From positions 1 to 64,000 of the forward strand of contig CAIJPD010000066.1 of the NCBI GenBank assembly GCA_903822495.1: DNA of 64,000 bases, in the 5' to 3' direction. A program made the translations under genes and the position numbers. Positions 1-64,000 of the stretch are shown in pieces (the first letter of the stretch is position 1; each line of letters opens with the position of its first letter). The stretch is from an uncultured Chloroflexota bacterium (GTDB lineage: Bacteria > Chloroflexota > Limnocylindria > Limnocylindrales > CSP1-4). Under the pieces are notes generated by a model. That model searched no databases. It was not told where the DNA came from and saw only the letters and a list, made by a program, of their open reading frames with translations.

Positions 1-88
1 CCCGCTCGCTGGCGGTCTCGAGGACCATCCGGACGGCCCGCTCCCGGAGCTCGGGTGGGTACCGACGTTGCGTGCTGTGCTCTGCCAT
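1..88 (-). CDS. IS3-family transposase OrfA, N-terminal part only
   Basis: Only the first 29 codons are present; the gene runs off the left edge, so the ORF track does not list it. The translation starts MAEHSTQRRYPPELRERAV and continues RMVLE, the usual opening of the helix-turn-helix domain (HTH_Tnp_1) of IS3-family OrfA proteins, which bind the element ends. Whether the remainder, including the overlapping OrfB integrase domain, is intact cannot be seen. Confidence 0.75.
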   Translation of the reverse strand, partial: MAEHSTQRRYPPELRERAVRMVLETASER

Positions 89-140
89 GACTCCATGTTC
101 CTCCAAACGATGGAGTCTCCACCGAAGTCAGGGCGGTTCA
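1..140 (-). mobile_element. terminal part of an IS3-family insertion sequence
   Basis: The window opens inside an insertion sequence read on the minus strand. Inward of position 140 the minus strand begins TGAACCGCCCTGACTTCGG, which looks like an IS3-family terminal inverted repeat (TG at the outer end), followed by the start of a transposase OrfA at 88. An 8-bp inverted repeat (GACTCCAT at 89-96, ATGGAGTC at 110-117) lies between the end and the gene. The boundary at 140 is inferred because a truncated toxin reading frame resumes at 141. The other end, any target duplication and the group within IS3 lie outside the window. Confidence 0.6.
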
Positions 141-386
141 GGATGGCGATACACCGACAATCAGATCGGCGATGTCGCCCAAGAAGCAAAGGTTGGCCGG
201 ACTGGCCTGGGCAGCGTGGATAGCCGGGTGACCCAGCAGATCAGGAAGGATCGTGAGCTGCTGGACACCCCCGGCAGTGGGATCAACGCCATCGAATGGC
301 ACTTCTTCCCAGGTAGGGGAAAGGGGCCAACCGATGCTCTCTACGACATTCTCCTAGGGCAAGGTTTCGACGTGATAATCCACTGA
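141..386 (+). pseudogene. C-terminal remnant of a polymorphic toxin, cut by the IS
   Basis: The listed ORF 72-386 begins inside the insertion sequence, but from codon 141 it reads as protein: WRYTDNQIGDVAQEAK, then RVTQQIRKDRELLDTPGSG and NAIEWHFFPGRG, ending with FDVIIH. This tail resembles C-terminal toxin domains of Rhs/YD-repeat polymorphic toxins, where an EWHFFP-type stretch is followed by a short terminus ending in an IH-like motif. The N-terminal delivery part is absent, replaced by the IS. The stop codon overlaps the next ATG (TGATG), the tight coupling expected of a toxin and its immunity gene. I recognise the family by memory only; the biochemical activity is unknown. Confidence 0.5.
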
Positions 387-904
387 TGTCATACCCGCTC
401 TTCATTCCGCCAGAACCTCTGGTCAGCATCCCCAGGCGCAGCTGGACGAAGCGGCAGGCAGATGCGTACTTCGAGTGGCTGCTCGGTGTCCAGGACTCGC
501 GCATCGCCTGCCTGCTTGATCACCTGAGCTTTCTCGGGGTCCCGGAACCACAGGATCTGCTGGCTCTTGGCGAGTCGATCACCGAGAGGTTGCGCAATCA
601 GATTGCCGACCCGCAGACACTCGACCTTACGAATGAGGGACTTGCGCTCGCCGCGGATCTCGGCCTCCTTACTGCTCGAATCGTGCTTGCCCACAACCCG
701 GGGGTTCGATGGCTTGTGGTGAGGGGGCCGAAGACCTATGTCCATTACAACCTGCCGGTCCTTGATGGATTTCGAGACTCGCTCCATCTGGAGCCCGTTG
801 GCGGGAGCATCGGAAATGCACGCGGCGTGGTGAAGGGCACGTTGCGACCCAACTGCTGGCATGTGACCTACGTCTACTGGTCGGAACGTGCTGTGCCTCC
901 ATAA
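386..904 (+). CDS. probable immunity protein for the truncated toxin
   Basis: A 172-residue soluble protein whose ATG overlaps the stop of the toxin remnant by one base. The N-terminal third holds SWTKRQADAYFEWLLGVQD, resembling small immunity proteins that accompany polymorphic-toxin C termini (an F/W-T-x-x-x-A-x-x-Y/W-F-x-W pattern). The C-terminal half has a hydrophobic LALAADLGLLTARIVL helix and VHYNLPVLDGF. No signal peptide or membrane segment is seen. Because the toxin is truncated, this would be an orphan immunity gene. The function follows mainly from position. Confidence 0.5.
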   Translation: MSYPLFIPPEPLVSIPRRSWTKRQADAYFEWLLGVQDSRIACLLDHLSFLGVPEPQDLLALGESITERLRNQIADPQTLDLTNEGLALAADLGLLTARIVLAHNPGVRWLVVRGPKTYVHYNLPVLDGFRDSLHLEPVGGSIGNARGVVKGTLRPNCWHVTYVYWSERAVPP

Positions 905-1169
905 GGTCGCTCGCCTCTGTGAGGGGGCCTCCCAATGACACGTACGGCTGTGAGTATGGGACCGCCTCTCCGGGCGGCCTGACCCAACGTTACGGCTGAC
1001 CGATCGTGTCCTGAGCACGTTGAACTGTCGGCTTCCCGGCGAGGCGGACCATCGGTACGCGGCCGAGCGGGCAGTGACCGCATAGGAGCCTGATCGACCC
1101 AGGTCCCATCACAGTCCTGTCCGCCCGCCCGGTCCGCGTGCTGTCGAACCACGCAGAGGACCGACAGCC

Positions 1170-1967
1170 ATGAACAGCATCGCGCAACCAGCCCCGACCC
1201 GGCCAGTGGCGATCGGCGTCGACACCCACAAGGACAACCACGTGGCGGTCGCCCTCGACGGGCTCGGCGGCCGGCTCGGCAGCCTGACCGTGCCAGCTGA
1301 CAGTGCGGGATACGCCCGGCTCGAGCGCTGGGCCGCCGAGCAGGGCGCCATCGTGGCTTTCGGGATCGAGGGCACGGCGTCGTATGGGGCCGGCGTGACC
1401 GGCTTCGTCCGCCGCCAAGGCCACCGGGTGATCGAGGTCAGCCGGCCCGACCGACGGGAGCGCCGCCTGCATGGCAAGAGCGACGTGCTCGACGCGGAGA
1501 ACGCGGCCAGGGCCGTCCTGTCCGGCCGGGCCACGGCCACGCCCAAGGCGGCCGATGGCCAGGTCGAGATGGTCCGCCAGGTCAAGATCGCCAAGGACAC
1601 TGCGGTCAAGGCGCGGACGCAGGCCATGGTCACGCTCAAGACCCTCCTGATCACCGCGCCGGCCGAGCTGCGCGAGGGCCTGGAGGGCCTGCCGCGGACC
1701 GCCCTGGTCAGGCGCTGTGCCAGCCTCCGGCCCGGCCCGTTGACGAGTCCCGTCGCGGCGACCAAGCACGCCCTGCGCGAGCTCGCCCGTCGCTGGCTGG
1801 CGCTCCAGGTCGAGATCCGCGGGCACGAGCGGATCCTGGCCGCCCTGACAGCCGCGGTCGCGCCCGCCCTGATCGACGCCTTCGGGATCGGACCCGACAG
1901 CGCGGCATCGGCGTCCTCCAATCGTGGAGCGGTAGTTCCACGATACCGCGGCACCACGGTGCGATGA
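1170..1967 (+). pseudogene. IS110-family transposase, C-terminal domain lost
   Basis: The N-terminal DEDD (RuvC-like) domain of an IS110-family transposase is clear: IGVDTHKDNHVAVAL supplies the first acidic residue, FGIEGTASYG the glutamate, and HGKSDVLDAENAARA the paired aspartates. The ORF starts after AGAGGA. Homology stops near LIDAFGIGPDSAA (about 1915), where the Transposase_20 domain should begin. The remaining residues (ASSNRGAVVPRYRG...) are read from a palindromic sequence. At 265 residues it is about 80-130 short of the family and lacks the C-terminal domain with its serine, so it should be inactive. The upstream 905-1169 has no gene and probably includes the IS left end. Confidence 0.85.
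1921..1962. repeat. compact double palindrome at the transposase break point
   Basis: ATCGTGGA (1921-1928) and TCCACGAT (1937-1944) form a perfect 8-bp inverted repeat around an 8-nt loop. Immediately after it GCACC/GGTGC (1951-1962) forms a second, 2-nt-loop hairpin. The pair sits exactly where similarity to the IS110 transposase ends, so it may be a small element end or a repetitive extragenic palindrome inserted there. No second copy was noticed in the window. Confidence 0.45.
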
Positions 1968-2000
1968 GCCACCTCGATCCAGCGCGGTGGCCTCCGCGGA

Positions 2001-2960
2001 TCAACCCGGCCGAGGTGCCGGCGGCTGTCGGTAGCTTCGACCCGGTCGGGCGCGCTCCCAGCCCACGCGCAGCAGCACCGTCGCCCACATCCGGTAGGGG
2101 CGCCACCCATCCGTGATCGCGGCCAGCTTTGTATCGTCGACCGACGGCAACCCGTACATCTCGGCGATGGCGTCGCGATCCAGGGCATCGCGCGGGATCT
2201 CGTCCACGATCCCGCACCCGCGCAGGTACGTGCCCTCGGCGGTGAACTGCCCCACGCCGTTGAGGGTCAGGAGCTCGGCGATCGCGTCGTCGCGGGGGAG
2301 GGCGCGGAGCCGCTCCGTGTTCAGCCGCCCCTGGAGCGCGGCGTCGGCCAGCCCGCGAAGCCGGGAGGCCTTCACCTCGCCAAGCTCGGCCGAAGCCGCC
2401 AGCTCCGCGAGCCGTCGCGGCCCCGGGAAGGCGACGTACGTCGTCCCGTCGAGCTCGATCCGGTCACCCATCCGATCCGCCAGCCCGGCCTTGATCCGGG
2501 CGCCCTGGCGCCGGGCGATCCGCTGCCCGATCACGAACGACGTGACGGCCTCGTACGCCGAGTAGAAGCAGACCGGGCGCAGGAAGTCGTGACGCTCCTG
2601 CAGCCTCCCGATCACGGGGTCGCGAAGCCCCACGTCCGTCCATCCGCCGCCGTCGTGGTCGAGCGACAGGCAGCGGAGGACCTGGCCCAGGGCCACGGAA
2701 GAGTCGGCCCCGCCGGTGGTGGCGATCCGGACGCGCACCACCCCGGAAGCGTCCTGCGTCACGTGCGCCGCCGCGCTGCCCTCCCAGCCCTCGACCGGGA
2801 ACGCCATCACGATGCCCTTGGCCACGGGTCCGCCGCCGCCGATCCCCGGGGCGAACCCGCCGGCGAAGGACCGGGCAGCCTCCAGCGAGAACGGCCCTCG
2901 CGGGGTGATCTCGATGGTCTCGACACTGGCCTGCGGCGACATGCCGCTACGATCGCACAT
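2001..2960 (-). CDS. DNA-3-methyladenine glycosylase II-like protein
   Basis: A 319-residue member of the helix-hairpin-helix DNA glycosylase superfamily, closest in layout to AlkA, which excises alkylated bases by hydrolysing the N-glycosidic bond. The HhH is visible as LLTLNGVGQFTAEGTYLRG near residues 235-255, preceded by YEAVTSFVIGQRIARRQG (AlkA-like helices). The N-terminal 120 residues form the beta-rich AlkA_N-like part. The catalytic aspartate probably lies in the RDALDRD stretch after the HhH, but this needs an alignment. Start: either the first ATG (2960) or the next (2942, MSPQASVE); neither has a strong ribosome-binding site. It is divergent from the VOC gene across 89 bp. Confidence 0.8.
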   Translation of the reverse strand: MCDRSGMSPQASVETIEITPRGPFSLEAARSFAGGFAPGIGGGGPVAKGIVMAFPVEGWEGSAAAHVTQDASGVVRVRIATTGGADSSVALGQVLRCLSLDHDGGGWTDVGLRDPVIGRLQERHDFLRPVCFYSAYEAVTSFVIGQRIARRQGARIKAGLADRMGDRIELDGTTYVAFPGPRRLAELAASAELGEVKASRLRGLADAALQGRLNTERLRALPRDDAIAELLTLNGVGQFTAEGTYLRGCGIVDEIPRDALDRDAIAEMYGLPSVDDTKLAAITDGWRPYRMWATVLLRVGWERARPGRSYRQPPAPRPG

Positions 2961-3049
2961 GGCCCCAACCCCGGCGCTGGCGGACGCCGCCGCCAGCTCC
3001 TACCATCCCCGAACCTTGTAGCCACCCTGCAAACCGTTCGGGAGGTCCC

Positions 3050-3436
3050 ATGAAGCGAGTCACCGGGATTGGCGGCGTCTTCTTCAAGGCCGCCGACGCC
3101 GAGGCCCTCCGTGACTGGTATCGGCGGCACCTGGGCATCGACGTCCAGGACTGGGGCGGCGCCGCGTTCGACTGGACCGACGCCCAGGGCAAGCCGGTCG
3201 CGGGCTCCACGACCTGGCTGATCGACCCGCAGGAGAGCGATCACTTCGCCCCCAGCGCCGCGCCGTTCATGGTCAACTACCGGGTGGAGGACCTTCGCGG
3301 CCTGATCACCGTCCTGCGCGACGAGGGCTGCGACGTGGTCGACGAGATCCAAGAGTCCGAGTACGGGTTGTTCGCTTGGGTCATGGATCCGGAGGGCCAC
3401 AAGGTGGAGCTCTGGCAGCCGCCTGCCGGCCAGTAG
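3050..3436 (+). CDS. VOC-superfamily (glyoxalase-like) protein
   Basis: A 128-residue single-module vicinal-oxygen-chelate protein. The N terminus ([20 protein letters not shown]) followed by WYRRHLGI, and the C-terminal [16 protein letters not shown] carrying the usual terminal metal-ligand glutamate, are typical. Such proteins are glyoxalases, dioxygenases or small-molecule resistance proteins; the substrate cannot be inferred. GGGAGG stands just ahead of the ATG. The following B12-domain gene has its own -10 box, so this gene is probably not the methylmalonyl-CoA epimerase of that cluster. Confidence 0.8.
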
Positions 3437-3482
3437 GGCAGGTTCTGGCCGGTCAGCCCCTAGCCAGCCGTGCTCGGGCAAC

Positions 3483-3488
3483 TACAAT
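3483..3488 (+). promoter_or_regulatory. -10 box for leaderless transcription of the B12-domain gene
   Basis: TACAAT ends 6 nt before the ATG at 3495. With a start site 6-7 nt downstream of the -10, the transcript would begin at or next to the A of ATG. No Shine-Dalgarno sequence is present. The same spacing recurs at several other genes of the window. Confidence 0.55.
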
Positions 3489-3494
3489 CCGCCC

Positions 3495-3899
3495 ATGACC
3501 GATCGCCCCATCAAGGTCCTGATCGCCAAGCCCGGCCTGGACGGCCACGACCGGGGCGCCAAGGTGCTGGCCCGCGGCCTCCGCGACGAGGGCTTCGAGG
3601 TGGTCTACACCGGCCTCCGCCAGACCCCCGAGATGGTGGTCAGCGCCGCGCTCCAGGAGGACGTGGACGTGGTGGGGCTGTCGATCCTGTCGGGCGCCCA
3701 TATGACCCTGTTGCCCAAGATCTGCCGGCTGCTCCGCGAGGCGGGCCTGGACGACGTCCTGGTGACCGCCGGCGGGATCATCCCGGACGAGGACGTGCCG
3801 GCCCTCAAGGAAGCCGGCGTGGCGGCGGTCTTCGGCCCTGGGACCACCATCGCGTCGGTCGCCGAGTTCCTGCGGGCCAACGCGCGCTCGCGCGACTGA
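3495..3899 (+). CDS. stand-alone cobalamin-binding domain of a methylmalonyl-CoA mutase-type enzyme
   Basis: A 134-residue protein equal to the C-terminal B12-binding domain of acyl-CoA mutases. The signature DxHxxG is present ([17 protein letters not shown], His being the lower axial cobalt ligand), followed by [11 protein letters not shown] and [15 protein letters not shown], which line the nucleotide tail of the cofactor. Being separate from the catalytic subunit it resembles the small subunit of split methylmalonyl-CoA or isobutyryl-CoA mutases. The large subunit is not in this window. It is followed after 16 bp by meaB, the mutase chaperone, and then by a 3-hydroxyacyl-CoA dehydrogenase. 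Confidence 0.9.
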
Positions 3900-3915
3900 C
3901 CCCGGCGCCGCACCG

Positions 3916-5046
3916 ATGACCGCCGGCGCAACGGACGACGAGGAACCGCGGCCCGCGAACCCGGAGGCGCGGGCCGCCGACCCGGAGGCTCGGGCCGCCG
4001 ACCTCGAAGCTCGGGCCGCCGACCTCGAAGCTCGGGCCGCGGCCCTCGCGGAGCAGACCGTCGCCGGCGATCGGCGTGCCCTGGCCCGCGTGCTGACCGC
4101 CGTAGAGAACCGGACCCCCCTGGCCGAGCCGCTCCTGCGCCGCCTCTACCCGCTGGCCGGCCGCGCCCACCTGGTGGGCATCACCGGCCCGCCCGGGTCC
4201 GGCAAGTCCACGCTGGTCGCCGCGCTCACCACGGCCGCGCGCGCCGCGGGCCGCCCCGTGGCGGTGGTGGCGGTGGACCCGTCCAGCCCCATCACCGGCG
4301 GCGCGCTGCTGGGCGACCGCGTCCGGATGCAGGCGCACAGCGCCGATCGCGACGTGTTCATCCGGTCGATGGCCTCGCGCGGGCACGCGGGCGGGCTCGC
4401 GGGGACCACCACCGCCGCCGCCGCGGTGCTGGATGCCGCCGGCTTCGATCTGGTCTTCATCGAGACCGTGGGCACCGGCCAGGGCGAGGTGGAGATCGCC
4501 GCCAGCGCCGACACCACCGTGGTCCTGGAGGCACCCGAGATGGGCGACGAGGTGCAGGCCATCAAGGCCGGGCTGCTGGAGGTGGCCGACCTGGTCGTGG
4601 TCAACAAGGGCGACAAGCCCGGGGCCCAGCGGACCGCCGCGCAGCTCCGCTCGATGCTGATCGCCGGCCACGGGGATGCCACGGGCGGCTCCCTGGCGCC
4701 GGGCCGGCCGCGGCCGCGCCAGCCCCAGGTGCTGGTCACCACCGCCGCCACCGGGGACGGGGTGGGGGACCTGCTGGCCGCCATCGACCGGCACCGCGAG
4801 GCGGCCGCGGGACGGGATCGCGGCGCGGCCCAGCTGGTCCGGGCGGAGGCACAGGTCTGGGCCATCCTGGCGGAACGGCTCCGCGCGCGGCTCCACGACG
4901 ACGCGCTGCGCGCCACCACCAACGAGACGCTGCGCGCCGTGGCCGGCCACCGGCTGGACCCCTACGCCGCCGCCGACCGCCTCCTGGACGCCGTCGATGA
5001 ATCGCCGGCGAGGCGCCGATACAGCCGGGAGGGAGGCTCCGAATGA
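3916..5046 (+). CDS. meaB: MeaB/ArgK-type G-protein chaperone of B12-dependent mutase
   Basis: A 376-residue G3E-family GTPase that gates cobalamin loading and protects acyl-CoA mutases from inactivation. Visible motifs: Walker A GPPGSGKST (about residue 95), VAVDPSSPITGGALLGDR, the switch-like FIETVGTGQGEVEIA, and NKGD for guanine recognition. Residues 17-44 are an added tail of four EARAADL-type heptads encoded by a 21-bp tandem repeat, so the true start could lie after the repeat. The 3' end overlaps the next gene by ATGA, showing translational coupling. Together with the B12 domain it implies a mutase encoded elsewhere. Confidence 0.9.
   Translation: MTAGATDDEEPRPANPEARAADPEARAADLEARAADLEARAAALAEQTVAGDRRALARVLTAVENRTPLAEPLLRRLYPLAGRAHLVGITGPPGSGKSTLVAALTTAARAAGRPVAVVAVDPSSPITGGALLGDRVRMQAHSADRDVFIRSMASRGHAGGLAGTTTAAAAVLDAAGFDLVFIETVGTGQGEVEIAASADTTVVLEAPEMGDEVQAIKAGLLEVADLVVVNKGDKPGAQRTAAQLRSMLIAGHGDATGGSLAPGRPRPRQPQVLVTTAATGDGVGDLLAAIDRHREAAAGRDRGAAQLVRAEAQVWAILAERLRARLHDDALRATTNETLRAVAGHRLDPYAAADRLLDAVDESPARRRYSREGGSE
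3964..4047 (+). repeat. four 21-bp tandem repeats in the 5' end of meaB
   Basis: Four consecutive 21-bp units of the type GAAGCTCGGGCCGCCGACCTC run from 3964 to 4047; units 2-4 differ by a few bases. Each encodes the heptad EARAAD-L/P (last copy EARAAAL), predicting a short amphipathic helix. The near identity suggests recent expansion by slippage. Confidence 0.85.
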
Positions 5047-5903
5047 CCATCGAACGGGTCTTCGTGGCCGGGGCGGGCCTCATGGGCCACGGCATCGCCC
5101 AGGTCCACGCCGTCATCGGCAAGCAGGTCTCCGTCTACGAGCCGGACCTGGCCCGCGCGCAGGCCGGGGTGGACAGGATCGCCGCCAACCTGGAGCGCGC
5201 GGTCGCCAAGGGCCGCCTGGCCGCCGCCGACCGGGACGCCATCCTGGGACGGCTCACCGCCACCGCCGATCCGGCGGCCGTCGCCGATGCCGATCTGGCC
5301 ATCGAGGCGGTCTTCGAGGACGCCGGGGTCAAGTCCGCCCTCTGGCGCGAGCTCGACCGGCTGGCGAAGCCGGAGGCCATCTTCGCCTCGAACACCTCCT
5401 CGATCTCCATCGACCTCCTGGCCGCCGCGGTGGGGGAGGCGCGCCGCCCCGCGTTCGTGGGGATGCACTTCTTCAGCCCCGTGCCGGTCATGCCGCTCGT
5501 GGAGCTGGTCCGCGGCGGCGCCACCTCGGACGCGACGGTGGCCGCGATCCGCGGGGTTGCCGCCCAGCTGGGGATGACCGTCATCGCCTCCGCGGACCGG
5601 CCGGGGTTCATCGTCAACCGCGTCCTGATGCCGCTCCTCGCCGAGGCGATGCGGGCGCTGGAGGAGGGCGTGGGATCGGCGGAGGACATCGACGCCGGCG
5701 CACGGCTTGGCCTCCGCCACCCGATGGGACCCCTGGAGCTGGCGGACTTCATCGGCCTGGACGTCTGCCTGGGGGTCATGCGCGTCCTGTACGACGGCCT
5801 GGGCCAGGAGCACTTCCGCCCGCCCGCCATCCTGGAACGCCTGGTGGCCGAGGGGCACCTGGGCCAGAAGTCTGGCCGCGGGTTCCACGTCTATCCCCGC
5901 TGA
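5043..5903 (+). CDS. 3-hydroxybutyryl-CoA (3-hydroxyacyl-CoA) dehydrogenase
   Basis: A 286-residue NAD(P)-dependent dehydrogenase of the 3-hydroxyacyl-CoA family, full length for the stand-alone butyrate/PHB-type enzyme. The Rossmann motif is FVAGAGLMGHGIAQVHA at the N terminus. The catalytic region reads FASNTSSISI and GMHFFSPVPVMPLVELV (active-site His in HFF), with the substrate segment DRPGFIVNRVLMPLL and the C-terminal helical domain (GLRHPMGPLELADFIGLD). It shares an ATGA overlap with meaB, linking acyl-CoA oxidation to the mutase module. Confidence 0.92.
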   Translation: MTIERVFVAGAGLMGHGIAQVHAVIGKQVSVYEPDLARAQAGVDRIAANLERAVAKGRLAAADRDAILGRLTATADPAAVADADLAIEAVFEDAGVKSALWRELDRLAKPEAIFASNTSSISIDLLAAAVGEARRPAFVGMHFFSPVPVMPLVELVRGGATSDATVAAIRGVAAQLGMTVIASADRPGFIVNRVLMPLLAEAMRALEEGVGSAEDIDAGARLGLRHPMGPLELADFIGLDVCLGVMRVLYDGLGQEHFRPPAILERLVAEGHLGQKSGRGFHVYPR

Positions 5904-5971
5904 CCCGTCCCATGAGCCAAACGGCCCGTGCGGTTGGGGCCGATCATCCCTCCGACATCTGTCCGGGGGCG

Positions 5972-5977
5972 GATAAT
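5972..5977 (+). promoter_or_regulatory. candidate -10 box of the copper operon
   Basis: GATAAT (five of six matches to TATAAT) lies 69 nt before the multicopper oxidase ATG in the short gap after the dehydrogenase gene. No convincing -35 hexamer is seen at the usual spacing, so confidence is low. Confidence 0.35.
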
Positions 5978-6045
5978 GTCGCCCGCAAGGGAATGTGGCC
6001 AAGCGCGCCAGCGTCCCGCAGTGCCCCCCTGGAGGAGTCCCGTCG

Positions 6046-7425
6046 ATGAATTCGGCCTCTGAGGCTGCCCAGCCCGCGTCTGACCCGAGTGCCGCGGACA
6101 TCATCGCGCCGGCCTCTGATGCCGACCAGGCCCCCGCCACGCCCGAGGTGACGCGCCGTCGCTTCCTTGTGGGCGCCGCCCTGACGGGCGGTGGCCTGAT
6201 GGCTGCCACGCTGGCCGCGTGTGCCCCGACTGCCGCCCCCGGCGGTGGTTGGACCTTCGGCCCGGCTGCCGCCGCCAAGTCGGCCGTGCCGGCGGCCGCA
6301 ACCGCCGCTCCCGCCGCGGGATCCGCCGCTCCCGCCGCCAGCGCCGCGGCGTCGGCCGCTCCCGCCGCCGCCCTGCCAAAGGGCTGGACCGCCCACGACA
6401 TCGAGGCGCGGAACATCGTCCGGCGCTACATCGGCAACCTGGCACCCGCCCTGAAGGGCATCTACGGGGATGCCGCGTTTGCCAAGCTGGCAGACATCCT
6501 GGGCGCCGCGGACAACTACCCGGAGCTGGCCAAGAAGCCATCGTTTGTCCAGGTCCCGCAGCTCTTTCTCAATGACGCCCTGACGCCTCTCAAGCCCACG
6601 GTCGAGGCCGGGGTCAAGGTCTTCAACATGACGATCGACAAGCTCGATCAGAAGATCGACGAGCTCAAGGCGCCGGTCGCCGCGCTGGGCTACAACAAGC
6701 AGTGGCCCGGCCCCACCATCCGGGTCACCGAGGGCGACAAGCTCAAGGTCACGTTCAAGAACAACATGGACGAGACGACCGGCGTCCACTTCCACGGCGT
6801 CGAGTTCGACGACTTCTTCCAGGACGGCATCCCGTTCGTGACCCAGAAGCCAATTGCCCCTGGTGAGAGCTACACCTACGAGTTCACGGCCAACCGCCCC
6901 GGCTCGCTGATGTACCACTCGCACCACAACGCCACGGACCAGGTGGGTCGCGGCCTGTTGGGCGCGTTCATCGTGGATCCCAAGACCCCCACCGCTGAGG
7001 ACAAGTTCGACCGCGAGTACATCTGGGTCTCGAACGACACACTGGGCGGCTTCACCATCAACGGCCACGGCTTCCCGGCCGTCGTGCCAGTCCTGGCCGC
7101 GCAGGGCGAGACTGTCCGGATCCGGTTCATGAACGAGGGAATCATGATGCACCCGTGGCATAGCCACGGGTACAAGATGCGCGTCGTGGCCCGGGATGGC
7201 TATCCGCTGGGCACCGCCGCGTTCGACTGCGACACCCTGGGCGTCAACCCGGGTGAGCGCTACGACGTCAACATCAAGGCGGATCGGCCGGGTGTGTGGG
7301 CGTTCCACTGCCACATCCTGCCGCACGTCGAGAGTCTGACCGGCATGTTCGGGATGGTCAGCACACTCATCGTGGTCCCGAAGAAGGAGCACGTCGATGC
7401 CATCGTCAAGCTCCTCCTTGCGTAG
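6046..7425 (+). CDS. Tat-exported multicopper oxidase lipoprotein
   Basis: The chosen ATG follows GGAGGAG by 7 nt; the ORF's first Met (5995) lacks a site. The 459-residue product has a Tat-like segment TRRRFLVG (36-43) and hydrophobic stretch ending LAAC (Cys59, lipobox), then an Ala/Pro-rich linker (to about 110). Two cupredoxin domains follow with all four copper motifs: HFHG (248), HSHH (291), HPWHSHG (369), HCHILPH...M (421-434), so type 1 and type 2/3 sites are preserved. Residues 118-210 form an extra helical segment. Two-domain enzymes of this size include laccases and nitrite-reductase-like proteins. The downstream copper chaperones support a copper-dependent oxidase acting outside the membrane. 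Confidence 0.88.
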   Translation: MNSASEAAQPASDPSAADIIAPASDADQAPATPEVTRRRFLVGAALTGGGLMAATLAACAPTAAPGGGWTFGPAAAAKSAVPAAATAAPAAGSAAPAASAAASAAPAAALPKGWTAHDIEARNIVRRYIGNLAPALKGIYGDAAFAKLADILGAADNYPELAKKPSFVQVPQLFLNDALTPLKPTVEAGVKVFNMTIDKLDQKIDELKAPVAALGYNKQWPGPTIRVTEGDKLKVTFKNNMDETTGVHFHGVEFDDFFQDGIPFVTQKPIAPGESYTYEFTANRPGSLMYHSHHNATDQVGRGLLGAFIVDPKTPTAEDKFDREYIWVSNDTLGGFTINGHGFPAVVPVLAAQGETVRIRFMNEGIMMHPWHSHGYKMRVVARDGYPLGTAAFDCDTLGVNPGERYDVNIKADRPGVWAFHCHILPHVESLTGMFGMVSTLIVVPKKEHVDAIVKLLLA

Positions 7426-7876
7426 GCGGAGCTTCGCGCTCGGCCTCCTGCTCCTGCTGGTCGCGCTGATCGGGAGCGGCTGCTCGGCGGCCGCCACCCC
7501 GTCACCCGCGGCCACCGCTGCCGCCCCCTCCGTCACCGGCGCCTGGGTCCGGCCCCCACAGGGGGCGGGCCTGCCGGCGGCCGGCTACATGGTCATCAAG
7601 TCCGGGGGGCAGGCCGACGCGCTGCTGTCCATCACCAGCTCGGCTGCCGGCTCGGTGGAGCTCCACGAGACCACCACCATGTCCGGCATGACCGGGATGC
7701 AGCCAATCTCCAGGCTCGACATCCCGGCGGGCGGCAGCGTCGAGCTGAAGCCCGGGAGCTATCACCTGATGCTGATGAGCGTGAAGGCGCTGACCGTCGG
7801 TGACAGCGTGGAACTGGTGCTGACCTTCGAGAAGGCGGGCAGGGTGACCGTCAAGGCCGAGGTGAAGAACGGCTGA
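7397..7876 (+). CDS. PCu(A)C-type periplasmic copper chaperone lipoprotein
   Basis: A 159-residue lipoprotein: charged N terminus LRRRSF, hydrophobic core, and a GSGC lipobox with Cys29. The mature part carries the exact PCu(A)C ligand pattern H-x10-M-x21-H-x-M: His90, Met101, His123, Met125 (around HETTTMSGMTGM and YHLML). These proteins deliver Cu(I) to the CuA centre of cytochrome oxidase together with SCO proteins. It overlaps the oxidase gene by 29 bp in another frame and is followed by the SCO fusion, so all three are surely co-transcribed. Confidence 0.92.
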   Translation: MPSSSSSLRRRSFALGLLLLLVALIGSGCSAAATPSPAATAAAPSVTGAWVRPPQGAGLPAAGYMVIKSGGQADALLSITSSAAGSVELHETTTMSGMTGMQPISRLDIPAGGSVELKPGSYHLMLMSVKALTVGDSVELVLTFEKAGRVTVKAEVKNG

Positions 7877-8072
7877 CACCAGCGTCCGGCCCGTCGTCCC
7901 AGAGCCGCCGGTCGCATCCGAATCCTCCTTTGACGGGGCCTACCGCCTCGTCATCGCCCTGGCCGTCATCCTCGCGATCCTCGTCGGGGTACGGGTCCTT
8001 GGCGCGCCTGCCACCGGCGCGCCCGGCGCGTCGCCCTCGCCGGTCCCCCTGGAGGCCTACCTCTACCCGGAT

Positions 8073-9470
8073 ATGCGGGTTGCGCCGGCGCTGTCCGCGC
8101 TCGTGGACCAGGACGGCAAGGCGTATCAGCAGTCCGCGCTGACCGGCGGTCCAACGCTGGTGTTCTTCGGGTACACCCACTGCCCCGACATCTGCCCCGC
8201 AACGACCGGGATCATCAACGACGTCCTGGCCGGGTATGGCACCGCGATGCGTGCGGTCTTCGTCAGCGTGGACCCGGAGCGCGACACGGTCCCGTGGCTG
8301 AAGGAGTACGTGAAGTACCTGCCCACGGGCTTCACTGCCCTGACCGGCGGTGCCGTCCAGGTCAAGACCACCGCCGACCTGTGGGGCGTCCGGTACGCCA
8401 GGGTCGAGACGGGGACGCCGGGCGAGTACTCCATGTCGCACACGGCGGAGGTCTACCTCGTCGACGGGGCTGGCAGCCTGCGCGCGCACTTCCCATTCGG
8501 CACCCAGGCGGACGCGATGCTGGCCACGGTCCGGCTGGTCACCGGTACCGGCTCGCCGGCCGGCTCGTCGGCGGTCACGCCGCCGCCTGCAACCTCGACC
8601 ACGCCGCTGCCGACCGTGGCCCCGGGCACGACCGCCGCACCGGTGGGCGCCCTCAGCATCGAGGTGATCTCGTCGTCGGTCTGGGCCGGCCCCGCGACCC
8701 CGGTCATCATGCGGCTCACGGGGCCGAACGGTCCGCTCGTCGATACCCGGCTCGCCGTGAGCATCCAGATCACCACGGACGACGGCCGGGGCGAGGTCGT
8801 CAGCCGGGCGACCGCCGTCGCCGTCAAGCCGCCCGGCGTCCCCGACGTGTCCTACGTCGCATCGGTCAAGCTGCCCTCGGCCGGCTGGTGGCGAATGGCC
8901 GTCTCGACGCAGGTGGGCGAGACCCGCCTGGCCGGGGCCATCGCCCTCGCCGCGCTCGATCCGGGGGCCACGCCTTCGATCGGCAGCCGCGCCCCGACGG
9001 CCCACACGCCAACCCTCGACGACGTGGCCGGCGTCGCGCTCAAGATCACCACGGACCCGCTCCCGGACCTGCGCCTCTCGAAGACGTCGACGACTGACGC
9101 GCTGGCGGCCCGCAAGCCCTTCGTGCTGATCGTGGATTCGGGGCGCTTCAAGGTGACCCCGGCCTGCGGGAAGGCCCTGGGCCTGGCGAAGTACCTGGTG
9201 GATCGCTGGCCCACCGTCCCGTTCATCCACCTGGAGCCGTACGTCTACGACGTCATCACCGACACGGCCGTCATCCGGGGCAGCCTGGGCGCACCCACGA
9301 TCGTGCCGGCCGCGGACGCGTGGGGTGTCGCGGGGCCGCCGTGGGGCGCCGGCAGCATGCCGTGGGTCTTCATCGTGGACGGCAACGGGCTGGTCCGCGC
9401 CAAGTACCAGGGCGTCGTGGGCAGCGACGACGTCGACGTGATCGTCTCGCTCATCCAGCAGGGCGGGTAG
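8073..9470 (+). CDS. SCO1/SenC copper chaperone fused to two further domains
   Basis: From the ATG the first ~150 residues are a SCO1/SenC thioredoxin fold with the copper motif CPDIC (Cys37, Cys41) and the distal ligand His123 (SMSHTAEVYLVDG). A Thr/Pro-rich linker leads to an Ig-like region (about 190-290, ending WWRMAVSTQ), then a second thioredoxin-like domain (about 345-465) with a lone cysteine in TPACGKALG. This ATG would leave the protein without a membrane anchor. The same frame is open from 7866 and encodes a perfect signal-anchor (YRLVIALAVILAILVGVRV), but without ATG, GTG or TTG. The real start is therefore uncertain: CTG at 7959, frameshift from the chaperone gene, or assembly error. 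Confidence 0.85.
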   Translation: MRVAPALSALVDQDGKAYQQSALTGGPTLVFFGYTHCPDICPATTGIINDVLAGYGTAMRAVFVSVDPERDTVPWLKEYVKYLPTGFTALTGGAVQVKTTADLWGVRYARVETGTPGEYSMSHTAEVYLVDGAGSLRAHFPFGTQADAMLATVRLVTGTGSPAGSSAVTPPPATSTTPLPTVAPGTTAAPVGALSIEVISSSVWAGPATPVIMRLTGPNGPLVDTRLAVSIQITTDDGRGEVVSRATAVAVKPPGVPDVSYVASVKLPSAGWWRMAVSTQVGETRLAGAIALAALDPGATPSIGSRAPTAHTPTLDDVAGVALKITTDPLPDLRLSKTSTTDALAARKPFVLIVDSGRFKVTPACGKALGLAKYLVDRWPTVPFIHLEPYVYDVITDTAVIRGSLGAPTIVPAADAWGVAGPPWGAGSMPWVFIVDGNGLVRAKYQGVVGSDDVDVIVSLIQQGG

Positions 9471-9574
9471 CCCGCAGCAGCCTGACCGTCACGAGCCCGG
9501 TCGGCGCGGCAGCCTGCCGGCCGGGTGACCCCCCCGGCGGCGGTGACCCCCCGACCGGCGCGTCCGCGCCTGTC

Positions 9575-9580
9575 TACAAT
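9575..9580 (+). promoter_or_regulatory. -10 box for leaderless aceE
   Basis: TACAAT ends 7 nt before ATG 9588, with no Shine-Dalgarno between them; the arrangement is nearly identical to that at 3483-3495. Confidence 0.55.
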
Positions 9581-9587
9581 CCCCCGG

Positions 9588-12194
9588 ATGCAGCCCGAGC
9601 AGCGTCCCGACGCCTCCGACGAGACCCGTGACTGGCTCGACTCGCTCGACGAGCTGGTCGCCGGCGCCGGCCGTCCGCGAGCCGCCCAGGTGCTGCGGGC
9701 CGTCCTGGATCGAGCCGCGCAACTGGACGTCGGGCTCCCGCCGCTCCTGGGGACCCCGTACGTCAACACCATCGACCATGCCGACGAGCCGCTATACCCC
9801 GGGGACGAAGCGATCGAGGCCCGCATCGAGGCGTACGTTCGCTGGAACGCCGCGGCGATGGTGGTCCGCGCCAACGTGCGCTCGCCGGGGATCGGCGGGC
9901 ACCTGGCCACGTACGCGTCCGCGGCCACGTTCTACGAGGTGGGGCTCAACCACGTCTTCCGCGGCCGCGACGACGGGCGCCCCGGCGACCAGGTGCTCTG
10001 GCAGCCGCATGTGGCGCCGGCCATCTACGTCCGCGCCTGGCTGGAGGGGCGGATCGATGAGGCGCGCCTGGATCACTATCGCCGCGAGACGGGCGGCGAT
10101 GGGCTCCCGTCCTACCCGCACCCACGCTCCATGCCCGACTTCTGGGAGTTCCCCAACGCGTCGATGGGCCTGGGCCCCATCAACGCGATCTACCAGGCCC
10201 GATTCAACCGCTACCTGCACAACCGCGGCCTGCTGGACACGTCCGGCAGCCACGTCTGGGGCTTCCCGGGCGACGGCGAGATGGACGAGCCCGAGGCCCG
10301 GAGCGGTCTCTTCGTGGCCGCCCAGGAGGAACTGGACAACCTCACCCTGGTGATCAACTGCAACCTGCAGCGGCTGGACGGCCCGGTCCGCGGCAACGGC
10401 AAGGTGATCCAGGAGCTGGAGGCGCACTTCCGGGCCGCGGGCTGGAACGTCATCAAGGTGCTCTGGGGGAGTGACTGGGACCCCCTGTTCGCTCGCGACG
10501 TGGACGGCGTCCTGGCGGACCGGCTGGGCCGCGTGGTGGACGGCGAGCTCCAGAAGGCCGTGGTGGCCGGCGGCGGCTGGATGCGGGAGCACCTGTTTGG
10601 CCCGGACCCGCGGCTCCGCGCGCTGGTGGAGCATCTGTCCGACGCGGACCTGGCCGGCCTGCGGCGCGGGGGCCACGACCCCCGCAAGATGCACGCGGCC
10701 TACCGGGCGGCGCTGGCCCACAAGGGCGCCCCCACCGTCATCCTGGCCCAGACCGTGAAGGGCTACGGGCTGGGGAAGGGGATCGAGGCCCGCAACATCA
10801 CCCACCAGGCCAAGAAGCTGGCCGACGCGGACCTGCGCGACTTCCGCGATCGACTGGGGATGCCGGTCGCGGACGCCGCGCTTCACGATATGCCGTATGT
10901 CCACCCCGGGCCCCGCTCGCCGGAGGTGGCCTACCTGCTGGAGCGGCGCGCCGCGCTGGGCGGCCTGGTGCCCCGCCGGCTGGTGCCCGCGGTCGCGCTG
11001 CCGTCGCCCGGCCCGGCCGTGGACGCGGAGTTCGATGCCGGCAGCCCGCTGGCGGCGTCCACCTCGGCGGCCTTTGCGCGTCTGCTGCGCAACCTGATCC
11101 GCGACCCTCGGCTTGGTCCGCGAATCGTCCCGATCATCCCCGACGAGGCGCGCACCTTCGGCCTGGATTCGCTCTTCAACGAGGTCGGGATCTACGCGCC
11201 CACGGGGCAGCGCTACGAGCCGGTGGACGCCGACCTGGTGCTCAACTATCGCGAGACGCGCGAGGGCCAGGTGCTCCAGGAAGGGATGACCGAGGCCGGC
11301 TCCACGGCCGACTTCCAGGCCGCGGCGACCAGCTACGCCACGCACGGCTACCCGATGATCCCCTTCTACGTCTTCTACTCCATGTTTGGCTTCCAGCGGA
11401 CGGGCGACCAGTTCTGGCAGCTGGGCGACGCGCGGGCGCGGGGCTTCCTGGTCGGGGGGATCGCGGGCCGCACCACGCTCAACGGCGAGGGGATCCAGCA
11501 CCAGGACGGGACCAGCCAGGTCTTTGCCTCCGCCTACCCGGGCCTCCGCCAGTACGACCCCGCCTACGCCTATGAGCTGGCGACGATTGTCCGGGACGGG
11601 ATCGAGCGGATGCACGTCCGGGGCGAGGAGGTCTTCTACTACCTGACGCTCTACAACGAGAGCTACCCGCAGCCGCCCCGGCCGGCGGGCATGGAGGAGG
11701 GGATCCTGCGCGGCCTGTACCTGGTGCGAGCCGGGGCCGCAGGACCATCGCGCCGCGTCGCCCTGGTGGCTTCGGGGCCCATCGTGGAGGAGGCCCTCCG
11801 GGCGGCCGAAGCGCTCGAAGCGCTGGCGGTGCCCGAGGCCGAAGCCGGCGAGGCCCCCGGGGTCCCGCGGGTAGGTATCGGCGTCGACGTCTGGAGCGCC
11901 ACGAGCTTTGGTCAGCTCCGTCGCGAGGCGGTGGGGGAGGGCCGACCCGAGGGGCCGCCGGAGCGGCCATGGGTCGCCGAGCAGCTGGGCTCGCGGCCCG
12001 CCGATCTCGTCGTGGGCCTGTCCGATTTCACGCACCTGTGGCCCGAGCAGATCCGGCCGTGGGTCCCCGCCCGCTACATCACGATCGGCGCCGAGGGGTG
12101 GGGGATGAGCGACACCCGCCAGGCGCTGCGGGAGCTGCATAGGCTGACGGGCGAGGCGATCGCCGCGCGTGTTCGGCTGGAGCTGGGGGCCTGA
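9588..12194 (+). CDS. aceE: pyruvate dehydrogenase E1 component, homodimeric type
   Basis: An 868-residue thiamine-diphosphate enzyme that decarboxylates pyruvate and acetylates the E2 lipoyl group. Length and order match single-chain AceE (887 residues in E. coli). The ThDP motif is WGFPGDGEMDEPEARSG followed by the Asn-rich LTLVINCNLQRLDGPVRGN. Conserved blocks include NTIDHADEPLYPGDE near the N terminus, YNESYPQPPRP and the C-terminal WSATSFGQLRREA. Start: the ORF's first codon (9525) precedes the -10 box, so ATG 9588 is preferred. E2 and E3 genes are not adjacent. The next gene starts 22 bp downstream with its own -10. Confidence 0.93.
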   Translation: MQPEQRPDASDETRDWLDSLDELVAGAGRPRAAQVLRAVLDRAAQLDVGLPPLLGTPYVNTIDHADEPLYPGDEAIEARIEAYVRWNAAAMVVRANVRSPGIGGHLATYASAATFYEVGLNHVFRGRDDGRPGDQVLWQPHVAPAIYVRAWLEGRIDEARLDHYRRETGGDGLPSYPHPRSMPDFWEFPNASMGLGPINAIYQARFNRYLHNRGLLDTSGSHVWGFPGDGEMDEPEARSGLFVAAQEELDNLTLVINCNLQRLDGPVRGNGKVIQELEAHFRAAGWNVIKVLWGSDWDPLFARDVDGVLADRLGRVVDGELQKAVVAGGGWMREHLFGPDPRLRALVEHLSDADLAGLRRGGHDPRKMHAAYRAALAHKGAPTVILAQTVKGYGLGKGIEARNITHQAKKLADADLRDFRDRLGMPVADAALHDMPYVHPGPRSPEVAYLLERRAALGGLVPRRLVPAVALPSPGPAVDAEFDAGSPLAASTSAAFARLLRNLIRDPRLGPRIVPIIPDEARTFGLDSLFNEVGIYAPTGQRYEPVDADLVLNYRETREGQVLQEGMTEAGSTADFQAAATSYATHGYPMIPFYVFYSMFGFQRTGDQFWQLGDARARGFLVGGIAGRTTLNGEGIQHQDGTSQVFASAYPGLRQYDPAYAYELATIVRDGIERMHVRGEEVFYYLTLYNESYPQPPRPAGMEEGILRGLYLVRAGAAGPSRRVALVASGPIVEEALRAAEALEALAVPEAEAGEAPGVPRVGIGVDVWSATSFGQLRREAVGEGRPEGPPERPWVAEQLGSRPADLVVGLSDFTHLWPEQIRPWVPARYITIGAEGWGMSDTRQALRELHRLTGEAIAARVRLELGA

Positions 12195-12204
12195 TCTTGG
12201 GGTG

Positions 12205-12210
12205 TAGAGT
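12205..12210 (+). promoter_or_regulatory. -10 box for leaderless thiolase gene
   Basis: TAGAGT ends 6 nt before the GTG start at 12217. It lies in the 22-bp gap after aceE, suggesting a separate leaderless mRNA. Confidence 0.5.
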
Positions 12211-12216
12211 CTGCCC

Positions 12217-13464
12217 GTGAGCAGCAGCCTCCCTCGAGCGACCGGTTCGGACCTGGACGTCTACATCGTCGGCGTGGCACGCACCCCCATCGGCAAGTTC
12301 GGCGGCGCGCTCGCATCGGTCTCCGCGGTGGAGTTGGGCGGGATCGCCATCCGGGCCGCCGTGGACCGCGCGAGCCTGCCCGTTGGGACGGCGATCGACG
12401 AGGTCCTGATGGGCCAGGTGCTCCAGGCGGGTGCCGGACAGGCGCCCGCTCGCCAGGCGGCGCTCCGGGCGGGCCTCGCGAGCAGCACCCCGGCCACGAC
12501 GATCAACCGCGTCTGCGGCTCGGGCCTGAAGGCGCTGATGCTGGGCGCGGCGTCCATCCGTGCGGGCGACGCCGAGATCGTCGTCGCGGGCGGCATGGAG
12601 AGCATGAACCAGGCGCCCTACCTGCTCCCGGGGGCCCGCTTCGGCCTGCGGTTGGGTGACGGGAAGCTGGTCGACAGCACCGTCCACGACGGCCTGTGGT
12701 GCGCCTTCGAGGACTGTCACATGGGCACGCATGCCGAGCGCGTCGCCATCCGCGCGAACGTGTCGCGGGAGGACCAGGACGCCTTCGCCCTGGCCAGCCA
12801 CCGGCGGGCCGTGGCGGCACAGGACGCGGGCCGGTTCAACGCAGAGATCGTCCCGGTCACGGTGCGCGACTCCAAGGGCGTGGAGACGGTGGTCTCCCGG
12901 GACGAGGGGCCGCGCCGCGACACCTCCCCCGAAGGCCTCGCCCGGTTGCGGCCGGCCTTCCCGCTGCCCACCGGGGAGGACCGCGGATCCGCCAGCGCGG
13001 GCACCGTCACGGCCGGCAACGCGCCGGGCATCACCGACGGGGCGGCCGCCACGGTGCTGGCCAGCGGCGCCGCCGTGGATCGCCTCGGCCTCCGGCCGCT
13101 GGCGCGGATCGTCGGCTACGCGCAGGCCGAGGTGGATCCCAAGTGGCTCTTCCTCGCGCCCGTCCAGGGGGTGCGTCGCCTGCTCGATCGGACCGGCCTC
13201 TCCATCGGCGACTTCGACCTGATCGAGATCAACGAGGCCTTTGCGGCGCAGGTCCTGGCCGACGGCCGTGAGCTGGGCTTCGACTGGGACCGCGTCAACG
13301 TCAACGGGGGCGCCATCGCCCTGGGTCACCCCATCGGGGCGTCCGGCGCCCGCATCGTCGTCACTCTGGTCCACGAGCTGCTGCACCGCGGCGGCCGACT
13401 GGGCCTCGCCACCCTGTGCCTGGGCGGTGGCGGGTCGGTGGCCATGGCCATCCAGCGCGTCTGA
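12217..13464 (+). CDS. acetyl-CoA C-acetyltransferase (thiolase)
   Basis: A 415-residue thiolase-family enzyme, either condensing two acetyl-CoA or cleaving 3-ketoacyl-CoA. The active-site triad is visible: Cys100 in [11 protein letters not shown], the His of [16 protein letters not shown] (about 371), and Cys401 in [20 protein letters not shown] is also present. It starts at a GTG placed just after the -10 box. The position after aceE and before an aldehyde dehydrogenase suggests acetyl-CoA metabolism. Biosynthetic and degradative thiolases cannot be told apart here. Confidence 0.93.
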
Positions 13465-13518
13465 GCCCGCTCCAGCGGCCCCCATCCCCAGTCAACCACC
13501 GCACCCGGAGACCCACCG

Positions 13519-15036
13519 ATGCCCGTCGAACCCGTCAGCGCCGCCGCCGCGCCCGTCTTCAAGCTCTTCATCGGCGGGGAGTGGGTGGCGTCCCGCTCCG
13601 GCCGAACCTTCGAGAGCCTGAACCCGGCCGACCGCCGGGACGTGGTGGGGCACTTCCAGGCCGGCACGGCCGGCGACACGGCGATGGCGATCGGCGCCGC
13701 ACAGGCGGCCTTCCCCGCCTGGCGAAACACCCCGGCGCCGCGCCGCGGCGAGATCCTGTACGCCTTCGGTGCGCTCATGGGGCAGCACAAGGAGCGCCTG
13801 GCCCAGGCGATGACCCGCGAAATGGGCAAGGTCATCGCGGAGGCGCGCGGCGACGTCCAGGAGGGGATCGACATCGCCTACCTGATGGCGGGTGAAGGCC
13901 GGCGGATGTTCGGGGACACCACCCCGTCCGAGCTCCCCGACAAGTGGGCGATGAGCATCCGCCAGCCGCTGGGCGTGGCCGGGATCATCACGCCCTGGAA
14001 CTTCCCGATGGCCATCCCGTGCTGGAAGATGATGCCGGCGCTGGTCACGGGCAACACCGTCGTCTTCAAGCCGGCCAGCGACACGCCGCACTGCGCCACG
14101 CTCCTCGTGGAGCTGATGCAGCAGGCCGGCTTCCCGGCCGGGACGGTCAACCTGGTCACGGGCAGCGGCGCCGAGGTGGGCGACACGATCGTCGACTCGC
14201 CGGACGTGCCCGTGATCTCGTTTACCGGCAGCTCGGTGACCGGCAAGGGGATCGCGGCGAAGGGCGGCCAGCGGCTCAAGCGCCTCTCCCTGGAGCTGGG
14301 CGGCAAGAACGCGGTGGCGGTCATGCGCGATGCGGACCTGGACCTGGCGGTGGACGGCATTCTCTGGTCGGCGTTCGGGACCACGGGGCAGCGCTGCACG
14401 GCGTGCTCGCGGGTGGTGGTGGACCGGCCGGTCGCGGACGCGCTGGTCGCCAAGCTCAAGGCGCGAGCCGAGAAGATGCGCCTGGGCTACGGGCTGGACG
14501 CGACCACGGACGTGGGGCCCCTCATCAACGGAGCCGCGGTCGCCAAGGTCGCGGAATACGTGGAGATCGGCAAGGGCGAGGCGCGACTGGTGTGCGGCGG
14601 CTCCATCGCCGCGGACGGCGACCTGGCCAACGGCTCGTTCTTCGAGCCCACGATCTTCAGCAACGTGGCGCCCATGGCCCGGATCGCCCAGGAGGAGATC
14701 TTTGGCCCGGTCCTGTCGGTGATCCCGGTGGACGGCTACGACGAGGTGGTCAAGGCCGTCAACGGGACGCGCTACGGGCTCTCGTCGTCGATCTTCACGG
14801 AGAACGTGAACACCGCGTTCCGGGCGATGCGGGACTTCGAGACGGGGATCGTGTACGTCAACGCGGGCACGATCGGCGCGGAGACGCACCTGCCCTTCGG
14901 CGGCTGGAAGGAGACCGGCAACGGTCACCGCGAGGCCGGCCACGTGGCGATCGACACCTTCACGGAGTGGAAGGCGGTCTACATCGACTTCTCGGGTCGG
15001 CTCCAGCGGGCCCAGATCGACAACCAGCCCGGCTGA
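13519..15036 (+). CDS. NAD(P)-dependent aldehyde dehydrogenase
   Basis: A 505-residue ALDH-superfamily enzyme oxidising an aldehyde or semialdehyde to the acid. Seen in order: GVAGIITPWNFPMAIPCWKM (cofactor/oxyanion region), SFTGSSVTGKGI (Rossmann), LSLELGGKNAVAVM (general-base Glu), and FGTTGQRCTACSRVVV with the catalytic Cys. The C-terminal LPFGGWKETGNGHRE is the usual oligomerisation strand. GGAG precedes the ATG. It resembles ketoglutarate-semialdehyde or aminoadipate-semialdehyde (ALDH7-like) dehydrogenases, but the substrate is not assignable. It lies 54 bp after the thiolase. Confidence 0.9.
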   Translation: MPVEPVSAAAAPVFKLFIGGEWVASRSGRTFESLNPADRRDVVGHFQAGTAGDTAMAIGAAQAAFPAWRNTPAPRRGEILYAFGALMGQHKERLAQAMTREMGKVIAEARGDVQEGIDIAYLMAGEGRRMFGDTTPSELPDKWAMSIRQPLGVAGIITPWNFPMAIPCWKMMPALVTGNTVVFKPASDTPHCATLLVELMQQAGFPAGTVNLVTGSGAEVGDTIVDSPDVPVISFTGSSVTGKGIAAKGGQRLKRLSLELGGKNAVAVMRDADLDLAVDGILWSAFGTTGQRCTACSRVVVDRPVADALVAKLKARAEKMRLGYGLDATTDVGPLINGAAVAKVAEYVEIGKGEARLVCGGSIAADGDLANGSFFEPTIFSNVAPMARIAQEEIFGPVLSVIPVDGYDEVVKAVNGTRYGLSSSIFTENVNTAFRAMRDFETGIVYVNAGTIGAETHLPFGGWKETGNGHREAGHVAIDTFTEWKAVYIDFSGRLQRAQIDNQPG

Positions 15037-15202
15037 GCCGTGCGCGCGTGGGCGCCTGAGTCGGGGCGCCGTGGGTGTCCTCGCTCACGCTCCGTTTGCC
15101 GCCGGCAGCCGGCCCCGGGGCCATGGGCGCGAGGCAGGTCGGCTTGCCGGCCCACGTCGAGCGCGGCGAGGGTCAGCCCCAACAGCGCCGCCCGTTTCCG
15201 GG

Positions 15203-15208
15203 TACCCT
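15203..15208 (+). promoter_or_regulatory. -10 box for leaderless MMPL gene
   Basis: TACCCT ends 7 nt before ATG 15216. This position also argues against the upstream ORF start at 15075, which would lie before the promoter. Confidence 0.5.
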
Positions 15209-15215
15209 CGGGGCA

Positions 15216-17513
15216 ATGACTGACCGACCCGCGACCGACCGGGCGCCCCGCCCCGCCCGCAAGCCGTGGACCGTGGTGGTGGCCACGTTCAGTGCCCGCC
15301 ATCGCTGGCCGGTCCTGATCCTCTGGTTTGTCCTCACCGGCGGCATGTTCGGCCTGAGCCTCGCGATGGGCGGGACCGCCGCCCAGAACGCCGTCCTCAA
15401 CAACGACCGGGTCCCCTCCGAGTCGCGGGTCGCGAACAGCACCTGGAGCGCGGCCAACATCCGGGCCGATGCCCCGCCGGCCCCGGCATCGCAGAGCCTG
15501 CTGGTGCTGGTCAGCTCGGACACCGTCAAGGTCACGGATCCCGCCTACCAGGCGACCGTCAAGGACGTCATCACCAGGCTGGGTGGCGTCCGGACCACGG
15601 TCGACGGCCAGGAGTCCGCCAGCGTCACCTCCATCATCGATCCGCTCACGGCCCCGCCGGCCGCGGGCCTGGTCTCGGCGGACCTGTCCACCGTCCGGAT
15701 CGTCGGCACCATCCTCGGCGCGGGCACGGCGGTGGATGATCGGGCGGCGCCCCTCCCCGCGCTCTTCGCCCAGCTCCGCGCGGACCATCCCGGCTACCGG
15801 GTCCACTCCCTGAACAGCTCGCTTGCGAATGCGGAGATCAGCCAGATGGTCAGCACTGACCTGGACGGGTCCCTGCGCCTGACCATCCCCATCACCTTCG
15901 TCATCCTGGTGCTGGCCTTCGGCACGGTGGTTGCGGCATTCGTGCCGCTCATCCTCGCGGTCGCGTCGCTCCTGGGGGCCTTCGGGTTTCTGGCCATCTA
16001 CAGCCAGCTGGTCTCGCCGGTGAGCCCATACGCCAACCAGCTGATCGTCCTGATCGGCCTCGCCGTCGCGGTGGACTACTCGCTCTTCCTGCTGACCCGG
16101 TTCCGGACCGAGCGCCGGCGCGGCAAGACCCGCGACGAGGCGATCGAGATCGCCGCCTCAACCGCGGGCCGCGCGGTCTTCTTCTCCGGCCTGGCCGTGA
16201 TGATCTCCATCGCCGGCCTGTTCTTCCTCGATGACGCGTTCTTCCGATCGATGGCCCTGGGGACCATCGCGGTGGTGTTCATCTCGGTCGTCGGCTCGCT
16301 CACGTTCCTGCCGGCGGTGCTGGCGATCCTGGACATGAAGATCGACCGGCTGCGGCTCCGCATCCCCGGCCGTCACCCGCACGAGGGGCTGGGCATCTGG
16401 GCCATCCTCGTCCGCTTCGCGATGCGTCACGCGGTCCCCGTGCTCCTCGCCAGTGCCGTCCTCCTGCTGGCCGTCGCCTCGCCCGTCATGCGGCTCCACC
16501 TGGGCCAGACCGACCTGGAGAGCTTCCCCGACACACTGGATGCCGTGCAGGCGCGGAACCTGCTGAGCGACAAGTGGCCGCTGGGCACCACGCTCAATCT
16601 CACCGTCGTGGTCACCGGCGCGGACCGGGCGGAGACCCGGGATGCCGTCGCGAAGCTCCCCGCCGAGCTGACAGCGCTCAAGGGCCTGACCGGGCCGGGC
16701 ACCACCCAGACCTCGGCGGATGGGAAGGTGGCGCGTGTCGTGCTGACGATGAGCGGTGAGCCCAACGACCTGGCCAACAGGGCCGTCGTCCAGGACGTGC
16801 GCAGCCGGATCGTGCCCGCGGTCTTCAGCGGCCTGCCGGATGTCCACACCTATGTCGGCGGCGATGCGGCCTTCGTGCTGGACACGGTCCACTTCTACGA
16901 GGAGGGGCTGCCCAAGGTCGTCGCCTTCGTGCTCACCTTGTCGTTCCTGCTCCTGCTGCTGGTCTTCCACTCGATCGTCATCCCGATCAAGGCGATCCTG
17001 CTCAACCTGATCTCCACCGCGACGGCCTTCGGCGTGCTCGTCCTGGTCTTCCAGGACGGCCAGCTGTCGCAGCAGATGGACTTCAAGGCCGGGCCCATCG
17101 AGTCGTTTGTGCCCGCCTTTGTGTTCACGATCCTGTTCGGGCTGTCGATGGACTACGAGGTCTTCATCCTCAGCCGCATCCAGGAGGCGCGGTCCGCGGG
17201 ACTGGAGTCGAGCGCGGCGGTGGAGCGGGGAATCTCGATCACGGCCGGCACCATCACCAGCGCGGCGGCGATCATGGTCGCCGTCTTCGCGGTCTTCGTG
17301 ACCCTCCGGCTGGTGATCATCCGTGAGCTGGGCCTTGGCCTGGCCGTGGCGGTGCTGGTGGATGCCACCATCATCCGGAGCCTGCTGCTGCCGGCGACGA
17401 TGCGCCTGCTGGGCGACTGGAACTGGTGGATTCCGCGCTTCCTCGACTGGATCCCGCGGGTCAACATCGAGGGCACGCCGGAGGACCAGGAGCCGGAGCC
17501 CGAGCCGGCCTGA
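15216..17513 (+). CDS. MMPL/RND-family membrane transporter
   Basis: A 765-residue inner-membrane protein with two repeats of the MMPL (RND superfamily) fold: a transmembrane helix near residues 30-50, a large extracytoplasmic loop, then five helices (IPITFVILVLAFGTVVAAF onward), repeated in the second half (VVAFVLTLSFLLLLLVFHS onward). Family motifs are visible: LIGLAVAVDYSLFLLTRFR in repeat 1 and ILFGLSMDYEVFILSRI in repeat 2, each with the proton-relay Asp-Tyr. Such proteins export lipids or drugs by proton exchange. No partner gene is seen and the substrate is unknown. Confidence 0.9.
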   Translation: MTDRPATDRAPRPARKPWTVVVATFSARHRWPVLILWFVLTGGMFGLSLAMGGTAAQNAVLNNDRVPSESRVANSTWSAANIRADAPPAPASQSLLVLVSSDTVKVTDPAYQATVKDVITRLGGVRTTVDGQESASVTSIIDPLTAPPAAGLVSADLSTVRIVGTILGAGTAVDDRAAPLPALFAQLRADHPGYRVHSLNSSLANAEISQMVSTDLDGSLRLTIPITFVILVLAFGTVVAAFVPLILAVASLLGAFGFLAIYSQLVSPVSPYANQLIVLIGLAVAVDYSLFLLTRFRTERRRGKTRDEAIEIAASTAGRAVFFSGLAVMISIAGLFFLDDAFFRSMALGTIAVVFISVVGSLTFLPAVLAILDMKIDRLRLRIPGRHPHEGLGIWAILVRFAMRHAVPVLLASAVLLLAVASPVMRLHLGQTDLESFPDTLDAVQARNLLSDKWPLGTTLNLTVVVTGADRAETRDAVAKLPAELTALKGLTGPGTTQTSADGKVARVVLTMSGEPNDLANRAVVQDVRSRIVPAVFSGLPDVHTYVGGDAAFVLDTVHFYEEGLPKVVAFVLTLSFLLLLLVFHSIVIPIKAILLNLISTATAFGVLVLVFQDGQLSQQMDFKAGPIESFVPAFVFTILFGLSMDYEVFILSRIQEARSAGLESSAAVERGISITAGTITSAAAIMVAVFAVFVTLRLVIIRELGLGLAVAVLVDATIIRSLLLPATMRLLGDWNWWIPRFLDWIPRVNIEGTPEDQEPEPEPA

Positions 17514-17623
17514 GCTGGCGGGAACGCAAGGCGGCCTGATCGCCACCGGGGCCGCACGGTCCCGCCCGGGCCCGGGACCTCTGGCCGGGTGGCCGTCGCC
17601 GCGCCCGGCGGTACGGTTGGGAC

Positions 17624-17845
17624 ATGACTCCCTGGCTTCGGCTGCTCGCCCTCGCGTCCGTGCTCTCCATCGGGGAGAGCTGCGGCCTGAAACCGCCGGC
17701 CGTGCCACACCTGGAGATCCGCGGGGCGCTGGCGCCGGCTGCGCGGGACGTCCAGGCCGATCGCGAGTGGGCGGGCGTCGAATCCTCGTCGGCGCCCGAA
17801 CCCGCTTCGGCGGCCGTTCGGTCGGTCAGGCTCCCGCGGGGCTGA
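17624..17845 (+). CDS. possible small exported protein (low support)
   Basis: A 73-residue ORF beginning MTPWLRLLALASVLSIGESC, which could be a short signal sequence, then a hydrophilic Ala-rich tail without recognisable domains. Its only real support is a -10-like TACGGT ending 6 nt before the ATG, the spacing seen at leaderless genes here. It overlaps the convergent dehydrogenase gene by 20 bp. It may be spurious. Confidence 0.25.
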   Translation: MTPWLRLLALASVLSIGESCGLKPPAVPHLEIRGALAPAARDVQADREWAGVESSSAPEPASAAVRSVRLPRG

Positions 17846-18863
17846 CGAAGCGCGCCTTCCAGGCCGGGATCGCCTCCGGATTGACGATGTTGCGGGGTAG
17901 CTCGCCACGCAGCGCGCGCGCCATGTTGTCCACCGCCATGACCGTCCCCGTCTCACGCATGGCCCGGTTCGCGCCGATCGCGTGCGGCGTGAGCATCACC
18001 CGGTCCGGGTCCAGGTCCAGGATGGGGTTGCCGGGCCGGAGCGGCTCCTGCTCGAAGACGTCCAGCGCCGCACCCGCGATCCACCCCTCGGCGATAGCGC
18101 GGCAGAGCGCGGCCTCGTCCAGCACCGGCCCCCGGGAGCTGTTGACCAGGTAGGCGGTGGGCTTCATCGCCCGGAAGCGCGCCTCGGTCATCAGGCCGCG
18201 CGTCTCGTCGGTCAGGTTGACGTGGATGGTGATCGCGTCGGACTCGGCCAACAACTGATCGAGCGGCACCAGGCGGGCGCCCACCGATACCGCGTGGCCC
18301 GGCTCCACGTTCGGGTCCGTGGCCAGGACGCGGACGTCCCAGGTCTGCAGTCGCCGGGCGACATTGGCGCCGATCCGGCCCAGTCCGATGATGCCCACCG
18401 TCTTGCCCCAGAGCAGCTCGCCGAGGCGGTCGTCGGCGCGCCACTTGCCCTCGCGGAGCATCCGCTCGTTGATCCGGACCCGCTTGACGAGCGCGAGGAT
18501 CTGCGCGATGGCGCCCTCCGCGACGCCGACCAGGTTCTCCAGCGCGGGGCTGTTGCACACGACGATGCCGTGGTCCGTGGCGGCGTCCAGGTCGATGACC
18601 TCCACGCCGATCGTGGCCTTGGCGATGATGCGCAGCCTCGGGCAGGCCTCGATGATGGGCCGCGTCATCTTGTCCCGGGACGAGACCAGGACCGCGTCCG
18701 CGTCCCGGCACAGCGCGATCATCTCGGCCTGGGTGTAGGGCTGGCCGGGGAAGTGCTCGATGGAGCGCCCCTCGATGACGTCGACCCCGGCGTCCTGGAG
18801 CGACTTGGCCCAGCCCGGGCGGTCCCACGGCCCCACGGCGACGATGCGCATGCGTTCGGCCAT
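17826..18863 (-). CDS. D-2-hydroxyacid dehydrogenase (NAD-dependent), copy 2
   Basis: A 345-residue member of the D-isomer 2-hydroxyacid dehydrogenase family, reducing a 2-oxoacid or oxidising a D-hydroxyacid with NAD. The Rossmann motif is TVGIIGLGRIGANVARRL. The catalytic Arg (LVNSSRGPVLDEAAL), Glu (ALDVFEQEPL) and His (MLTPHAIGAN) are all present. The start is the ATG 5 bp after the stop of the upstream paralogue; earlier in-frame codons overlap that gene. The two enzymes are clearly related but divergent, suggesting an old duplication with different substrates or sequential steps. Confidence 0.9.
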   Translation of the reverse strand: MAERMRIVAVGPWDRPGWAKSLQDAGVDVIEGRSIEHFPGQPYTQAEMIALCRDADAVLVSSRDKMTRPIIEACPRLRIIAKATIGVEVIDLDAATDHGIVVCNSPALENLVGVAEGAIAQILALVKRVRINERMLREGKWRADDRLGELLWGKTVGIIGLGRIGANVARRLQTWDVRVLATDPNVEPGHAVSVGARLVPLDQLLAESDAITIHVNLTDETRGLMTEARFRAMKPTAYLVNSSRGPVLDEAALCRAIAEGWIAGAALDVFEQEPLRPGNPILDLDPDRVMLTPHAIGANRAMRETGTVMAVDNMARALRGELPRNIVNPEAIPAWKARFVSPAGA

Positions 18864-18868
18864 CCCGT

Positions 18869-19951
18869 TCAGCCCTCCACGTCCAGCAGGCTGCGGCCGG
18901 CGAACCGGTCCCGCCAGTGGTCCACGACCTCCGTGTTGAAGACGTTGTCCGGGAGTTCGCCCTTGAGCGCGGCGATCACCGATCGCGTGGCCCACATCAG
19001 GCCCGGCTTCAGGCCGCTGCCGTAGTTGGACGAGACCATGTGGGGTGAGAGCAGCACCCGGTCGTCCATGGCCCGGAGCTGGCTGTCGGCCGCCAGCGGC
19101 TCATCCCCGAAGACGTCGAGGGCGGCGCCGGCAATCTGCCTCGCCTGGAGCGCGGCGATCAGCGCCGGCTCGTCCACGCAGCCACCGCGGGCGGTGTTCA
19201 CCAGCGATGCCGTGGGCTTCATCAGCGCCAGCTGCTCCGCGCCGATCATGTGGCGCGTCTCCTTGGTGAGGACCACGTGGAGGGTGACCACGTCGGACTC
19301 GCGCAGGAGCGACTCCAGCGACGGCATCCGCTCCACGCGGGCCCGCAAGAACTTGTCGTTGGGCACGTAGGGGTCGTAGGCGATCATCCGCATCCCCCAC
19401 GGCGCCAGCAGCCTGGCCACGCGAGTCCCGATCCGGCCCAGGCCCACGATGCCGATCACGATCCCGGGGTAGCCGTCCGATGCGCGCCGGCCGACGAAGG
19501 TTCCCTGGTGCTCGAGGTTTCGCCAGCCCGCCGTGGTCTTGAGCCAGCGGTCGCGCTCGCGCGTCTTCTTGAGCAGGGCGAGCATGTTGGTCACCGTTCC
19601 CTCGGCAACGCCACCCCAGTTCGCCTCGGTCGGCGCGTGGGTGACCAGGATGCCGCGTTCCGTTGCGGCGTCGACGTCGATGTCGTCCGTCCCGATGGTG
19701 AACTTGGCCACGATCCGGCAGTCCGGCGCGGCGGCCATGAGCGCCTGCGTGATCGGTGAGGAGCGGATGGAGGTCCCCATCATGGCGTCGCAGCCCTGGG
19801 CCATCCGGGCCATCTCTGCCTCGTTGTCGCCCTGCGGTGTCTCCCAGCCGGCGCTGCCGAGGACGAGCTCACAGCCGGCCGCTTCGAGCATTCGGTGGGC
19901 CTCCCCGGTCGGGTCCGCCGGGGCAAAGACGAAGACGCGCGGCTTGGCCAT
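18869..19951 (-). CDS. D-2-hydroxyacid dehydrogenase (NAD-dependent), copy 1
   Basis: A 360-residue paralogue of the next gene. Motifs: IGIVGLGRIGTRVARLLAPW (NAD binding), LVNTARGGCVDEPAL (Arg), ALDVFGDEPL (Glu) and LLSPHMVSSN (His). Of two close ATGs (19957, 19951), the second has AGGAAGG at a good distance while the first abuts it, so 19951 is used. It begins 205 bp after the transporter gene and is followed after 5 bp by the paralogue, so the two are one transcription unit. Confidence 0.9.
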   Translation of the reverse strand: MAKPRVFVFAPADPTGEAHRMLEAAGCELVLGSAGWETPQGDNEAEMARMAQGCDAMMGTSIRSSPITQALMAAAPDCRIVAKFTIGTDDIDVDAATERGILVTHAPTEANWGGVAEGTVTNMLALLKKTRERDRWLKTTAGWRNLEHQGTFVGRRASDGYPGIVIGIVGLGRIGTRVARLLAPWGMRMIAYDPYVPNDKFLRARVERMPSLESLLRESDVVTLHVVLTKETRHMIGAEQLALMKPTASLVNTARGGCVDEPALIAALQARQIAGAALDVFGDEPLAADSQLRAMDDRVLLSPHMVSSNYGSGLKPGLMWATRSVIAALKGELPDNVFNTEVVDHWRDRFAGRSLLDVEG

Positions 19952-20156
19952 GCTCATCCTTCCTGCCTGTGTCAGATGCGCATCCCCGGGACGTGGCGCA
20001 TCGATGGATCTTCCTCCGTCCGGCGTTCGTCGCGCCGTCGCCGCGGAAAGTGTCGCAGGCGGGGGACCGTGGCACACGCCGGTCCCGCCACCCCGGGGCG
20101 CCGCCGCGCTGGCCGCTCAGCCCCGCCATTCGGGTGTCGCCGCGGTCGGTCGCTGG

Positions 20157-21401
20157 TCAGGCCCGGTCGTCGGGGGCGTGAGCCGGCGGCGCTCCTGGAG
20201 GCGCCGACTGACCGGTCAGGCCGCCGAACACCGCCGCCAGGCTGAGGGCCATCACCCCGGCTGTCGCCACCAGCACTCCGGCGGCCCCGGCCACGGCCGC
20301 CAGCGTCCCGGCGACGACGGGGAGGGCGATGCGGCCGACGCCGTTGCCCATGATCCGGATCGCCAGCGCCGTGGCCCGCGCGGGGCGGGGCGCCGCCGAA
20401 GCCACCCACGCGAGCGACAGCGGCTGTCCGATCCCCAGGCCGGCGCCGGCGGCGACCATGGCGAGCACCACGAGGGGGAGCGGGGTGAGGAACGGGAGCG
20501 CCAGGAGCGCGACGGCGCTCACGGCCATGCTGGCCACCAGGAGGACCGGCCGGCCAAGCCTGGCCGCAAGGCTCCCCAGCACCACCCGGACCGCCATGCT
20601 GGCCCCCGCCCGGACCGCCAGCAGCGAGCCCACCAGGCTGGCCGCCCAGAGCCGCTCCTGCCCCAGCGCGGGCAGGTACATGACGACGATGTCGATCGAC
20701 GAGAGCACCGTCGTGCCGACCAGGATCGCCCGGAAGATGCCCGGGGTCCGGAGAATCCCCAGCAGGGTCGTGTCGAGCGGGTGGCCGGCGGGCTCCACTG
20801 CCTGCGCTGTCGTCGCCGGTGGCCGGATGAGGAGCAGCAACGGCAGGATCAGGACGCCGATGGCGGCGCCGATCACCATCGTTCGGGTGACCTCATCGGG
20901 CGAGCCGCCGCCGGCAACCAGCGCGGCCATCGCCGGGCCCGCCATCTGCCCGATGGACGCGAAGAACGAGAACGCCGCGAAGCCGCGATCGTAGGTCCGC
21001 TCGTCGCCGTGGCGGGCGATCATCGCCTGGGTTGCCACGCCCGTCGTGATCTCCCCGAGCCCCAGCAGGGCAAACAGGACGAAGAGCATCCAGGCAGACT
21101 CGGGCGTGCTCACCAGCGCCAGCCCGAACCCGGCAACGATGAGCGCGACGGTCCCGACCGCGATGAAGATGGTCGAGCCGCGCCGGTCGATCATTCGCCC
21201 CATTCGGAGCGCGAGCAGGAGCGGGGTGATCGAGAAGGAGGCAGACAGGAGGCCCAGGCTGGCCGGGCCCAGGCCCAGGGCGAGGGCCCGGTACGCCACC
21301 ATCGGCCGGATCATGTTGATCGAGGCCTGGTTGAGCATGAAGACGATCAGCGACAGGACCAGCCACCGGCCGGCGACCCGCGTCGCGATGCGGCCGGTCA
21401 C
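20157..21401 (-). CDS. major facilitator superfamily transporter
   Basis: A 414-residue, 12-helix MFS permease. The GTG start overlaps the stop of the upstream hydrolase (GTGA) and is preceded by GGAGGG, so the longer ORF drawn to 21911 is not the gene. The MFS loop motif appears as ALRMGRMIDRRGSTIF after helix 2, and the second half repeats as LGSLAARLGRPVLLVASM. The substrate is unknown. Coupling with the cysteine hydrolase and proximity to the hydroxyacid dehydrogenases suggest uptake of the compound they degrade, or export of a product. Confidence 0.9.
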   Translation of the reverse strand: MTGRIATRVAGRWLVLSLIVFMLNQASINMIRPMVAYRALALGLGPASLGLLSASFSITPLLLALRMGRMIDRRGSTIFIAVGTVALIVAGFGLALVSTPESAWMLFVLFALLGLGEITTGVATQAMIARHGDERTYDRGFAAFSFFASIGQMAGPAMAALVAGGGSPDEVTRTMVIGAAIGVLILPLLLLIRPPATTAQAVEPAGHPLDTTLLGILRTPGIFRAILVGTTVLSSIDIVVMYLPALGQERLWAASLVGSLLAVRAGASMAVRVVLGSLAARLGRPVLLVASMAVSAVALLALPFLTPLPLVVLAMVAAGAGLGIGQPLSLAWVASAAPRPARATALAIRIMGNGVGRIALPVVAGTLAAVAGAAGVLVATAGVMALSLAAVFGGLTGQSAPPGAPPAHAPDDRA

Positions 21402-22120
21402 GACCCTCCGTGCCGCCGGCTTGCCCCGATCCGCTCCATGTAGGCCACCACGTCGTCGGTCGGCTGGACGTGCGCGTATTTCTGCTCCATGTCGAACAGG
21501 TTGATCGCGTGCGGCGCCTCGTGCCGGTCGAAGACGCACTCCTCCGGCATGAGGATCGGGTAGCGACAGGACTTGCCGTCGACCACGGTTGCCCGGACGC
21601 AGCCCGAGGTGCTCTCGCCGGTCATGATCAACGTGTCCGCGTCCAGGCCGCGCAGGTGCTGGATGAGCCACGTCTGGTGGAACGCGCTGGGCGCGGTCTT
21701 GTACAGGACCGCCTCGCCGGGGAGCGGCGCCAGCTCCGGGATGATCTCGTAGCGTCGCCGCCGGCGCTCCGCCATCTCCGGGTCCAGCGGGCCGAGCGGG
21801 GGCCGGTCCCGCCAGCCGGGGATCGCCTCGCTCTGCGTGGTGTGGATGACGGGGATCCCGTTGGCCCGGGCCACCGCCAGGACGCGCTGGACGTGGGGGA
21901 GGGCGTCCCACGCCGCCTCGCCGCAGCTGCCCGGCCAGCGCAGGATGGCCTGCTCCAGCGGCTCTCGCCGGTCGCCGTACGCCCAGCGGATGAAGTCGAT
22001 CAGGATCAGGACGGGCCGGCTGCCGGGCGCGCGGTGCGCCGTGGCTTCCAGGGTCGCCCGGTCCCGCTCGGTGAGGAAGCGGTCCCAGACCCGTTCACGT
22101 CCGGCCGTCTCTTCCGCCAT
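21398..22120 (-). CDS. isochorismatase-like cysteine hydrolase
   Basis: A 240-residue hydrolase of the isochorismatase/amidase superfamily. The catalytic triad is visible: Asp in PVLILIDFIRWAYGD, Lys in VLYKTAPSAF, and the nucleophilic Cys in ESTSGCVRATVVDG. The long N terminus and YGDR segment resemble N-carbamoylsarcosine amidase and maleamate amidohydrolase, so hydrolysis of an amide or carbamoyl bond is likelier than isochorismate cleavage. AGGAGGG lies 7 nt before the ATG. It heads an apparent operon with the MFS transporter. Confidence 0.85.
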   Translation of the reverse strand: MAEETAGRERVWDRFLTERDRATLEATAHRAPGSRPVLILIDFIRWAYGDRREPLEQAILRWPGSCGEAAWDALPHVQRVLAVARANGIPVIHTTQSEAIPGWRDRPPLGPLDPEMAERRRRRYEIIPELAPLPGEAVLYKTAPSAFHQTWLIQHLRGLDADTLIMTGESTSGCVRATVVDGKSCRYPILMPEECVFDRHEAPHAINLFDMEQKYAHVQPTDDVVAYMERIGASRRHGGS

Positions 22121-22156
22121 GGATCAATCCCTCCTGCGACGTACCCGGCCATTGTG

Positions 22157-22162
22157 TAGACT
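22157..22162 (+). promoter_or_regulatory. -10 box of tRNA-Lys
   Basis: TAGACT lies 31 nt before the mature tRNA 5' end, predicting a primary transcript with a leader of about 25 nt. It sits in the 73-bp divergent gap shared with the cysteine hydrolase gene. Confidence 0.4.
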
Positions 22163-22193
22163 TCGGGTCGGCCGCGGAGCAATCCCGGCACAT

Positions 22194-22268
22194 GGGCCCG
22201 TAGCTCAATGGCAGAGCAAGTGACTCTTAATCACTTTGTTGGAGGTTCAAGTCCTCCCGGGCTCACCA
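22194..22268 (+). tRNA. tRNA-Lys (anticodon CTT)
   Basis: The acceptor stem GGGCCCG pairs with CGGGCTC, followed by discriminator A and an encoded CCA. The D arm is GCTCAATGGCAGAGC. The anticodon stem AGTGA/TCACT closes a seven-base loop CTCTTAA, giving anticodon CTT for AAG lysine codons. The T arm contains GGTTCAAGTCC. All four arms fold canonically. Confidence 0.97.
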
Positions 22269-22286
22269 ACTCCTGACACCACTTGA

Positions 22287-22310
22287 CCCCCGGCGGACAT
22301 CCGTCGGGGG
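22287..22310 (+). terminator. hairpin terminator after tRNA-Lys
   Basis: CCCCCGGCGGA and TCCGTCGGGGG form an 11-bp stem with one G-T wobble and a 2-nt loop, 18 nt after the tRNA. Only a broken T-rich tail (TTCGTGATT) follows. Confidence 0.65.
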
Positions 22311-22458
22311 TTCGTGATTCGCGGGTTGTCGGGCTGGCGCTTGGGACCACGGGGTCCATGGACGACCCGTGGACATCTGTCTCCGCCGGCGAACGAGCCG
22401 CATGAAGCCGCTCTCGCCCGCTATCGCGCCCCCGAGCTCGGCGCGCGACGCGTCTTGG

Positions 22459-22635
22459 TCACCTCGTTGCCCGCAGGAGGAAGACCACGCCCGCGATCAC
22501 CAGCACCGCGATGCCGGCGACGAAAACCCAGTCACCCCACCAGAAGCCGCGGTTGACGCGGCCCAACACGATCAGGATCGCGGAGACCACCGCCATCAGA
22601 GTCAAGAACGGATGGGCCGTCACGCGGGATGGCAT
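22459..22635 (-). CDS. small two-helix membrane protein
   Basis: A 58-residue protein starting at an ATG preceded by AGGAGG; the longer ORF start has no site. Two transmembrane helices are evident (PFLTLMAVVSAILIVLG and VFVAGIAVLVIAGVVFLL) separated by NRGFWWGDW, with a short basic tail. No family is recognised. It lies 55 bp downstream of the ABC permease on the same strand and may be co-transcribed, but a functional link is not shown. Confidence 0.7.
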   Translation of the reverse strand: MPSRVTAHPFLTLMAVVSAILIVLGRVNRGFWWGDWVFVAGIAVLVIAGVVFLLRATR

Positions 22636-22690
22636 CTGGTTCCTCCTTCGATCGCTGCGGCCCGACTGGGCCCGCACATGCTGAACCTGC

Positions 22691-23890
22691 TCACGGCCGC
22701 GGCCCACGGAAGGCGTCCATGAAGCGGACCCGCGTGCCAATGCGCGGGGCCGCGTTGGCGTAGACCCGGCCGGCCATCCACGTCAGGCCGACGATGCTGG
22801 CCGTCGTCAGCGCCACTGCGAGGCCGACCTGCCAGGACGGCACGTCACTGCTGGCCATCCGAACCGCCATCACGATGGGGGCGAACGGCGGCAGCAGCGA
22901 GCACACGATGACCAGGGGGCTGGTCGGGTTCGCGAGCGTCGCGTACATGAGCAGATACCCCACGATCTGGAAGATGGCGATCGGCGCGATGGCGCCCTGG
23001 ACCTCCTCCTGGCGCGAGACGAGGGAGGCGACCGCCGAGTAGGCAGTGGCGTACAACAGGAAGCCGAGCAGGAACCAGAAGATGTCGCCCAGGATCGAAC
23101 TCACGGCGAGGGCGGGGATCGAGGCGACATTGGTCACGTGAACCGCGATGAGCGCGGCCGCGCCCACGATCGTGAGCTGCAGGAGCCCGACGAGGCCGAT
23201 CCCGATGACCTTGCCGGCGAGCAGGCGGCTTGGCTGGATCGTGGCGAGCAGGATCTCCATGATCCGCGTCGCCTTCTCCTCGACCACGCCCTGGGCCACC
23301 TGGCTGCCGTAGATCCCCAGCGCGATCCAGAGGAGGATGCCGAGGCCCATGCTGGCGAACACGTTCTCGTTGTCCCTGGGGCTGGGAGGCTGCAGCAGGT
23401 GCACCGGGACCAGGGCCATGGCCGAGGCGATGGCTTCCGGCGAGAGGCCGGCGTCGGAGAGGCGTGCGGCCTCCGCGGCCAGGGAGAGGGCCGACTCGAT
23501 GTTCGATGCGACCGCGGTCTTCGCCACGGCCGTCGGTGCGGTCGCCGACCCAGTCACGAGCACGTCGAGCGTGCCCGCCGTGACCTGCGCCTGGCCGGCG
23601 GCGACGTCCGCGATGTCGCTGACGACGATGCTCGCACCCAGGGCCGTGGCGGACGCGCTGAACGTCGGCTCGAGCGCCTGGGACTCGCCGCTGAAGCCCA
23701 CCCGCGCCAGGTTGGTCTTGCCCCCGAGCAGCGACGCGGCCGCGATGCCGACGACGACGAGGACCGTCATCACGATGGTGCCGCCCACGAAGACGCGCGA
23801 GCGCAGGCGCATGCGCACCTCGCGCCGGGCGACGAGGACGGTGGTCGGCAGGGGGCGCGTTCCGCCCAGGCTCCGGGGCCGCGTGCTCAT
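22691..23890 (-). CDS. ABC-2 type exporter permease (NatB-like)
   Basis: A 399-residue permease whose ATG overlaps the stop of the ATPase gene (ATGA). One helix near the N terminus (VFVGGTIVMTVLVVVGIAAASLL) is followed by an extracytoplasmic domain of roughly 180 residues and five C-terminal helices beginning MGLGILLWIALGIYGSQ. The cytoplasmic helix EEKATRIMEILLATIQPSRLL is the usual signature of ABC2_membrane_3/NatB permeases. The cargo is unknown; Na+, peptide or drug export are all known for the family. Confidence 0.88.
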   Translation of the reverse strand: MSTRPRSLGGTRPLPTTVLVARREVRMRLRSRVFVGGTIVMTVLVVVGIAAASLLGGKTNLARVGFSGESQALEPTFSASATALGASIVVSDIADVAAGQAQVTAGTLDVLVTGSATAPTAVAKTAVASNIESALSLAAEAARLSDAGLSPEAIASAMALVPVHLLQPPSPRDNENVFASMGLGILLWIALGIYGSQVAQGVVEEKATRIMEILLATIQPSRLLAGKVIGIGLVGLLQLTIVGAAALIAVHVTNVASIPALAVSSILGDIFWFLLGFLLYATAYSAVASLVSRQEEVQGAIAPIAIFQIVGYLLMYATLANPTSPLVIVCSLLPPFAPIVMAVRMASSDVPSWQVGLAVALTTASIVGLTWMAGRVYANAAPRIGTRVRFMDAFRGPRP

Positions 23891-24798
23891 GCCCCTGCCT
23901 CCCCGATGACGGACCGGAAGACCTCGCCGAGGCTGGGCTCGACGAGCGCGAACTCGCGCACGGGTCCAGTGGCCAGCGCCGCCTGGAGCAGGGCCTGGTC
24001 GTCGACGCCCGGATCCAGCTCGAAGAGCCGCCTGGAGCCGTCGGCCCGGAGCAGGCGCACGCCCGGCAAGCCGATCTCCCAGTCCGATGGCGCGGCCGGG
24101 CTGTCGATCCAACGCCGCTCGCGGCCGCCGGCCCGAAGCTCGTCCACGGTGCCGCAGGCGACCATCCGACCGTGGTCGATGATGCCCACGCGGTCGCACA
24201 GCCGCTCAACGAGCTCCAGCTCGTGGCTGGAGAAGATGACGGGGACACCCGCCGTCGCCCGTTCGCGGAGCACGCCCGCCATCACGTCGACGGCCACCGG
24301 ATCGAGCCCGGCGAACGGCTCGTCGAGCACGAGGACGTCTGGACCGAAGACGAGTGCTGCGGCCAGCTGGACCCGCTGCTGGTTGCCCAGGCTGAGGGCC
24401 TGGAGATCGGCGTCGCGCCGGTCGGCGAGGCCGAAGCGGTCCAGCCAGCCGAGCGCGGCCTCCCGGGCTTCCGCACCCGCCATGCCGTGCAGCTCGCCGA
24501 GGTACATGAGCTGCTCCGCGACGCGCATCTTCGGGTACAGGCCGCGTTCCTCGGGCATGTAGCCGATGTGGCGCCGGGCCTCGAAGGTCAGGGGCACGCC
24601 CAGCCAGCGCACCACGCCGGCATCGGGCGTGAGCACGCCCAGCACGACCCGCATCGTCGTGGTCTTGCCGGCGCCGTTGCGTCCCACGAAGCCGAACAGC
24701 TCGCCGGCGCGGATGTCGACCGTGAGGTCCTGGAGGGCCACCACGTCACCGTACCGCTTCGAGATTCCGTCGATCTCGAGGGCCCTGTCAGTGGCCAT
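23887..24798 (-). CDS. ABC transporter ATP-binding protein (NatA-like)
   Basis: A 303-residue nucleotide-binding subunit. Walker A is GRNGAGKTTT, the signature motif LSLGNQQRVQLAAAL, Walker B VLVLDEPFAGLD, and the H-loop IFSSHE. The last ~80 residues form the DUF4162-like accessory tail common in NatA/drug-export ATPases. GGAG lies ahead of the ATG. It powers the permease encoded immediately downstream. Confidence 0.92.
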   Translation of the reverse strand: MATDRALEIDGISKRYGDVVALQDLTVDIRAGELFGFVGRNGAGKTTTMRVVLGVLTPDAGVVRWLGVPLTFEARRHIGYMPEERGLYPKMRVAEQLMYLGELHGMAGAEAREAALGWLDRFGLADRRDADLQALSLGNQQRVQLAAALVFGPDVLVLDEPFAGLDPVAVDVMAGVLRERATAGVPVIFSSHELELVERLCDRVGIIDHGRMVACGTVDELRAGGRERRWIDSPAAPSDWEIGLPGVRLLRADGSRRLFELDPGVDDQALLQAALATGPVREFALVEPSLGEVFRSVIGEAGA

Positions 24799-25708
24799 GG
24801 CTTTCTCCGACCGTCACGGACTCCACGTTGGAAGGAGGACGACGCCGCGGGCTGTCCGTCCCAGGTCGCGACCCGTGGGTCACGACGCAGCGCTTCGAAC
24901 CGCCGCGCGTGTTGTCCGGGGGTATGGTGCTCCCGCGGGACGGGCCATGCATTCGAAGGCGACGCGCACGCTCGTCCAGACCTCCGGCGGCGCAGTCTCC
25001 CCGCTTCCTGCGGCGGCCAATTGCCCGCTACCCCTGGGCCGTCCCCCCCCGGCTTCGCCGACACCGACATCCGGATCGTGGACACGGCCAGCCGGGCGGT
25101 CTGCCAGACCATCGCTTTGCCCGGCGCTTCCGGAGACCTCGCCCTGGACTCGGTCCATCGCCGTGCCCCGCCGGCGTCCGCCCCACTCCTGCCCCCCCGA
25201 AGCGATCTCGGGCCCGGCCTGACCGCCGGGGCCGCTATCCATCAGACCCGGCCATCGGCCTCGCCCTGGACAAGGGGGAGATCTTCGACATGAGCCTGCC
25301 AGCCGGGGCTCCGGCCGGGGCCTGGAAGCCCGTCGATGGCTTCCAGGCCCGCTTCGCCCGCCAGGGGGCGACCGGCACGGACCCCGCCCTCAACGACCAC
25401 TCGCTGACCAGCGACCACACCCGCGGCACGGCACACGGCTTCCGAACCCCGACCGCGATGATTGCGGTCGGCGACCAGCCGCTCGGACAGCTGGTCGACA
25501 CGATCGGCCACTCGGCGATCGGGGCCGGCTCGGCCGTCAGGGGCGCCCCGTTCATGGGACTGTCGTCGCGCATCAACCGGCTCGAGCGGAACACGGCGAC
25601 GGCCCGATCGGCAACGCAGATCGATGCTTGGGGTTCAAGGTTCGCGGGTGCACACGGGGCTCTCGGGCCGGCCGCGTTCGGCGGCTGCACACCAGAGGCG
25701 AGACGGCG
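24799..25708 (+). other. long gene-poor stretch with decayed coding fragments
   Basis: No intact gene is supported. ORFs listed here change character between frames and lack starts. One segment in frame 1 reads like protein (see the pseudogene entry at 25008-25165). A second run around 25260-25560 (for example KGEIFDMSLPAGAPAGAWKP) is open but unrecognised. An 8-C homopolymer at 25053-25060 is a likely slippage site. The promoter of the kinase operon lies at the right edge. Confidence 0.5.
25008..25165 (+). pseudogene. fragment of a beta-propeller-type lipoprotein
   Basis: One frame reads CGGQLPATPGPSPPGF, like the cysteine and Pro-rich spacer of a lipoprotein, then DTDIRIVDTASRAVCQTIAL and PGASGDLALDSVHR, which matches the rhythm of YVTN/six-bladed propeller repeats. 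Homology is lost soon after. There is no valid upstream signal peptide in frame. Most likely a degraded gene with several frameshifts. Confidence 0.35.
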
Positions 25709-25714
25709 TAGCAT
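25709..25714 (+). promoter_or_regulatory. -10 box ahead of the kinase operon
   Basis: TAGCAT is followed by about 28 nt and then AGGAGG (25743-25748), predicting a start site near 25721 and a short leader carrying a normal ribosome-binding site. Confidence 0.4.
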
Positions 25715-25754
25715 TTCCTCATTCGCGGTCGACCGTCCCCACAGGAGGCGATTC

Positions 25755-25823
25755 GTGGCGCGCTCGGCAGGACACGTGCGGATCGATGTGTTCGCCCCTG
25801 ATATCAGCGGCGCGACGTGCTGA
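25755..25823 (+). CDS. 22-codon leader ORF coupled to the hybrid kinase
   Basis: A GTG placed 6 nt after a perfect AGGAGG opens a 22-codon frame (MARSAGHVRIDVF...TC). Its stop overlaps the kinase start: the kinase GTG at 25817 lies inside the last codons. The kinase itself has no ribosome-binding site, so its translation would depend on ribosomes finishing this ORF. The peptide resembles nothing known; its role is probably coupling. Confidence 0.5.
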   Translation: MARSAGHVRIDVFAPDISGATC

Positions 25824-28800
25824 CGCGACATGGGTCCCTCGATCTTCCGTACCGGCTCGGCTGGCTGGCTGGACTCGCGTTGGCGGCGCTGCTTGGGGCA
25901 GCCCTCGCGCTCAACCCGACCGGGACCTTTGATCCGCCCTGGCTCCTCGTTCCTCTGAACCTGGTCTTCCTGACGGCCTTGCCCTTCGTTTCGTCTTGGT
26001 GGGCGCTAACGGCCTACAGGGCCACGGGCGTCCTGCCGGTTCTCGCGCTGGGCGCCGGGATGCTGTCAATCGCCGTGGGCGGTGGAATCGTGCCGGCGGT
26101 CCTCAACTACACCGGCGGCCCCAACGAGATCGTGACCATGCACAACTCGGCGGTGCTGCTCGCGGGGATCGGGCAATTTGCCGCCGCCGTCGGCATCGTC
26201 ATGGGCTATCGGATCCAGCGGCGGGATGGCTCACTCGCCGTGGCTTACGGGCTCGTCGTGGCGGTGCTGGCGCTCCTGCTCGTCCTCGTCGTCCTTCGCC
26301 TGACGCCCACATTCTTCGTGCCGGGGCAGGGTCCGACGGTCCTCCGCCAGGTGGTGCTCGGGACCGCCACCCTGCTGTTCGTGGCCGCGGCGCTCATCTG
26401 GTGGCCGATCGCGCGGGCAAATCGCGCGATCCCATTCCTTCGTTGGTTCGTGCTCGGCTGTGCCGTGTTCGCTGTGGGCCTGGCGGCCATCCTGGGCCAG
26501 AGTGCAGTCGGCGGGCTCGTGGGCTGGATCGGCCGCCTGGCGCAGTACCTGGGCGTGGTCTTCATTGGCGTCGGGCTGATTGGGGTGCGGCGACGGGACG
26601 GCGAACAGGGACTGGCCGAGGCCGGCCTCGCCATAGCCCTCGTCCAGGCGACATTGCCCTACCGCCCCCTGGTGGAGTCCGCGTCGGACGCCGTCGCGGC
26701 GCTGGACTCGAAGGGCCGCGTGCTCTACTGGAACGACGCCGCGGTGCTGATGTTCGGGCACGCCCGGACCCGGGCGTTCGGCAGGACGCTCATTGAACTC
26801 ATCGTGCCGACGGCGGACCAGGCGACGGGCGGCCAGGTGCTCGCCGCCGCGCTTGCTCCCGGGCCCGGGATGGTCGGCCCTCGCCGTCTGACCGCGACAC
26901 TCCAGGGGCACGATGGCCAGCGGCTCACGGGCAGGATCGTCGCCTATGGGTTTCCGGCAGAACCCGACCTTGTCGTCTGCACGATCCGCGACGTCACTGA
27001 GCATGAGGCAGGCGAGGCGGCCCGACACGAGACTGAGGAGCGGTTCCGCGCGGCGTTCGAGGCCGTCCCCGATGCGCTGGCGATCGTCGAGGCGGTCCGG
27101 GACGAGACCGGCGAGATCGAGGACTTCGCGTTCCGCTGGGCGAACGCCACCTTCCGGGCTCTGTACACAGCGGACTGGGCCGACATCACCGGGCGCCGCC
27201 TCTACGAGCTTGTCCCGACGACGATCGCGCGCAAGCCGATCCACGTGAGAGTCACCCAGACGGGGGAGCCCGAGCGCGTCACGGTCCAGGTTGGCACTCG
27301 CTGGTTCGAGGACGTGATGAGCCCGTTCCGGGATGGTTTCATCTACGTCTCGCGTGACGTCACCGCGCGGATCGAGGCGGAGGCTGCCAGGGAAGCGTCG
27401 GCTGCCATGTTCGAGGCGGTCTTCATGGGGAGCCCGATCGCGACATCGGTCAGTCGGCTCGCGGACGGGGTGTTCGTGGAGGTGAACCAGGCGACCGAGG
27501 AGGCGTTCGGCCGCACGCGCGACGAGTTGGTGGGCCGGAGCTCGCTGGATCTCGACGCCTGGGTGGATCCGCTGGAGCGGGCGGCAGTCGCCCAGATCCT
27601 GCAGCGCGGCGAGCCCGTCAGGAACCGCGCGGTCAGGCTTCGCTGGAAGGCCGGCCGCATCGTCGACACGCTGACATCCGCGCGAACGTTCGACTTGCAC
27701 GGCACCACCCATGTGGCGTTTCAGTCGATCGACGTCAGCGAGTTGAAGCGGGCCGAGGCAGCCCTGCGCGAGGCCCAGCGCGTGGGCCGGACCGGTAGCT
27801 GGACGTGGGATGCCGGGTCGGATGCGCCGATCTGGTCGGACGAGATGTACCGGATCTGCGGCCTGGTGCCGGAGGCCGGGCCGCTCACCCGGGCGCGTCT
27901 CCCGGAGTTCCTCGCGCCGGCGTCGGTGGAGGCGGTCCGGGCGACATTCGCTTCGGCGCTCGCCGGCGGTGGCCCGTTCGAGCTGGAGCTGGAGTTCGTG
28001 CGGCCGGATGCCAGCCGCGGCTGCGTGCTCCTGCGCGGCGCACCGCAGGTCCCGGACGATGTGGCCGCCGGCGTGGCCCCCGGTCTCCACGGGACCGTCA
28101 CCGACATCTCGGAGCTCCGCCAAGCGCGGGAGGCCGTGGATCAGAGCGAGGCGCGCTATCGGTCGCTCGTTGAAGAAACGCCCGGGGTCGTCTACGCCTT
28201 GTCGGCCCAGGACGGCGGCCTGTTCTACTCTTCGCATGTCGCGGACATCCTTGGCTATACGCCGGCGGAGCTGCTCGTCGACCCCACGCTCTGGAATCGG
28301 TTGATCCACCCCGACGACCTGGCGCTCGTCGAGCGGGCGATCTCCGGGGCGCTTGCCGGCGAGTCCTTTGCCATCGAGTACCGGATCAGCGATGCCCGCG
28401 GCCAGTGGCACTGGTTCGAGGACCGCTCCATGCCCAACGCCGCCCCCGGCGCCGAGGAAGCCATCCAGGGCTTCATCCTCGACATCACCGCCCGCAAGCA
28501 GTCCGACGCAGAACGGGCGAGCCTCGAGGCTCAGCTCGCCCAGGCCCAGAAGCTCGAATCGATCGGGCGCCTGGCCGGCGGGGTGGCCCACGACTTCAAC
28601 AACATGCTCAACGTGATATTGGGCAACGTCGAGTTCGCGCTCGCACAGGTCGAGATGGGCTCGCGCCTCGCGACAGACCTCCTCGAGATTGAGAGCGCTG
28701 CCCGCCGCTCGGCGGATCTCACCCGCTCGCTCCTCGCCTATGCCCGCGTCCAGCCGGTAACCCCCGAGGTGGTCGACCTCAATGCCACGGTCGCCGCCAG

Positions 28801-29689
28801 CGTGGCCCTGCTGGAGCGCCTGATCGGCGAGGACGTCCGCCTCACGTTCACGCCCGGCCCCGGGCTCTGGTCGGTCCGGATCGACCGATCCCAGCTCGAG
28901 GGGATCCTCGCCAACCTCGCCATCAACGCCCGGGACGCGGTCACCGGCGTCGGCTCCATCACGATCCTGACCGCCAACGCCACGCTCGACGCGCCCGGTG
29001 CTGCCGCGATCCCCGATGCCACCCCGGGCGACTACGTCCGGCTCAGCGTGATGGACGACGGGTCAGGCATGCCGCCCGAGGTCCTGGCCCACATCTTCGA
29101 GCCCTTCTACACGACCAAGCCGGTCGGCCGGGGGACGGGGTTGGGCCTGTCCAGCGTCTACGGCAGCCTCCGTCAGAACGGAGGCTTCCTGACCGTCGCG
29201 AGCGAGCCTGGGCGGGGCTCCACCTTCACCCTCTACCTGCCCCGAAGCGGCGAGCCGACGGACGCCTCCGCGCCAGGGGAGATTGGCTCCCGGAACGTGG
29301 GCGGGAAGGAGACGATCCTGGTGGTCGAGGACGAGCCGGCCGTCCTTCGCCTCGCCAAGCGGGCCCTCGAGGCGCACGGCTATACGGTCCTCGCAGCCAA
29401 TGGCCCGGGCAAGGCCCTCGGCCTGGCCGCCGAGCCCGGCCGGCAGATCGACCTGCTCCTGACCGACGTCGTGATGCCCGGCCAGTCCGGACCCGAGCTG
29501 GTCGCCGCCCTGCTGGTCACCCGGCCCCGCCTGCGATACCTGTACATGTCGGGCCAGACCGACCCGGGCACCGTCAGCCCCGTCGCGCCCGAGGTTGGCG
29601 CCCGACTGATTCACAAGCCGTTCGCGACGACCGACCTCGCTGCGGCCGTCCGCAGCAAGCTCGATGAGTCGCAGGTCGAGGCGCCATGA
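25817..29689 (+). CDS. membrane multi-PAS hybrid histidine kinase with receiver domain
   Basis: A 1290-residue sensor. Residues 1-250 form about seven to eight transmembrane helices, then at least five PAS-like modules span roughly 280-900 (the last is a PAS_3-type fold: SSHVADILGYTPAELLVDP). The HisKA H-box is GGVAHDFNNMLNVILG with His925. The HATPase has NLAINARDAV (N box), MDDGSGMPPEVLAHIFEPFY (G1/F) and GTGLGLSSVYG (G2). A receiver domain follows with phosphoacceptor Asp1217 in LLLTDVVMPGQSG and Lys in IHKPF. It starts at GTG inside the leader ORF. The phosphate likely passes onward to the next gene's receiver, which overlaps by ATGA. Confidence 0.92.
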   Translation: MLTRHGSLDLPYRLGWLAGLALAALLGAALALNPTGTFDPPWLLVPLNLVFLTALPFVSSWWALTAYRATGVLPVLALGAGMLSIAVGGGIVPAVLNYTGGPNEIVTMHNSAVLLAGIGQFAAAVGIVMGYRIQRRDGSLAVAYGLVVAVLALLLVLVVLRLTPTFFVPGQGPTVLRQVVLGTATLLFVAAALIWWPIARANRAIPFLRWFVLGCAVFAVGLAAILGQSAVGGLVGWIGRLAQYLGVVFIGVGLIGVRRRDGEQGLAEAGLAIALVQATLPYRPLVESASDAVAALDSKGRVLYWNDAAVLMFGHARTRAFGRTLIELIVPTADQATGGQVLAAALAPGPGMVGPRRLTATLQGHDGQRLTGRIVAYGFPAEPDLVVCTIRDVTEHEAGEAARHETEERFRAAFEAVPDALAIVEAVRDETGEIEDFAFRWANATFRALYTADWADITGRRLYELVPTTIARKPIHVRVTQTGEPERVTVQVGTRWFEDVMSPFRDGFIYVSRDVTARIEAEAAREASAAMFEAVFMGSPIATSVSRLADGVFVEVNQATEEAFGRTRDELVGRSSLDLDAWVDPLERAAVAQILQRGEPVRNRAVRLRWKAGRIVDTLTSARTFDLHGTTHVAFQSIDVSELKRAEAALREAQRVGRTGSWTWDAGSDAPIWSDEMYRICGLVPEAGPLTRARLPEFLAPASVEAVRATFASALAGGGPFELELEFVRPDASRGCVLLRGAPQVPDDVAAGVAPGLHGTVTDISELRQAREAVDQSEARYRSLVEETPGVVYALSAQDGGLFYSSHVADILGYTPAELLVDPTLWNRLIHPDDLALVERAISGALAGESFAIEYRISDARGQWHWFEDRSMPNAAPGAEEAIQGFILDITARKQSDAERASLEAQLAQAQKLESIGRLAGGVAHDFNNMLNVILGNVEFALAQVEMGSRLATDLLEIESAARRSADLTRSLLAYARVQPVTPEVVDLNATVAASVALLERLIGEDVRLTFTPGPGLWSVRIDRSQLEGILANLAINARDAVTGVGSITILTANATLDAPGAAAIPDATPGDYVRLSVMDDGSGMPPEVLAHIFEPFYTTKPVGRGTGLGLSSVYGSLRQNGGFLTVASEPGRGSTFTLYLPRSGEPTDASAPGEIGSRNVGGKETILVVEDEPAVLRLAKRALEAHGYTVLAANGPGKALGLAAEPGRQIDLLLTDVVMPGQSGPELVAALLVTRPRLRYLYMSGQTDPGTVSPVAPEVGARLIHKPFATTDLAAAVRSKLDESQVEAP

Positions 29690-30507
29690 CCTCCCCCGAA
29701 CACTCCACTGAGCCCGGTCCCGGCCCGATCCTCGTGGTCGACGACGAGGCGGGAATCCGGCGGATCTTCGCCCGGGCGCTCCGGGAGGCCGGCTACGACG
29801 TCGTGGAGGCGCCCGATGGCGTCGAGGCCGTCGAGATCATCGAGCGCCAGGCCGTGGCCCTCGTGCTCCTCGACCGGACCATGCCGAGGCTCGACGGTGC
29901 CGGGGTCATCCGGGCCGTCCGGGGCCGCGACGCCACACGGACGCTCCCGATCATCCTGGTCACCGCGCTGGCCGAGATCGAGCATCGTGTCTCCGGTCTG
30001 GAGGAGGGCGCCGACGACTACCTGGCGAAGCCCGTGGCGCTTCACGAGCTGGTCGCCCGGGTCCGTGCCCAGCTGCGCAACCACGCGTCGCTCCAGCAGG
30101 CGATCGAGCACACGGCGACCGAACGGCGGCGGTTGGCGGCGGCCCTCAGCCGGGTGCAGCTCGACGGAGCGCCGGAGCGCGGGGCCCGTGCCCTCGTCGC
30201 CGAGCTGGCCCCCGCCCTGTCGCTGGATTCGCTGGCCATCGTCGCGTTCATGGCCGATGGGCGAGCCATCCTGCTCGGGGTTCATAGCACCTGGCCCGAG
30301 TTGGGCAGCCCCGGCGGCCCGCTGAACCCCGAGTTGGCCGCGAGGCTCCGGGCACGTGCCGCCGAGGGGCCGTGGGTCTCGCGCTGGGCAACCACCCCCG
30401 ACGCGGGCCGACCCGAATCGAGCCTCGAGGTGGCGGCAGTCCCGCTGGCCGGCCCGGCCGGCCCGCTCGGTGTCGTCTTGTTCGGGAACCGGTCGGGCGG
30501 CCGCTAA
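29686..30507 (+). CDS. response regulator: receiver plus GAF-like part, ends at premature stop
   Basis: A 273-residue product. The receiver domain has Asp63 in LVLLDRTMPRLDG and Lys in DDYLAKPVAL; a linker helix and a GAF-like fold follow, up to LGVVLFGNRSGGR. There the frame meets TAA (30505-30507) but stays open and resumes HGVAGRLPILLEAAGLVAAL, finishing the GAF helix and running straight into the EAL domain of the next entry. The gene is therefore the 5' part of a REC-GAF-EAL protein broken by one nonsense codon. It shares an ATGA overlap with the kinase gene, its probable partner. Confidence 0.88.
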   Translation: MTSPEHSTEPGPGPILVVDDEAGIRRIFARALREAGYDVVEAPDGVEAVEIIERQAVALVLLDRTMPRLDGAGVIRAVRGRDATRTLPIILVTALAEIEHRVSGLEEGADDYLAKPVALHELVARVRAQLRNHASLQQAIEHTATERRRLAAALSRVQLDGAPERGARALVAELAPALSLDSLAIVAFMADGRAILLGVHSTWPELGSPGGPLNPELAARLRARAAEGPWVSRWATTPDAGRPESSLEVAAVPLAGPAGPLGVVLFGNRSGGR

Positions 30508-30579
30508 CACGGCGTCGCCGGCCGGCTTCCCATCCTGCTCGAGGCCGCGGGCCTGGTCGCAGCGCTGCTGCGCCCGGCC

Positions 30580-31299
30580 ATGGAGGCCGACGAGGACCGG
30601 CGGGCGGCCTACGCATCACTTGCAGGGGTCATCGCCCGGCACGCGTTTGTGCCCCACTTCCAGCCGGTGGTCACGCTGGCCGACCGGACCATCGTGGGCT
30701 ACGAGGCGCTCACGCGGTTCAGCGATGGGACCGCGCCCGAGCTGTGTTTCGCCGACGCCGCCCGCCTCGGGCTGGGACCGGAGCTGGAGCTGGCAACGCT
30801 CCGGGCCGGGGTGGCCGCAGCGGCCGGCCTCCTGCCCGGGCGGTTCCTGGGACTCAACGTCTCCCCGTCGCTCGTGGTCGAATCGAGCGGGCTGGGTGCC
30901 GTCCTGGCCCAGGCGTCTCGCCCGCTCGTCCTGGAGCTGACGGAGCATGCCCCGGTCGCCGACTACGGCACGCTTCGGGCAACGCTGACCGGCTTCGAGC
31001 CGGCGGTGCGGACGGCCGTGGATGACGCCGGGTCAGGCTACGCCAGCCTCCGCCACATCCTCGCCTTGCGGCCCGACTTCGTGAAGCTGGACCTGGGCTG
31101 GGTGCGCGGGATCGAGGCCGACACCATCCGCCAGGCGCTCATCGCCGGGCTGGTCCACTTCGCCGCGAACGCCGGCTGTCAACTCATCGCCGAGGGGATC
31201 GAGACGGAGACCGAGTGCGGCGTCCTGGCCGGGCTTGGCGTGGCCTTCGGCCAGGGCTACCTGCTGGGCCGCCCCCTCCCGGCGCCAGCGACCACCTGA
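30580..31299 (+). CDS. EAL-domain cyclic-di-GMP phosphodiesterase portion
   Basis: A 239-residue ORF in the same frame as the truncated response regulator. The EAL domain looks catalytically complete: YEALTRF, LGLNVSPSL, LELTEHAP, VDDAGSGYASLRHIL (DD pair), FVKLDLGWVRG (K), IAEGIETETE, and GQGYLLGRP. It could be translated alone from ATG 30580 (or in small amounts by stop readthrough). No ribosome-binding site precedes that ATG. If produced alone, the phosphodiesterase would lack the phosphorylation-dependent receiver. Confidence 0.85.
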   Translation: MEADEDRRAAYASLAGVIARHAFVPHFQPVVTLADRTIVGYEALTRFSDGTAPELCFADAARLGLGPELELATLRAGVAAAAGLLPGRFLGLNVSPSLVVESSGLGAVLAQASRPLVLELTEHAPVADYGTLRATLTGFEPAVRTAVDDAGSGYASLRHILALRPDFVKLDLGWVRGIEADTIRQALIAGLVHFAANAGCQLIAEGIETETECGVLAGLGVAFGQGYLLGRPLPAPATT

Positions 31300-31565
31300 C
31301 CGCGATCCGTCCGGGGCTCACGGCGCGCGCGCCGCGGGTCGGGCTCCCATCGGGCATCCCGGGCACCAGCAGCGCCTCAGGCTCGGCCCGGCTTCAGCGA
31401 GGTCGCCTCGGCGCCGATACCTCCGGCACGCACTCGATGCAACCACGCGCCGCCACGTCGATCGCCCCTGCGCCGCGAGGCGCCTGCGGGGTCGCTCCCG
31501 CGCCGAGGCGATCGCGCTGCGCAGGAGAGACCAGGCTGTTTGGTCGAAGGCGGAGGAGCCATGTC

Positions 31566-32663
31566 ATGAGCCGCCAGCTCCGGTCACCGGTCGTCACCCG
31601 CCCGCGGTTCCCGGGCTGGACACGTCCCACCGGGGTCGTGGTCGGCATGATGATCACCCTGGGGCTGACAGGCGCGGCGTGCACGGGTGCGCCTGTCGCG
31701 CCGGCTCCGTCGCCCAGTGCCTCGTCGCCCGTGGGTCCGGCGAGCGGCGCCGGGCCGGTCACCGACTACTCGCAGCCGGGGAGCTGGCTGGCGTTGCCGA
31801 CGACCCGGCCGTTGCCCATTGACGTCTTCTACCTCTACCCCACGGCCTACCAGAAGGCGGGGCCCGATGCCTCGGACACCGCGGCGGTCACCGACGCCGG
31901 GATGCGCGCGGGAGCCCAGGCCGCGTACGCGCGGCAGGCCAGCCTGTTCGAGGCCGTGGCCAACGTCGTTGCGCCCTACTACCGGCAGCTCGACGCCACC
32001 TACGCGCTTCGGCTGCCGCCCGACGCGCATGTCGCGGCCATCGCCGGCGCCCCGACGATCGACGCGACCGCCGCCTTCGCCTGGTACCTGGAGCACGTCA
32101 ACGGCGGCAGGCCGTTCATCCTGGCCGGGCATTCGCAGGGCTCGGACGTCCTCTGCCACCTGCTCGCGGGCTACCTGCGCGAGCACCCCGACGCGTATGC
32201 CCGGATGGTCGCCGCGTACGCCGTGGGCTACTCGGTCACGCCGGCCTTCCTGGCGGCGAACGCGCACCTGCGGTTCGCGGAGCGGGCCGACGATACCGGC
32301 GTGATCGTCTCGTACAACACCGAGGCACCCACGATCGGCGGCGTGAACCCGGTGATGCTGGCCGGCGCGCTTGCCATCAACCCGATCACCTGGACCCGGG
32401 CCGAGCGTCCCGCCGCGGCTTCGGCGTCGCTGGGCTCGTGGCTGCCCGACTCGGCCGGGGCCTACCGGAGGGTCGACCACTACGCGGACGCCCGCGTGGA
32501 CCTGGCGAGGGGCGTCGTGGTGGCCAGCACCCCCGATGTGTCTACCTGGGCACCGGGCAAGCCCGGTGGCTTCCCGGCCGGCGTCTACCACTCGCTGGAC
32601 TACTCGTTCTACTACTTCGACCTGCAGGCGAACGCGAAGGCCCGAATCGCGGCCTACCGCTGA
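31566..32663 (+). CDS. DUF3089-type alpha/beta-hydrolase lipoprotein
   Basis: A 365-residue secreted esterase/lipase-like protein. GGAGGAG lies about 7 nt before this ATG, so the longer listed ORF is not used. A basic N terminus and hydrophobic segment (GVVVGMMITLGLTGAAC) end in a lipobox Cys. The mature part has DVFYLYPTAYQ, the nucleophile elbow LAGHSQGSDVLCHLL, and a C-terminal GVYHSLDYSFYYFDLQ with the likely His. This pattern matches DUF3089 proteins. The substrate is unknown. The stop overlaps the next ATG (TGATG). Confidence 0.82.
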   Translation: MSRQLRSPVVTRPRFPGWTRPTGVVVGMMITLGLTGAACTGAPVAPAPSPSASSPVGPASGAGPVTDYSQPGSWLALPTTRPLPIDVFYLYPTAYQKAGPDASDTAAVTDAGMRAGAQAAYARQASLFEAVANVVAPYYRQLDATYALRLPPDAHVAAIAGAPTIDATAAFAWYLEHVNGGRPFILAGHSQGSDVLCHLLAGYLREHPDAYARMVAAYAVGYSVTPAFLAANAHLRFAERADDTGVIVSYNTEAPTIGGVNPVMLAGALAINPITWTRAERPAAASASLGSWLPDSAGAYRRVDHYADARVDLARGVVVASTPDVSTWAPGKPGGFPAGVYHSLDYSFYYFDLQANAKARIAAYR

Positions 32664-34321
32664 TGGCCGGCCAGCCGAGGATGCCGGACGTCCCGCACCG
32701 ATCAGGGCCGGGTGATGCCCGTCGCCGCCACCCGGGCGCCTGGGTTCGTGCGCCGCTTGTAGCCACGGTCCTGCTCGCGCTGGTCGCCTGTTCCGGTGCC
32801 CCGATTGCCTCCGGGCCATCGCCCACCGCGGCGTCGCCACGGGCCTCGCCTGGTCCGGCGGTTCCGCTTGCCGACGCGCTGGCCACTCTCTCGCCGCGTG
32901 CGGTCTGGGCCCATTTCTCGGACCTCGAGCGCATTCCCCGCGCATCCCACCAGGAGGCCCGCGCGACCGCCTTCGTGGCCGCCTTCGGCCGGAGCCTGGG
33001 GTTCCAGACGATCGTGGATCGTGTCGGCAACGTGATGGTCCGGGCTCCGGCCACGGCCGGGATGGAGGGTCGGCCCGGCGTCGTGCTCCAGGCTCACCTC
33101 GACATGGTCACGGTGAAGACGGCCGCGTCCACGATCGACTTCGTCAGCGATCCGATCCAGGCGGTCGTCCAGGACGGCTGGGTGCATGCCCTCGGCACGA
33201 CCCTGGGCGCCGATGACGGGATCGGCGTGGCGATCATCATGGCCCTCCTCGAGGCGCGTGACGTCGCGCACGGCCCCCTGGAGGCGCTCTTCACCGTCGA
33301 CGAGGAGGACCTGTTCACGGGCGTGAGCAACCTCGCCCCCGATCTGCTCCAGGGCAGCCGATCCATCAACGTCGACAACGAAGACGACGGGCAGCTCCTC
33401 ATCAGCAGCGCCGGCGGCGCCTACGTCGAAGCGAGCCGCCCCTACGCCCAGGTCTCGACGCCGGGCGGGATGACCGGCGTCCGGATCACGGTCGACGGCC
33501 TGCTTGGTGGCCATTCGGGGGCCGACATCGACAAGGGCCGGGGCAGCGCCCACCAGATCATGGCGCGGCTCCTGCTGGGTGCACCCGCCGCCCTCGGCGT
33601 GCGCGTCGCCAGCCTCGCCGGCGGCGACATCCAGAACGCGATCCCAAGCATGGCCAGCGCGCTGGTCGCTCTCCCGCCGGGGCAGGCCGGCGCCCTCGAA
33701 GCCTACGTGCGCGAGTTCGGGGCCAAGATCGCCGGGGAGCTGGCGGCATCGGACCCCAAGGTCGCGCTGACCGCCGCGCCGGCCACGCTCCCCGCCAGGG
33801 TGATGGATGCGACCGACCAGGCGACCCTGATCGGCGTGGTGGCGGCGGCGCCGCAGGGCGTGGTCAGGATGAGCGCCGACGTGCCCGGCCTGGTGGAGAC
33901 CTCGAGCAATCTCGGGGTCCTGACCATCGCCGACGGCATGTTCACCGCCAGCGACTTCGTGCGCAGCGCCCTGGATGCGGAGCGCGACAGCCTCGCGCAA
34001 CGCTGCTCCAGGCTGTTTGCCGATGCCGGCGCCGCGGTCACCGTGGATGGTGCCTACCTCGCCTGGCCACCCAACCTCGCGTCGCCGTTGCTGGCCGTCA
34101 TGAAGGGCGCCTACGCCACCCTGTTCGGCACGGCCCCCGCCGTCGCAGCGATGCACATCGGGCTGGAGACCAGCGTGGTCAGGGCGACCTACCCCGCGAT
34201 GGACATGGTCTCGGTGGGCCCGACCCTGCGGGACGTCCACTCGCCGGATGAGCGGCTGGAGGTGGCCAGCGTCGCAAAGGTCTACTCCCTGCTCGTCGCG
34301 ACCCTTGCGCAGGCCAGGTAG
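32663..34321 (+). CDS. PepD-like aminoacyl-histidine dipeptidase, lipoprotein form
   Basis: A 552-residue M20C (PepD, Xaa-His dipeptidase) metallopeptidase. The N terminus has a signal-like segment APLVATVLLALVACSG with a lipobox Cys, unusual because PepD is normally cytoplasmic. The zinc-site motifs are present: VVLQAHLDMV, LGADDGIGVAIIMA, and FTVDEEDLFTG, plus GLLGGHSGADIDKGRG and a C-terminal HIGLETSVV. It is translationally coupled to the hydrolase upstream (TGATG). An extracellular peptide-scavenging role is inferred from the signal sequence. Confidence 0.88.
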   Translation: MAGQPRMPDVPHRSGPGDARRRHPGAWVRAPLVATVLLALVACSGAPIASGPSPTAASPRASPGPAVPLADALATLSPRAVWAHFSDLERIPRASHQEARATAFVAAFGRSLGFQTIVDRVGNVMVRAPATAGMEGRPGVVLQAHLDMVTVKTAASTIDFVSDPIQAVVQDGWVHALGTTLGADDGIGVAIIMALLEARDVAHGPLEALFTVDEEDLFTGVSNLAPDLLQGSRSINVDNEDDGQLLISSAGGAYVEASRPYAQVSTPGGMTGVRITVDGLLGGHSGADIDKGRGSAHQIMARLLLGAPAALGVRVASLAGGDIQNAIPSMASALVALPPGQAGALEAYVREFGAKIAGELAASDPKVALTAAPATLPARVMDATDQATLIGVVAAAPQGVVRMSADVPGLVETSSNLGVLTIADGMFTASDFVRSALDAERDSLAQRCSRLFADAGAAVTVDGAYLAWPPNLASPLLAVMKGAYATLFGTAPAVAAMHIGLETSVVRATYPAMDMVSVGPTLRDVHSPDERLEVASVAKVYSLLVATLAQAR

Positions 34322-34684
34322 TCTCCGCGGGCGACGGCGCGGGATGCCGAGCAGAACACCCAGGGGAGCGTAGCAACGTGCTGACGACAGGGACGTCCTT
34401 GGTGCCGATTGCCCTTGACGGCCTGCCCCCGGTCGCCGTCCGGGCGGTTCCGGTGGGCGGTCGCCCCGCAGCGTGCCGTCGGTCGTCGGCGTCTGGAGCA
34501 GCGCTGCCCGCTGCAGGTGCACCCAAGGGCTGACCCTGGGGCTCCCGCGGCGGCGCGTTCGTCGCGACGGGGTGACCTTTGGCTCTTGGTGACAGGTGGC
34601 TCGTTGCCTACCGTCCGCGGTTGGCGAGTCACCATGCGCGGCGGGTGCCGTGGCGCTGCGGGACTCCCATTCCAGGGGTGCGTC
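34322..34684. other. intergenic stretch without recognisable gene
   Basis: 363 bp between the dipeptidase and the orphan lipoprotein gene. The overlapping ORF starting at 34409 lacks codon character before the lipoprotein signal peptide. No clear promoter, hairpin or RNA is seen. Confidence 0.5.
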
Positions 34685-35236
34685 ATGGTCCGTCTCGTTG
34701 TGCTGGCGATCGCCATCGTCGTCTCGGCCTGCGGGGGTTCGACGGCGAGCACGAACCCAGCGGGGGGCGGCGTGGGAACCAGCGCCGGCGCCACATCGGC
34801 CGGGGCCACCCTGTGTACGGCCCTGCTCGACCTGGCGGACGCGCAGATCAACCATGTCGGGCCGCTGGCATCGCTCCTGTCGGACGGCCTGGCGGCCGGC
34901 ACCTGGGGCGCCCAGAGCGTCACGGACATCAAGGCCCACATCGATGCCGTCGGGCGGGTGGCCGCCAAGCACCTCAACGAGGTCGCGAGCCTGAAGTCGG
35001 CCGACCTCGCTCCGGTGATCGCGGCGGCCCAGAAGGCGTACAGCGCCTACGGCCAGGGCGCCCTCAAGCTGGACGCCTGGGCTGCGACGCTGCCGGGCGG
35101 GAGCTCCGACACGGACGACTTCGACGGAGGGACCAACGGCATGGCGGCTGGCCAGCCGTTCCTCCAGGATGCGCTCGACCAGATCGTGACGCTGAACGCC
35201 GCGGGCGCCGTCGCCTGCAAGGTGCCGGGGTCCTGA
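34685..35236 (+). CDS. lipoprotein of unknown function
   Basis: A 183-residue protein beginning MVRLVVLAIAIVVSACGGS: a short signal peptide with a perfect SAC lipobox. The mature part starts Gly/Ala/Thr-rich and then looks mainly helical (LCTALLDLADAQINHVGPLA, TDIKAHIDAVGRVAAKHLNE), with a conserved-looking Cys pair near each end (LCTALL and VACKV). I do not recognise the family. The earlier ORF start (34409) is a GC shadow. Confidence 0.75.
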   Translation: MVRLVVLAIAIVVSACGGSTASTNPAGGGVGTSAGATSAGATLCTALLDLADAQINHVGPLASLLSDGLAAGTWGAQSVTDIKAHIDAVGRVAAKHLNEVASLKSADLAPVIAAAQKAYSAYGQGALKLDAWAATLPGGSSDTDDFDGGTNGMAAGQPFLQDALDQIVTLNAAGAVACKVPGS

Positions 35237-35568
35237 TCGACCCGGATGCGGCGGCCGATGTGGCTGTCGCCCATGTGGTGATCGTGGCGCACGCTGCCCC
35301 CGGCGACGCGTGTGCCGCGGCCCCGCCATCCGATCCAGTGCCGAGGGCGCAGTGGCGCGTGACGTGGCCCGATCCCCGCGCCTAGACTGCAAACGCCCCG
35401 TTCCACGTCCCTGGGCGCGCGTTCGTCCGGGGCTGATCGCGCTCGCACAGAGGGAGTGGCGCTGGTGATGAGCTCGAGACTCCGGGAGTCGGCCAGGTGT
35501 GGGCTCCCGCTGCGCCCGCCGCGGACGCGCGTCCGTCCGGCTCCTGGCTTTGCCGAATGGTGGGCGGC
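35237..35568. other. upstream region of the TIR gene
   Basis: 332 bp with one supported element, a TAGACT -10 box at 35383-35388 (listed separately). The rest shows no gene of its own; the N-terminal extension of the listed ORF from 35497 lacks protein character. Confidence 0.45.
35383..35388 (+). promoter_or_regulatory. candidate -10 box upstream of the TIR/RyR gene pair
   Basis: TAGACT, identical to the -10 boxes proposed for tRNA-Lys and the nitroreductase operon. It would give a leader of about 170 nt before the TIR start at 35569. Confidence 0.35.
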
Positions 35569-36885
35569 ATGACCCACGACGTCTTCATCTGTCATTCGTC
35601 CAAGGACAGGACGATCGCGAACGCGATCTGCTCGACCCTCGAGCAGCACCAGATCCGGTGCTGGATTGCGCCACGCGATGTGCTCCCCGGTAGCGACTAC
35701 GCCGGGTCGATCATCGAGGCCATCAACGGCAGCCGGCTGACCGTCCTTGTCTTCTCGAGCAGATCGAACGAGTCTGCCCACGTTCGCCGCGAGATCGAAC
35801 GAACGATCAGCCACGGGATCCCGGTGCTGCCGTTCCGGGTCGAAGAGGTTGTCCCCTCGTTGGCGCTCGAGTACTTCATCTCCGATGCGCACTGGCTCGA
35901 CGCGATGACGCCGCCGCTCGAGCAGCATCTCGACCACCTGGTCGGGACGGTCCGGCTCCTGCTCGATCGGCAGGCGGCCACCCTGGCGGGCGCTTCCGGC
36001 GCTTCCGGCGCGTCGCCGGCGGCTACGTCTCCGACTCCTGCTCCAGTGCCTCCCGCCCCAGCCCCAGCCCCAGCTCCAGCCCCAGCCCCGGCCCCGGCCC
36101 CGGCCCCAGCCCCAGTCTTCGCTGCCCCCCCTGGGGGCGTCCAGCGCAAGCCGCCGATGGCGGTCCTCGCCGCAATTGGCGGTGCGCTGATCGTGGCCCT
36201 GGCCGCCGGGGCGTTCTTCCTGGGCGGCGGGGGTCGACCGGGCCCCAGCCAGGCCGTTGCGCCGGGGTCGGGTTCGCCCGCATCGGGGTCACTTCCGTCC
36301 GCGCCACCCTCATCCGCATCACGACCATCCGGGTCACTCTCATCCGGCCCGCTCCCGTCCGGGTCGTTGCCTTCCGGCTCGTCCCCGACGGCCTCGCCGG
36401 CGTCGGCCCGGCCGGGACCCACCGTGGCGCCCGGCAGTGAGGTCGCCCGGATCACCGCCGCGCTGCCGTCGTCGCTGTCGTGCGACCCGGCCGAGAAGCC
36501 CTCGACCGTGACGGCGGAGGTCGCCTCGGTGTTCTGCTACGTCGGGGACGGGACTGTCGCGTACGTGACCTACTCGCTCTACCAGAACGTCTCGGCCCTG
36601 CGCAAGGACTACGGTGCATGGCTCGACTATTACGGGCTGTCGATGGGCACGTCGGGCACGTGCTCGACCGGCGACCGCAAGGAGGACATCTGGACCTTCG
36701 AGTCCACCCCATCGATCTCCGAGGGCCGCTACTTCTGCGTCGTCGACGACAACAACGAGGCGAACGTCTATTGGACGGATGAGGCGTCGCTCATCCTCGT
36801 CGACCTGTCCGGCGATACCGACGCGACGCTGGCCCAGCTCTACACGCTCTGGCGCGACAGCGACTACGACCCGGTCCGACCCTGA
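35569..36885 (+). CDS. membrane-anchored TIR-domain protein with extracytoplasmic domain
   Basis: A 438-residue protein. Residues 1-135 are a TIR_2-type domain (MTHDVFICHSSKD, IRCWIAPRDVLPGSDY, LTVLVFSSRSNES). The glutamate in HVRREIERTI (Glu75) aligns with the catalytic Glu of NAD-cleaving TIR domains such as SARM1 (KEI context), so NADase activity is plausible. An Ala/Pro repeat linker (PAPAPA, 157-182) leads to one transmembrane helix (about 198-218), a Ser/Pro/Gly-rich stalk, then a C-terminal domain of about 120 residues with four cysteines, unlike anything I know. Topology would place the TIR inside and the Cys domain outside: a receptor-like layout. A TrkA-N/RyR gene follows after 66 bp. 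Confidence 0.85.
   Translation: MTHDVFICHSSKDRTIANAICSTLEQHQIRCWIAPRDVLPGSDYAGSIIEAINGSRLTVLVFSSRSNESAHVRREIERTISHGIPVLPFRVEEVVPSLALEYFISDAHWLDAMTPPLEQHLDHLVGTVRLLLDRQAATLAGASGASGASPAATSPTPAPVPPAPAPAPAPAPAPAPAPAPAPVFAAPPGGVQRKPPMAVLAAIGGALIVALAAGAFFLGGGGRPGPSQAVAPGSGSPASGSLPSAPPSSASRPSGSLSSGPLPSGSLPSGSSPTASPASARPGPTVAPGSEVARITAALPSSLSCDPAEKPSTVTAEVASVFCYVGDGTVAYVTYSLYQNVSALRKDYGAWLDYYGLSMGTSGTCSTGDRKEDIWTFESTPSISEGRYFCVVDDNNEANVYWTDEASLILVDLSGDTDATLAQLYTLWRDSDYDPVRP
36055..36118 (+). repeat. GCCCCA hexamer repeat encoding the Ala-Pro linker
   Basis: About ten copies of GCCCCA/GCCCCG encode the alternating Ala-Pro rod of the TIR protein. It is coding, not a CRISPR or promoter. Copy number may vary by slippage in multiples of six, changing only linker length. 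Confidence 0.8.
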
Positions 36886-36951
36886 TCTCCCGATGACGCC
36901 AACAGACGCGGCCCCGCCGCGTTCCCGTTGACCGGCGTGGGACGCTTCTAG

Positions 36952-38736
36952 GTGGAGAGCCGACAGCCGTCGAGCCGGACGGCCTCGACTCGGGCCGCGA
37001 CTGCGGGACCCACGGTGCATGGCGCGCGCGGCCGACTCGCCTCCGCCTGGCTGCTGGCCCGTTGGCCGCTGCTGGGCGCGCTGGTGGTCACGGCCTTCCT
37101 CCTGGGCTTCATCGGCTTCTCCCTCGCCTTCGCTGGTCAAGCGGCCCAGTCGGGGCCGACGAGCGTCGTCTACCTGTCGCTCCAGCTGTTCCTGCTGCAG
37201 TCGGGCAGCGTCCCGGAGCCGGTGCCCTGGCAGCTGGATGTTGCCCGCTTCCTGGCACCCGCCACCACCGGGACGGCCATCGTCGTGGCCTTGGCCGGCG
37301 TCTTCCGCGAGGAGCTGGCGGAGGTGCGCCTCAGGTTCCGCAAGCGACACGTGGTCGTGTGCGGACTGGGCGATCGAGGGACCAGGCTGGTCCGCTCCCT
37401 GCTTGACGCGGGATATCGAGTGGTCGCGGTCGAGCTGGACCCAGCCAGTCCGGCGGTTCACGAGGTTCGACGCCGCGGCGCCCTCGTCGTGGTCGGCGAT
37501 GCTCGCGCGGGCGACGTGCTGCGTCGCGCGGGCGTCCCGCATGCCGACTACGTGATCGCGCTGGCTGGCGCCGACGACACGAATGCGGCCGTGGCCATCC
37601 GCGCGGGTGAGCTGGCGTCCGGCCAGGGTCCCGCACTGACCTGCCTGGCACATGTCCGGGACCCCGAGCTGTGCGTGCTCCTGCGAGCCGAGGAGCTGGC
37701 GGGCGGTCACCCGGCGAACTACCGGCTGGACTTCTTCAACATCTACGAACAGGGCGCGCGTGCCCTGCTGAGCGATCATCCGGTCGTGCCTGCCACGTCG
37801 AGTGCGCCACACCTCGCGGTGATCGGACTCAATCAGCTGGGCCAGGCGCTCGTCGTGGAGGCGGCCCGCCAATGGCGAGCCGGCCGCGGGGCGGAGCCAC
37901 GTCGCCTCCGGCTCACCGTGCTTGATCCGGACGTGGACCGTCTCGTTGAGCAGCTCGAGGGACACTACCCCCAGCTCGCCCGGGTGGCGGATGTGGAGCG
38001 GGTGAAGACGGGCTTCGCCCGGCTCGATGGCTCGGCCGTCACGCGCGGCGGGCCCTGCGCCGCGGTCCATGTCTGCATCGACGACGATTCGGCGGCGCTC
38101 GGGGTGGCCCTGCGCATTCGTCAGTGCCTGGGCGATTCATCCACCCCGGTGACGGTCGATCTGAGCACATCGGCCGGGCTGGCCGGGCTGCTGCGGCGCC
38201 CGAATGCCAGCGGGGGCCTGCACCCGTTCGACCTGTTCGAGCGAACACTCCGGCCTGAGCTGCTGCTGGGAGGGACCTACGAGGTCCTCGCCCGCGCCAT
38301 CCACGCGGAGTACGTCGAGGAACAGGGCCGGCAGGGGGCCACGGCCGGCACCAACCCATCGCTGGTCTCGTGGGGCCAGCTGCCGGGTTCGCTCAAGGAG
38401 TCCAACCGCGATCAGGGTGCGCACATCGGCGCCAAGCTGGCGGCGATTGGCTGCGGGGTGGCGCCGCTCGGCGACTGGGACGCGGACCCGGTCACGTTCA
38501 CCGACGTCGAGTTGGAGCGGCTCGCCGAGATGGAGCACGAGCGCTGGGAGGCACAGCGACGGCGTGACGGTTGGACCCTCGGACCCAAGGACATCGACGC
38601 CCGGCTCTCGCCCTTCCTGGTTCCCTGGGTGCGGCTCGACGACGACATCAAGGAGCTGGATCGCCAGGCGGTCCGGAACATCCCCGGTCTCCTGGCCCGG
38701 GCTGGCTACCAGGTGGTCCGGGGGCCGATGACGTAG
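36952..38736 (+). CDS. membrane TrkA-N protein with C-terminal RyR domain
   Basis: A 594-residue protein starting at a GTG directly after an in-frame stop. Two hydrophobic segments (about 35-60 and 98-120) flank an extracytoplasmic loop, resembling a two-helix ion channel. Next comes an RCK/TrkA-N Rossmann domain (VVVCGLGDRGTRLVRSLLDAG, acidic tip VELDP), then a second, degenerate Rossmann unit (HLAVIGLNQLGQALVVEAA). The last ~130 residues match the bacterial RyR (ryanodine-receptor) domain: LPGSLKESNRDQGAHIGAKL, ELERLAEMEHERWEAQRRRD, GWTLGPK. RyR domains are implicated as nucleotide-ligand sensors. The tandem with a TIR gene suggests it is the effector. Confidence 0.85.
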   Translation: MESRQPSSRTASTRAATAGPTVHGARGRLASAWLLARWPLLGALVVTAFLLGFIGFSLAFAGQAAQSGPTSVVYLSLQLFLLQSGSVPEPVPWQLDVARFLAPATTGTAIVVALAGVFREELAEVRLRFRKRHVVVCGLGDRGTRLVRSLLDAGYRVVAVELDPASPAVHEVRRRGALVVVGDARAGDVLRRAGVPHADYVIALAGADDTNAAVAIRAGELASGQGPALTCLAHVRDPELCVLLRAEELAGGHPANYRLDFFNIYEQGARALLSDHPVVPATSSAPHLAVIGLNQLGQALVVEAARQWRAGRGAEPRRLRLTVLDPDVDRLVEQLEGHYPQLARVADVERVKTGFARLDGSAVTRGGPCAAVHVCIDDDSAALGVALRIRQCLGDSSTPVTVDLSTSAGLAGLLRRPNASGGLHPFDLFERTLRPELLLGGTYEVLARAIHAEYVEEQGRQGATAGTNPSLVSWGQLPGSLKESNRDQGAHIGAKLAAIGCGVAPLGDWDADPVTFTDVELERLAEMEHERWEAQRRRDGWTLGPKDIDARLSPFLVPWVRLDDDIKELDRQAVRNIPGLLARAGYQVVRGPMT

Positions 38737-38898
38737 CCGGGCAACCAAGGAATTGGCCTGCTGCATCCGGCCGAATCCGCCGGGGCTCACGGTGCACACC
38801 CGCCCGCTCTCCGGCCAGGGCGGCACGTGCACCGGGCGGTCCGCGGCAGCCGTCCGCGGGCCTCGGGCAGCTCTCACGCGGCGCGGCCGCATGCCGGA

Positions 38899-39654
38899 TC
38901 ACGGCTCGCGGGCGATCCCCGGTGACTCCGCGCAGCGGTGGTTGAGCCCGGCATACGCGGCTAGGTAGCGGACCTTCTGCGCTTCCTCGTCCCAGGACCA
39001 GGCGCTCAGCGGCTGATCGGCCAGCGTCGCGCCGCAGCCCGCACAGCGGTTGACGTTGTCGCAGGGGCACAGGACGTTGAGCACACGGGGGGTGAGATCC
39101 CCGGTGCCCTCGCCGCGAACGGCCAGGAACTCGCCGCGAAGCCCATGGCAGGCAGGGCACGGCCGGAGGCCCGGATGGAGGTCGGCCGGGGTGGGGGAGA
39201 GGCGCGCGCCCTCCCCGGGAGTGGCCGGCCGGCCGCCCTCCAGCCCATCGCCCACGAGGTAGCCGGAGCCCCGGTGCCGCTTGGCCCATCCTTCGAGCGC
39301 GCCGCGTCGCCGACGCAGCTCTGCCGCCTCGTCGATGGCCTCAACGAGCAGGAGCCGTCCGACCACCGGGATGCCCAGCGGGGCGTGGGCGCTCGCCGCC
39401 GATAATCCTTTGGGAGTGACGTACACGAGATCGGCCGGCCCCAGGCAGACGCAGGTGCCGAGCCCGTTCGCCGCGGCCTGGCGCACCGCGAGCGCGACGA
39501 GGCGCTCCCGTGGCCAGTCGACCGGGAGGACCGCCAGGTGGCGGATCACATGCCCGAACCGGATGACGAGATACGGGTAGCCGTCGAAGACCGGTGGCCG
39601 GTCCTGAACCTGGGGCCGTCCCTGGCGGGCGACCGGCGCAACCCTGCGGATCAC
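38899..39654 (-). CDS. zinc-ribbon protein co-translated with metK
   Basis: A 251-residue protein of unknown function. Its GTG overlaps the metK stop (GTGA); an upstream GTG at 39666 is also possible. The N-terminal half looks like a folded alpha/beta unit ([39 protein letters not shown]). The C-terminal half holds paired cysteines ([20 protein letters not shown], and a final HRC), enough for one or two zinc sites. Because it is coupled to metK it may be controlled by the S-box and act in methionine/SAM metabolism, but I recognise no family. Confidence 0.7.
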
Positions 39655-40829
39655 GCCCGCTCCCACGGGAGGTCGATGTCGTCACGACCGACGTGGCCGT
39701 AGGCCGCCACCTGGCGGTAGATGGGGCGACGCAGGCCGAGGCGGTCGATGATCGCCGCCGGGCGCAGGTCGAACGTCCCGGCCACGAGCGCCGAGAGATC
39801 GGCGTCGGTCCGCCCCATGGTCGCCGTCCCGAACGATGCCACGTTGACCGCCAGCGGCGTCGCCACGCCGATCGCATAGGCGACGGAGACTTCGCATCGA
39901 CGGGCGAGACCGGTGGCGACCAGCCAGCGCGCCGCCTGGCGGGCGGCATACGCCCCCGACCGATCCACCTTCGTCGGGTCCTTGCCCGAGAAGGCGCCGC
40001 CCCCGTGATGCGCCGCGCCGCCGTACGTGTCGACGATGATCTTGCGACCGGTCAGGCCGGTGTCCCCGGTCGGGCCGCCGACGGTGAACGAGCCCGACGG
40101 GTTGAGGTGGATCGCGGTCTCCGGCCGGAGGAGCGCGGCCGGGATCACGGCATCCACGACCTCGCGCCGGAGATCCGCCCGGATCCGCTCCAGCGAGATG
40201 CCCGGGTGGTGCTGCGCCGAGACGACCAGCGCGACGATGCCGGCCGGGCGGCCGTCGGCGTGGTAGCCGACGGTGACCTGCGTCTTCCCGTCCGGGCGCA
40301 GGTAGGGGAGCGTCCCGTCGCGGCGAACCGCCGCCAGGCGGCGGGCCAGCCGGTGGGCGAGATCGATCGGGAGCGGCATGAACGTCGGCGTCTCGTCGCA
40401 CGCGAAACCGAACATCAGCCCCTGGTCGCCGGCGCCCACCGCGTCGAGCGGATCACCTGCTTGGTCCTGGCCCACGGCCGCGGCGATGTCGGGCGACTGC
40501 GGCCGGATCCCGACGTGCACGGCGCAGGTGGCGGCATCGAGGCCGAAGTCGGGGTCGGTGTAGCCGATGTCGCGCACGACGGCGCGGACGACCGCCTCGA
40601 TGTCGACCGTCGCATTGGACGTGATCTCGCCGTGGATCCAGATCGCGTTCCCGGCGGCGACGGTCTCGCAGGCGACGCGGGCCACGTCATCGACCGCCAG
40701 GTACGCGTCGAGGACCGCGTCCGATACCTGGTCGCACAGCTTGTCGGGGTGGCCCTCGGTCACCGACTCCGAGGTGGCGATGCGGGCATAGCCCGAGGGG
40801 CGGTGGGCCCCATGAGCAGGAGTGGACAT
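39651..40829 (-). CDS. metK: S-adenosylmethionine synthetase
   Basis: A 392-residue methionine adenosyltransferase making SAM from ATP and methionine. Motifs in order: [35 protein letters not shown] (the GAGDQG loop), [10 protein letters not shown], and [19 protein letters not shown] (P-loop-like GGGAFSGKD). Of three neighbouring ATGs (40844, 40835, 40829), only 40829 has the GGGAGG at a proper 7-nt distance. That GGGAGG is also part of the P1 helix of an S-box riboswitch, so translation initiation is probably repressed by SAM. The zinc-ribbon gene follows with a GTGA overlap. Confidence 0.95.
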
Positions 40830-40837
40830 CGGCATGC

Positions 40838-40945
40838 CTCCCATCTGGACCCTGGGAGTCGCACCGTCTTCCCGGCATGCCGGCCGGGATCGGTTGCGGC
40901 GCCGGATGACGGGCCAGGGAGACCCTACGGCGCTCTTGATGGGAG
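40838..40945 (-). promoter_or_regulatory. SAM-I (S-box) riboswitch controlling metK translation
   Basis: Read on the minus strand, the leader contains the S-box landmarks in order: CTCCCATCAAGAG, a P2 helix GCGCCG/CGGCGC with GGG/CCC inside, the CCGCAACCG junction, a GC-rich P3, GACGGTGCGAC, a P4 hairpin (GACTC/GGGTC) and GATGGGAG. P1 is a perfect 8-bp pairing of CTCCCATC (40945-40938) with GATGGGAG (40845-40838). The 3' strand of P1 contains most of the metK Shine-Dalgarno GGGAGG, so SAM binding should hide it: translational rather than transcriptional control. Some P2 internal-loop bases deviate from the commonest consensus. Confidence 0.85.
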
Positions 40946-41119
40946 TCCGACAGGCGCCACGGGTGCGCGAACACCCACGGTTGGTTGTCGGAACCCTTGC
41001 CCGCATCGCCTCACAGCGTTGGCACCGTTCCGGTCCCGGGTGGAGCCGATGGTTGCCGCGCCCTCGTCGAGCTGTATCTCTCCGGCGCTCTCGATGCGTG
41101 TCACTTTCGCGACCCAGAA

Positions 41120-41125
41120 ATCATA
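41120..41125 (-). promoter_or_regulatory. extended -10 promoter for metK
   Basis: On the minus strand TGGTATGAT gives an extended -10 (TGn plus TATGAT, five of six matches). It overlaps the stop codon of the HAD gene and predicts a 5' leader of about 280 nt containing the riboswitch. Confidence 0.45.
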
Positions 41126-41663
41126 CCACCAGAGGGTTCCGGCACCGCCCCAGGAACGCGCGGACCGTGGCGAAATCCGCGTCGCGCACGCCCGTGATGG
41201 CGTTGACCTGGACGATCAGCGTGGGGGCCACCCGCCGGTCGCGGTCGTTCGCCCAGCGGACCTCGTCGGGGCCCGCGTTGTCGTCGAGCCACGCAAACGG
41301 GCGGGTCCCCGCGAAGTCCACGATGTCGGGCCACTTGCTGTCGAACTCGAAGTGCACGACCGGAAGGGATGGCAGGCCCAGCCGCGGGCCGATCTCGACG
41401 TTGGCGTCGTCTTCCCAGGTGGTCGCCCAGGCGAGGTCGAAGTCCCTGGCCAGGTCGAGCAGCTCCCAGCGGTGGTCGGGGTTGAGCAGGATCGGGAAGC
41501 CTTCGATGCGATGCTCCCGGTACCCCGGCGGGCTGCCCAGGGGATTGAGGACGCCGTCCACGTCGAGGAAGAGGATTGGTCGCGCGGGGGTGGTCGATGA
41601 CGTGGCGCTTCCTCCCGGTGCTGGATCCGACACCCCGCATTCTGGGTGCTCCTCGTGACACAT
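41121..41663 (-). CDS. HAD-superfamily hydrolase-like protein
   Basis: A 180-residue protein from the chosen ATG. The HAD motif I is clear (RPILFLDVDGVLNPLG), with WATTWEDDANVEIG as motif II (Thr) and PFAWLDDNAGPDEV as the C-terminal acidic motif IV, similar to the small HAD domains found in RNA-repair or phosphatase proteins. A conserved Lys is not obvious. The start is uncertain: the ORF extends to 41723, but that would overlap the divergent gene and its promoter. ATG 41663 lies inside a perfect palindrome (41655-41672). Confidence 0.72.
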   Translation of the reverse strand: MCHEEHPECGVSDPAPGGSATSSTTPARPILFLDVDGVLNPLGSPPGYREHRIEGFPILLNPDHRWELLDLARDFDLAWATTWEDDANVEIGPRLGLPSLPVVHFEFDSKWPDIVDFAGTRPFAWLDDNAGPDEVRWANDRDRRVAPTLIVQVNAITGVRDADFATVRAFLGRCRNPLVV

Positions 41664-41672
41664 AGCTGTCAC
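41655..41672. promoter_or_regulatory. operator-like palindrome GTGACA-n6-TGTCAC
   Basis: A perfect 6-bp inverted repeat with a 6-nt spacer lies in the divergent region between the HAD gene and the nuclease-helicase gene. It covers the proposed HAD start codon and is about 36 bp upstream of the helicase -10. It could bind a dimeric regulator affecting either gene. Confidence 0.35.
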
Positions 41673-41707
41673 AGCCGAGGGGTCTGATACACCGTGATCG
41701 CTCTCGC

Positions 41708-41713
41708 TAGGAT
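41708..41713 (+). promoter_or_regulatory. -10 box of the nuclease-helicase gene
   Basis: TAGGAT ends 9 nt before ATG 41723, predicting an almost leaderless message. No Shine-Dalgarno is seen. Confidence 0.45.
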
Positions 41714-41722
41714 GGGGACTCA

Positions 41723-44700
41723 ATGCAGCGCCTCGACGGCCAGCCGGTCTTCTCGGCCACGGATCTCGTTGGCTTCCTCGCCTGCGGGCACCTGACCGCG
41801 CTGGAGCTTGCCGGCGCGGAGCGGCTGGTGGCCAGGCCCATCCGGCCGGATCCGGAGCTCGACCTCATCCAGCAGCGCGGACTCCAGCACGAGCATCGCT
41901 ATCTCGCCGAGCTGGAGGCGGCGGGCCGCCGCGTCACGAGCATCGCGCCGGACGATTCGATCGAGGACCGCGCCGAGCGCCTGCGCCGCGCGGCCGCCCA
42001 GACGGCCGAGGCCATCCGTCGCGGCGACGACGTCATCTACCAGGCCACGTTCTTCGACGGCCGCTGGCTTGGCCTGGCGGACTTCCTGCTCCGGGTTGAG
42101 GTCCCCAGCCTGCTGGGGTCCTATAGCTACGAGGTCGCGGACACCAAGCTGGCGCGGCACACCAAGGCCAGCGCCCTGCTCCAGATCTGCTCGTACGTCG
42201 AGCAGCTGACGGTCCTCCAGGGTCTCCAGCCCGAGTGGATGCATGTCGCGCTCGGCGGCAGCACCCGCGCGGTGGAGCGCCACCGGGTGGCCGACTACAT
42301 GGCCTACTACCGGCAGGCCAAGCGCCTCTTCGAGCAGCACGTGGCGGCCACCACGCCGGCGTACCCGCCCTTGGAGACCTACCCGGACCCGGTGGAGCAC
42401 TGCGATGTCTGCCGCTGGAGCGAGCTGTGCACCGCCCGCCGGCGGGCGGACGACGACCTCTCGCGGGTCGCCGGCATCTCCGGCCGCCAGCGCGATGCGC
42501 TCAGGGCGCGCGAGGTCCCAACCCGCCGCGGACTGGCCGGCCTCCATCTCCCCCTGGACCCGCCACTCGAACGCACCAGCGCCCCAAGCCTGGCGCGCGT
42601 GCACCTCCAGGCCCGCCTCCAGGTCCTGGGCGAGGACGAGGACCGGGCGCTGTATGAGCCGATCACGCCGGCCCGGCTCCCGGATGGATCACTCCAACCC
42701 AACCGCGGCCTGTTCTCCCTGCCGGAGCCCAGCCCGGGGGACCTCTTCTTCGACATCGAGGGCGACCCGTACGCGTTTGACGATGGGGTGGAGTACCTCT
42801 TCGGCGTTCTCGAACCCAGCGTCACGGACGCCGATGGCAACCCCACGTTCCATGCCTTCTGGGCACGCGATGACGACGGCCAGGTCACCCTGGATGCGGA
42901 GAAGCGCGCCTTCGAGGAGTTGATGGACTTCTTCATCGAGCGGCTGGAGCGCGATCCGGGACTCCACATCTACCACTACGCCCCGTATGAGCCCACCGCC
43001 CTCGGCCGGCTCATGGGTCGCCACGGGACGCGGGAGGCCCAGGTGGACCGACTGCTTCGCGGTGACATCCTCGTCGATCTCTACCGGACGGTTCGGCAGG
43101 GGATCCGGGCGTCGGTCGAGAGCTACTCCATCAAGAAGCTGGAGCCCCTGTACGGCTTCACGCGCGAGATCGCGATGAAGGACGCCGGGTCATCCATCGT
43201 GGCCTTCGAGGCCTGGCTGCAAGTCGGCGGCGATGGCGGGCACGACGACGAGGCCCTCCACGAGATCGAGCGCTACAACCGCGACGACGTCGTCTCCACC
43301 CTCCAGCTCCGGGGCTGGCTCGAGGAACGGCGCTCGGAGCTGGCCGACCAGCTGGGCGAGGCCGCCCCACGTCCTCAGCCCAGCACCGGTGAGGCCCCGG
43401 CCGAGCTCAGCGAGGCGCTGGCCCAGGTGCAGGCGATCGCCGACCGGCTCATGGCCGCCAACGATGCCGGCGACGCGGAGCCGGGCCCCGACGTGCACGC
43501 CCGCTGGCTCCTGGCGCAGCTGCTCTCCTGGCATCGCCGCGAGGAGAAGAGCTTCTGGTGGAACTACTTCCGGCTCATGGAAGACCTGACCGACGACGAC
43601 CGGATCGCCGAGCGTGAGCCGATGGGCGGACTGACGTACCTCGGGGTCGTGGAGCAGGTGAAGCGATCCAACGTCCACCGCTACCGGTTCCCGCCCCAGG
43701 AGCACGGCATCCAGGTGAGCCGGGACGTGCGTGATCCCGCGACCGGTGGCTCGCCAGGGTCGGTCGTCGCCATCGACGAGGCGGCCGGGACCATCGACTT
43801 GAGCCGCGGGGTCGGCAGCGTGGCCGCCCACCCGGCCTCGCTCGTCCCGTATGACCTCGTCGGGACCACCGAGATCCGGGCGAGCCTGCTGCGGGTCGGG
43901 GAGTGGGTCGCCGATCATGGGATCGACGCGGACGGCCCGTACCGCGCCGCCCGGGACCTCCTGCGCCGGATGCCGCCGCGGGTCGGGCAGTCCGCGGGCC
44001 AGCCCCTGGCGGCGGCAGACCAGTCGGTCTCGGCAGCGGCCGTTGAGCTTGCCCTGGCACTCGACGAGAGCTGTCTGCCCATCCAGGGCCCGCCCGGCTC
44101 GGGCAAGACGCACACGGGCGCCGAGATGATCCTGGCGCTCGTGGCGGCGGGCAAGCAGGTGGGCGTCACCGCCAACAGCCACAAGGTCATCGGCAACCTC
44201 CTGGACAAGGTCGTCGAGCTGGCGGCCAAGGCGACGCTGCCGGTTCGGGTGGGACAGCGAACCGAGATGAGCGGCCAGCCGACGTCCCGATCCGCCACGC
44301 CCTACCGCACCAACGAACAGGCCCTCGGCGCCCTCCGATCGGGCGCGGTCGACGTCGTCGGCGCCACCGCCTGGACCTGGTCGCGGGTGGAGTTCGCCGA
44401 GTCGCTCGAGGTGCTCGTCATCGACGAGGCGGGCCAGCTCTCCCTCGCCAACGCCGTCGCCGTGTCGCCGGCCGCGCGCAGCCTGATCCTCCTCGGCGAC
44501 CCGCAGCAGCTCGACCAGCCGCTCAAGGGGTCCCATCCGCCCGGCGCGGATCGCTCGGCACTCGCCCACCTGCTCGACGGGGCCAGCACGATGCCGCCCG
44601 AGCAGGGTCTCTTCCTCGATCAGACCTGGCGCCTCCACCCCGATCTCTGCCGCTACACCTCCGAGGTCTTCTACGAGGACCGGCTGGAACCGCGGGCCGG

Positions 44701-45223
44701 GACCGAGCTGCAGGCCCTGGACGGGGTCGCGCCGCTGATCGGAACTGGCGTGCGGTTCATCCCGGTCCAGCACACGGGCAACGACACCAGCTCCGCGGAG
44801 GAGGCGGACCGGATCGCCGAGCTGGTCGCGGCGCTCATGGGGAGCGGTGCCTCCTGGACCAACCGGCTTGGCGAGACCCGTGACATGACGCTCGACGGGA
44901 TCCTCGTCGTCGCGGCCTACAACGCCCAGGTGGGCGAGATCACGCGCCGGCTGCCGGGGGCGCGGGTCGGGACCGTCGACAAGTTCCAGGGCCAGGAAGC
45001 CCCCATCTCCATCTACTCCATGGCCAGCTCCACCGCCGCCGACGCCCCGCGCGGCATGGAGTTCCTGTACAGCCTCAACCGGCTCAATGTCGCGACGTCG
45101 CGGGCCAGGTGCCTGACCATCGTGGTGGCCAGCCCGGAGCTGGTCCGGGTGCGCTGCCGGACACCGCGCCAGATGCGACTCGCCAACGCGCTGTGCCGGC
45201 TGGTGGAGCTCGCGGAGGCCTGA
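41723..45223 (+). CDS. TM0106-type RecB-like nuclease / RNase H-like exonuclease / SF1 helicase fusion
   Basis: A 1166-residue protein with three enzymatic modules. Residues 1-240 are a RecB/Cas4-like PD-(D/E)xK nuclease with the four-cysteine iron-sulfur pattern (Cys21, then CDVCRWSELC at 227-236) and the YEVADTKLARHTKA core. Residues 335-540 are an RNase_H_2/DEDD exonuclease-like domain (FFDIEGDP at 344, HYAPYEPTAL, YSIKKLEPLYG, YNRDDVVSTL). From about 770 a DNA2/NAM7-type SF1 helicase follows: Walker A GPPGSGKTHT, VLVIDEAGQLSLANA, GDPQQLDQPLKG, TWRLHPDLCRYTSE, and NVATSRARCLTIVV. It acts on DNA or RNA ends in repair or defence; the role is not established. Confidence 0.9.
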   Translation: MQRLDGQPVFSATDLVGFLACGHLTALELAGAERLVARPIRPDPELDLIQQRGLQHEHRYLAELEAAGRRVTSIAPDDSIEDRAERLRRAAAQTAEAIRRGDDVIYQATFFDGRWLGLADFLLRVEVPSLLGSYSYEVADTKLARHTKASALLQICSYVEQLTVLQGLQPEWMHVALGGSTRAVERHRVADYMAYYRQAKRLFEQHVAATTPAYPPLETYPDPVEHCDVCRWSELCTARRRADDDLSRVAGISGRQRDALRAREVPTRRGLAGLHLPLDPPLERTSAPSLARVHLQARLQVLGEDEDRALYEPITPARLPDGSLQPNRGLFSLPEPSPGDLFFDIEGDPYAFDDGVEYLFGVLEPSVTDADGNPTFHAFWARDDDGQVTLDAEKRAFEELMDFFIERLERDPGLHIYHYAPYEPTALGRLMGRHGTREAQVDRLLRGDILVDLYRTVRQGIRASVESYSIKKLEPLYGFTREIAMKDAGSSIVAFEAWLQVGGDGGHDDEALHEIERYNRDDVVSTLQLRGWLEERRSELADQLGEAAPRPQPSTGEAPAELSEALAQVQAIADRLMAANDAGDAEPGPDVHARWLLAQLLSWHRREEKSFWWNYFRLMEDLTDDDRIAEREPMGGLTYLGVVEQVKRSNVHRYRFPPQEHGIQVSRDVRDPATGGSPGSVVAIDEAAGTIDLSRGVGSVAAHPASLVPYDLVGTTEIRASLLRVGEWVADHGIDADGPYRAARDLLRRMPPRVGQSAGQPLAAADQSVSAAAVELALALDESCLPIQGPPGSGKTHTGAEMILALVAAGKQVGVTANSHKVIGNLLDKVVELAAKATLPVRVGQRTEMSGQPTSRSATPYRTNEQALGALRSGAVDVVGATAWTWSRVEFAESLEVLVIDEAGQLSLANAVAVSPAARSLILLGDPQQLDQPLKGSHPPGADRSALAHLLDGASTMPPEQGLFLDQTWRLHPDLCRYTSEVFYEDRLEPRAGTELQALDGVAPLIGTGVRFIPVQHTGNDTSSAEEADRIAELVAALMGSGASWTNRLGETRDMTLDGILVVAAYNAQVGEITRRLPGARVGTVDKFQGQEAPISIYSMASSTAADAPRGMEFLYSLNRLNVATSRARCLTIVVASPELVRVRCRTPRQMRLANALCRLVELAEA

Positions 45224-45233
45224 TCGCGGTCGG

Positions 45234-45362
45234 GTGCACCCGTCCATCCGCCCGGGCGGGATCTTCCACGGCAACGGCGGCGATGACACCGTCAGCGCGA
45301 TCTTCCAGAGAGGCGTCTTCTTCGGGGGCGACGGCTACGACACCGCCGCTCGCCAGCGGCCG
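45234..45362 (+). pseudogene. remnant of a Gly-Asp-rich (RTX-like) repeat protein
   Basis: After the helicase stop a short frame reads GIFHGNGGDDTVSAIFQRG and VFFGGDGYDTA, the rhythm of calcium-binding GGxGxD repeats of secreted RTX-type proteins. There is no signal peptide, ribosome-binding site or continuation. Probably a decayed fragment; chance cannot be excluded. Confidence 0.35.
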
Positions 45363-45444
45363 GGACTCGGCCCGTCATGGAAGCGAGCGCCCCGGGTAAC
45401 CACCGACCGGCCTGCCGGGAGCCTCCGGTGGCGACTGGCGCGCC

Positions 45445-48400
45445 CTAGGCGGGACCCGGCGGCGGCGGGGCGTCCGCGCCCAGTCCGAGGCGGTACGCGA
45501 TGGCGCCCGCCGCACCCCGCGAGTCGACCCCCAGCTTGCCCAGGATGTTGGAGACGTGGACGCTCGCGGTCTTCCTGGTGATGAACAGCCGGTCGCCGAT
45601 CTGCTGGTTGGTCCAGCCGCCGGCGACCAGCCGGAGCACCTCCAGCTCGCGTTCGGTCAGGCGGTAGGCGGCGACTGGGTCGGCGGCCCCGGGGCGATGA
45701 TCGGACCCCGCGCCGGCGGTGGACGGGCGGGAGCCCGAGATCTCGATCCGCGCGTGTCGCGCCAGGTCCTCCACCATCGCCTGGAGCGGCATGGCGCCCA
45801 GTCGCGCGGCCGCCGCATGCGCCGAGGCGAGAGCTCGACCGGCTTCCTCGCGAGACCCGCGATCCCGCAGCGCCGCCGCGGCCGACCGGAACTCGGCGTA
45901 GGCGGCGGGCAGCGGCCGCCTCAGCGAGCCGTAGATGGCCGCGACCGACGACCAATCCTGGGCCCGGTCCCGTCCAGCGATCCGGGACCCCTCGGCGGCA
46001 ATGAGTGCCTGCAGGCCGCCGAGCCGGGCCCCTTCGCCGGGCAGGTACGCGCCGGCCGTTTCGGCCGCGTGCGCCACGGCCGCGATGATCTGGCCGCCGA
46101 TCGCGACGGACCGGGCGAGGCCGGCGTCGTCATGCGCCGCTCGCGCGGCCTCAGCAAGATCCGCCTCCGCCCGCAACCCGAAGACCGCGACCCACGCCAG
46201 GTCCGGCTCTGGTGGCCCGTCGTGCGGATCGATCGCGAGCGCTTCGTCTACCACGCCACGGCCATCCCGCGGGCGCCCCGACCAGGCGGCCAGCTCGACC
46301 TGGGCCGCGAGGAGCGGCACCCGGAACTCCGTCTTGCCGAGGCCGTCGTCGATCTCCCTGGCCCGACGGAGCAGCGCGCCGGCCTCCTCGAACGCGCCCC
46401 GGTGTGTGCGCACGCGGCCGCTGTTGACAAGCAGGCAGACCTCGGCTGGGCCGCCCGGGTGCAGGGCCAGCCCCGTGTGGGCGGATCGCTCGGCCTCGTC
46501 GAACCTCCCGAGTGTGATCTGCGCCCGGGCCGCGAACCCCAGCAACAGCCCACCCTGCGAACGTGCCACACCAAGACGCTCCACCAGGGCGTAGCCGTCG
46601 AGCGCGGCGGCGATAGCCTCCTCCGGCCGTCCCACGCGATCGAGCAGGGAGACGAGGCTGGCGGCCGCCAAGGCGATCCCCTCCACCGAGCCGAGGCGCT
46701 CAGCCATGGCGGCGGCCTCGCGGAGCCGCGCGATGCCGCCATCGACGTCCCCGAGGACCGCCTCCGCCCAGCCGAGGACGCCCATCGCGAGCGCCATCTC
46801 GGCCGGCGCGCCAGCGGCCCTGGCCACCACGATGGCCTCTCCGGCATGGGCCCGCGCCGCCTCGTACGCCTGTGACCGGAGCTCGATGCCGGCCAGTTGG
46901 CCGAGCGCCCGTGCCAGGGCGACGGTGGGCGGATCGCGCGGGATGAGGCGGAGGGACGCATCGAGCGCCCTGATGGCGCCCGCCCTGTCCCCGGACTCCC
47001 AGAGGAACCAGCGGAGCCGTCCAAGCAGGTGGCTGGCGCGCGAGGGATCCGCCTCCTGGTCCACGGCCTCGAGTGCCACCCCCACCAGGTCGACGGCACG
47101 GCCGAACTCGCCTGCGAGCGCGGCCGCCTCGGCGCCCTGTTCCAGGATGGCCGCCAGGTCCAGCGGGAGCCCGGCGGCGGCCATCGGGGCCCGCACCCAC
47201 GCGGCCCGCGCCTGATCCCAGAGCCGCATGGCGTCGCCAAAGGCATAGACCCGTTCGGCGTCCATCGCCGCCTCGATCAGCGGCGCCAACGCCCGCTCCG
47301 GCCGGCCCGCGCGGACCCAGTGGTAGGCAAGCTCGGCGGGCGGCACGGACCGCCCGCCCGACAGGCGCCCTTCCAGCGCTTCGGCGAACGCCAGGTGGAG
47401 GGCGACGCGCTCGGCCGGGAAGACTTCCTCGTCGACTGCCTCGCGCAGCAATTCGTGGCGGAAGGCGGACGTCGGCCCACTCGGCGTGTCCACCCGGACC
47501 AGGATGCCGCTGTCGAACGCCTCGCGCAGCGCCACGGCCAGGACGCGTGGCGGGAGGCCGAGGGCGGTCGCCAGGAGGTCGTCATCGATCCGGCGACCCG
47601 ACAGCGCCGCCACCCGGAGCACGTCCCGGGTGGCGGGCGAAAGACCGCCGACGCGGGCGGTGAGGACGTCGCGGAGGACGGCGGGCAGCGCGCCGTCGCT
47701 ATTCCCCGGCGTCGCAAGCACAAGCTCCTCGATGAAGAGCGGATTGCCGTCGGCCCTCTCCAGGATGCGATCGACCAGCGCGCCGTCGGGCGCCTTCCGC
47801 AGCAGTGCGGCCATCTGTGCGGCGACATCCGCACGGCTCAGCGGTCCCAGGTCGATCCGTTCGACACCCTGCTCCCGTTCGAGCTGGCTGAGGAAGCTGC
47901 TGGCGGCCGGATCATTGCGGATCCCTTCGGTACGCGCGGTGAGGATGACGAGCGCGCGGACCTCCCGGAGCGCGCGCACCACGAAGCCGACGAGGTCGCG
48001 TGTCGATCGATCCGCCCATTGGACGTCGTCGATCACGAGGACCAGTGCACCCGAACTGGCCACCCGCTCCAGCACCCCGACGACGAGCTCGAAGAGACGG
48101 GCCTGCGCCATCGAGTCAAGGTCGGACGTCGGCGGGAGATCGACAGCCCTGGGGGCCAGCTCGGGGAGCAATCGAGCCAGCCCGCCACGCGCGGGGCCGA
48201 GCACCGCCGGCAATCGCTCCGGCGGCGTGGCCCGGACCAGCCTTCGGAGGATCTCGATGAAGGGCGCGTACGGGATTTCGCTGGCGGTCAACGGAAGGCA
48301 GGAGCCGTGGAGCACCTTGGCCCCGACGGACGCGGCATCCTCAAGGAATCGCGCGACCAGGCGCGTCTTGCCGATCCCGGCTTCGCCGGCGAGGATCACC

Positions 48401-48546
48401 GTGGAGCCGGTTGCCGCCGTGGGGCCCGTGGGGCCGGGGGCGCCCGCCGGGGCCGTGGGGCCGCCCATCGCGGCCAGCCTCCCGTTCAGCCGTGCCAGCT
48501 CAGGGGCACGTCCGACGAACGCACGACGCTCCAGGATCTCGGCCAC
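45445..48546 (-). CDS. LuxR-family regulator with AAA ATPase (LAL/MalT-like)
   Basis: A 1033-residue transcription regulator. An N-terminal STAND-type AAA ATPase has Walker A ILAGEAGIGKTRLVARFL and Walker B LVLVIDDVQWADRS. The central ~500 residues are Ala/Leu-rich TPR-like helices, usually a ligand or partner platform. The C terminus is a GerE/LuxR helix-turn-helix (RLTERELEVLRLVAGGWTNQ, TASVHVSNILGKLGV). The track starts it at a TTG (48600), but a TATGAT -10 lies downstream of that codon, so GTG 48546, 9 nt after the box, is preferred. The ECF sigma gene lies just upstream. The inducer is unknown. Confidence 0.88.
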   Translation of the reverse strand: MAEILERRAFVGRAPELARLNGRLAAMGGPTAPAGAPGPTGPTAATGSTVILAGEAGIGKTRLVARFLEDAASVGAKVLHGSCLPLTASEIPYAPFIEILRRLVRATPPERLPAVLGPARGGLARLLPELAPRAVDLPPTSDLDSMAQARLFELVVGVLERVASSGALVLVIDDVQWADRSTRDLVGFVVRALREVRALVILTARTEGIRNDPAASSFLSQLEREQGVERIDLGPLSRADVAAQMAALLRKAPDGALVDRILERADGNPLFIEELVLATPGNSDGALPAVLRDVLTARVGGLSPATRDVLRVAALSGRRIDDDLLATALGLPPRVLAVALREAFDSGILVRVDTPSGPTSAFRHELLREAVDEEVFPAERVALHLAFAEALEGRLSGGRSVPPAELAYHWVRAGRPERALAPLIEAAMDAERVYAFGDAMRLWDQARAAWVRAPMAAAGLPLDLAAILEQGAEAAALAGEFGRAVDLVGVALEAVDQEADPSRASHLLGRLRWFLWESGDRAGAIRALDASLRLIPRDPPTVALARALGQLAGIELRSQAYEAARAHAGEAIVVARAAGAPAEMALAMGVLGWAEAVLGDVDGGIARLREAAAMAERLGSVEGIALAAASLVSLLDRVGRPEEAIAAALDGYALVERLGVARSQGGLLLGFAARAQITLGRFDEAERSAHTGLALHPGGPAEVCLLVNSGRVRTHRGAFEEAGALLRRAREIDDGLGKTEFRVPLLAAQVELAAWSGRPRDGRGVVDEALAIDPHDGPPEPDLAWVAVFGLRAEADLAEAARAAHDDAGLARSVAIGGQIIAAVAHAAETAGAYLPGEGARLGGLQALIAAEGSRIAGRDRAQDWSSVAAIYGSLRRPLPAAYAEFRSAAAALRDRGSREEAGRALASAHAAAARLGAMPLQAMVEDLARHARIEISGSRPSTAGAGSDHRPGAADPVAAYRLTERELEVLRLVAGGWTNQQIGDRLFITRKTASVHVSNILGKLGVDSRGAAGAIAYRLGLGADAPPPPGPA

Positions 48547-48555
48547 CGTGGCGCG

Positions 48556-48561
48556 ATCATA
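48556..48561 (-). promoter_or_regulatory. -10 box of the LuxR-type regulator gene
   Basis: TATGAT (minus strand) followed by 9 nt and GTG 48546. It implies the regulator is transcribed separately from the sigma-factor gene upstream and with almost no leader. Confidence 0.45.
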
Positions 48562-48648
48562 CGCCTCGGTCTTCGGCCGATTGGGGCATGGCGACTTCAA
48601 GGCTTGAGGCCCGGCGCCGGCACCTGGACCGGATCCGCGGAGCCCGGG

Positions 48649-49173
48649 TCACGCGGGCCCGAAGCCCGCGACCAGGAGCTGCTCGCGGACCCTGGCCCGG
48701 GCCCGGAAGAGGAGGGTCCGGGTGGCTCCGGGCGTCCTCGCCACCATGGCCGCGATCTCCTGGCCGCGATAGCCGTGCGCGGCGAGCAGCATGGCCCGGC
48801 GATCGTCGGTCGGCAGGTCGGCCAGCGCCGTGCGCAGCGCGTCGCCGACTTCCCTGTCCAGCGCCTCGTGCTCGGGGTTGGGCGATCCTGCCGGGATCGG
48901 GACCTGACCGTCACGCCGGTTGACCACCATGAGGTGGCGCCCGCGGCTGGCGACCAGGTTCATGGCCACCCGCTGGAGCCAGGCGGGGATGTCGTCGGGG
49001 GTCCGCCCGGCGTTGATCTCGCCAAGCAGACGGAGGAACGCCTCCTGGGCCAGATCCTCGGCCACGGCCTCGTTGCGCGTTCGGGCCGTGAGGCGCCGGA
49101 CCAGCGACTCGTAGTGGAGGGAGTACGCGGTCTCGAAGACCAGTCGATCTGTTTCACACATCTGACGACCCAT
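48649..49173 (-). CDS. ECF-type RNA polymerase sigma factor
   Basis: A 174-residue group 4 sigma factor with region 2 (YESLVRRLTARTRNEAVAED, then LAQEAFLRLLG) and region 4 (LPTDDRRAMLLAAHGYRGQE, IAAMVARTPGATRTLLFRAR), joined by a short linker. Region 2 binds the -10 and region 4 the -35 of target promoters. ATG 49161 is an alternative start; neither has a ribosome-binding site. No anti-sigma gene is adjacent, and the neighbouring LuxR-type ATPase regulator has its own promoter. Confidence 0.9.
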   Translation of the reverse strand: MGRQMCETDRLVFETAYSLHYESLVRRLTARTRNEAVAEDLAQEAFLRLLGEINAGRTPDDIPAWLQRVAMNLVASRGRHLMVVNRRDGQVPIPAGSPNPEHEALDREVGDALRTALADLPTDDRRAMLLAAHGYRGQEIAAMVARTPGATRTLLFRARARVREQLLVAGFGPA

Positions 49174-49550
49174 CCGATCAGGGCCCCGGCGGCGCCGGGC
49201 CTGGTTCGAACGGTGGGTCTAAGCCGGGCCATCGCGGATTGGGCTGCAGCCCAGTTCTTGGGTGAAGGGCCCGATCTCAGGCCCGCGCCTGAGGCGGCGA
49301 GCGTGCAGTTGCCGGCCGGCCAGGCTGGCTGTTCGCCGCCCGCGGCGACGAACCGCGTGACGCTTCGCCGCCCTCCGCGTCATGAGGGTTGGCGCCATGA
49401 TCGGCGACGGGCCCCCTCGAAAGACGTTCAAGTGGTCGATCGCCAGGAGGCGCTCCCCGTGGCCAACCCGTTGATGCGTGCTCGCCCCGGGTGGCGGGAC
49501 CCTGGAGCCATGGCGGCACGCCTGGCAGGGACGGTGAAGCAGGAGCGGCC
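49174..49550. other. intergenic region with two strong palindromes
   Basis: 377 bp upstream of the sigma-factor gene without a credible ORF. It holds TGGGCTGCAGCCCA (49240-49253, a perfect 14-bp palindrome) and CTCAGGC-CCGC-GCCTGAG (49276-49293). They might be operators, a small RNA hairpin or terminator-like structures; no promoter could be placed with confidence. Confidence 0.45.
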
Positions 49551-49820
49551 ATGCCGCTGAGCCAGATTGGCGGACTGATCATCGTCGCGGGAGGCGCCCT
49601 GGTGGGCGTCGCCTTCGTGGCCTACCTGAGCGGTGCCGGGGTGGGCTTCGGCGGGACGAACACCCAGGGCCTCATCGCGAACGCGGCGCTCGGCGCGTTC
49701 GCCCTCGGTCCGACGATCCTGGTGGTCGCCCCGCCGGTGCACGGCCGGGTGGTCCGCATGGGGCTGGCCCTGCTCGCCGCCGGGCCGGCCACCCTGTCCG
49801 GCACACTGACCTGGACCTGA
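49551..49820 (+). CDS. small membrane protein of unknown function
   Basis: An 89-residue protein whose ATG follows AGGAGCGG; the longer ORF from 49491 has no such site. Three hydrophobic segments are apparent (IGGLIIVAGGALVGVAFVAY, LIANAALGAFALGPTILVVA, MGLALLAAGPATLSGTLT), so it is probably an integral membrane protein. No family is recognised and no neighbour suggests a role. Confidence 0.65.
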   Translation: MPLSQIGGLIIVAGGALVGVAFVAYLSGAGVGFGGTNTQGLIANAALGAFALGPTILVVAPPVHGRVVRMGLALLAAGPATLSGTLTWT

Positions 49821-50142
49821 CCAGGCCCGCCTGCGCCGGGCGGGGGCCCGGCAGTGTTCTGACTCCGGCCCACGGCTTGGCGTCGTCACCGCGGCACGTC
49901 CACTCCACGCCCTTCGGCACTTGCCCGCGGCGGCTGGCGCGGAGACGCTACCGGGCGGGCCGTGAGGCGTGTTGCCGTACGAGCCCGAGGATGCCGGTGG
50001 TGCCCATGACCGTCTCCGACTTCGGCTGGCCATCCGATCCCAGCGCAGCGATCGACGGCGAATGCGGTTCGCGACTGCCCTGCAACCAGCTCACCGCCGT
50101 GATCGCGGCGGGTCCGAGGCCCTCTCGCTAGGAGGAACCCCA
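49821..50142. other. intergenic stretch between membrane protein and lipoprotein
   Basis: 322 bp. A GC hairpin (listed as a terminator) lies at its left end and a good ribosome-binding site for the next gene at its right end. Nothing else is recognised. Confidence 0.5.
49826..49844 (+). terminator. GC hairpin, possible terminator
   Basis: CCCGCC (49826-49831) pairs with GGCGGG (49839-49844) across a 7-nt loop directly after the membrane-protein stop. There is no T-run, so termination is only suggested. Confidence 0.35.
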
Positions 50143-52272
50143 ATGCGACGCCCTCCGACACCCGTCGTGCGCCGGGGGCACCGCGTCCCGGCCGTGCTGC
50201 TGGCGATGGTGCTCGTCACGGGCACGGTGTTCAGCGGCTGCTCCCTGCTCCCGACCGCGGCCCCCTCAGCCCCGGCCTCACCGGCGAGCGGCGCCCGGGA
50301 CGATCCGACGACGCTGGTGCCGCCGATCCTCGAGACCGGCGACGTCCCGGCCCCGGCCCCCGCGACGACACCCATCACCGGCCAGCTGACCCTGGGGGCG
50401 ACGACGAGCCTGGCCGCCCAGACGATCGGCACGGCCGGCGGCACGATCACGGCCGCCGGCCTCCGGATCCAGGTCCCCGCCGGCGCGCTGGCCGGCGACA
50501 CACGCTTCGACGTCAAGCAGGCGCCGATCACCGGCCAGATCTTCGGGGGCGTCATCACCCCGCTCACGCCGCTCTACCGGGTCGACGACGGTGAGGCCGC
50601 GTTCGCCGAGCCGGTGACGGTCACGCTGCCGGCGAGCGTCCCGGCCGGGGCGACGGCCATGGCGTTCTCGTACGACGCGGCCACGGGCCGGCTGACGCCG
50701 CTGATCCCGATCGCCCAGGACGCGACCTCGCTGACGGTCGGCGCGACCCACTTCTCGGACCTGTTCGGCGCCCTCATCGACCTGGCGAAGATCCCGACGA
50801 CGGTCGAGTCCGGCTTCCGGCCGGGGATCGACGACTGGCAGTTCGGCAACTACGGGTCGTACGTGGCCCCGGAGGGCCAGTGCGAAGGCCACAGCGTCAG
50901 CGCCATGTGGTACTACGTGAACCAGCGCGTCAAGGCCAGCCAGAAGCCGCTCTTCGGCCTGTACGACAACAATGGCCAGAGCACCAAGACGCCCAGCTTC
51001 CAGTGGGACGACTCGCAGCCCTACCGCCTGGTCTCCAGCGTCCAGGTCGACCCGATCGCAAACCCGTTCACCTACCAGTTCCTGAAGGACGCGATGTTCG
51101 GTAGTGCCGACGGGCGCTTGACCTACAACGCGTTCCGCGCCGCGATCGCGCTCAGCGGCGAGCCGCAGCTGATCGCGATCAGAACCGCGGACATGAGCAC
51201 GGGGCACGCCATGGTCGTCTACCGCGTCACCCCGGACCTGCTCTACGTGGCCGACCCGAACTACTCGGCCCGCCTGCGGACGATCCCCTACGACGCCGCG
51301 ACCGGGAAGCTCGGGCCGTATAGCTCCGGCGCCACTGCCGCCGACATCGCTTTGAACGGAGCGACCGTATACACCCGGCTGGCCTACGTTCCCTGGCGGG
51401 CGGCGGTGTCGGAGGCCGCCATTGCCGCCCACTGGGCGGAGCTCAAGGCCGGGACCGCCGGCGACGCGGCATTCCCGGACTACGTCCTCCAGGCGCTCGC
51501 CAGCGTCGACGCTGCCGGCACCGAGACCTGGGTGCCACTCGTCGATGGTTACCGGTCGGTGCAGAAGCAGCTCAAGATCCGCTTGCTCCGCGCGTCGGCC
51601 GCCGTCCACGACATGACGATGCTGGTCTACCGCGGCACGTCATCGGCGGCGATCGGCGCCATGCACCACACGCAGGCTGTCGAGCTTGCGGACGGGGTCA
51701 ACGCCCTGGGCTTTCGAATCGACGCGAAGCCGACCGGCGGCGAGTGGGACTACGTCGACTTCGTCCGGCTCAAGGTGATCCTCGGTCCCACCGCCTCGCC
51801 CAGCCCCACCGCCGTCATGGGCCAACCCGTCGCCGTCGCGGTTCGGATGGACATCGCCGGCTCGTTCGTGCGCGACACGCGCCTCGCGGGCCTGAAGGTC
51901 AAGGCGACCGGCGTCCGCACGTTCGGGAAGGACCCATCGGAGACCCGGATCAAGGACCTGGCCGGCGAGATCGCCGCGGACGGGAAGTCGGTGACGCTCA
52001 CGATCACCTACCTCGACGACCCCACTGCCCCCTCGATAGCGGGGTGCTCCAACGTGACGATCCTGCGCGACATCCCGCTCCGCTCGACCGATCCGACGAC
52101 CAAGCAGCAGACGTTCTATGTCTCGGGCTGGGACGCGATCATCGCCACCATCCAGGATTCGTACCCGTACTTCGACCGCAAGCGGACCGCGCTGTGCATG
52201 ACCACGGCGGATTGGTCGTTCAACCGGGACGCCAACCCGAACCCGATGGTCACGATCATCGTGGGCTACTGA
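50143..52272 (+). CDS. large lipoprotein with papain-like fold signature
   Basis: A 709-residue secreted lipoprotein. TAGGAGGA precedes the ATG. The signal peptide ends at a lipobox (VLVTGTVFSGC). Residues 75-170 resemble a ZU5-like beta domain (TIGTAGGTITAAGLRIQVPA, GALAGD). Residues ~240-420 show a papain-like triad order: Cys in EGQCEGHSVSAMWYY, His in STGHAMVVYRV, and a polar residue in LYVADPNYS, suggesting a cysteine peptidase or transglutaminase-like fold. The C-terminal ~200 residues are beta-rich and end with several cysteines. I do not know the family as a whole; enzymatic activity is inference. Confidence 0.75.
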   Translation: MRRPPTPVVRRGHRVPAVLLAMVLVTGTVFSGCSLLPTAAPSAPASPASGARDDPTTLVPPILETGDVPAPAPATTPITGQLTLGATTSLAAQTIGTAGGTITAAGLRIQVPAGALAGDTRFDVKQAPITGQIFGGVITPLTPLYRVDDGEAAFAEPVTVTLPASVPAGATAMAFSYDAATGRLTPLIPIAQDATSLTVGATHFSDLFGALIDLAKIPTTVESGFRPGIDDWQFGNYGSYVAPEGQCEGHSVSAMWYYVNQRVKASQKPLFGLYDNNGQSTKTPSFQWDDSQPYRLVSSVQVDPIANPFTYQFLKDAMFGSADGRLTYNAFRAAIALSGEPQLIAIRTADMSTGHAMVVYRVTPDLLYVADPNYSARLRTIPYDAATGKLGPYSSGATAADIALNGATVYTRLAYVPWRAAVSEAAIAAHWAELKAGTAGDAAFPDYVLQALASVDAAGTETWVPLVDGYRSVQKQLKIRLLRASAAVHDMTMLVYRGTSSAAIGAMHHTQAVELADGVNALGFRIDAKPTGGEWDYVDFVRLKVILGPTASPSPTAVMGQPVAVAVRMDIAGSFVRDTRLAGLKVKATGVRTFGKDPSETRIKDLAGEIAADGKSVTLTITYLDDPTAPSIAGCSNVTILRDIPLRSTDPTTKQQTFYVSGWDAIIATIQDSYPYFDRKRTALCMTTADWSFNRDANPNPMVTIIVGY

Positions 52273-52363
52273 GGCAGCGGGGGTCGGGCAGGCGACCCGC
52301 GCCGCGGTCAGGTGGCGATCATCTCGAAGCACCACAGGCCGCATCCGGGCGAATCCGGTGGCG

Positions 52364-52369
52364 TAGTCT
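52364..52369 (+). promoter_or_regulatory. -10 box of the leaderless leader peptide / fusion gene
   Basis: TAGTCT ends 6 nt before a GTG (52376), the same geometry as the other leaderless starts in this window. Confidence 0.5.
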
Positions 52370-52375
52370 GAAGGT

Positions 52376-52432
52376 GTGATCAGAGTTAGCTTTCACCCGC
52401 ACATCCCGCCGACGCCTCGGCGGAGGTGGTGA
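52376..52432 (+). CDS. 18-residue leader peptide coupled to the spermidine-synthase fusion
   Basis: A GTG placed 6 nt after the -10 box opens an 18-codon frame ending in TGA (52430-52432), which overlaps the GTG start of the large gene (GTGA). The predicted peptide is MIRVSFHPHIPPTPRRRW: Pro-Pro and a run of arginines near the end could slow ribosomes. It resembles uORFs used for attenuation or translational coupling. The ORF is too short for the track. Confidence 0.5.
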   Translation: MIRVSFHPHIPPTPRRRW

Positions 52433-54762
52433 CCGCCAACATCGCTGCCCTGCCGGCTGACGAGGCTGGCCACAGGCGTCCCGTTGTCGTCGCGGCGGCG
52501 TGCGGTGTCGCCATCTTCCTGTCGGCATTTCTCATGTTTCTCGTCGAGCCGATGATCGGGCTGGGGGTCCTGCCGGTGTTCGGCGGTGTGCCGGCCACCT
52601 GGGCGACCGTGCTGTGCTTCTTCCAGGCCGTGCTCGTTCTTGGCTACCTCTACGGCCACCTGTCCATCACCCGGCTCACGCCCCGCCAGGGCGCCGCTCT
52701 CCATGCGCTGGTCGCATCGGCGGTGCTGGGCGCGACGGCCGTTGCGCCGGCGCGGTATGCCGACCTGGTCGTGCCGGGGCTCCCGGTCGTCGTCAACCTT
52801 CTGGGGATGCTGGCCCTGACGATCGGTCCGGCGGCGTTCCTCATGACGACGACGACGCCACTCGTCTCGTCCTGGTACGCGTCCCTGCGGCCGCACGGGA
52901 GGTCGGATCCGTACTGGCTCTATGCCCTGAGCAACGCGGGCTCGCTCCTGGCGCTGCTGGCGTACCCGCTCGTCATTGAGCCGGCGTTCGGGCTGCGGCT
53001 CCAGCGATCGGCCTGGCTCGTCGGGTTCGGGGTGCTGTGTCTCGCCCTTGTCGTCATCGCCGTCGAGCGCGTGCGGCGTGCCCGTCCGGATCCATCTCGC
53101 CCGGCGACACCCCAACCGCCGACCTCGATCGCCACGATCGCGCCGGGTCGGCGGGCGCGCTGGATCCTGCTCGCCGCGATCCCGTCGGGCCTCCTTGCAG
53201 CCGTGACCAACTTCATCACCACCGACCTGATCTCGGCGCCCTTGCTGTGGGTCGGTCCGCTGGCCGTCTACCTCGCCTCGTTCATCGTCGTCTTCTCGCC
53301 GCGCGGGGGCCGGCTCGTGCGATCGAGCATCTTCCTCGCGCCGGTCGCCATCACCCTGCTCTGGGTCCCGATCAGCTCGGCCGGGGCCTGGCCCGCGCTG
53401 CCGCTGGTGGCACTGGAGCTGCTGGCCTTCGCGGTCGTTGCGCTAGCCCTGCACGGCACGCTTGCGCGCGATCGTCCGCCCGCGACCGGCATGACCCAGT
53501 TCTACCTGCTCGTCGCGATCGGGGGCGTGCTGGGGAGCGCCTTCGTCGCGATCGTCGCGCCGATCGCCTTCAAGGGGATCTGGGAGTACCCGATCCTGCT
53601 GGTCGCGGCCCTGTTCGCGATGGCGGCGGCAGGCGGCCGTCGCGGGGTCGCCGCCCACGCATCGGCCCGCACATCGGCAGGCGCATCGACGGGCGCTCCC
53701 CGTGCCCGGGTGATCGGAGATGACCTGCGGCTGGCGTTCTCGTCGGTCACCGCGGGCGCGGCCCGGAGGATTGCTGCCTACGCCGCCGTCGCGGGACTCC
53801 TGGTCCTGGTGCTGTCCGCGGAGCGTCCTGCGGCCGTCGCGGTCGCAACCAACTGGCTGCTGGTCGGCGGCCTGCTCCTGGTTTTCGCGGCGCGACCCGC
53901 GGTCCTCGCGACGCTCACCTCGGTCGCGTTGGTGCTCGGGGTGTACGTGCTGCCGCCCAGGCCCGTCTTCCAGGACCGGGGCTTCTTCGGGGTCATCCGG
54001 GTCGAGCAGGGGACGGATGGGCAGACCTACGAGCTGCGGAACGGAACGACGATCCATGGAAGCCAGTGGCGCGATCCCGCCCGCAGCGGGCAACCGCTCA
54101 ACGAGTTCGCGACGGCCGGCCCGGCGGGCGACATCTTCGCGGCGCTCCGGTCCGCTTCGACGGCACCCCGCGCGATCGGCCTCGTCGGGCTGGGGGCGGG
54201 CGCGCTCGCGGCCTACACCGTCCGTGGCGACACGTTCGTCGCCTTCGAGATCAATCCGCTGGACGTCCGCGTGGCCGCTGATCCCCAGTACTTCACCTAC
54301 CTCGCGGACGCGCCGGCCGAGGTGGACGTGCGTGTCGGAGACGGGCGACTGCTGGTCGAGTCGGTCGACCCGTCCACGTTCGACATCCTCTTTCTCGACG
54401 CCTTCAACTCGGACTCGGTGCCCGTCCACCTGCTGACCACGGAGGCGATGGCGACCTACGTGCGCGCGATCCAGCCCGGCGGCGTCCTGGCGTTCCACCT
54501 CTCCAACCGCTACTACGACCTGGCGCCGGTCGTCACCTCTGCCGTGGAGTCGCTTGGTCTCGCCGTGCTCGTGAAGACCTTTGAGCCGTCGGCCGAGGAG
54601 ATCGCCCGGCACGTCGCCCGCTCGACATGGCTCGTGGCGACGACGGACACCGGGCTTCTCGGTCAGCTCCGCGCGGAGCATTGGGAGGCGGTCACCCACC
54701 GCGCGCCGCCCCTCACCGATGACTACCCCGACGTCATGCGGCTGCTCCACCTGCCCTGGTAG
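52429..54762 (+). CDS. fused membrane transporter-like / spermidine synthase-like protein
   Basis: A 777-residue protein. Residues 20-480 carry many transmembrane helices (IFLSAFLMFLVEPMIGLGVL, YWLYALSNAGSLLALLAYPL, and others), as in the fused MFS/spermidine synthase family. The cytoplasmic C terminus (about 510-775) is a spermine/spermidine-synthase fold with the SAM-like binding loop IGLVGLGAGALAAY, FEINPLDVRVAAD, RVGDGRLLVESV, and FDILFLDAFNSDSVPVHLL. True polyamine synthase residues are only partly kept, so activity is uncertain. The start is the GTG overlapping the leader-peptide stop; no independent ribosome-binding site is needed. Confidence 0.85.
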   Translation: MTANIAALPADEAGHRRPVVVAAACGVAIFLSAFLMFLVEPMIGLGVLPVFGGVPATWATVLCFFQAVLVLGYLYGHLSITRLTPRQGAALHALVASAVLGATAVAPARYADLVVPGLPVVVNLLGMLALTIGPAAFLMTTTTPLVSSWYASLRPHGRSDPYWLYALSNAGSLLALLAYPLVIEPAFGLRLQRSAWLVGFGVLCLALVVIAVERVRRARPDPSRPATPQPPTSIATIAPGRRARWILLAAIPSGLLAAVTNFITTDLISAPLLWVGPLAVYLASFIVVFSPRGGRLVRSSIFLAPVAITLLWVPISSAGAWPALPLVALELLAFAVVALALHGTLARDRPPATGMTQFYLLVAIGGVLGSAFVAIVAPIAFKGIWEYPILLVAALFAMAAAGGRRGVAAHASARTSAGASTGAPRARVIGDDLRLAFSSVTAGAARRIAAYAAVAGLLVLVLSAERPAAVAVATNWLLVGGLLLVFAARPAVLATLTSVALVLGVYVLPPRPVFQDRGFFGVIRVEQGTDGQTYELRNGTTIHGSQWRDPARSGQPLNEFATAGPAGDIFAALRSASTAPRAIGLVGLGAGALAAYTVRGDTFVAFEINPLDVRVAADPQYFTYLADAPAEVDVRVGDGRLLVESVDPSTFDILFLDAFNSDSVPVHLLTTEAMATYVRAIQPGGVLAFHLSNRYYDLAPVVTSAVESLGLAVLVKTFEPSAEEIARHVARSTWLVATTDTGLLGQLRAEHWEAVTHRAPPLTDDYPDVMRLLHLPW

Positions 54763-54804
54763 AGCAGCCGGTGCGGGCAAGGCGCGGGCCGCACGACCAG
54801 GACG

Positions 54805-54820
54805 CGGGTCCGGGGACCCG
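54805..54820 (+). terminator. hairpin after the fusion gene, possible terminator
   Basis: CGGGTCC-GG-GGACCCG forms a 7-bp stem 43 nt after the stop codon, without a T-run. Confidence 0.3.
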
Positions 54821-54865
54821 GACTTCGTGACCTCTGGCCGCTTCGGACCGGCCGGGAGCGGGTTG

Positions 54866-54871
54866 TACCAT
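54866..54871 (+). promoter_or_regulatory. candidate -10 box of the NTF2-like lipoprotein gene
   Basis: TACCAT upstream of the duplicated start region; the transcript would begin near 54878 and contain both possible start codons (54927 and 55002). Confidence 0.35.
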
Positions 54872-54921
54872 CTGGCAGGGGGAGGGACGTCACGCCCGTG
54901 TGGGACGCGCTTCGGAAGGCG

Positions 54922-55032
54922 TCACCATGCCCCAGCGCCCCGTTCGCGCACTCCGGGGCGGAACGTCGGTCCAGCCGTACAGCCAAGGAGCCCACTTCAC
55001 CATGCCCCAGCACTCCGTTCCCGCACGCCGCC
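54922..55032 (+). repeat. 75-bp-spaced duplication of the lipoprotein start region
   Basis: TCACCATGCCCCAGC occurs at 54922 and again at 54997, each followed by a diverged CCCCGTTCGCGCA / ACTCCGTTCCCGCA tail. The spacing of exactly 75 bp keeps both ATGs in one frame, giving two alternative starts. Confidence 0.7.
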
Positions 55033-55499
55033 GTCGGCGCGCCCTGATCGTCGCCCTGCTTGGAGCGGCAGTCATCCTGGTGTCCGGCTGCTCCGCGGCA
55101 ACCTCCACGCCCGCAGCTCCGCCGACCACCGACCCGACGGCCCAGGGCAGCTCCCTGGTCAACGAGTTCTTCACCATCCTGCAGCAGCCGGATGCGGCGA
55201 AGGCGGACCGGCTCAAGGCGTTCCTCGCGCCCGAATTCCAGGTCGTCCGGGACACGGGGGACCAGCTGACCAAGGATGCCTACCTGCTCAAGAACCCCAT
55301 CGTCGCGACCTTCACGATCACGAGCGTCGTGGGGACGCAGGGCGGCGGCGTCCTCGTGGTGAGCTACCGCATCGCGACCTCGGAGACCATCAACGGCGTG
55401 GCCCAGACCACGACGGCGCCGCGCCTCTCGGTCTTCCGCTGGTTGGATGGGGCCTGGCGGCTGTCGGCCCATTCCAACTTTGGGGCGCTCCCGAAGTAG
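55002..55499 (+). CDS. NTF2/SnoaL-like lipoprotein
   Basis: A 165-residue lipoprotein: basic n-region PARRRRR, hydrophobic core ALIVALLGAAVILV and SGC lipobox (Cys30). The mature domain (NEFFTILQQPDAAKADRLKA, FLAPEFQVVRDTGDQLTKDA, SVFRWLDGAWRLSAHSNFG) has the length and strand pattern of NTF2-like (SnoaL/DUF4440) proteins. The ligand or function is unknown. ATG 55002 gives the best signal peptide; ATG 54927 has a closer ribosome-binding site but adds 25 odd residues from a local duplication. Confidence 0.72.
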   Translation: MPQHSVPARRRRRALIVALLGAAVILVSGCSAATSTPAAPPTTDPTAQGSSLVNEFFTILQQPDAAKADRLKAFLAPEFQVVRDTGDQLTKDAYLLKNPIVATFTITSVVGTQGGGVLVVSYRIATSETINGVAQTTTAPRLSVFRWLDGAWRLSAHSNFGALPK

Positions 55500-55565
55500 G
55501 TCCGGGGGCCGGGATCGGCCGTCGGCGCGAGGCGTCGCCGGCCGGTTGCCCGGGGGAGTGAGGCG

Positions 55566-56930
55566 TCAGGCGGGCGACGCCGCCTCGTGCCGCGTCGGCT
55601 GGTCGTGGTGGTGGGTCAGGCCGCCGTCCTGCTCCGGGCCGGCGCCCGAGGGATCCACGTGGATGATCGCCGTCTCCAGGCGTCGCACCCGGTGGAAGAG
55701 CTTGCCGCGGACCTTCTCGGAGATGACGTGGCCCTCGGCGACGGTCAGGCCGGCGTCCACGGTGATGGCGAGGCCGGCCTCCAGGCTGTGGCCCAGCCAT
55801 CGGAGCCGCACGCGGTCGACCGCCTGCACGCCTTCGACCGACAGGGCCAACTCCTCGACACGGGTGACCATCGCCGGGTCGATGGCGTCCATGAGGCGCG
55901 CCAGGACCTGGGATGTCGCCTGCTTGAGCACGAGGATGATCGTGATCGAGATGAGCAGGCCAACGATGGGATCCGCCAGCGGGAAGCCCAGGTAGACGCC
56001 GCCCGCGCCGACGACGACCGCGAGCGACGTCAGGCCGTCCGTTCGGGCGTGGTAGCCGTCGGCAACCAGGGCCGCCGAGCCGATGGCCTTGCCCTCCCGG
56101 ATCCGGAAGACCGCGACCAGCTCGTTGCCAAGGAAGCCGATGAACCCGGCCGCAGCAACGGCGAGCAGGTTGTTGACCGGTTCGGGGTTGACCAGCCGGA
56201 TCACGGATTCGGCGGCCGCGATGATCGACGAGAGGGCGATCATCAGCAGGATGAAGAGCCCGGCGAGATCCTCGGCGCGGCGGTAGCCAAACGTGTAGCG
56301 CCTGTTGGCCGCCCGTGCGCCCAGGATGAAGGCGATCCAGAGCGGGACCGCGGTCAGTGCGTCCGCGAAGTTGTGGATGGTGTCGGCGAGGAGGCCGACC
56401 GAGTTCGAGATGGCGAAGACCAGCAGCTGGAGCGTGGCGGTGACGGCCAGGCCGATCAGCGAGAGCTTCAGCGCCCGGATGCCGCGCTTGTTGCTCTCGA
56501 GCGCCTCGTCGATCTGGTCGCCCGGGTCGTGGCTGTGGCCCACGAACATCTCGTAGATCTTGCCGAGCGTGCTGGTGGCGTGGCTGTGGCCGCCCGGACC
56601 GTGCGAGTGGCCATGCTCGCCGTCGCCGTCGTGCGAGTGCCCATGATCGTCGGCACCATGCGAGTGCCCGTCACTGCCGTCGTCGTGTTCGTGCGGGTGG
56701 GGATGGGGATGCGGGTGCTCGTGGCCGGCGGAGGCCGGCTTGGCCGGCTCGGCCTTGGCCGGGTGCGGATGCGGGTGGGGAAGTGGATGCGGGTGCGTGC
56801 CGGTCTCGCCGTCCGCGGGGTCAGCCAAGGTGTTCTCCCTGCATCCGCCTGGATCGCCGCCGCCTCCTCGCTTGTCGCGCCACCCGCCCGAGTGCATGAT
56901 GGGGAGCGACAGCCTGGCCCGATCTGTCAT
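55566..56930 (-). CDS. cation diffusion facilitator (CDF) metal exporter, His-rich N terminus
   Basis: A 454-residue CDF antiporter exporting Zn/Co/Cd/Ni-type divalent cations. Residues 45-135 are a His/Asp/Gly-rich metal-binding tail (HPHPLPHPHPHP, HGHSHDGDGEHGHSH). Six transmembrane helices follow, with the transport-site HxxxD pairs HNFAD in helix 2 and HARTD in helix 5, and a C-terminal CTD ending in a second His cluster (THHHDQPTRH). ATG 56930 begins 14 nt after the -10 of a good sigma-70 promoter; ATG 56897 is an alternative. The divergent GntR-family gene and a palindrome in the promoter suggest regulation. Confidence 0.9.
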   Translation of the reverse strand: MTDRARLSLPIMHSGGWRDKRGGGGDPGGCRENTLADPADGETGTHPHPLPHPHPHPAKAEPAKPASAGHEHPHPHPHPHEHDDGSDGHSHGADDHGHSHDGDGEHGHSHGPGGHSHATSTLGKIYEMFVGHSHDPGDQIDEALESNKRGIRALKLSLIGLAVTATLQLLVFAISNSVGLLADTIHNFADALTAVPLWIAFILGARAANRRYTFGYRRAEDLAGLFILLMIALSSIIAAAESVIRLVNPEPVNNLLAVAAAGFIGFLGNELVAVFRIREGKAIGSAALVADGYHARTDGLTSLAVVVGAGGVYLGFPLADPIVGLLISITIILVLKQATSQVLARLMDAIDPAMVTRVEELALSVEGVQAVDRVRLRWLGHSLEAGLAITVDAGLTVAEGHVISEKVRGKLFHRVRRLETAIIHVDPSGAGPEQDGGLTHHHDQPTRHEAASPA

Positions 56931-56944
56931 CCAGATGTGCGGTC

Positions 56945-56973
56945 AAGATACGTGTGATATTTCACAAAGTCAA
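56945..56973 (-). promoter_or_regulatory. sigma-70 promoter of the CDF gene
   Basis: On the minus strand TTGACT (56973-56968), a 17-nt spacer and TATCTT (56950-56945) form the clearest -35/-10 pair in the window. The start site would be near 56938, about 8 nt before the ATG. Confidence 0.6.
56953..56966. promoter_or_regulatory. operator-like palindrome in the CDF promoter spacer
   Basis: TGTGA-TATT-TCACA, a perfect inverted repeat with a 4-nt centre, lies wholly between the -35 and -10 of the CDF promoter and 35 bp upstream of the GntR start. A bound dimer would block RNA polymerase. The adjacent GntR-family protein is the obvious candidate. Confidence 0.5.
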
Positions 56974-57000
56974 CGCAGCGGATCCGGAGTCGAGGACGCC

Positions 57001-57729
57001 TTGCACACCACCACCGACCGTCCCGCCGACCGTGGACCGGCCAGCGAGCGCGTCTACCGGATCCTCAAGGAGCAGATCCTGACCTGCCAGCTGGCGCCCG
57101 GCGCCAGCCTGAACGAGGGCCGCCTGGCCGAGACCCTCGAGGTCAGCAAGACGCCCATCCGGGAGGCACTGGCGATCCTCGCGTACGAGGGGTTCGTCGA
57201 CGTCCTGCCCCGCCAGGGATACCGGGTCCGGGAGATCGCGCTGGCGGATGTCCAGGAGATCTTCCACATGCTGCTGCTCCTGGAGCCCGCCGCGGCGTCG
57301 GCGGCCGCGGAGCACGCGACCCCGGACCAGCTTCGGCTCCTGCGCGACCTGGCCGGGGACCCGGGCGGGGAGCAGCCCGAGGAGTTCGTGGCGTTTGTCA
57401 CCCGAAACCGCGACTTCCACGTGGCGCTGGCGGAGGCCAGCGGCAACGCCCGGCTGGCGGCCACCCTCCGCCACACGCTGGAGGAGCTGCAGCGGCTCTA
57501 CCTGGCCGGGCTGGACCTGCGGACGGCCGTCAAGGACCACCACGGCCAGCACGCCGACCTGATCGCCGCCCTGCTCAAGGGCAACCACCACCAGGCGTAC
57601 GACATCGCGCGCAAGCAGGTGGAATCGAGTCGTGTTCGCGTGATGGAGGCGCTCTTCGCGGCCATGGCCTCGCCCGGTTCGACCGGGCTGAAGCTGAACA
57701 TCGAGCCCAGGACGGGCCGCCGCCGCTGA
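57001..57729 (+). CDS. GntR-family transcription regulator (FadR/FCD subfamily)
   Basis: A 242-residue regulator from a TTG start with GAGGA 5 nt upstream; the upstream ORF extension runs through the CDF gene and is rejected. The winged helix-turn-helix spans ~15-80 (RVYRILKEQILTCQLAPGAS, ETLEVSKTPIREALAILAYE). The FCD effector domain (about 90-220) carries likely metal/ligand residues in NRDFHVALAEASGN and DHHGQHADLIAAL. FCD regulators usually respond to small carboxylates, sometimes through a bound metal. It is divergent from a metal exporter, so either role is possible. Confidence 0.88.
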   Translation: MHTTTDRPADRGPASERVYRILKEQILTCQLAPGASLNEGRLAETLEVSKTPIREALAILAYEGFVDVLPRQGYRVREIALADVQEIFHMLLLLEPAAASAAAEHATPDQLRLLRDLAGDPGGEQPEEFVAFVTRNRDFHVALAEASGNARLAATLRHTLEELQRLYLAGLDLRTAVKDHHGQHADLIAALLKGNHHQAYDIARKQVESSRVRVMEALFAAMASPGSTGLKLNIEPRTGRRR

Positions 57730-57777
57730 GTCGGCCGCCGCCGCTATCGCCGACGCCGCCGCGGCTCCCGACCCGGA

Positions 57778-58842
57778 TCAGGCGAACTCGGGCAGCACCT
57801 CTTCGCCGACCAGCCGGAGCTGCCGGAGCAGCTGGTCGTAGGTCGCGAACGCGGGCACGATCTCCATCATCGTGGCGCCTGCTGCCGCATAGCGCCGCAC
57901 CAGTGCCCGGATATCCGCCGGCGTGCCGAGCGAGATGTTGGCCAGGTTGGCATCGAAGCCGGACGTCCCCTGTGCGTGCATGTAGCCCGCCCACTTCCAC
58001 ATGTCGGTCTGTTCCTGCGCCACCCAGTCCACGTTGGCATGGGCCTCCGCCTCCGTGGTTCCCACGCTGATCCGGCGCTGGATCACGTAGTCAAAGCCCG
58101 CCAGGTCGCGGCCCACTTCGTCCGCCGTGGCGCGGAAGTCCGTGATCATGCCGCCCACCTCGTCCGGGTTGGCGAGGAACGGGAAGAGCCAGCCGTCGGC
58201 GTGGTCCAGCGTGAAGCGCACCGCCGGGTGGTCGGCGCCCTTGGAGAGCGACCCGCAGCCGATCCAGACCGGGATGCGCCTGGCCGGCTTCGGAAAGACG
58301 ATCAGGTCCTGGAAGTCCACGTACCGACCGTGGAACGTGGCCTTCTCGTGCTCCCAGATCTCGCGCATGGCGTCGATGCTCTCGGACAGCTGGAGGTACC
58401 GCTCCGCGTACGGCAGGAACGGCTTGCCCAGCGCCGCGAACTCGGGCTTGTCGGTGACGTTGCACACGCCCACGCCCAGGAGCAGGCGGCCGCGCGACAG
58501 CGCGTCGAGGGTGGACAGCCCCTTGGCGAGGGTCACGGGGTCGCGCAGCGGCATGGCCATCACGCCCACGCCCAGCCGGATGCGGCTGGTCATCCCGCCC
58601 AGAAACGAGAGGGATGTCACGGCGTCGAAGTGGACCGGCTCCTCCGTGTTGGACGAGTCCTTGAACCAGCCTGACGCCGGGGGGCTGCTGCGGTGCTTCT
58701 CGAATGACTTGTGGATGTGGTCCGTGACCATGATGGCGTCGAAGCCCAGCGCCTCCGCCTCCTGGGTCACCTCCACCAGCCGGTCGACGCTGGCGGCCGG
58801 GCCGATGTGGGGCACTCGCACGGCGAAACGCATCTTGGTCAC
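57778..58842 (-). CDS. LLM-class flavin (F420-type) oxidoreductase
   Basis: A 354-residue luciferase-like monooxygenase-family enzyme with a TIM-barrel core: GFDAIMVTDHIHKSFE near the N terminus, SRIRLGVGVMAMPLRDPVTL, LLLGVGVCNVTDKPEFAALG, and a conserved DHADGWLFPF. These motifs are common to F420-dependent oxidoreductases and FMN monooxygenases; the substrate is unknown. GAGGGA lies 6 nt before the GTG start. The ORF's ATG at 58887 lies upstream of a TACGAT -10 box (58878-58873), so it is not used. Confidence 0.85.
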   Translation of the reverse strand: MTKMRFAVRVPHIGPAASVDRLVEVTQEAEALGFDAIMVTDHIHKSFEKHRSSPPASGWFKDSSNTEEPVHFDAVTSLSFLGGMTSRIRLGVGVMAMPLRDPVTLAKGLSTLDALSRGRLLLGVGVCNVTDKPEFAALGKPFLPYAERYLQLSESIDAMREIWEHEKATFHGRYVDFQDLIVFPKPARRIPVWIGCGSLSKGADHPAVRFTLDHADGWLFPFLANPDEVGGMITDFRATADEVGRDLAGFDYVIQRRISVGTTEAEAHANVDWVAQEQTDMWKWAGYMHAQGTSGFDANLANISLGTPADIRALVRRYAAAGATMMEIVPAFATYDQLLRQLRLVGEEVLPEFA

Positions 58843-58872
58843 GAACGATCCCTCGCTGCGGCAATGTCTCGC

Positions 58873-58878
58873 ATCGTA
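58873..58878 (-). promoter_or_regulatory. -10 box of the LLM oxidoreductase gene
   Basis: TACGAT on the minus strand; the start site would be near 58866, followed by a short leader with GAGGGA and GTG 58842. Confidence 0.4.
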
Positions 58879-58991
58879 GCGGGTCACCAGGCGTCTCGAC
58901 GGTCGGGTGGGTGCGGGTTGCGACGAGGGAGTGACGGTCTCGGCGGCAGCGCGTCATATCGGTGCCTGCACTCGTAGCGCCGGGGATCTCA

Positions 58992-59969
58992 ATGTCACGA
59001 CGTCGCGTTGGTCTTGCCCTCGGGCTCCTGGTCGTCACCCTGGTTGGGGGGTACCTGTTTGTCGGGTCGCTGATCTACGACAAGGTCTCCCTCACCGAAG
59101 CCAACTGCGGAGGACGCTGGCCGGCCAACACCCCCTCGGCCTTCACGTCGGAGGACCTGGACACCCAGCCCTTCCTGATGCCGACCTACGAGACCGTGAG
59201 GATCGCCAGTCGCGAACCCTCGATCTCCTTGCACGGCTTGTACGTACCGGCCGCCGCGACCCCCAATGCCGGAACGATCCTGATCGTGCATGGCCACAAC
59301 GTGTGCGTACGAGAGCCGCAAGAGCTGGTGGCGGCGGGGATGGCGCATCGATTCGGGTACGCCGTGCTGCTCATCGACATGCGGAACCACGGCGACTCGA
59401 CGATCGTGAACGGGCGCCACGCGGGCGGCACCAACGAGTATCGAGACGTCCTGGGCGCCTGGGACTGGCTGGTCACGGCCAGGGGCGTCGATCCCGCACG
59501 CATCGGGCTCCTCGGCTTCTCATTGGGTGCGGCAACGGTCATCATGGCTGCCGGCGAGGAACCCAGAGTCGCCGCGGTCTGGGAAGACAGCAGCTACGCC
59601 GACCTCAGCGTGGCGCTTCGCGCGGAGCTTACCCGCAACGGGTATCCGACCTTCTTCGAGTACTCCGCGTACCTGGTGGCTCGCGTCGAGAGCGGTGACG
59701 ACCTTCTGTCTCTCAGCCCGCTTGGTGCGATGGCCAAGCTCCATGGTCGGCCCCTGTACATCGTGCACGGGACGGCCGACTCGCGGCTGAGCGTCCAGTA
59801 CGCCAACGACCTGGCCGTGGCCTATCGGGCGGGCGGCGGCAAGGTCGACCCGTGGATCGTCGACGGCTCGGAGCACATCAAGTCGATCCTCGACCACCCT
59901 GGCGACTATGGGCAGCGCCTGGCTACGTTCTTCACGACGGCGATCGGACGGCCACCCGCCGGACGTTGA
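58992..59969 (+). CDS. membrane-anchored alpha/beta hydrolase
   Basis: A 325-residue hydrolase with an N-terminal signal-anchor (VGLALGLLVVTLVGGYLFVG). The alpha/beta fold shows ILIVHGHNVCVREPQE (oxyanion strand), the nucleophile elbow LLGFSLGAATVIM, the acid in VHGTADSRLSV and the His in DGSEHIKSIL, so the catalytic triad is complete. It likely acts outside the membrane on an ester or peptide. It converges with the GMC operon, with only 7 bp between the stops. Confidence 0.82.
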   Translation: MSRRRVGLALGLLVVTLVGGYLFVGSLIYDKVSLTEANCGGRWPANTPSAFTSEDLDTQPFLMPTYETVRIASREPSISLHGLYVPAAATPNAGTILIVHGHNVCVREPQELVAAGMAHRFGYAVLLIDMRNHGDSTIVNGRHAGGTNEYRDVLGAWDWLVTARGVDPARIGLLGFSLGAATVIMAAGEEPRVAAVWEDSSYADLSVALRAELTRNGYPTFFEYSAYLVARVESGDDLLSLSPLGAMAKLHGRPLYIVHGTADSRLSVQYANDLAVAYRAGGGKVDPWIVDGSEHIKSILDHPGDYGQRLATFFTTAIGRPPAGR

Positions 59970-59976
59970 CGCCGGG

Positions 59977-61635
59977 CTAGGACGCCGGGTCGCCGCGCGT
60001 GGCCGCGATGCGGTCCGCGACACGGAGGGCGTTTGCCTGGATGGTGAGCGACGGGTTGAGCCCCGCCGACGTGACGAACACCGACGAATCCGTGACGTAC
60101 AGGTTGGGGACGTCGTGGGCCCGGCACCAGCGGTCCACCACCGAGCGGGACGCGTCGTTGCCCATCCGGGTGGCGCCCATCTGGTGGTTGTGCAGCTTGC
60201 GGATCACCGGGCCGTTGTTCACGACCCGGGACGCGCCGGCCGCCTCCAGGATCTCGACGGCCCGGCCCGCGAACCAGGTGGCGAGGCGCACGTCGTTGTC
60301 ATGCGCCGTGTAGGTGATCCGCGCGACCGGGAGGCCGAATCGGTCCTTCACCTGGGGGTCCAGGTCCACCCGGTTGGCTTCGACCGGCAGGCTCTCGCCG
60401 GTGACGTGGCTGAACAGGTAATGCCGCCACGTCTCGCGCATCGACCGCTTGTGGGCGAGACCCCACTTCGCCGGGTGCATCGGCCGGCCAGCCAGCTCCA
60501 CCGGCTCCCCGCCATGCGCCCGGGGGTGGATGAATCCGCCGCGGATGAAGCCGCGACTGGTGTCTGTGGCGTAGTCGTCCATCTCCGTGCGAGTCGCCTC
60601 GGTGCCCTTGTGGCCGTCCACGGCCTCCGGGAACACGGCGTACACCGTGGCGCCGGGCGAGTGGAGCATGAAGTTCCTGCCAACGAGGCCCGACGAGTTG
60701 GCCAGGCCGTCAGGCGCGGCGGCGCTCGCCGAGTTGAGCAGCAGGCGGGGCGTCTCCACCCCGCCTGCGGCCAGGATCACGATGTCGCCCTCCTGGAGGT
60801 GGAGCGCCCCGCTGTCGTCCACGTACTCCACGCCGCGGGCGCGCCCGGTCGCAGGGTCCTGGACCACCCTGGTGACGAACGAGTTGGCCCGAACCTCCAG
60901 CCGGCCAGTCGCCAGGCCCTTGGGCAGGAAGGTCTCCGTGGTGCTGGCCCGGGCCCCGTTGGGGCAGCCGTATGACGAGCAGAAGCCCTTGGCCATGCAC
61001 CGCGAACGGCCGTCGTAGTCCCGGGACAGGATCCCCAGCGGGACCGGCTGCGGGTGGAGCCCCAGGGCTCGGGCGCCGCGCTCCAGGATGGCCCCGGCGC
61101 TGTTGCGCGGGACGGGCGGGAGCGGATACTCGCGCTGGCGCGGAGGCTCGAACGGACTCAGGGCCGCCGAACCCGAGACGCCGATCAGGCGTTCGGCCTG
61201 GTCGTAGTAGGGCTCCATCTCGGCGTAGTCGATGGGCCAGTCGGCCAGGCTGGCGCCCGCGACCGCGCCCTCCTCCGAGAGCACCCGGAAGTCAGACTCG
61301 CGGAAGCGCCAGGCCAGGGCGGAGTAGTGGACCGTGGACCCACCCACGACCATCGCGTTGGAGAAGAGCTGGACGGAGGTGGCCAGCCGCACGGCGGGGA
61401 CCGCGTCCGTGGGCCGCCAGGTCCGCGGCTCCTCCTCCACGGTGGGCCACAGCAGGCCGCGCCGCGCCAGGATCTCGTCCTCGATGAAGTCGCGCCGGCT
61501 CATCCAGGGACCGCGCTCCAGCACCACGACCCTGAAGCCCTTCTCCGCGAGCCGCACGGCCGCCGGCATCCCCCCTGCTCCAGAGCCCACCACGACGACG
61601 TCCACGCCGGGATGGCTGCGACGCGCGGCGGTCAT
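59977..61635 (-). CDS. GMC-family oxidoreductase, FAD-containing large subunit
   Basis: A 552-residue glucose-methanol-choline oxidoreductase. The FAD-binding Rossmann motif is DVVVVGSGAGGMPAAVRLAE at the N terminus with the adenine-ribose Glu in VVLERG. Further blocks are MVVGGSTVHYSALAWRF, CSSYGCPNGARAS, and the C-terminal active site KLHNHQMGATRMG and SAGLNPSLTIQANALRVAD (His/Asn pair). The start is the ATG 13 bp after the small-subunit stop. The paired subunit suggests a membrane- or cytochrome-linked alcohol/sugar dehydrogenase rather than an oxidase. Confidence 0.9.
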   Translation of the reverse strand: MTAARRSHPGVDVVVVGSGAGGMPAAVRLAEKGFRVVVLERGPWMSRRDFIEDEILARRGLLWPTVEEEPRTWRPTDAVPAVRLATSVQLFSNAMVVGGSTVHYSALAWRFRESDFRVLSEEGAVAGASLADWPIDYAEMEPYYDQAERLIGVSGSAALSPFEPPRQREYPLPPVPRNSAGAILERGARALGLHPQPVPLGILSRDYDGRSRCMAKGFCSSYGCPNGARASTTETFLPKGLATGRLEVRANSFVTRVVQDPATGRARGVEYVDDSGALHLQEGDIVILAAGGVETPRLLLNSASAAAPDGLANSSGLVGRNFMLHSPGATVYAVFPEAVDGHKGTEATRTEMDDYATDTSRGFIRGGFIHPRAHGGEPVELAGRPMHPAKWGLAHKRSMRETWRHYLFSHVTGESLPVEANRVDLDPQVKDRFGLPVARITYTAHDNDVRLATWFAGRAVEILEAAGASRVVNNGPVIRKLHNHQMGATRMGNDASRSVVDRWCRAHDVPNLYVTDSSVFVTSAGLNPSLTIQANALRVADRIAATRGDPAS

Positions 61636-61648
61636 GCTGGTTAGGCGC

Positions 61649-62155
61649 TCAGCGGGTGGGGTCGGTGGTGCCGTCCGGGCCCAGGCCCGGCAGATTGGGT
61701 TCGTTGGCGTCGTACCAGCCAAAGGGCGGCTCATAGCCGGAGCCACCCGTGGGGCCGGGGAAGCCGATGGCCTCCCAGCCCACGCCGTTCGCGTTGCCGC
61801 CATGGCGCGGGTCGCCGTAGAAGCCCTCCATGGTGGCCTCCACCAGCCAGCTCAGCTCCGGGCTGCCCTCGGTCTCCAGGGTCAGCAGGATGGTGTCCTG
61901 TTGCTCCCCGGTGAGCGCGGCGAACGCACAGCCGGGCCGGAGCGGGTCCGCGGTCACGGCGGCCGCGTCCAGCGTCATCGCCAGCTCGGTGATGCTCGCC
62001 ACGCGCGCCGGGGCGTCGCCCAGCTCACCCAGGACGAAGTTGATGGTGCCAGCCTCGCGGGCGCCGGGGAGATTGTCGTCAGACGGGATGATCCGCTCGA
62101 CGGCCGCGCTGATCGCGGCCAGAGCCGGGGGACCGAGCGGGGACGCGGGGCTCAC
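61649..62155 (-). CDS. gluconate 2-dehydrogenase subunit 3-like small subunit
   Basis: A 168-residue partner of GMC dehydrogenases. The GTG start overlaps the nitroreductase stop (GTGA). Typical features: AAVERIIPSDDNLPGAREAG near the N terminus, FAALTGEQQDTILLTLE, and the C-terminal FYGDPRHGGNANGVGWEAIG, followed by GYEPPFGWYD. Family members often carry a Tat signal that exports the pair; none is visible here, so this complex may remain cytoplasmic. The large subunit follows after 13 bp. Confidence 0.85.
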   Translation of the reverse strand: MSPASPLGPPALAAISAAVERIIPSDDNLPGAREAGTINFVLGELGDAPARVASITELAMTLDAAAVTADPLRPGCAFAALTGEQQDTILLTLETEGSPELSWLVEATMEGFYGDPRHGGNANGVGWEAIGFPGPTGGSGYEPPFGWYDANEPNLPGLGPDGTTDPTR

Positions 62156-62751
62156 CCGTAGCGCTCCCGGCGCACCAGATCCTCGAGCGGCTTGCGCGCC
62201 GTGCCCGGGGCCACCTTGGGCGCTCGTCCGGCCTCCGTGGGGTACCCGATCGAGACCATCGAGCGCAGGACCTGGTCCTCCGGGACGCCGAGGAGCGCAC
62301 CGATCTCCGCCTGGTGCTCCCGCCGCACGCGGCCGATGGCGCTGGCCAGGCCGTGGGCGGTGGCCGCGATCATGATCCGCTCCGAGAGGCGACCCTCGTC
62401 GTAGCTCTCGTTGTCCGGGTTGCCGTGCGGCACCGTGGCGATGCAGATCACGACCGGGGCGATGCCGATGTGCGGCGTGTAGGTGGCAATCTCGGCCATG
62501 CGCGCCCGGGTGGCCGGCTCCGTGACGATGATGAAGGTCCACGGCTGGCGGTTGCCGCCGCTGCCCGTCCAGCGGGCGACGTCCAGGATATCGGTGAGGA
62601 TGGATTCCGGGACGGCGGTCGGGAGGAAGTCCCGGACCTGGCGCGTCCGCTTCAGGACGTGCGTCACGGCGGCCGGGGCGGGTCCCGACGTTGGCGCGGC
62701 GGGCGGGTAGGGGGATGGGGTGGGGGCGGTGCGGTCCCAAGCGTTCGACAT
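62152..62751 (-). CDS. nitroreductase-family FMN oxidoreductase
   Basis: A 199-residue NAD(P)H:FMN nitroreductase-family protein. Visible are the FMN-phosphate-binding start KRTRQVRDFLPTAVPESILT, ARWTGSGGNRQPWTFIIVT, and the late SMVSIGYPTEAGRAPKVAPG with KPLEDLV. It is the first gene of the nitroreductase / GMC small / GMC large operon. The -10 box TAGACT lies 6 nt before the ATG, so the mRNA is probably leaderless. Its substrate could be the quinone or enone product of the GMC enzyme, but that is conjecture. Confidence 0.85.
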   Translation of the reverse strand: MSNAWDRTAPTPSPYPPAAPTSGPAPAAVTHVLKRTRQVRDFLPTAVPESILTDILDVARWTGSGGNRQPWTFIIVTEPATRARMAEIATYTPHIGIAPVVICIATVPHGNPDNESYDEGRLSERIMIAATAHGLASAIGRVRREHQAEIGALLGVPEDQVLRSMVSIGYPTEAGRAPKVAPGTARKPLEDLVRRERYG

Positions 62752-62757
62752 GACGCC

Positions 62758-62763
62758 AGTCTA
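62758..62763 (-). promoter_or_regulatory. -10 box for the leaderless nitroreductase operon
   Basis: TAGACT on the minus strand ends 6 nt before ATG 62751, with no Shine-Dalgarno sequence between. Confidence 0.5.
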
Positions 62764-62803
62764 GCGAAGCCATCGCCCCGGAAGCACCCGGTGCGAGCGT
62801 GCT

Positions 62804-62809
62804 ACCCTT
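62804..62809 (+). promoter_or_regulatory. -10 box of carA
   Basis: TACCCT on the plus strand predicts a start site near 62816 and a leader that contains the two PyrR-loop-like motifs. It is divergent from the nitroreductase promoter 41 bp away. Confidence 0.45.
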
Positions 62810-62825
62810 CGATCATCCTTTCGTT

Positions 62826-62874
62826 GCTGGTCCCGTGAGGCCGGCGTACCGGTCCCGTGAGGCCGGGAAGGAGG
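62826..62874 (+). promoter_or_regulatory. tandem PyrR-binding-loop-like RNA motifs before carA
   Basis: Two near-identical hairpins: GCTGGTCCCGTGAGGCCGGC (62826-62845) and CCGGTCCCGTGAGGCCGG (62849-62866), the second running into GGGAAGGAGG. The shared TCCCGTGAGGC core matches the UCC-n-G-n-GAGGC pattern of PyrR-binding loops known from pyrimidine-operon leaders. The second hairpin abuts the ribosome-binding site, so binding of PyrR (with UMP) could block initiation. pyrR itself is not in the window. Confidence 0.55.
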
Positions 62875-62884
62875 CTTGTCCACC

Positions 62885-63013
62885 GTGTCCGGGTCCATCC
62901 GCGGCGCCGCTCGCCGCCCATCGCAGCCCGTGACCGGTCTTCCCGTCCCGATTCCGGGACGGCGCTCCCGTGGACCCGTCGCCGGCACCCCATGTCCGGG
63001 AGTCAGCGCTTGA
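62885..63013 (+). CDS. possible 42-residue leader ORF overlapping carA start
   Basis: GTG 62885 lies 10 nt after GGAAGGAGG, the only good ribosome-binding site of the leader. It opens a 42-codon frame that ends in TGA overlapping a TTG in the carA frame (TTGA at 63010-63013). It may couple carA translation to the PyrR-controlled site, or simply be the remains of an altered carA N terminus. The peptide is Arg/Pro-rich and unrecognised. Confidence 0.35.
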   Translation: MSGSIRGAARRPSQPVTGLPVPIPGRRSRGPVAGTPCPGVSA

Positions 63014-64000
63014 TCCTGCCGCCGCCGCCGCGCTCCAGCGCCGTCGTGGACCCGCGCATCGGGGACCACGGCCCGGCGCTGCTCGCGCTGGAGGACGGGA
63101 CGGTCTTCCCGGGGATCTCGTTCGGGGCCCCGCTCGCCGCCGGCGGGGACCTGGTGGTGAACACCAGCCAGACCGGCTACCAGGAGGTCTGCACGGACCC
63201 CTCGTACGCCGGTCAGGTCGTGGTCATGACGTACCCCCTGATCGGCAATTACGGCCGCCTCCCGGCCGACGACCAGTCCCTCCGGCCATGGCTGCGCGGA
63301 CTGATCGTGGCCAACGCCACGGCGGCGGTCCTCGAGGATGCGCGCCAGCTGGCCACCCTCCTGCGCGGACAGGGGATCCCCGCGCTCGCCGGGGTCGACA
63401 CCCGGGCCCTGGCCCGCCACCTGCGCGAGACCGGCTGCCTGCGCGGGATCCTGATGGCGCCGGGCGGCACGGATCCGGTGGAGGCCATCGCCGCGGCCCG
63501 CGCCGTCCGGCGCTGGGAGGACCAGGACTTCGTCAGCCAGGTCTCGCACTCGGAAGTCGTCGAGTACGGCAGCCCATCCGAAGGGGGCCCGCTGGTCGCC
63601 ATCGTGGACATGGGCCTCAAGGCCAACATCGTGCGCAGCCTCCGGCGCCGGAACGTCCGCGTCCGGGTGCTGCCCCACACCACGAGCCCCGGAGACCTGC
63701 TCTCGTCCGACGTCGACGGCGTGGTCCTCTCGCCCGGTCCCGGGGACCCGGCGCGACTGGAGGGCCTGGTATCGCTCGCCCGCGCGGTCATCGCCGACCA
63801 GCGGCCCCTCCTGGGGATCTGCCTGGGCCACCAGGTGATCGGCCGGGCAGCGGGGGCGGAGACGCGCCGCCTGCGCTTTGGTCACCACGGCGCCAACCAC
63901 CCCGTCCAGGACGTGGAGACGGGCATCGTCCAGATCACGGCGCAGAACCACGAGGTCCAGGTGGTCGGGGAGTCGCTGCCGGCCGCCAGCGGCTTCATGG
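62992..64000 (+). CDS. carA: carbamoyl-phosphate synthase small subunit (partial, runs off the window)
   Basis: The glutaminase subunit of carbamoyl-phosphate synthase, feeding pyrimidine and arginine synthesis. The frame is open to the window end, so the track omits it; ~336 residues are visible. The N-terminal CPSase_sm domain reads LALEDGTVFPGISFGA, VVNTSQTGYQEVCTDPSYAG and GVDTRALARHLRETGCLRG. The class I amidotransferase domain has VDGVVLSPGPGDP and the nucleophile Cys in LLGICLGHQVIGRA, with the later AQNHEVQV His. The start is unclear: ATG 62992, TTG 63010 (coupled to the leader ORF) or GTG 63046 (closest to usual family length). Confidence 0.93.
   Translation, partial: MSGSQRLILPPPPRSSAVVDPRIGDHGPALLALEDGTVFPGISFGAPLAAGGDLVVNTSQTGYQEVCTDPSYAGQVVVMTYPLIGNYGRLPADDQSLRPWLRGLIVANATAAVLEDARQLATLLRGQGIPALAGVDTRALARHLRETGCLRGILMAPGGTDPVEAIAAARAVRRWEDQDFVSQVSHSEVVEYGSPSEGGPLVAIVDMGLKANIVRSLRRRNVRVRVLPHTTSPGDLLSSDVDGVVLSPGPGDPARLEGLVSLARAVIADQRPLLGICLGHQVIGRAAGAETRRLRFGHHGANHPVQDVETGIVQITAQNHEVQVVGESLPAASGFM

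Follow-up and report, generated by a model that had tools for sequence, protein, structure and literature searches.

Tandem PyrR-type hairpins in the carA leader of Limnocylindrales: a candidate twin-loop translational switch

The carA leader and its features

The window, a 64,000-nucleotide stretch of DNA from an uncultured Chloroflexota bacterium of the order Limnocylindrales, carries near its right-hand end (62804-63013) the leader of carA, the gene for the first step of pyrimidine synthesis, with carB lying downstream of it. The following features were assigned to the leader.

62803-62808, plus strand: likely -10 element TACCCT, within TGCTACCCT, which recurs in the corresponding place ahead of the tandem element in carA leaders of relatives
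62816-62821, plus strand: TCCTTT, conserved in position and predicted by RNAalifold as the 5' strand of a closing stem, P1, whose partner is the Shine-Dalgarno region
62826-62845, plus strand: PyrR-type hairpin 1, 7-bp stem GCTGGTC/GGCCGGC, hexaloop CCGTGA
62849-62866, plus strand: PyrR-type hairpin 2, 6-bp stem CCGGTC/GGCCGG, hexaloop CCGTGA
62867-62874, plus strand: GAAGGAGG, Shine-Dalgarno of the leader ORF, with 62867-62872 as predicted 3' strand of P1
62885-63013, plus strand: leader ORF of 42 sense codons, GTG start, whose TGA (63011-63013) overlaps the carA start
62943-62962, plus strand: GC-rich 8-bp hairpin within the leader ORF, without a T-run and not a terminator by scan
63010-64000, plus strand: carA, TTG start (TIGR01368, E 7e-112), leaving the window and ending at about 64171 on the contig

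In RNA form, hairpin 1 reads GCUGGUC-CCGUGA-GGCCGGC and hairpin 2 CCGGUC-CCGUGA-GGCCGG, with a 3-nt spacer, GUA, between them, and GGTCCCGTGAGGCCGG is present twice (62829-62844 and 62851-62866) with a period of 22 nt. The AAGGAGG of the Shine-Dalgarno (62868-62874) starts 2 nt past hairpin 2, and TTG 62876 is a possible alternative start of the leader ORF. These coordinates bear out the preliminary description of the locus, in which two hairpin copies were placed 3 nt apart with the second adjoining GAAGGAGG, and a 42-codon leader ORF was seen to overlap a TTG in the carA frame. Since a scan of the carA leader region gave no consensus sigma-70 promoter pair, the -10 call at 62803-62808 is tentative. 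No terminator was found in the window leader by a scan of 62700-63050, which for the window supports the earlier proposal that a PyrR site may control translation at the ribosome-binding site. An Rfam match to Atu_C3 on the minus strand, at 14 bits where the cut-off is 100, was rejected as chance.

Identity and conservation of the paired hairpins

PyrR control is a textbook case of regulation, with one loop per switch. The genome studied here does hold a pyrR gene (NF003549 match, G000:C22:63282-63800, E 6.5e-76), the absence of which had been named beforehand as one of two results that would refute the PyrR reading; the gene lies upstream of pyrB and pyrC, and the closest PDB structure to its product is Thermus PyrR 1ufr. 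Both hairpins of the window have the loop motif CNGNGA on a UC..GG stem top, which is invariant in the carA leader alignment, and the loop TCCCGTGAGGC agrees in CNGNGA and the flanking UC/GG with the published PyrR-loop consensus ARUCCAGAGAGGYU (PMC7430163). The fit to the loop consensus, the neighbouring genes, the conservation and the pyrR gene in the genome together support the view, already put forward in the preliminary description, that the carA-leader hairpins are probably PyrR-type loops at the ribosome-binding site of a pyrimidine operon. The other refuting result, lack of a covariance match, did occur for RF00515 in the literal sense, as Rfam scans with this model (model length 115 positions) gave no match in the region, the whole genome or the relatives' leaders. 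This silence carries little weight, since obvious single-loop pyrR leaders were missed too, and the insensitivity of RF00515 to the lineage is its likelier explanation.

It had further been stated that PyrR loops normally occur singly. This is not a safe rule, as pairs are the norm at carA in the order, and singleness is also broken before pyrR in this genome, in Tsukamurella and in Armatimonadetes. The pyrR leader of this genome (minus strand, G000:C22 about 63860-63930; L017 8930-8800) has two loop-like hairpins at the Shine-Dalgarno, the first imperfect with a 7-nt loop CCAGUGA, followed by a leader ORF of 17 codons, the TGA of which overlaps the GTG of pyrR; most relatives have a single loop at pyrR, directly 5' of GAAGGAGG. 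A full-length pyrR match was absent from four genomes carrying the tandem element (G002, G006, G022 and G043, the element of the last being L020), possibly as a result of the incompleteness of these MAGs (91-95% complete).

A sample of 30 carA loci from the order showed two hairpins with CNGNGA hexaloops in 29, of which 27 have a spacing of 20-23 nt, and with nine further loci the pair was found in 38 of the 39 readable carA leaders. Stem pairing in both hairpins amounted to 94.9% of alignment cells, a level reached by none of 500 shuffles, and slid control versions of the two-hairpin structure paired in 15-46%. In hairpin 1 both sides of the stem have changed with the pairing retained, five sequences having AU in place of GC. 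When a covariance model was built from the pair, the window site scored 73.1 bits and the runner-up in the 3.6-Mb genome (C52) 24.9, and a tandem with stems of at least 5 bp and the same loop and spacing occurred nowhere else in 207 kb of the genome (both strands counted). Run on 301 genomes of the phylum, the model picked out 19 from the order, plus a weak match in one further genome, which was a single-loop pyrR leader. Thus, the hairpin pair before carA is more than chance or local duplication. Within the genus g3 the whole module of tandem loops, leader ORF and terminator is repeated upstream of carB, about 5-7 kb from the carA copy (L212, L213 and L219; G004:C81, G018:C118 and G032:C63).

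Another feature was noticed in family f2, whose genomes measure 1.0-1.2 Mb, where a tRNA-like sequence ending in GGCTCACCA stands directly before the carA leader (L034, L037 and L041-L043, about 1270-1370 in gene orientation). As a TATCCT box lies just ahead of the tRNA-like sequence and no obvious promoter was seen between the tRNA and the carA leader, the two may share one transcript.

Beyond the order, a loop-pair pattern scan covered a collection of 84,980 species, and the figures given here are those among the matches listed. Many Chloroflexi MAGs have the tandem in front of carA, and it stands before pyrR in at least four Tsukamurella records (spacing 22-23 nt), a Frankiaceae MAG (20 nt), at least two Armatimonadetes MAGs (19 nt) and a MAG under the label Acidobacteriaceae with an actinobacterial-looking leader, so that spacing ranges over 19-23 nt in the pyrR-preceding tandems listed. 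Most Streptomyces and other pattern matches among those listed were rejected as repeats without a Shine-Dalgarno or pyr gene. Since the pair is kept order-wide and recurs in two other phyla, it looks like a real double switch.

It could nonetheless be argued that hairpin 2, next to the Shine-Dalgarno, is the sole working PyrR site, hairpin 1 being a spacer or a spare, so that there would be no cooperativity and repression would follow the usual mycobacterial pattern with one loop. In the order, a lone loop by the Shine-Dalgarno does suffice in most pyrR leaders, and at one carA locus (L031) the stem pairing of hairpin 1 is lost; yet 38 of the 39 carA loci have kept both hexaloops and both stems, the two-sided GC-to-AU changes have kept hairpin 1 paired, and a nearly fixed loop spacing recurs in other phyla. 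We consider this reading unlikely, and favour two functional PyrR-type hairpins.

In other families of the same class the CNGNGA hairpin was absent from 12 of 13 carA leaders, and in the remaining one it was isolated, without a Shine-Dalgarno or the consensus flank. The carA genes of these sister families (L238-L250) have instead a nearly invariant, ArgR-box-like TTGCATCTTTATGCA..GTATAGTTATGCA just 5' of the ATG, and in the two such loci inspected (L239, L241) a pyrC-like ORF lies upstream of carA. This sequence pattern suggests that the regulator of carA may have been swapped between families of the class.

The predicted closing stem and the leader ORF

When 36 leaders, each extended upstream by 16 nt, were given to RNAalifold, it predicted unprompted a three-way junction, in which CCUU 5' of hairpin 1 pairs with the AAGG of the Shine-Dalgarno. 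The preliminary description had overlooked this predicted stem sequestering the Shine-Dalgarno, as well as the terminator that relatives carry in the leader ORF. The 5' segment lies 4-6 nt ahead of hairpin 1 in most loci, it pairs with the Shine-Dalgarno better than shuffles do (0/300), and in family f2 P1 is lengthened to 6-9 bp. Tsukamurella leaders have the same UCCUU..AAGGA geometry and Armatimonadetes leaders a covarying CCUUG..CAAGG, both as read from the sequences. Against P1, a locus-specific swap test was no more than suggestive (p 0.066), and the alignment of the 5' strand is uncertain by one base in several rows.

Free RNA may also fold differently, as a hairpin of copy 1 with copy 2 was predicted at -27.7 kcal/mol versus -25.4 for the junction, and is often as stable as the junction, or stabler, in the free RNA. 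The leader fold was no stronger than that of shuffles, energy z-scores being uninformative in such GC-rich sequence. As the main structure the copy 1-copy 2 hairpin is disfavoured, since replacement of GC by AU in hairpin 1 leaves the PyrR stem intact and only weakens the alternative; thus, sequence variation favours the twin loops.

A lower stem beneath the loop was predicted both at carA (CCUU/AAGG) and in folds of the single-loop pyrR leaders L051 and L053. Single-loop pyrR leaders have an AACGA-like purine-rich internal bulge and build the lower stem of the classical PyrR element from these same strands, whereas at carA hairpin 1 occupies the place of the internal bulge and leaves a GNA linker. 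Because the strands are the same ones, hairpin 1 at carA looks as if it had been inserted at the internal-bulge place.

An in-frame overlap of leader stop and carA start, in the form ATGA, GTGA or TTGA, was counted at 15 of 30 Limnocylindrales loci, and at seven of these the distance to the conserved VDxRIG motif is the same, 32 nt. Based on this recurrent overlap and distance, TTG 63010 is favoured over ATG 62992 as the carA start. At 12 of the 30 loci there is no leader ORF and carA itself starts at the Shine-Dalgarno, which indicates that a direct form of control exists too. A T-tailed hairpin inside the leader ORF was found in genera g3 and g9 and a few others; in g3 such terminators were seen at carA (L035, L036, L044, L229, L230 and L235), where the leader stop falls just past the U-tract, and at carB (L212, L213 and L219).

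The U-tailed hairpins of g3 and a few others, along with the 8-bp GC hairpin of the window at 62943-62962, raise the question of whether transcription attenuation, by hairpin or Rho, might be the main control, with PyrR keeping ribosomes off the leader ORF, as has been proposed for Thermus. This appears quite unlikely, since the window leader has no terminator-like site and the 12 loci in which carA sits at the Shine-Dalgarno need translational control. That the hairpins serve something other than PyrR, be it another RNA-binding protein, a riboswitch or a DNA operator, is very unlikely, for although they have no Rfam match, their loop follows the PyrR consensus, the confirmed cases of tandem plus Shine-Dalgarno are at the pyrimidine genes carA, carB and pyrR (so that pyrR itself carries the tandem), and the covariance match ranking second in the genome is a weak one, with no recognisable pyrimidine gene at the site.

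A candidate mechanism and its relation to known systems

In our view the window leader is likely to act as a translational switch under PyrR, which would bind its two hairpins, with a coupled shut-off of carAB. From the observed leader sequence and its conservation, the pairing of both hairpins in relatives and the pyrR gene of the genome, we infer the following course. The leader RNA would form a three-way junction with hairpins 1 and 2 as arms and a third stem made in vivo by UCCUUU, near the likely 5' end of the RNA, and GAAGGA, the Shine-Dalgarno region. With UMP plentiful, PyrR would bind both loops and stabilise the junction, hiding the Shine-Dalgarno of the leader ORF, so that ribosomes could not enter; carA, dependent on termination-reinitiation at the TTGA overlap, would then not be reached and carAB would be repressed. 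At low UMP the RNA would open, the leader would be translated and carAB expressed. In relatives with a terminator in the leader ORF the same block would free the terminator, so that transcription would be attenuated too, and in g3 a ribosome translating the leader would prevent termination, as is said to have been proposed for Thermus.

Cooperative repression by the paired loops, which had been suggested in the preliminary description, is plausible given the conserved pair and its spacing. More tentatively, the arrangement may be a distinct RNA regulator, in which two PyrR loops on one three-way junction closing over the Shine-Dalgarno would be read jointly by two PyrR units with a sharper response to UMP, and which may constitute a portable module, used at carA, carB and pyrR, that is ancient or arose repeatedly in Chloroflexota, Actinomycetota and Armatimonadota. 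Conservation of a twin-loop version offers a simple way, by mutation of the loops, to test whether an RNA-binding repressor acts cooperatively, and such a version would explain why Rfam misses PyrR control in the lineage. It also sets carA under PyrR-type sites in one order against a different conserved pre-carA sequence in sister families.

The types of mechanism involved are known from mycobacteria and Thermus, and the twin-loop junction provisionally looks new, as no conserved junction of this kind was found in the literature searched, in which primary PyrR papers were few. PyrR-dependent translational repression was reportedly described in Mycobacterium smegmatis by Fields and Switzer in 2007. 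Like the mycobacterial type, the window has a PyrR-type loop beside the ribosome-binding site that comes first in a pyrimidine operon, and a leader without terminator or antiterminator; unlike it, there are two loops in a fixed 22-nt tandem, the Shine-Dalgarno is also part of a predicted closing stem, the first ribosome-binding site serves a 42-codon leader ORF overlapping carA, and the target is carAB, away from pyrR. For Thermus ZO5, Van de Casteele and colleagues reportedly proposed in 1997 a pyr attenuation that depends on a translating ribosome. The resemblance lies in PyrR control of leader ORF translation, which is predicted here, and in the leader ORF that in some relatives runs through an intrinsic terminator; the window differs by having no U-tract terminator, by its twin loops and, together with its relatives, by placing carA or carB under control instead of pyrR-pyrB.

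With the pyr attenuators of Bacillus subtilis, represented by RF00515 (PMC7430163), the carA leader shares the hexaloop, the top-of-stem consensus and a lower stem below the binding loop, whereas it has no antiterminator/terminator pair or RF00515 match, and its two loops would share one closing stem. Tandem glycine riboswitches, paired units before an operon, have been suggested to give a cooperative response (PMC3766115). Like them, the carA leader places two copies of one regulatory RNA unit before an operon, although here a protein would be the ligand, and each unit is a 20-nt hairpin instead of a full aptamer.
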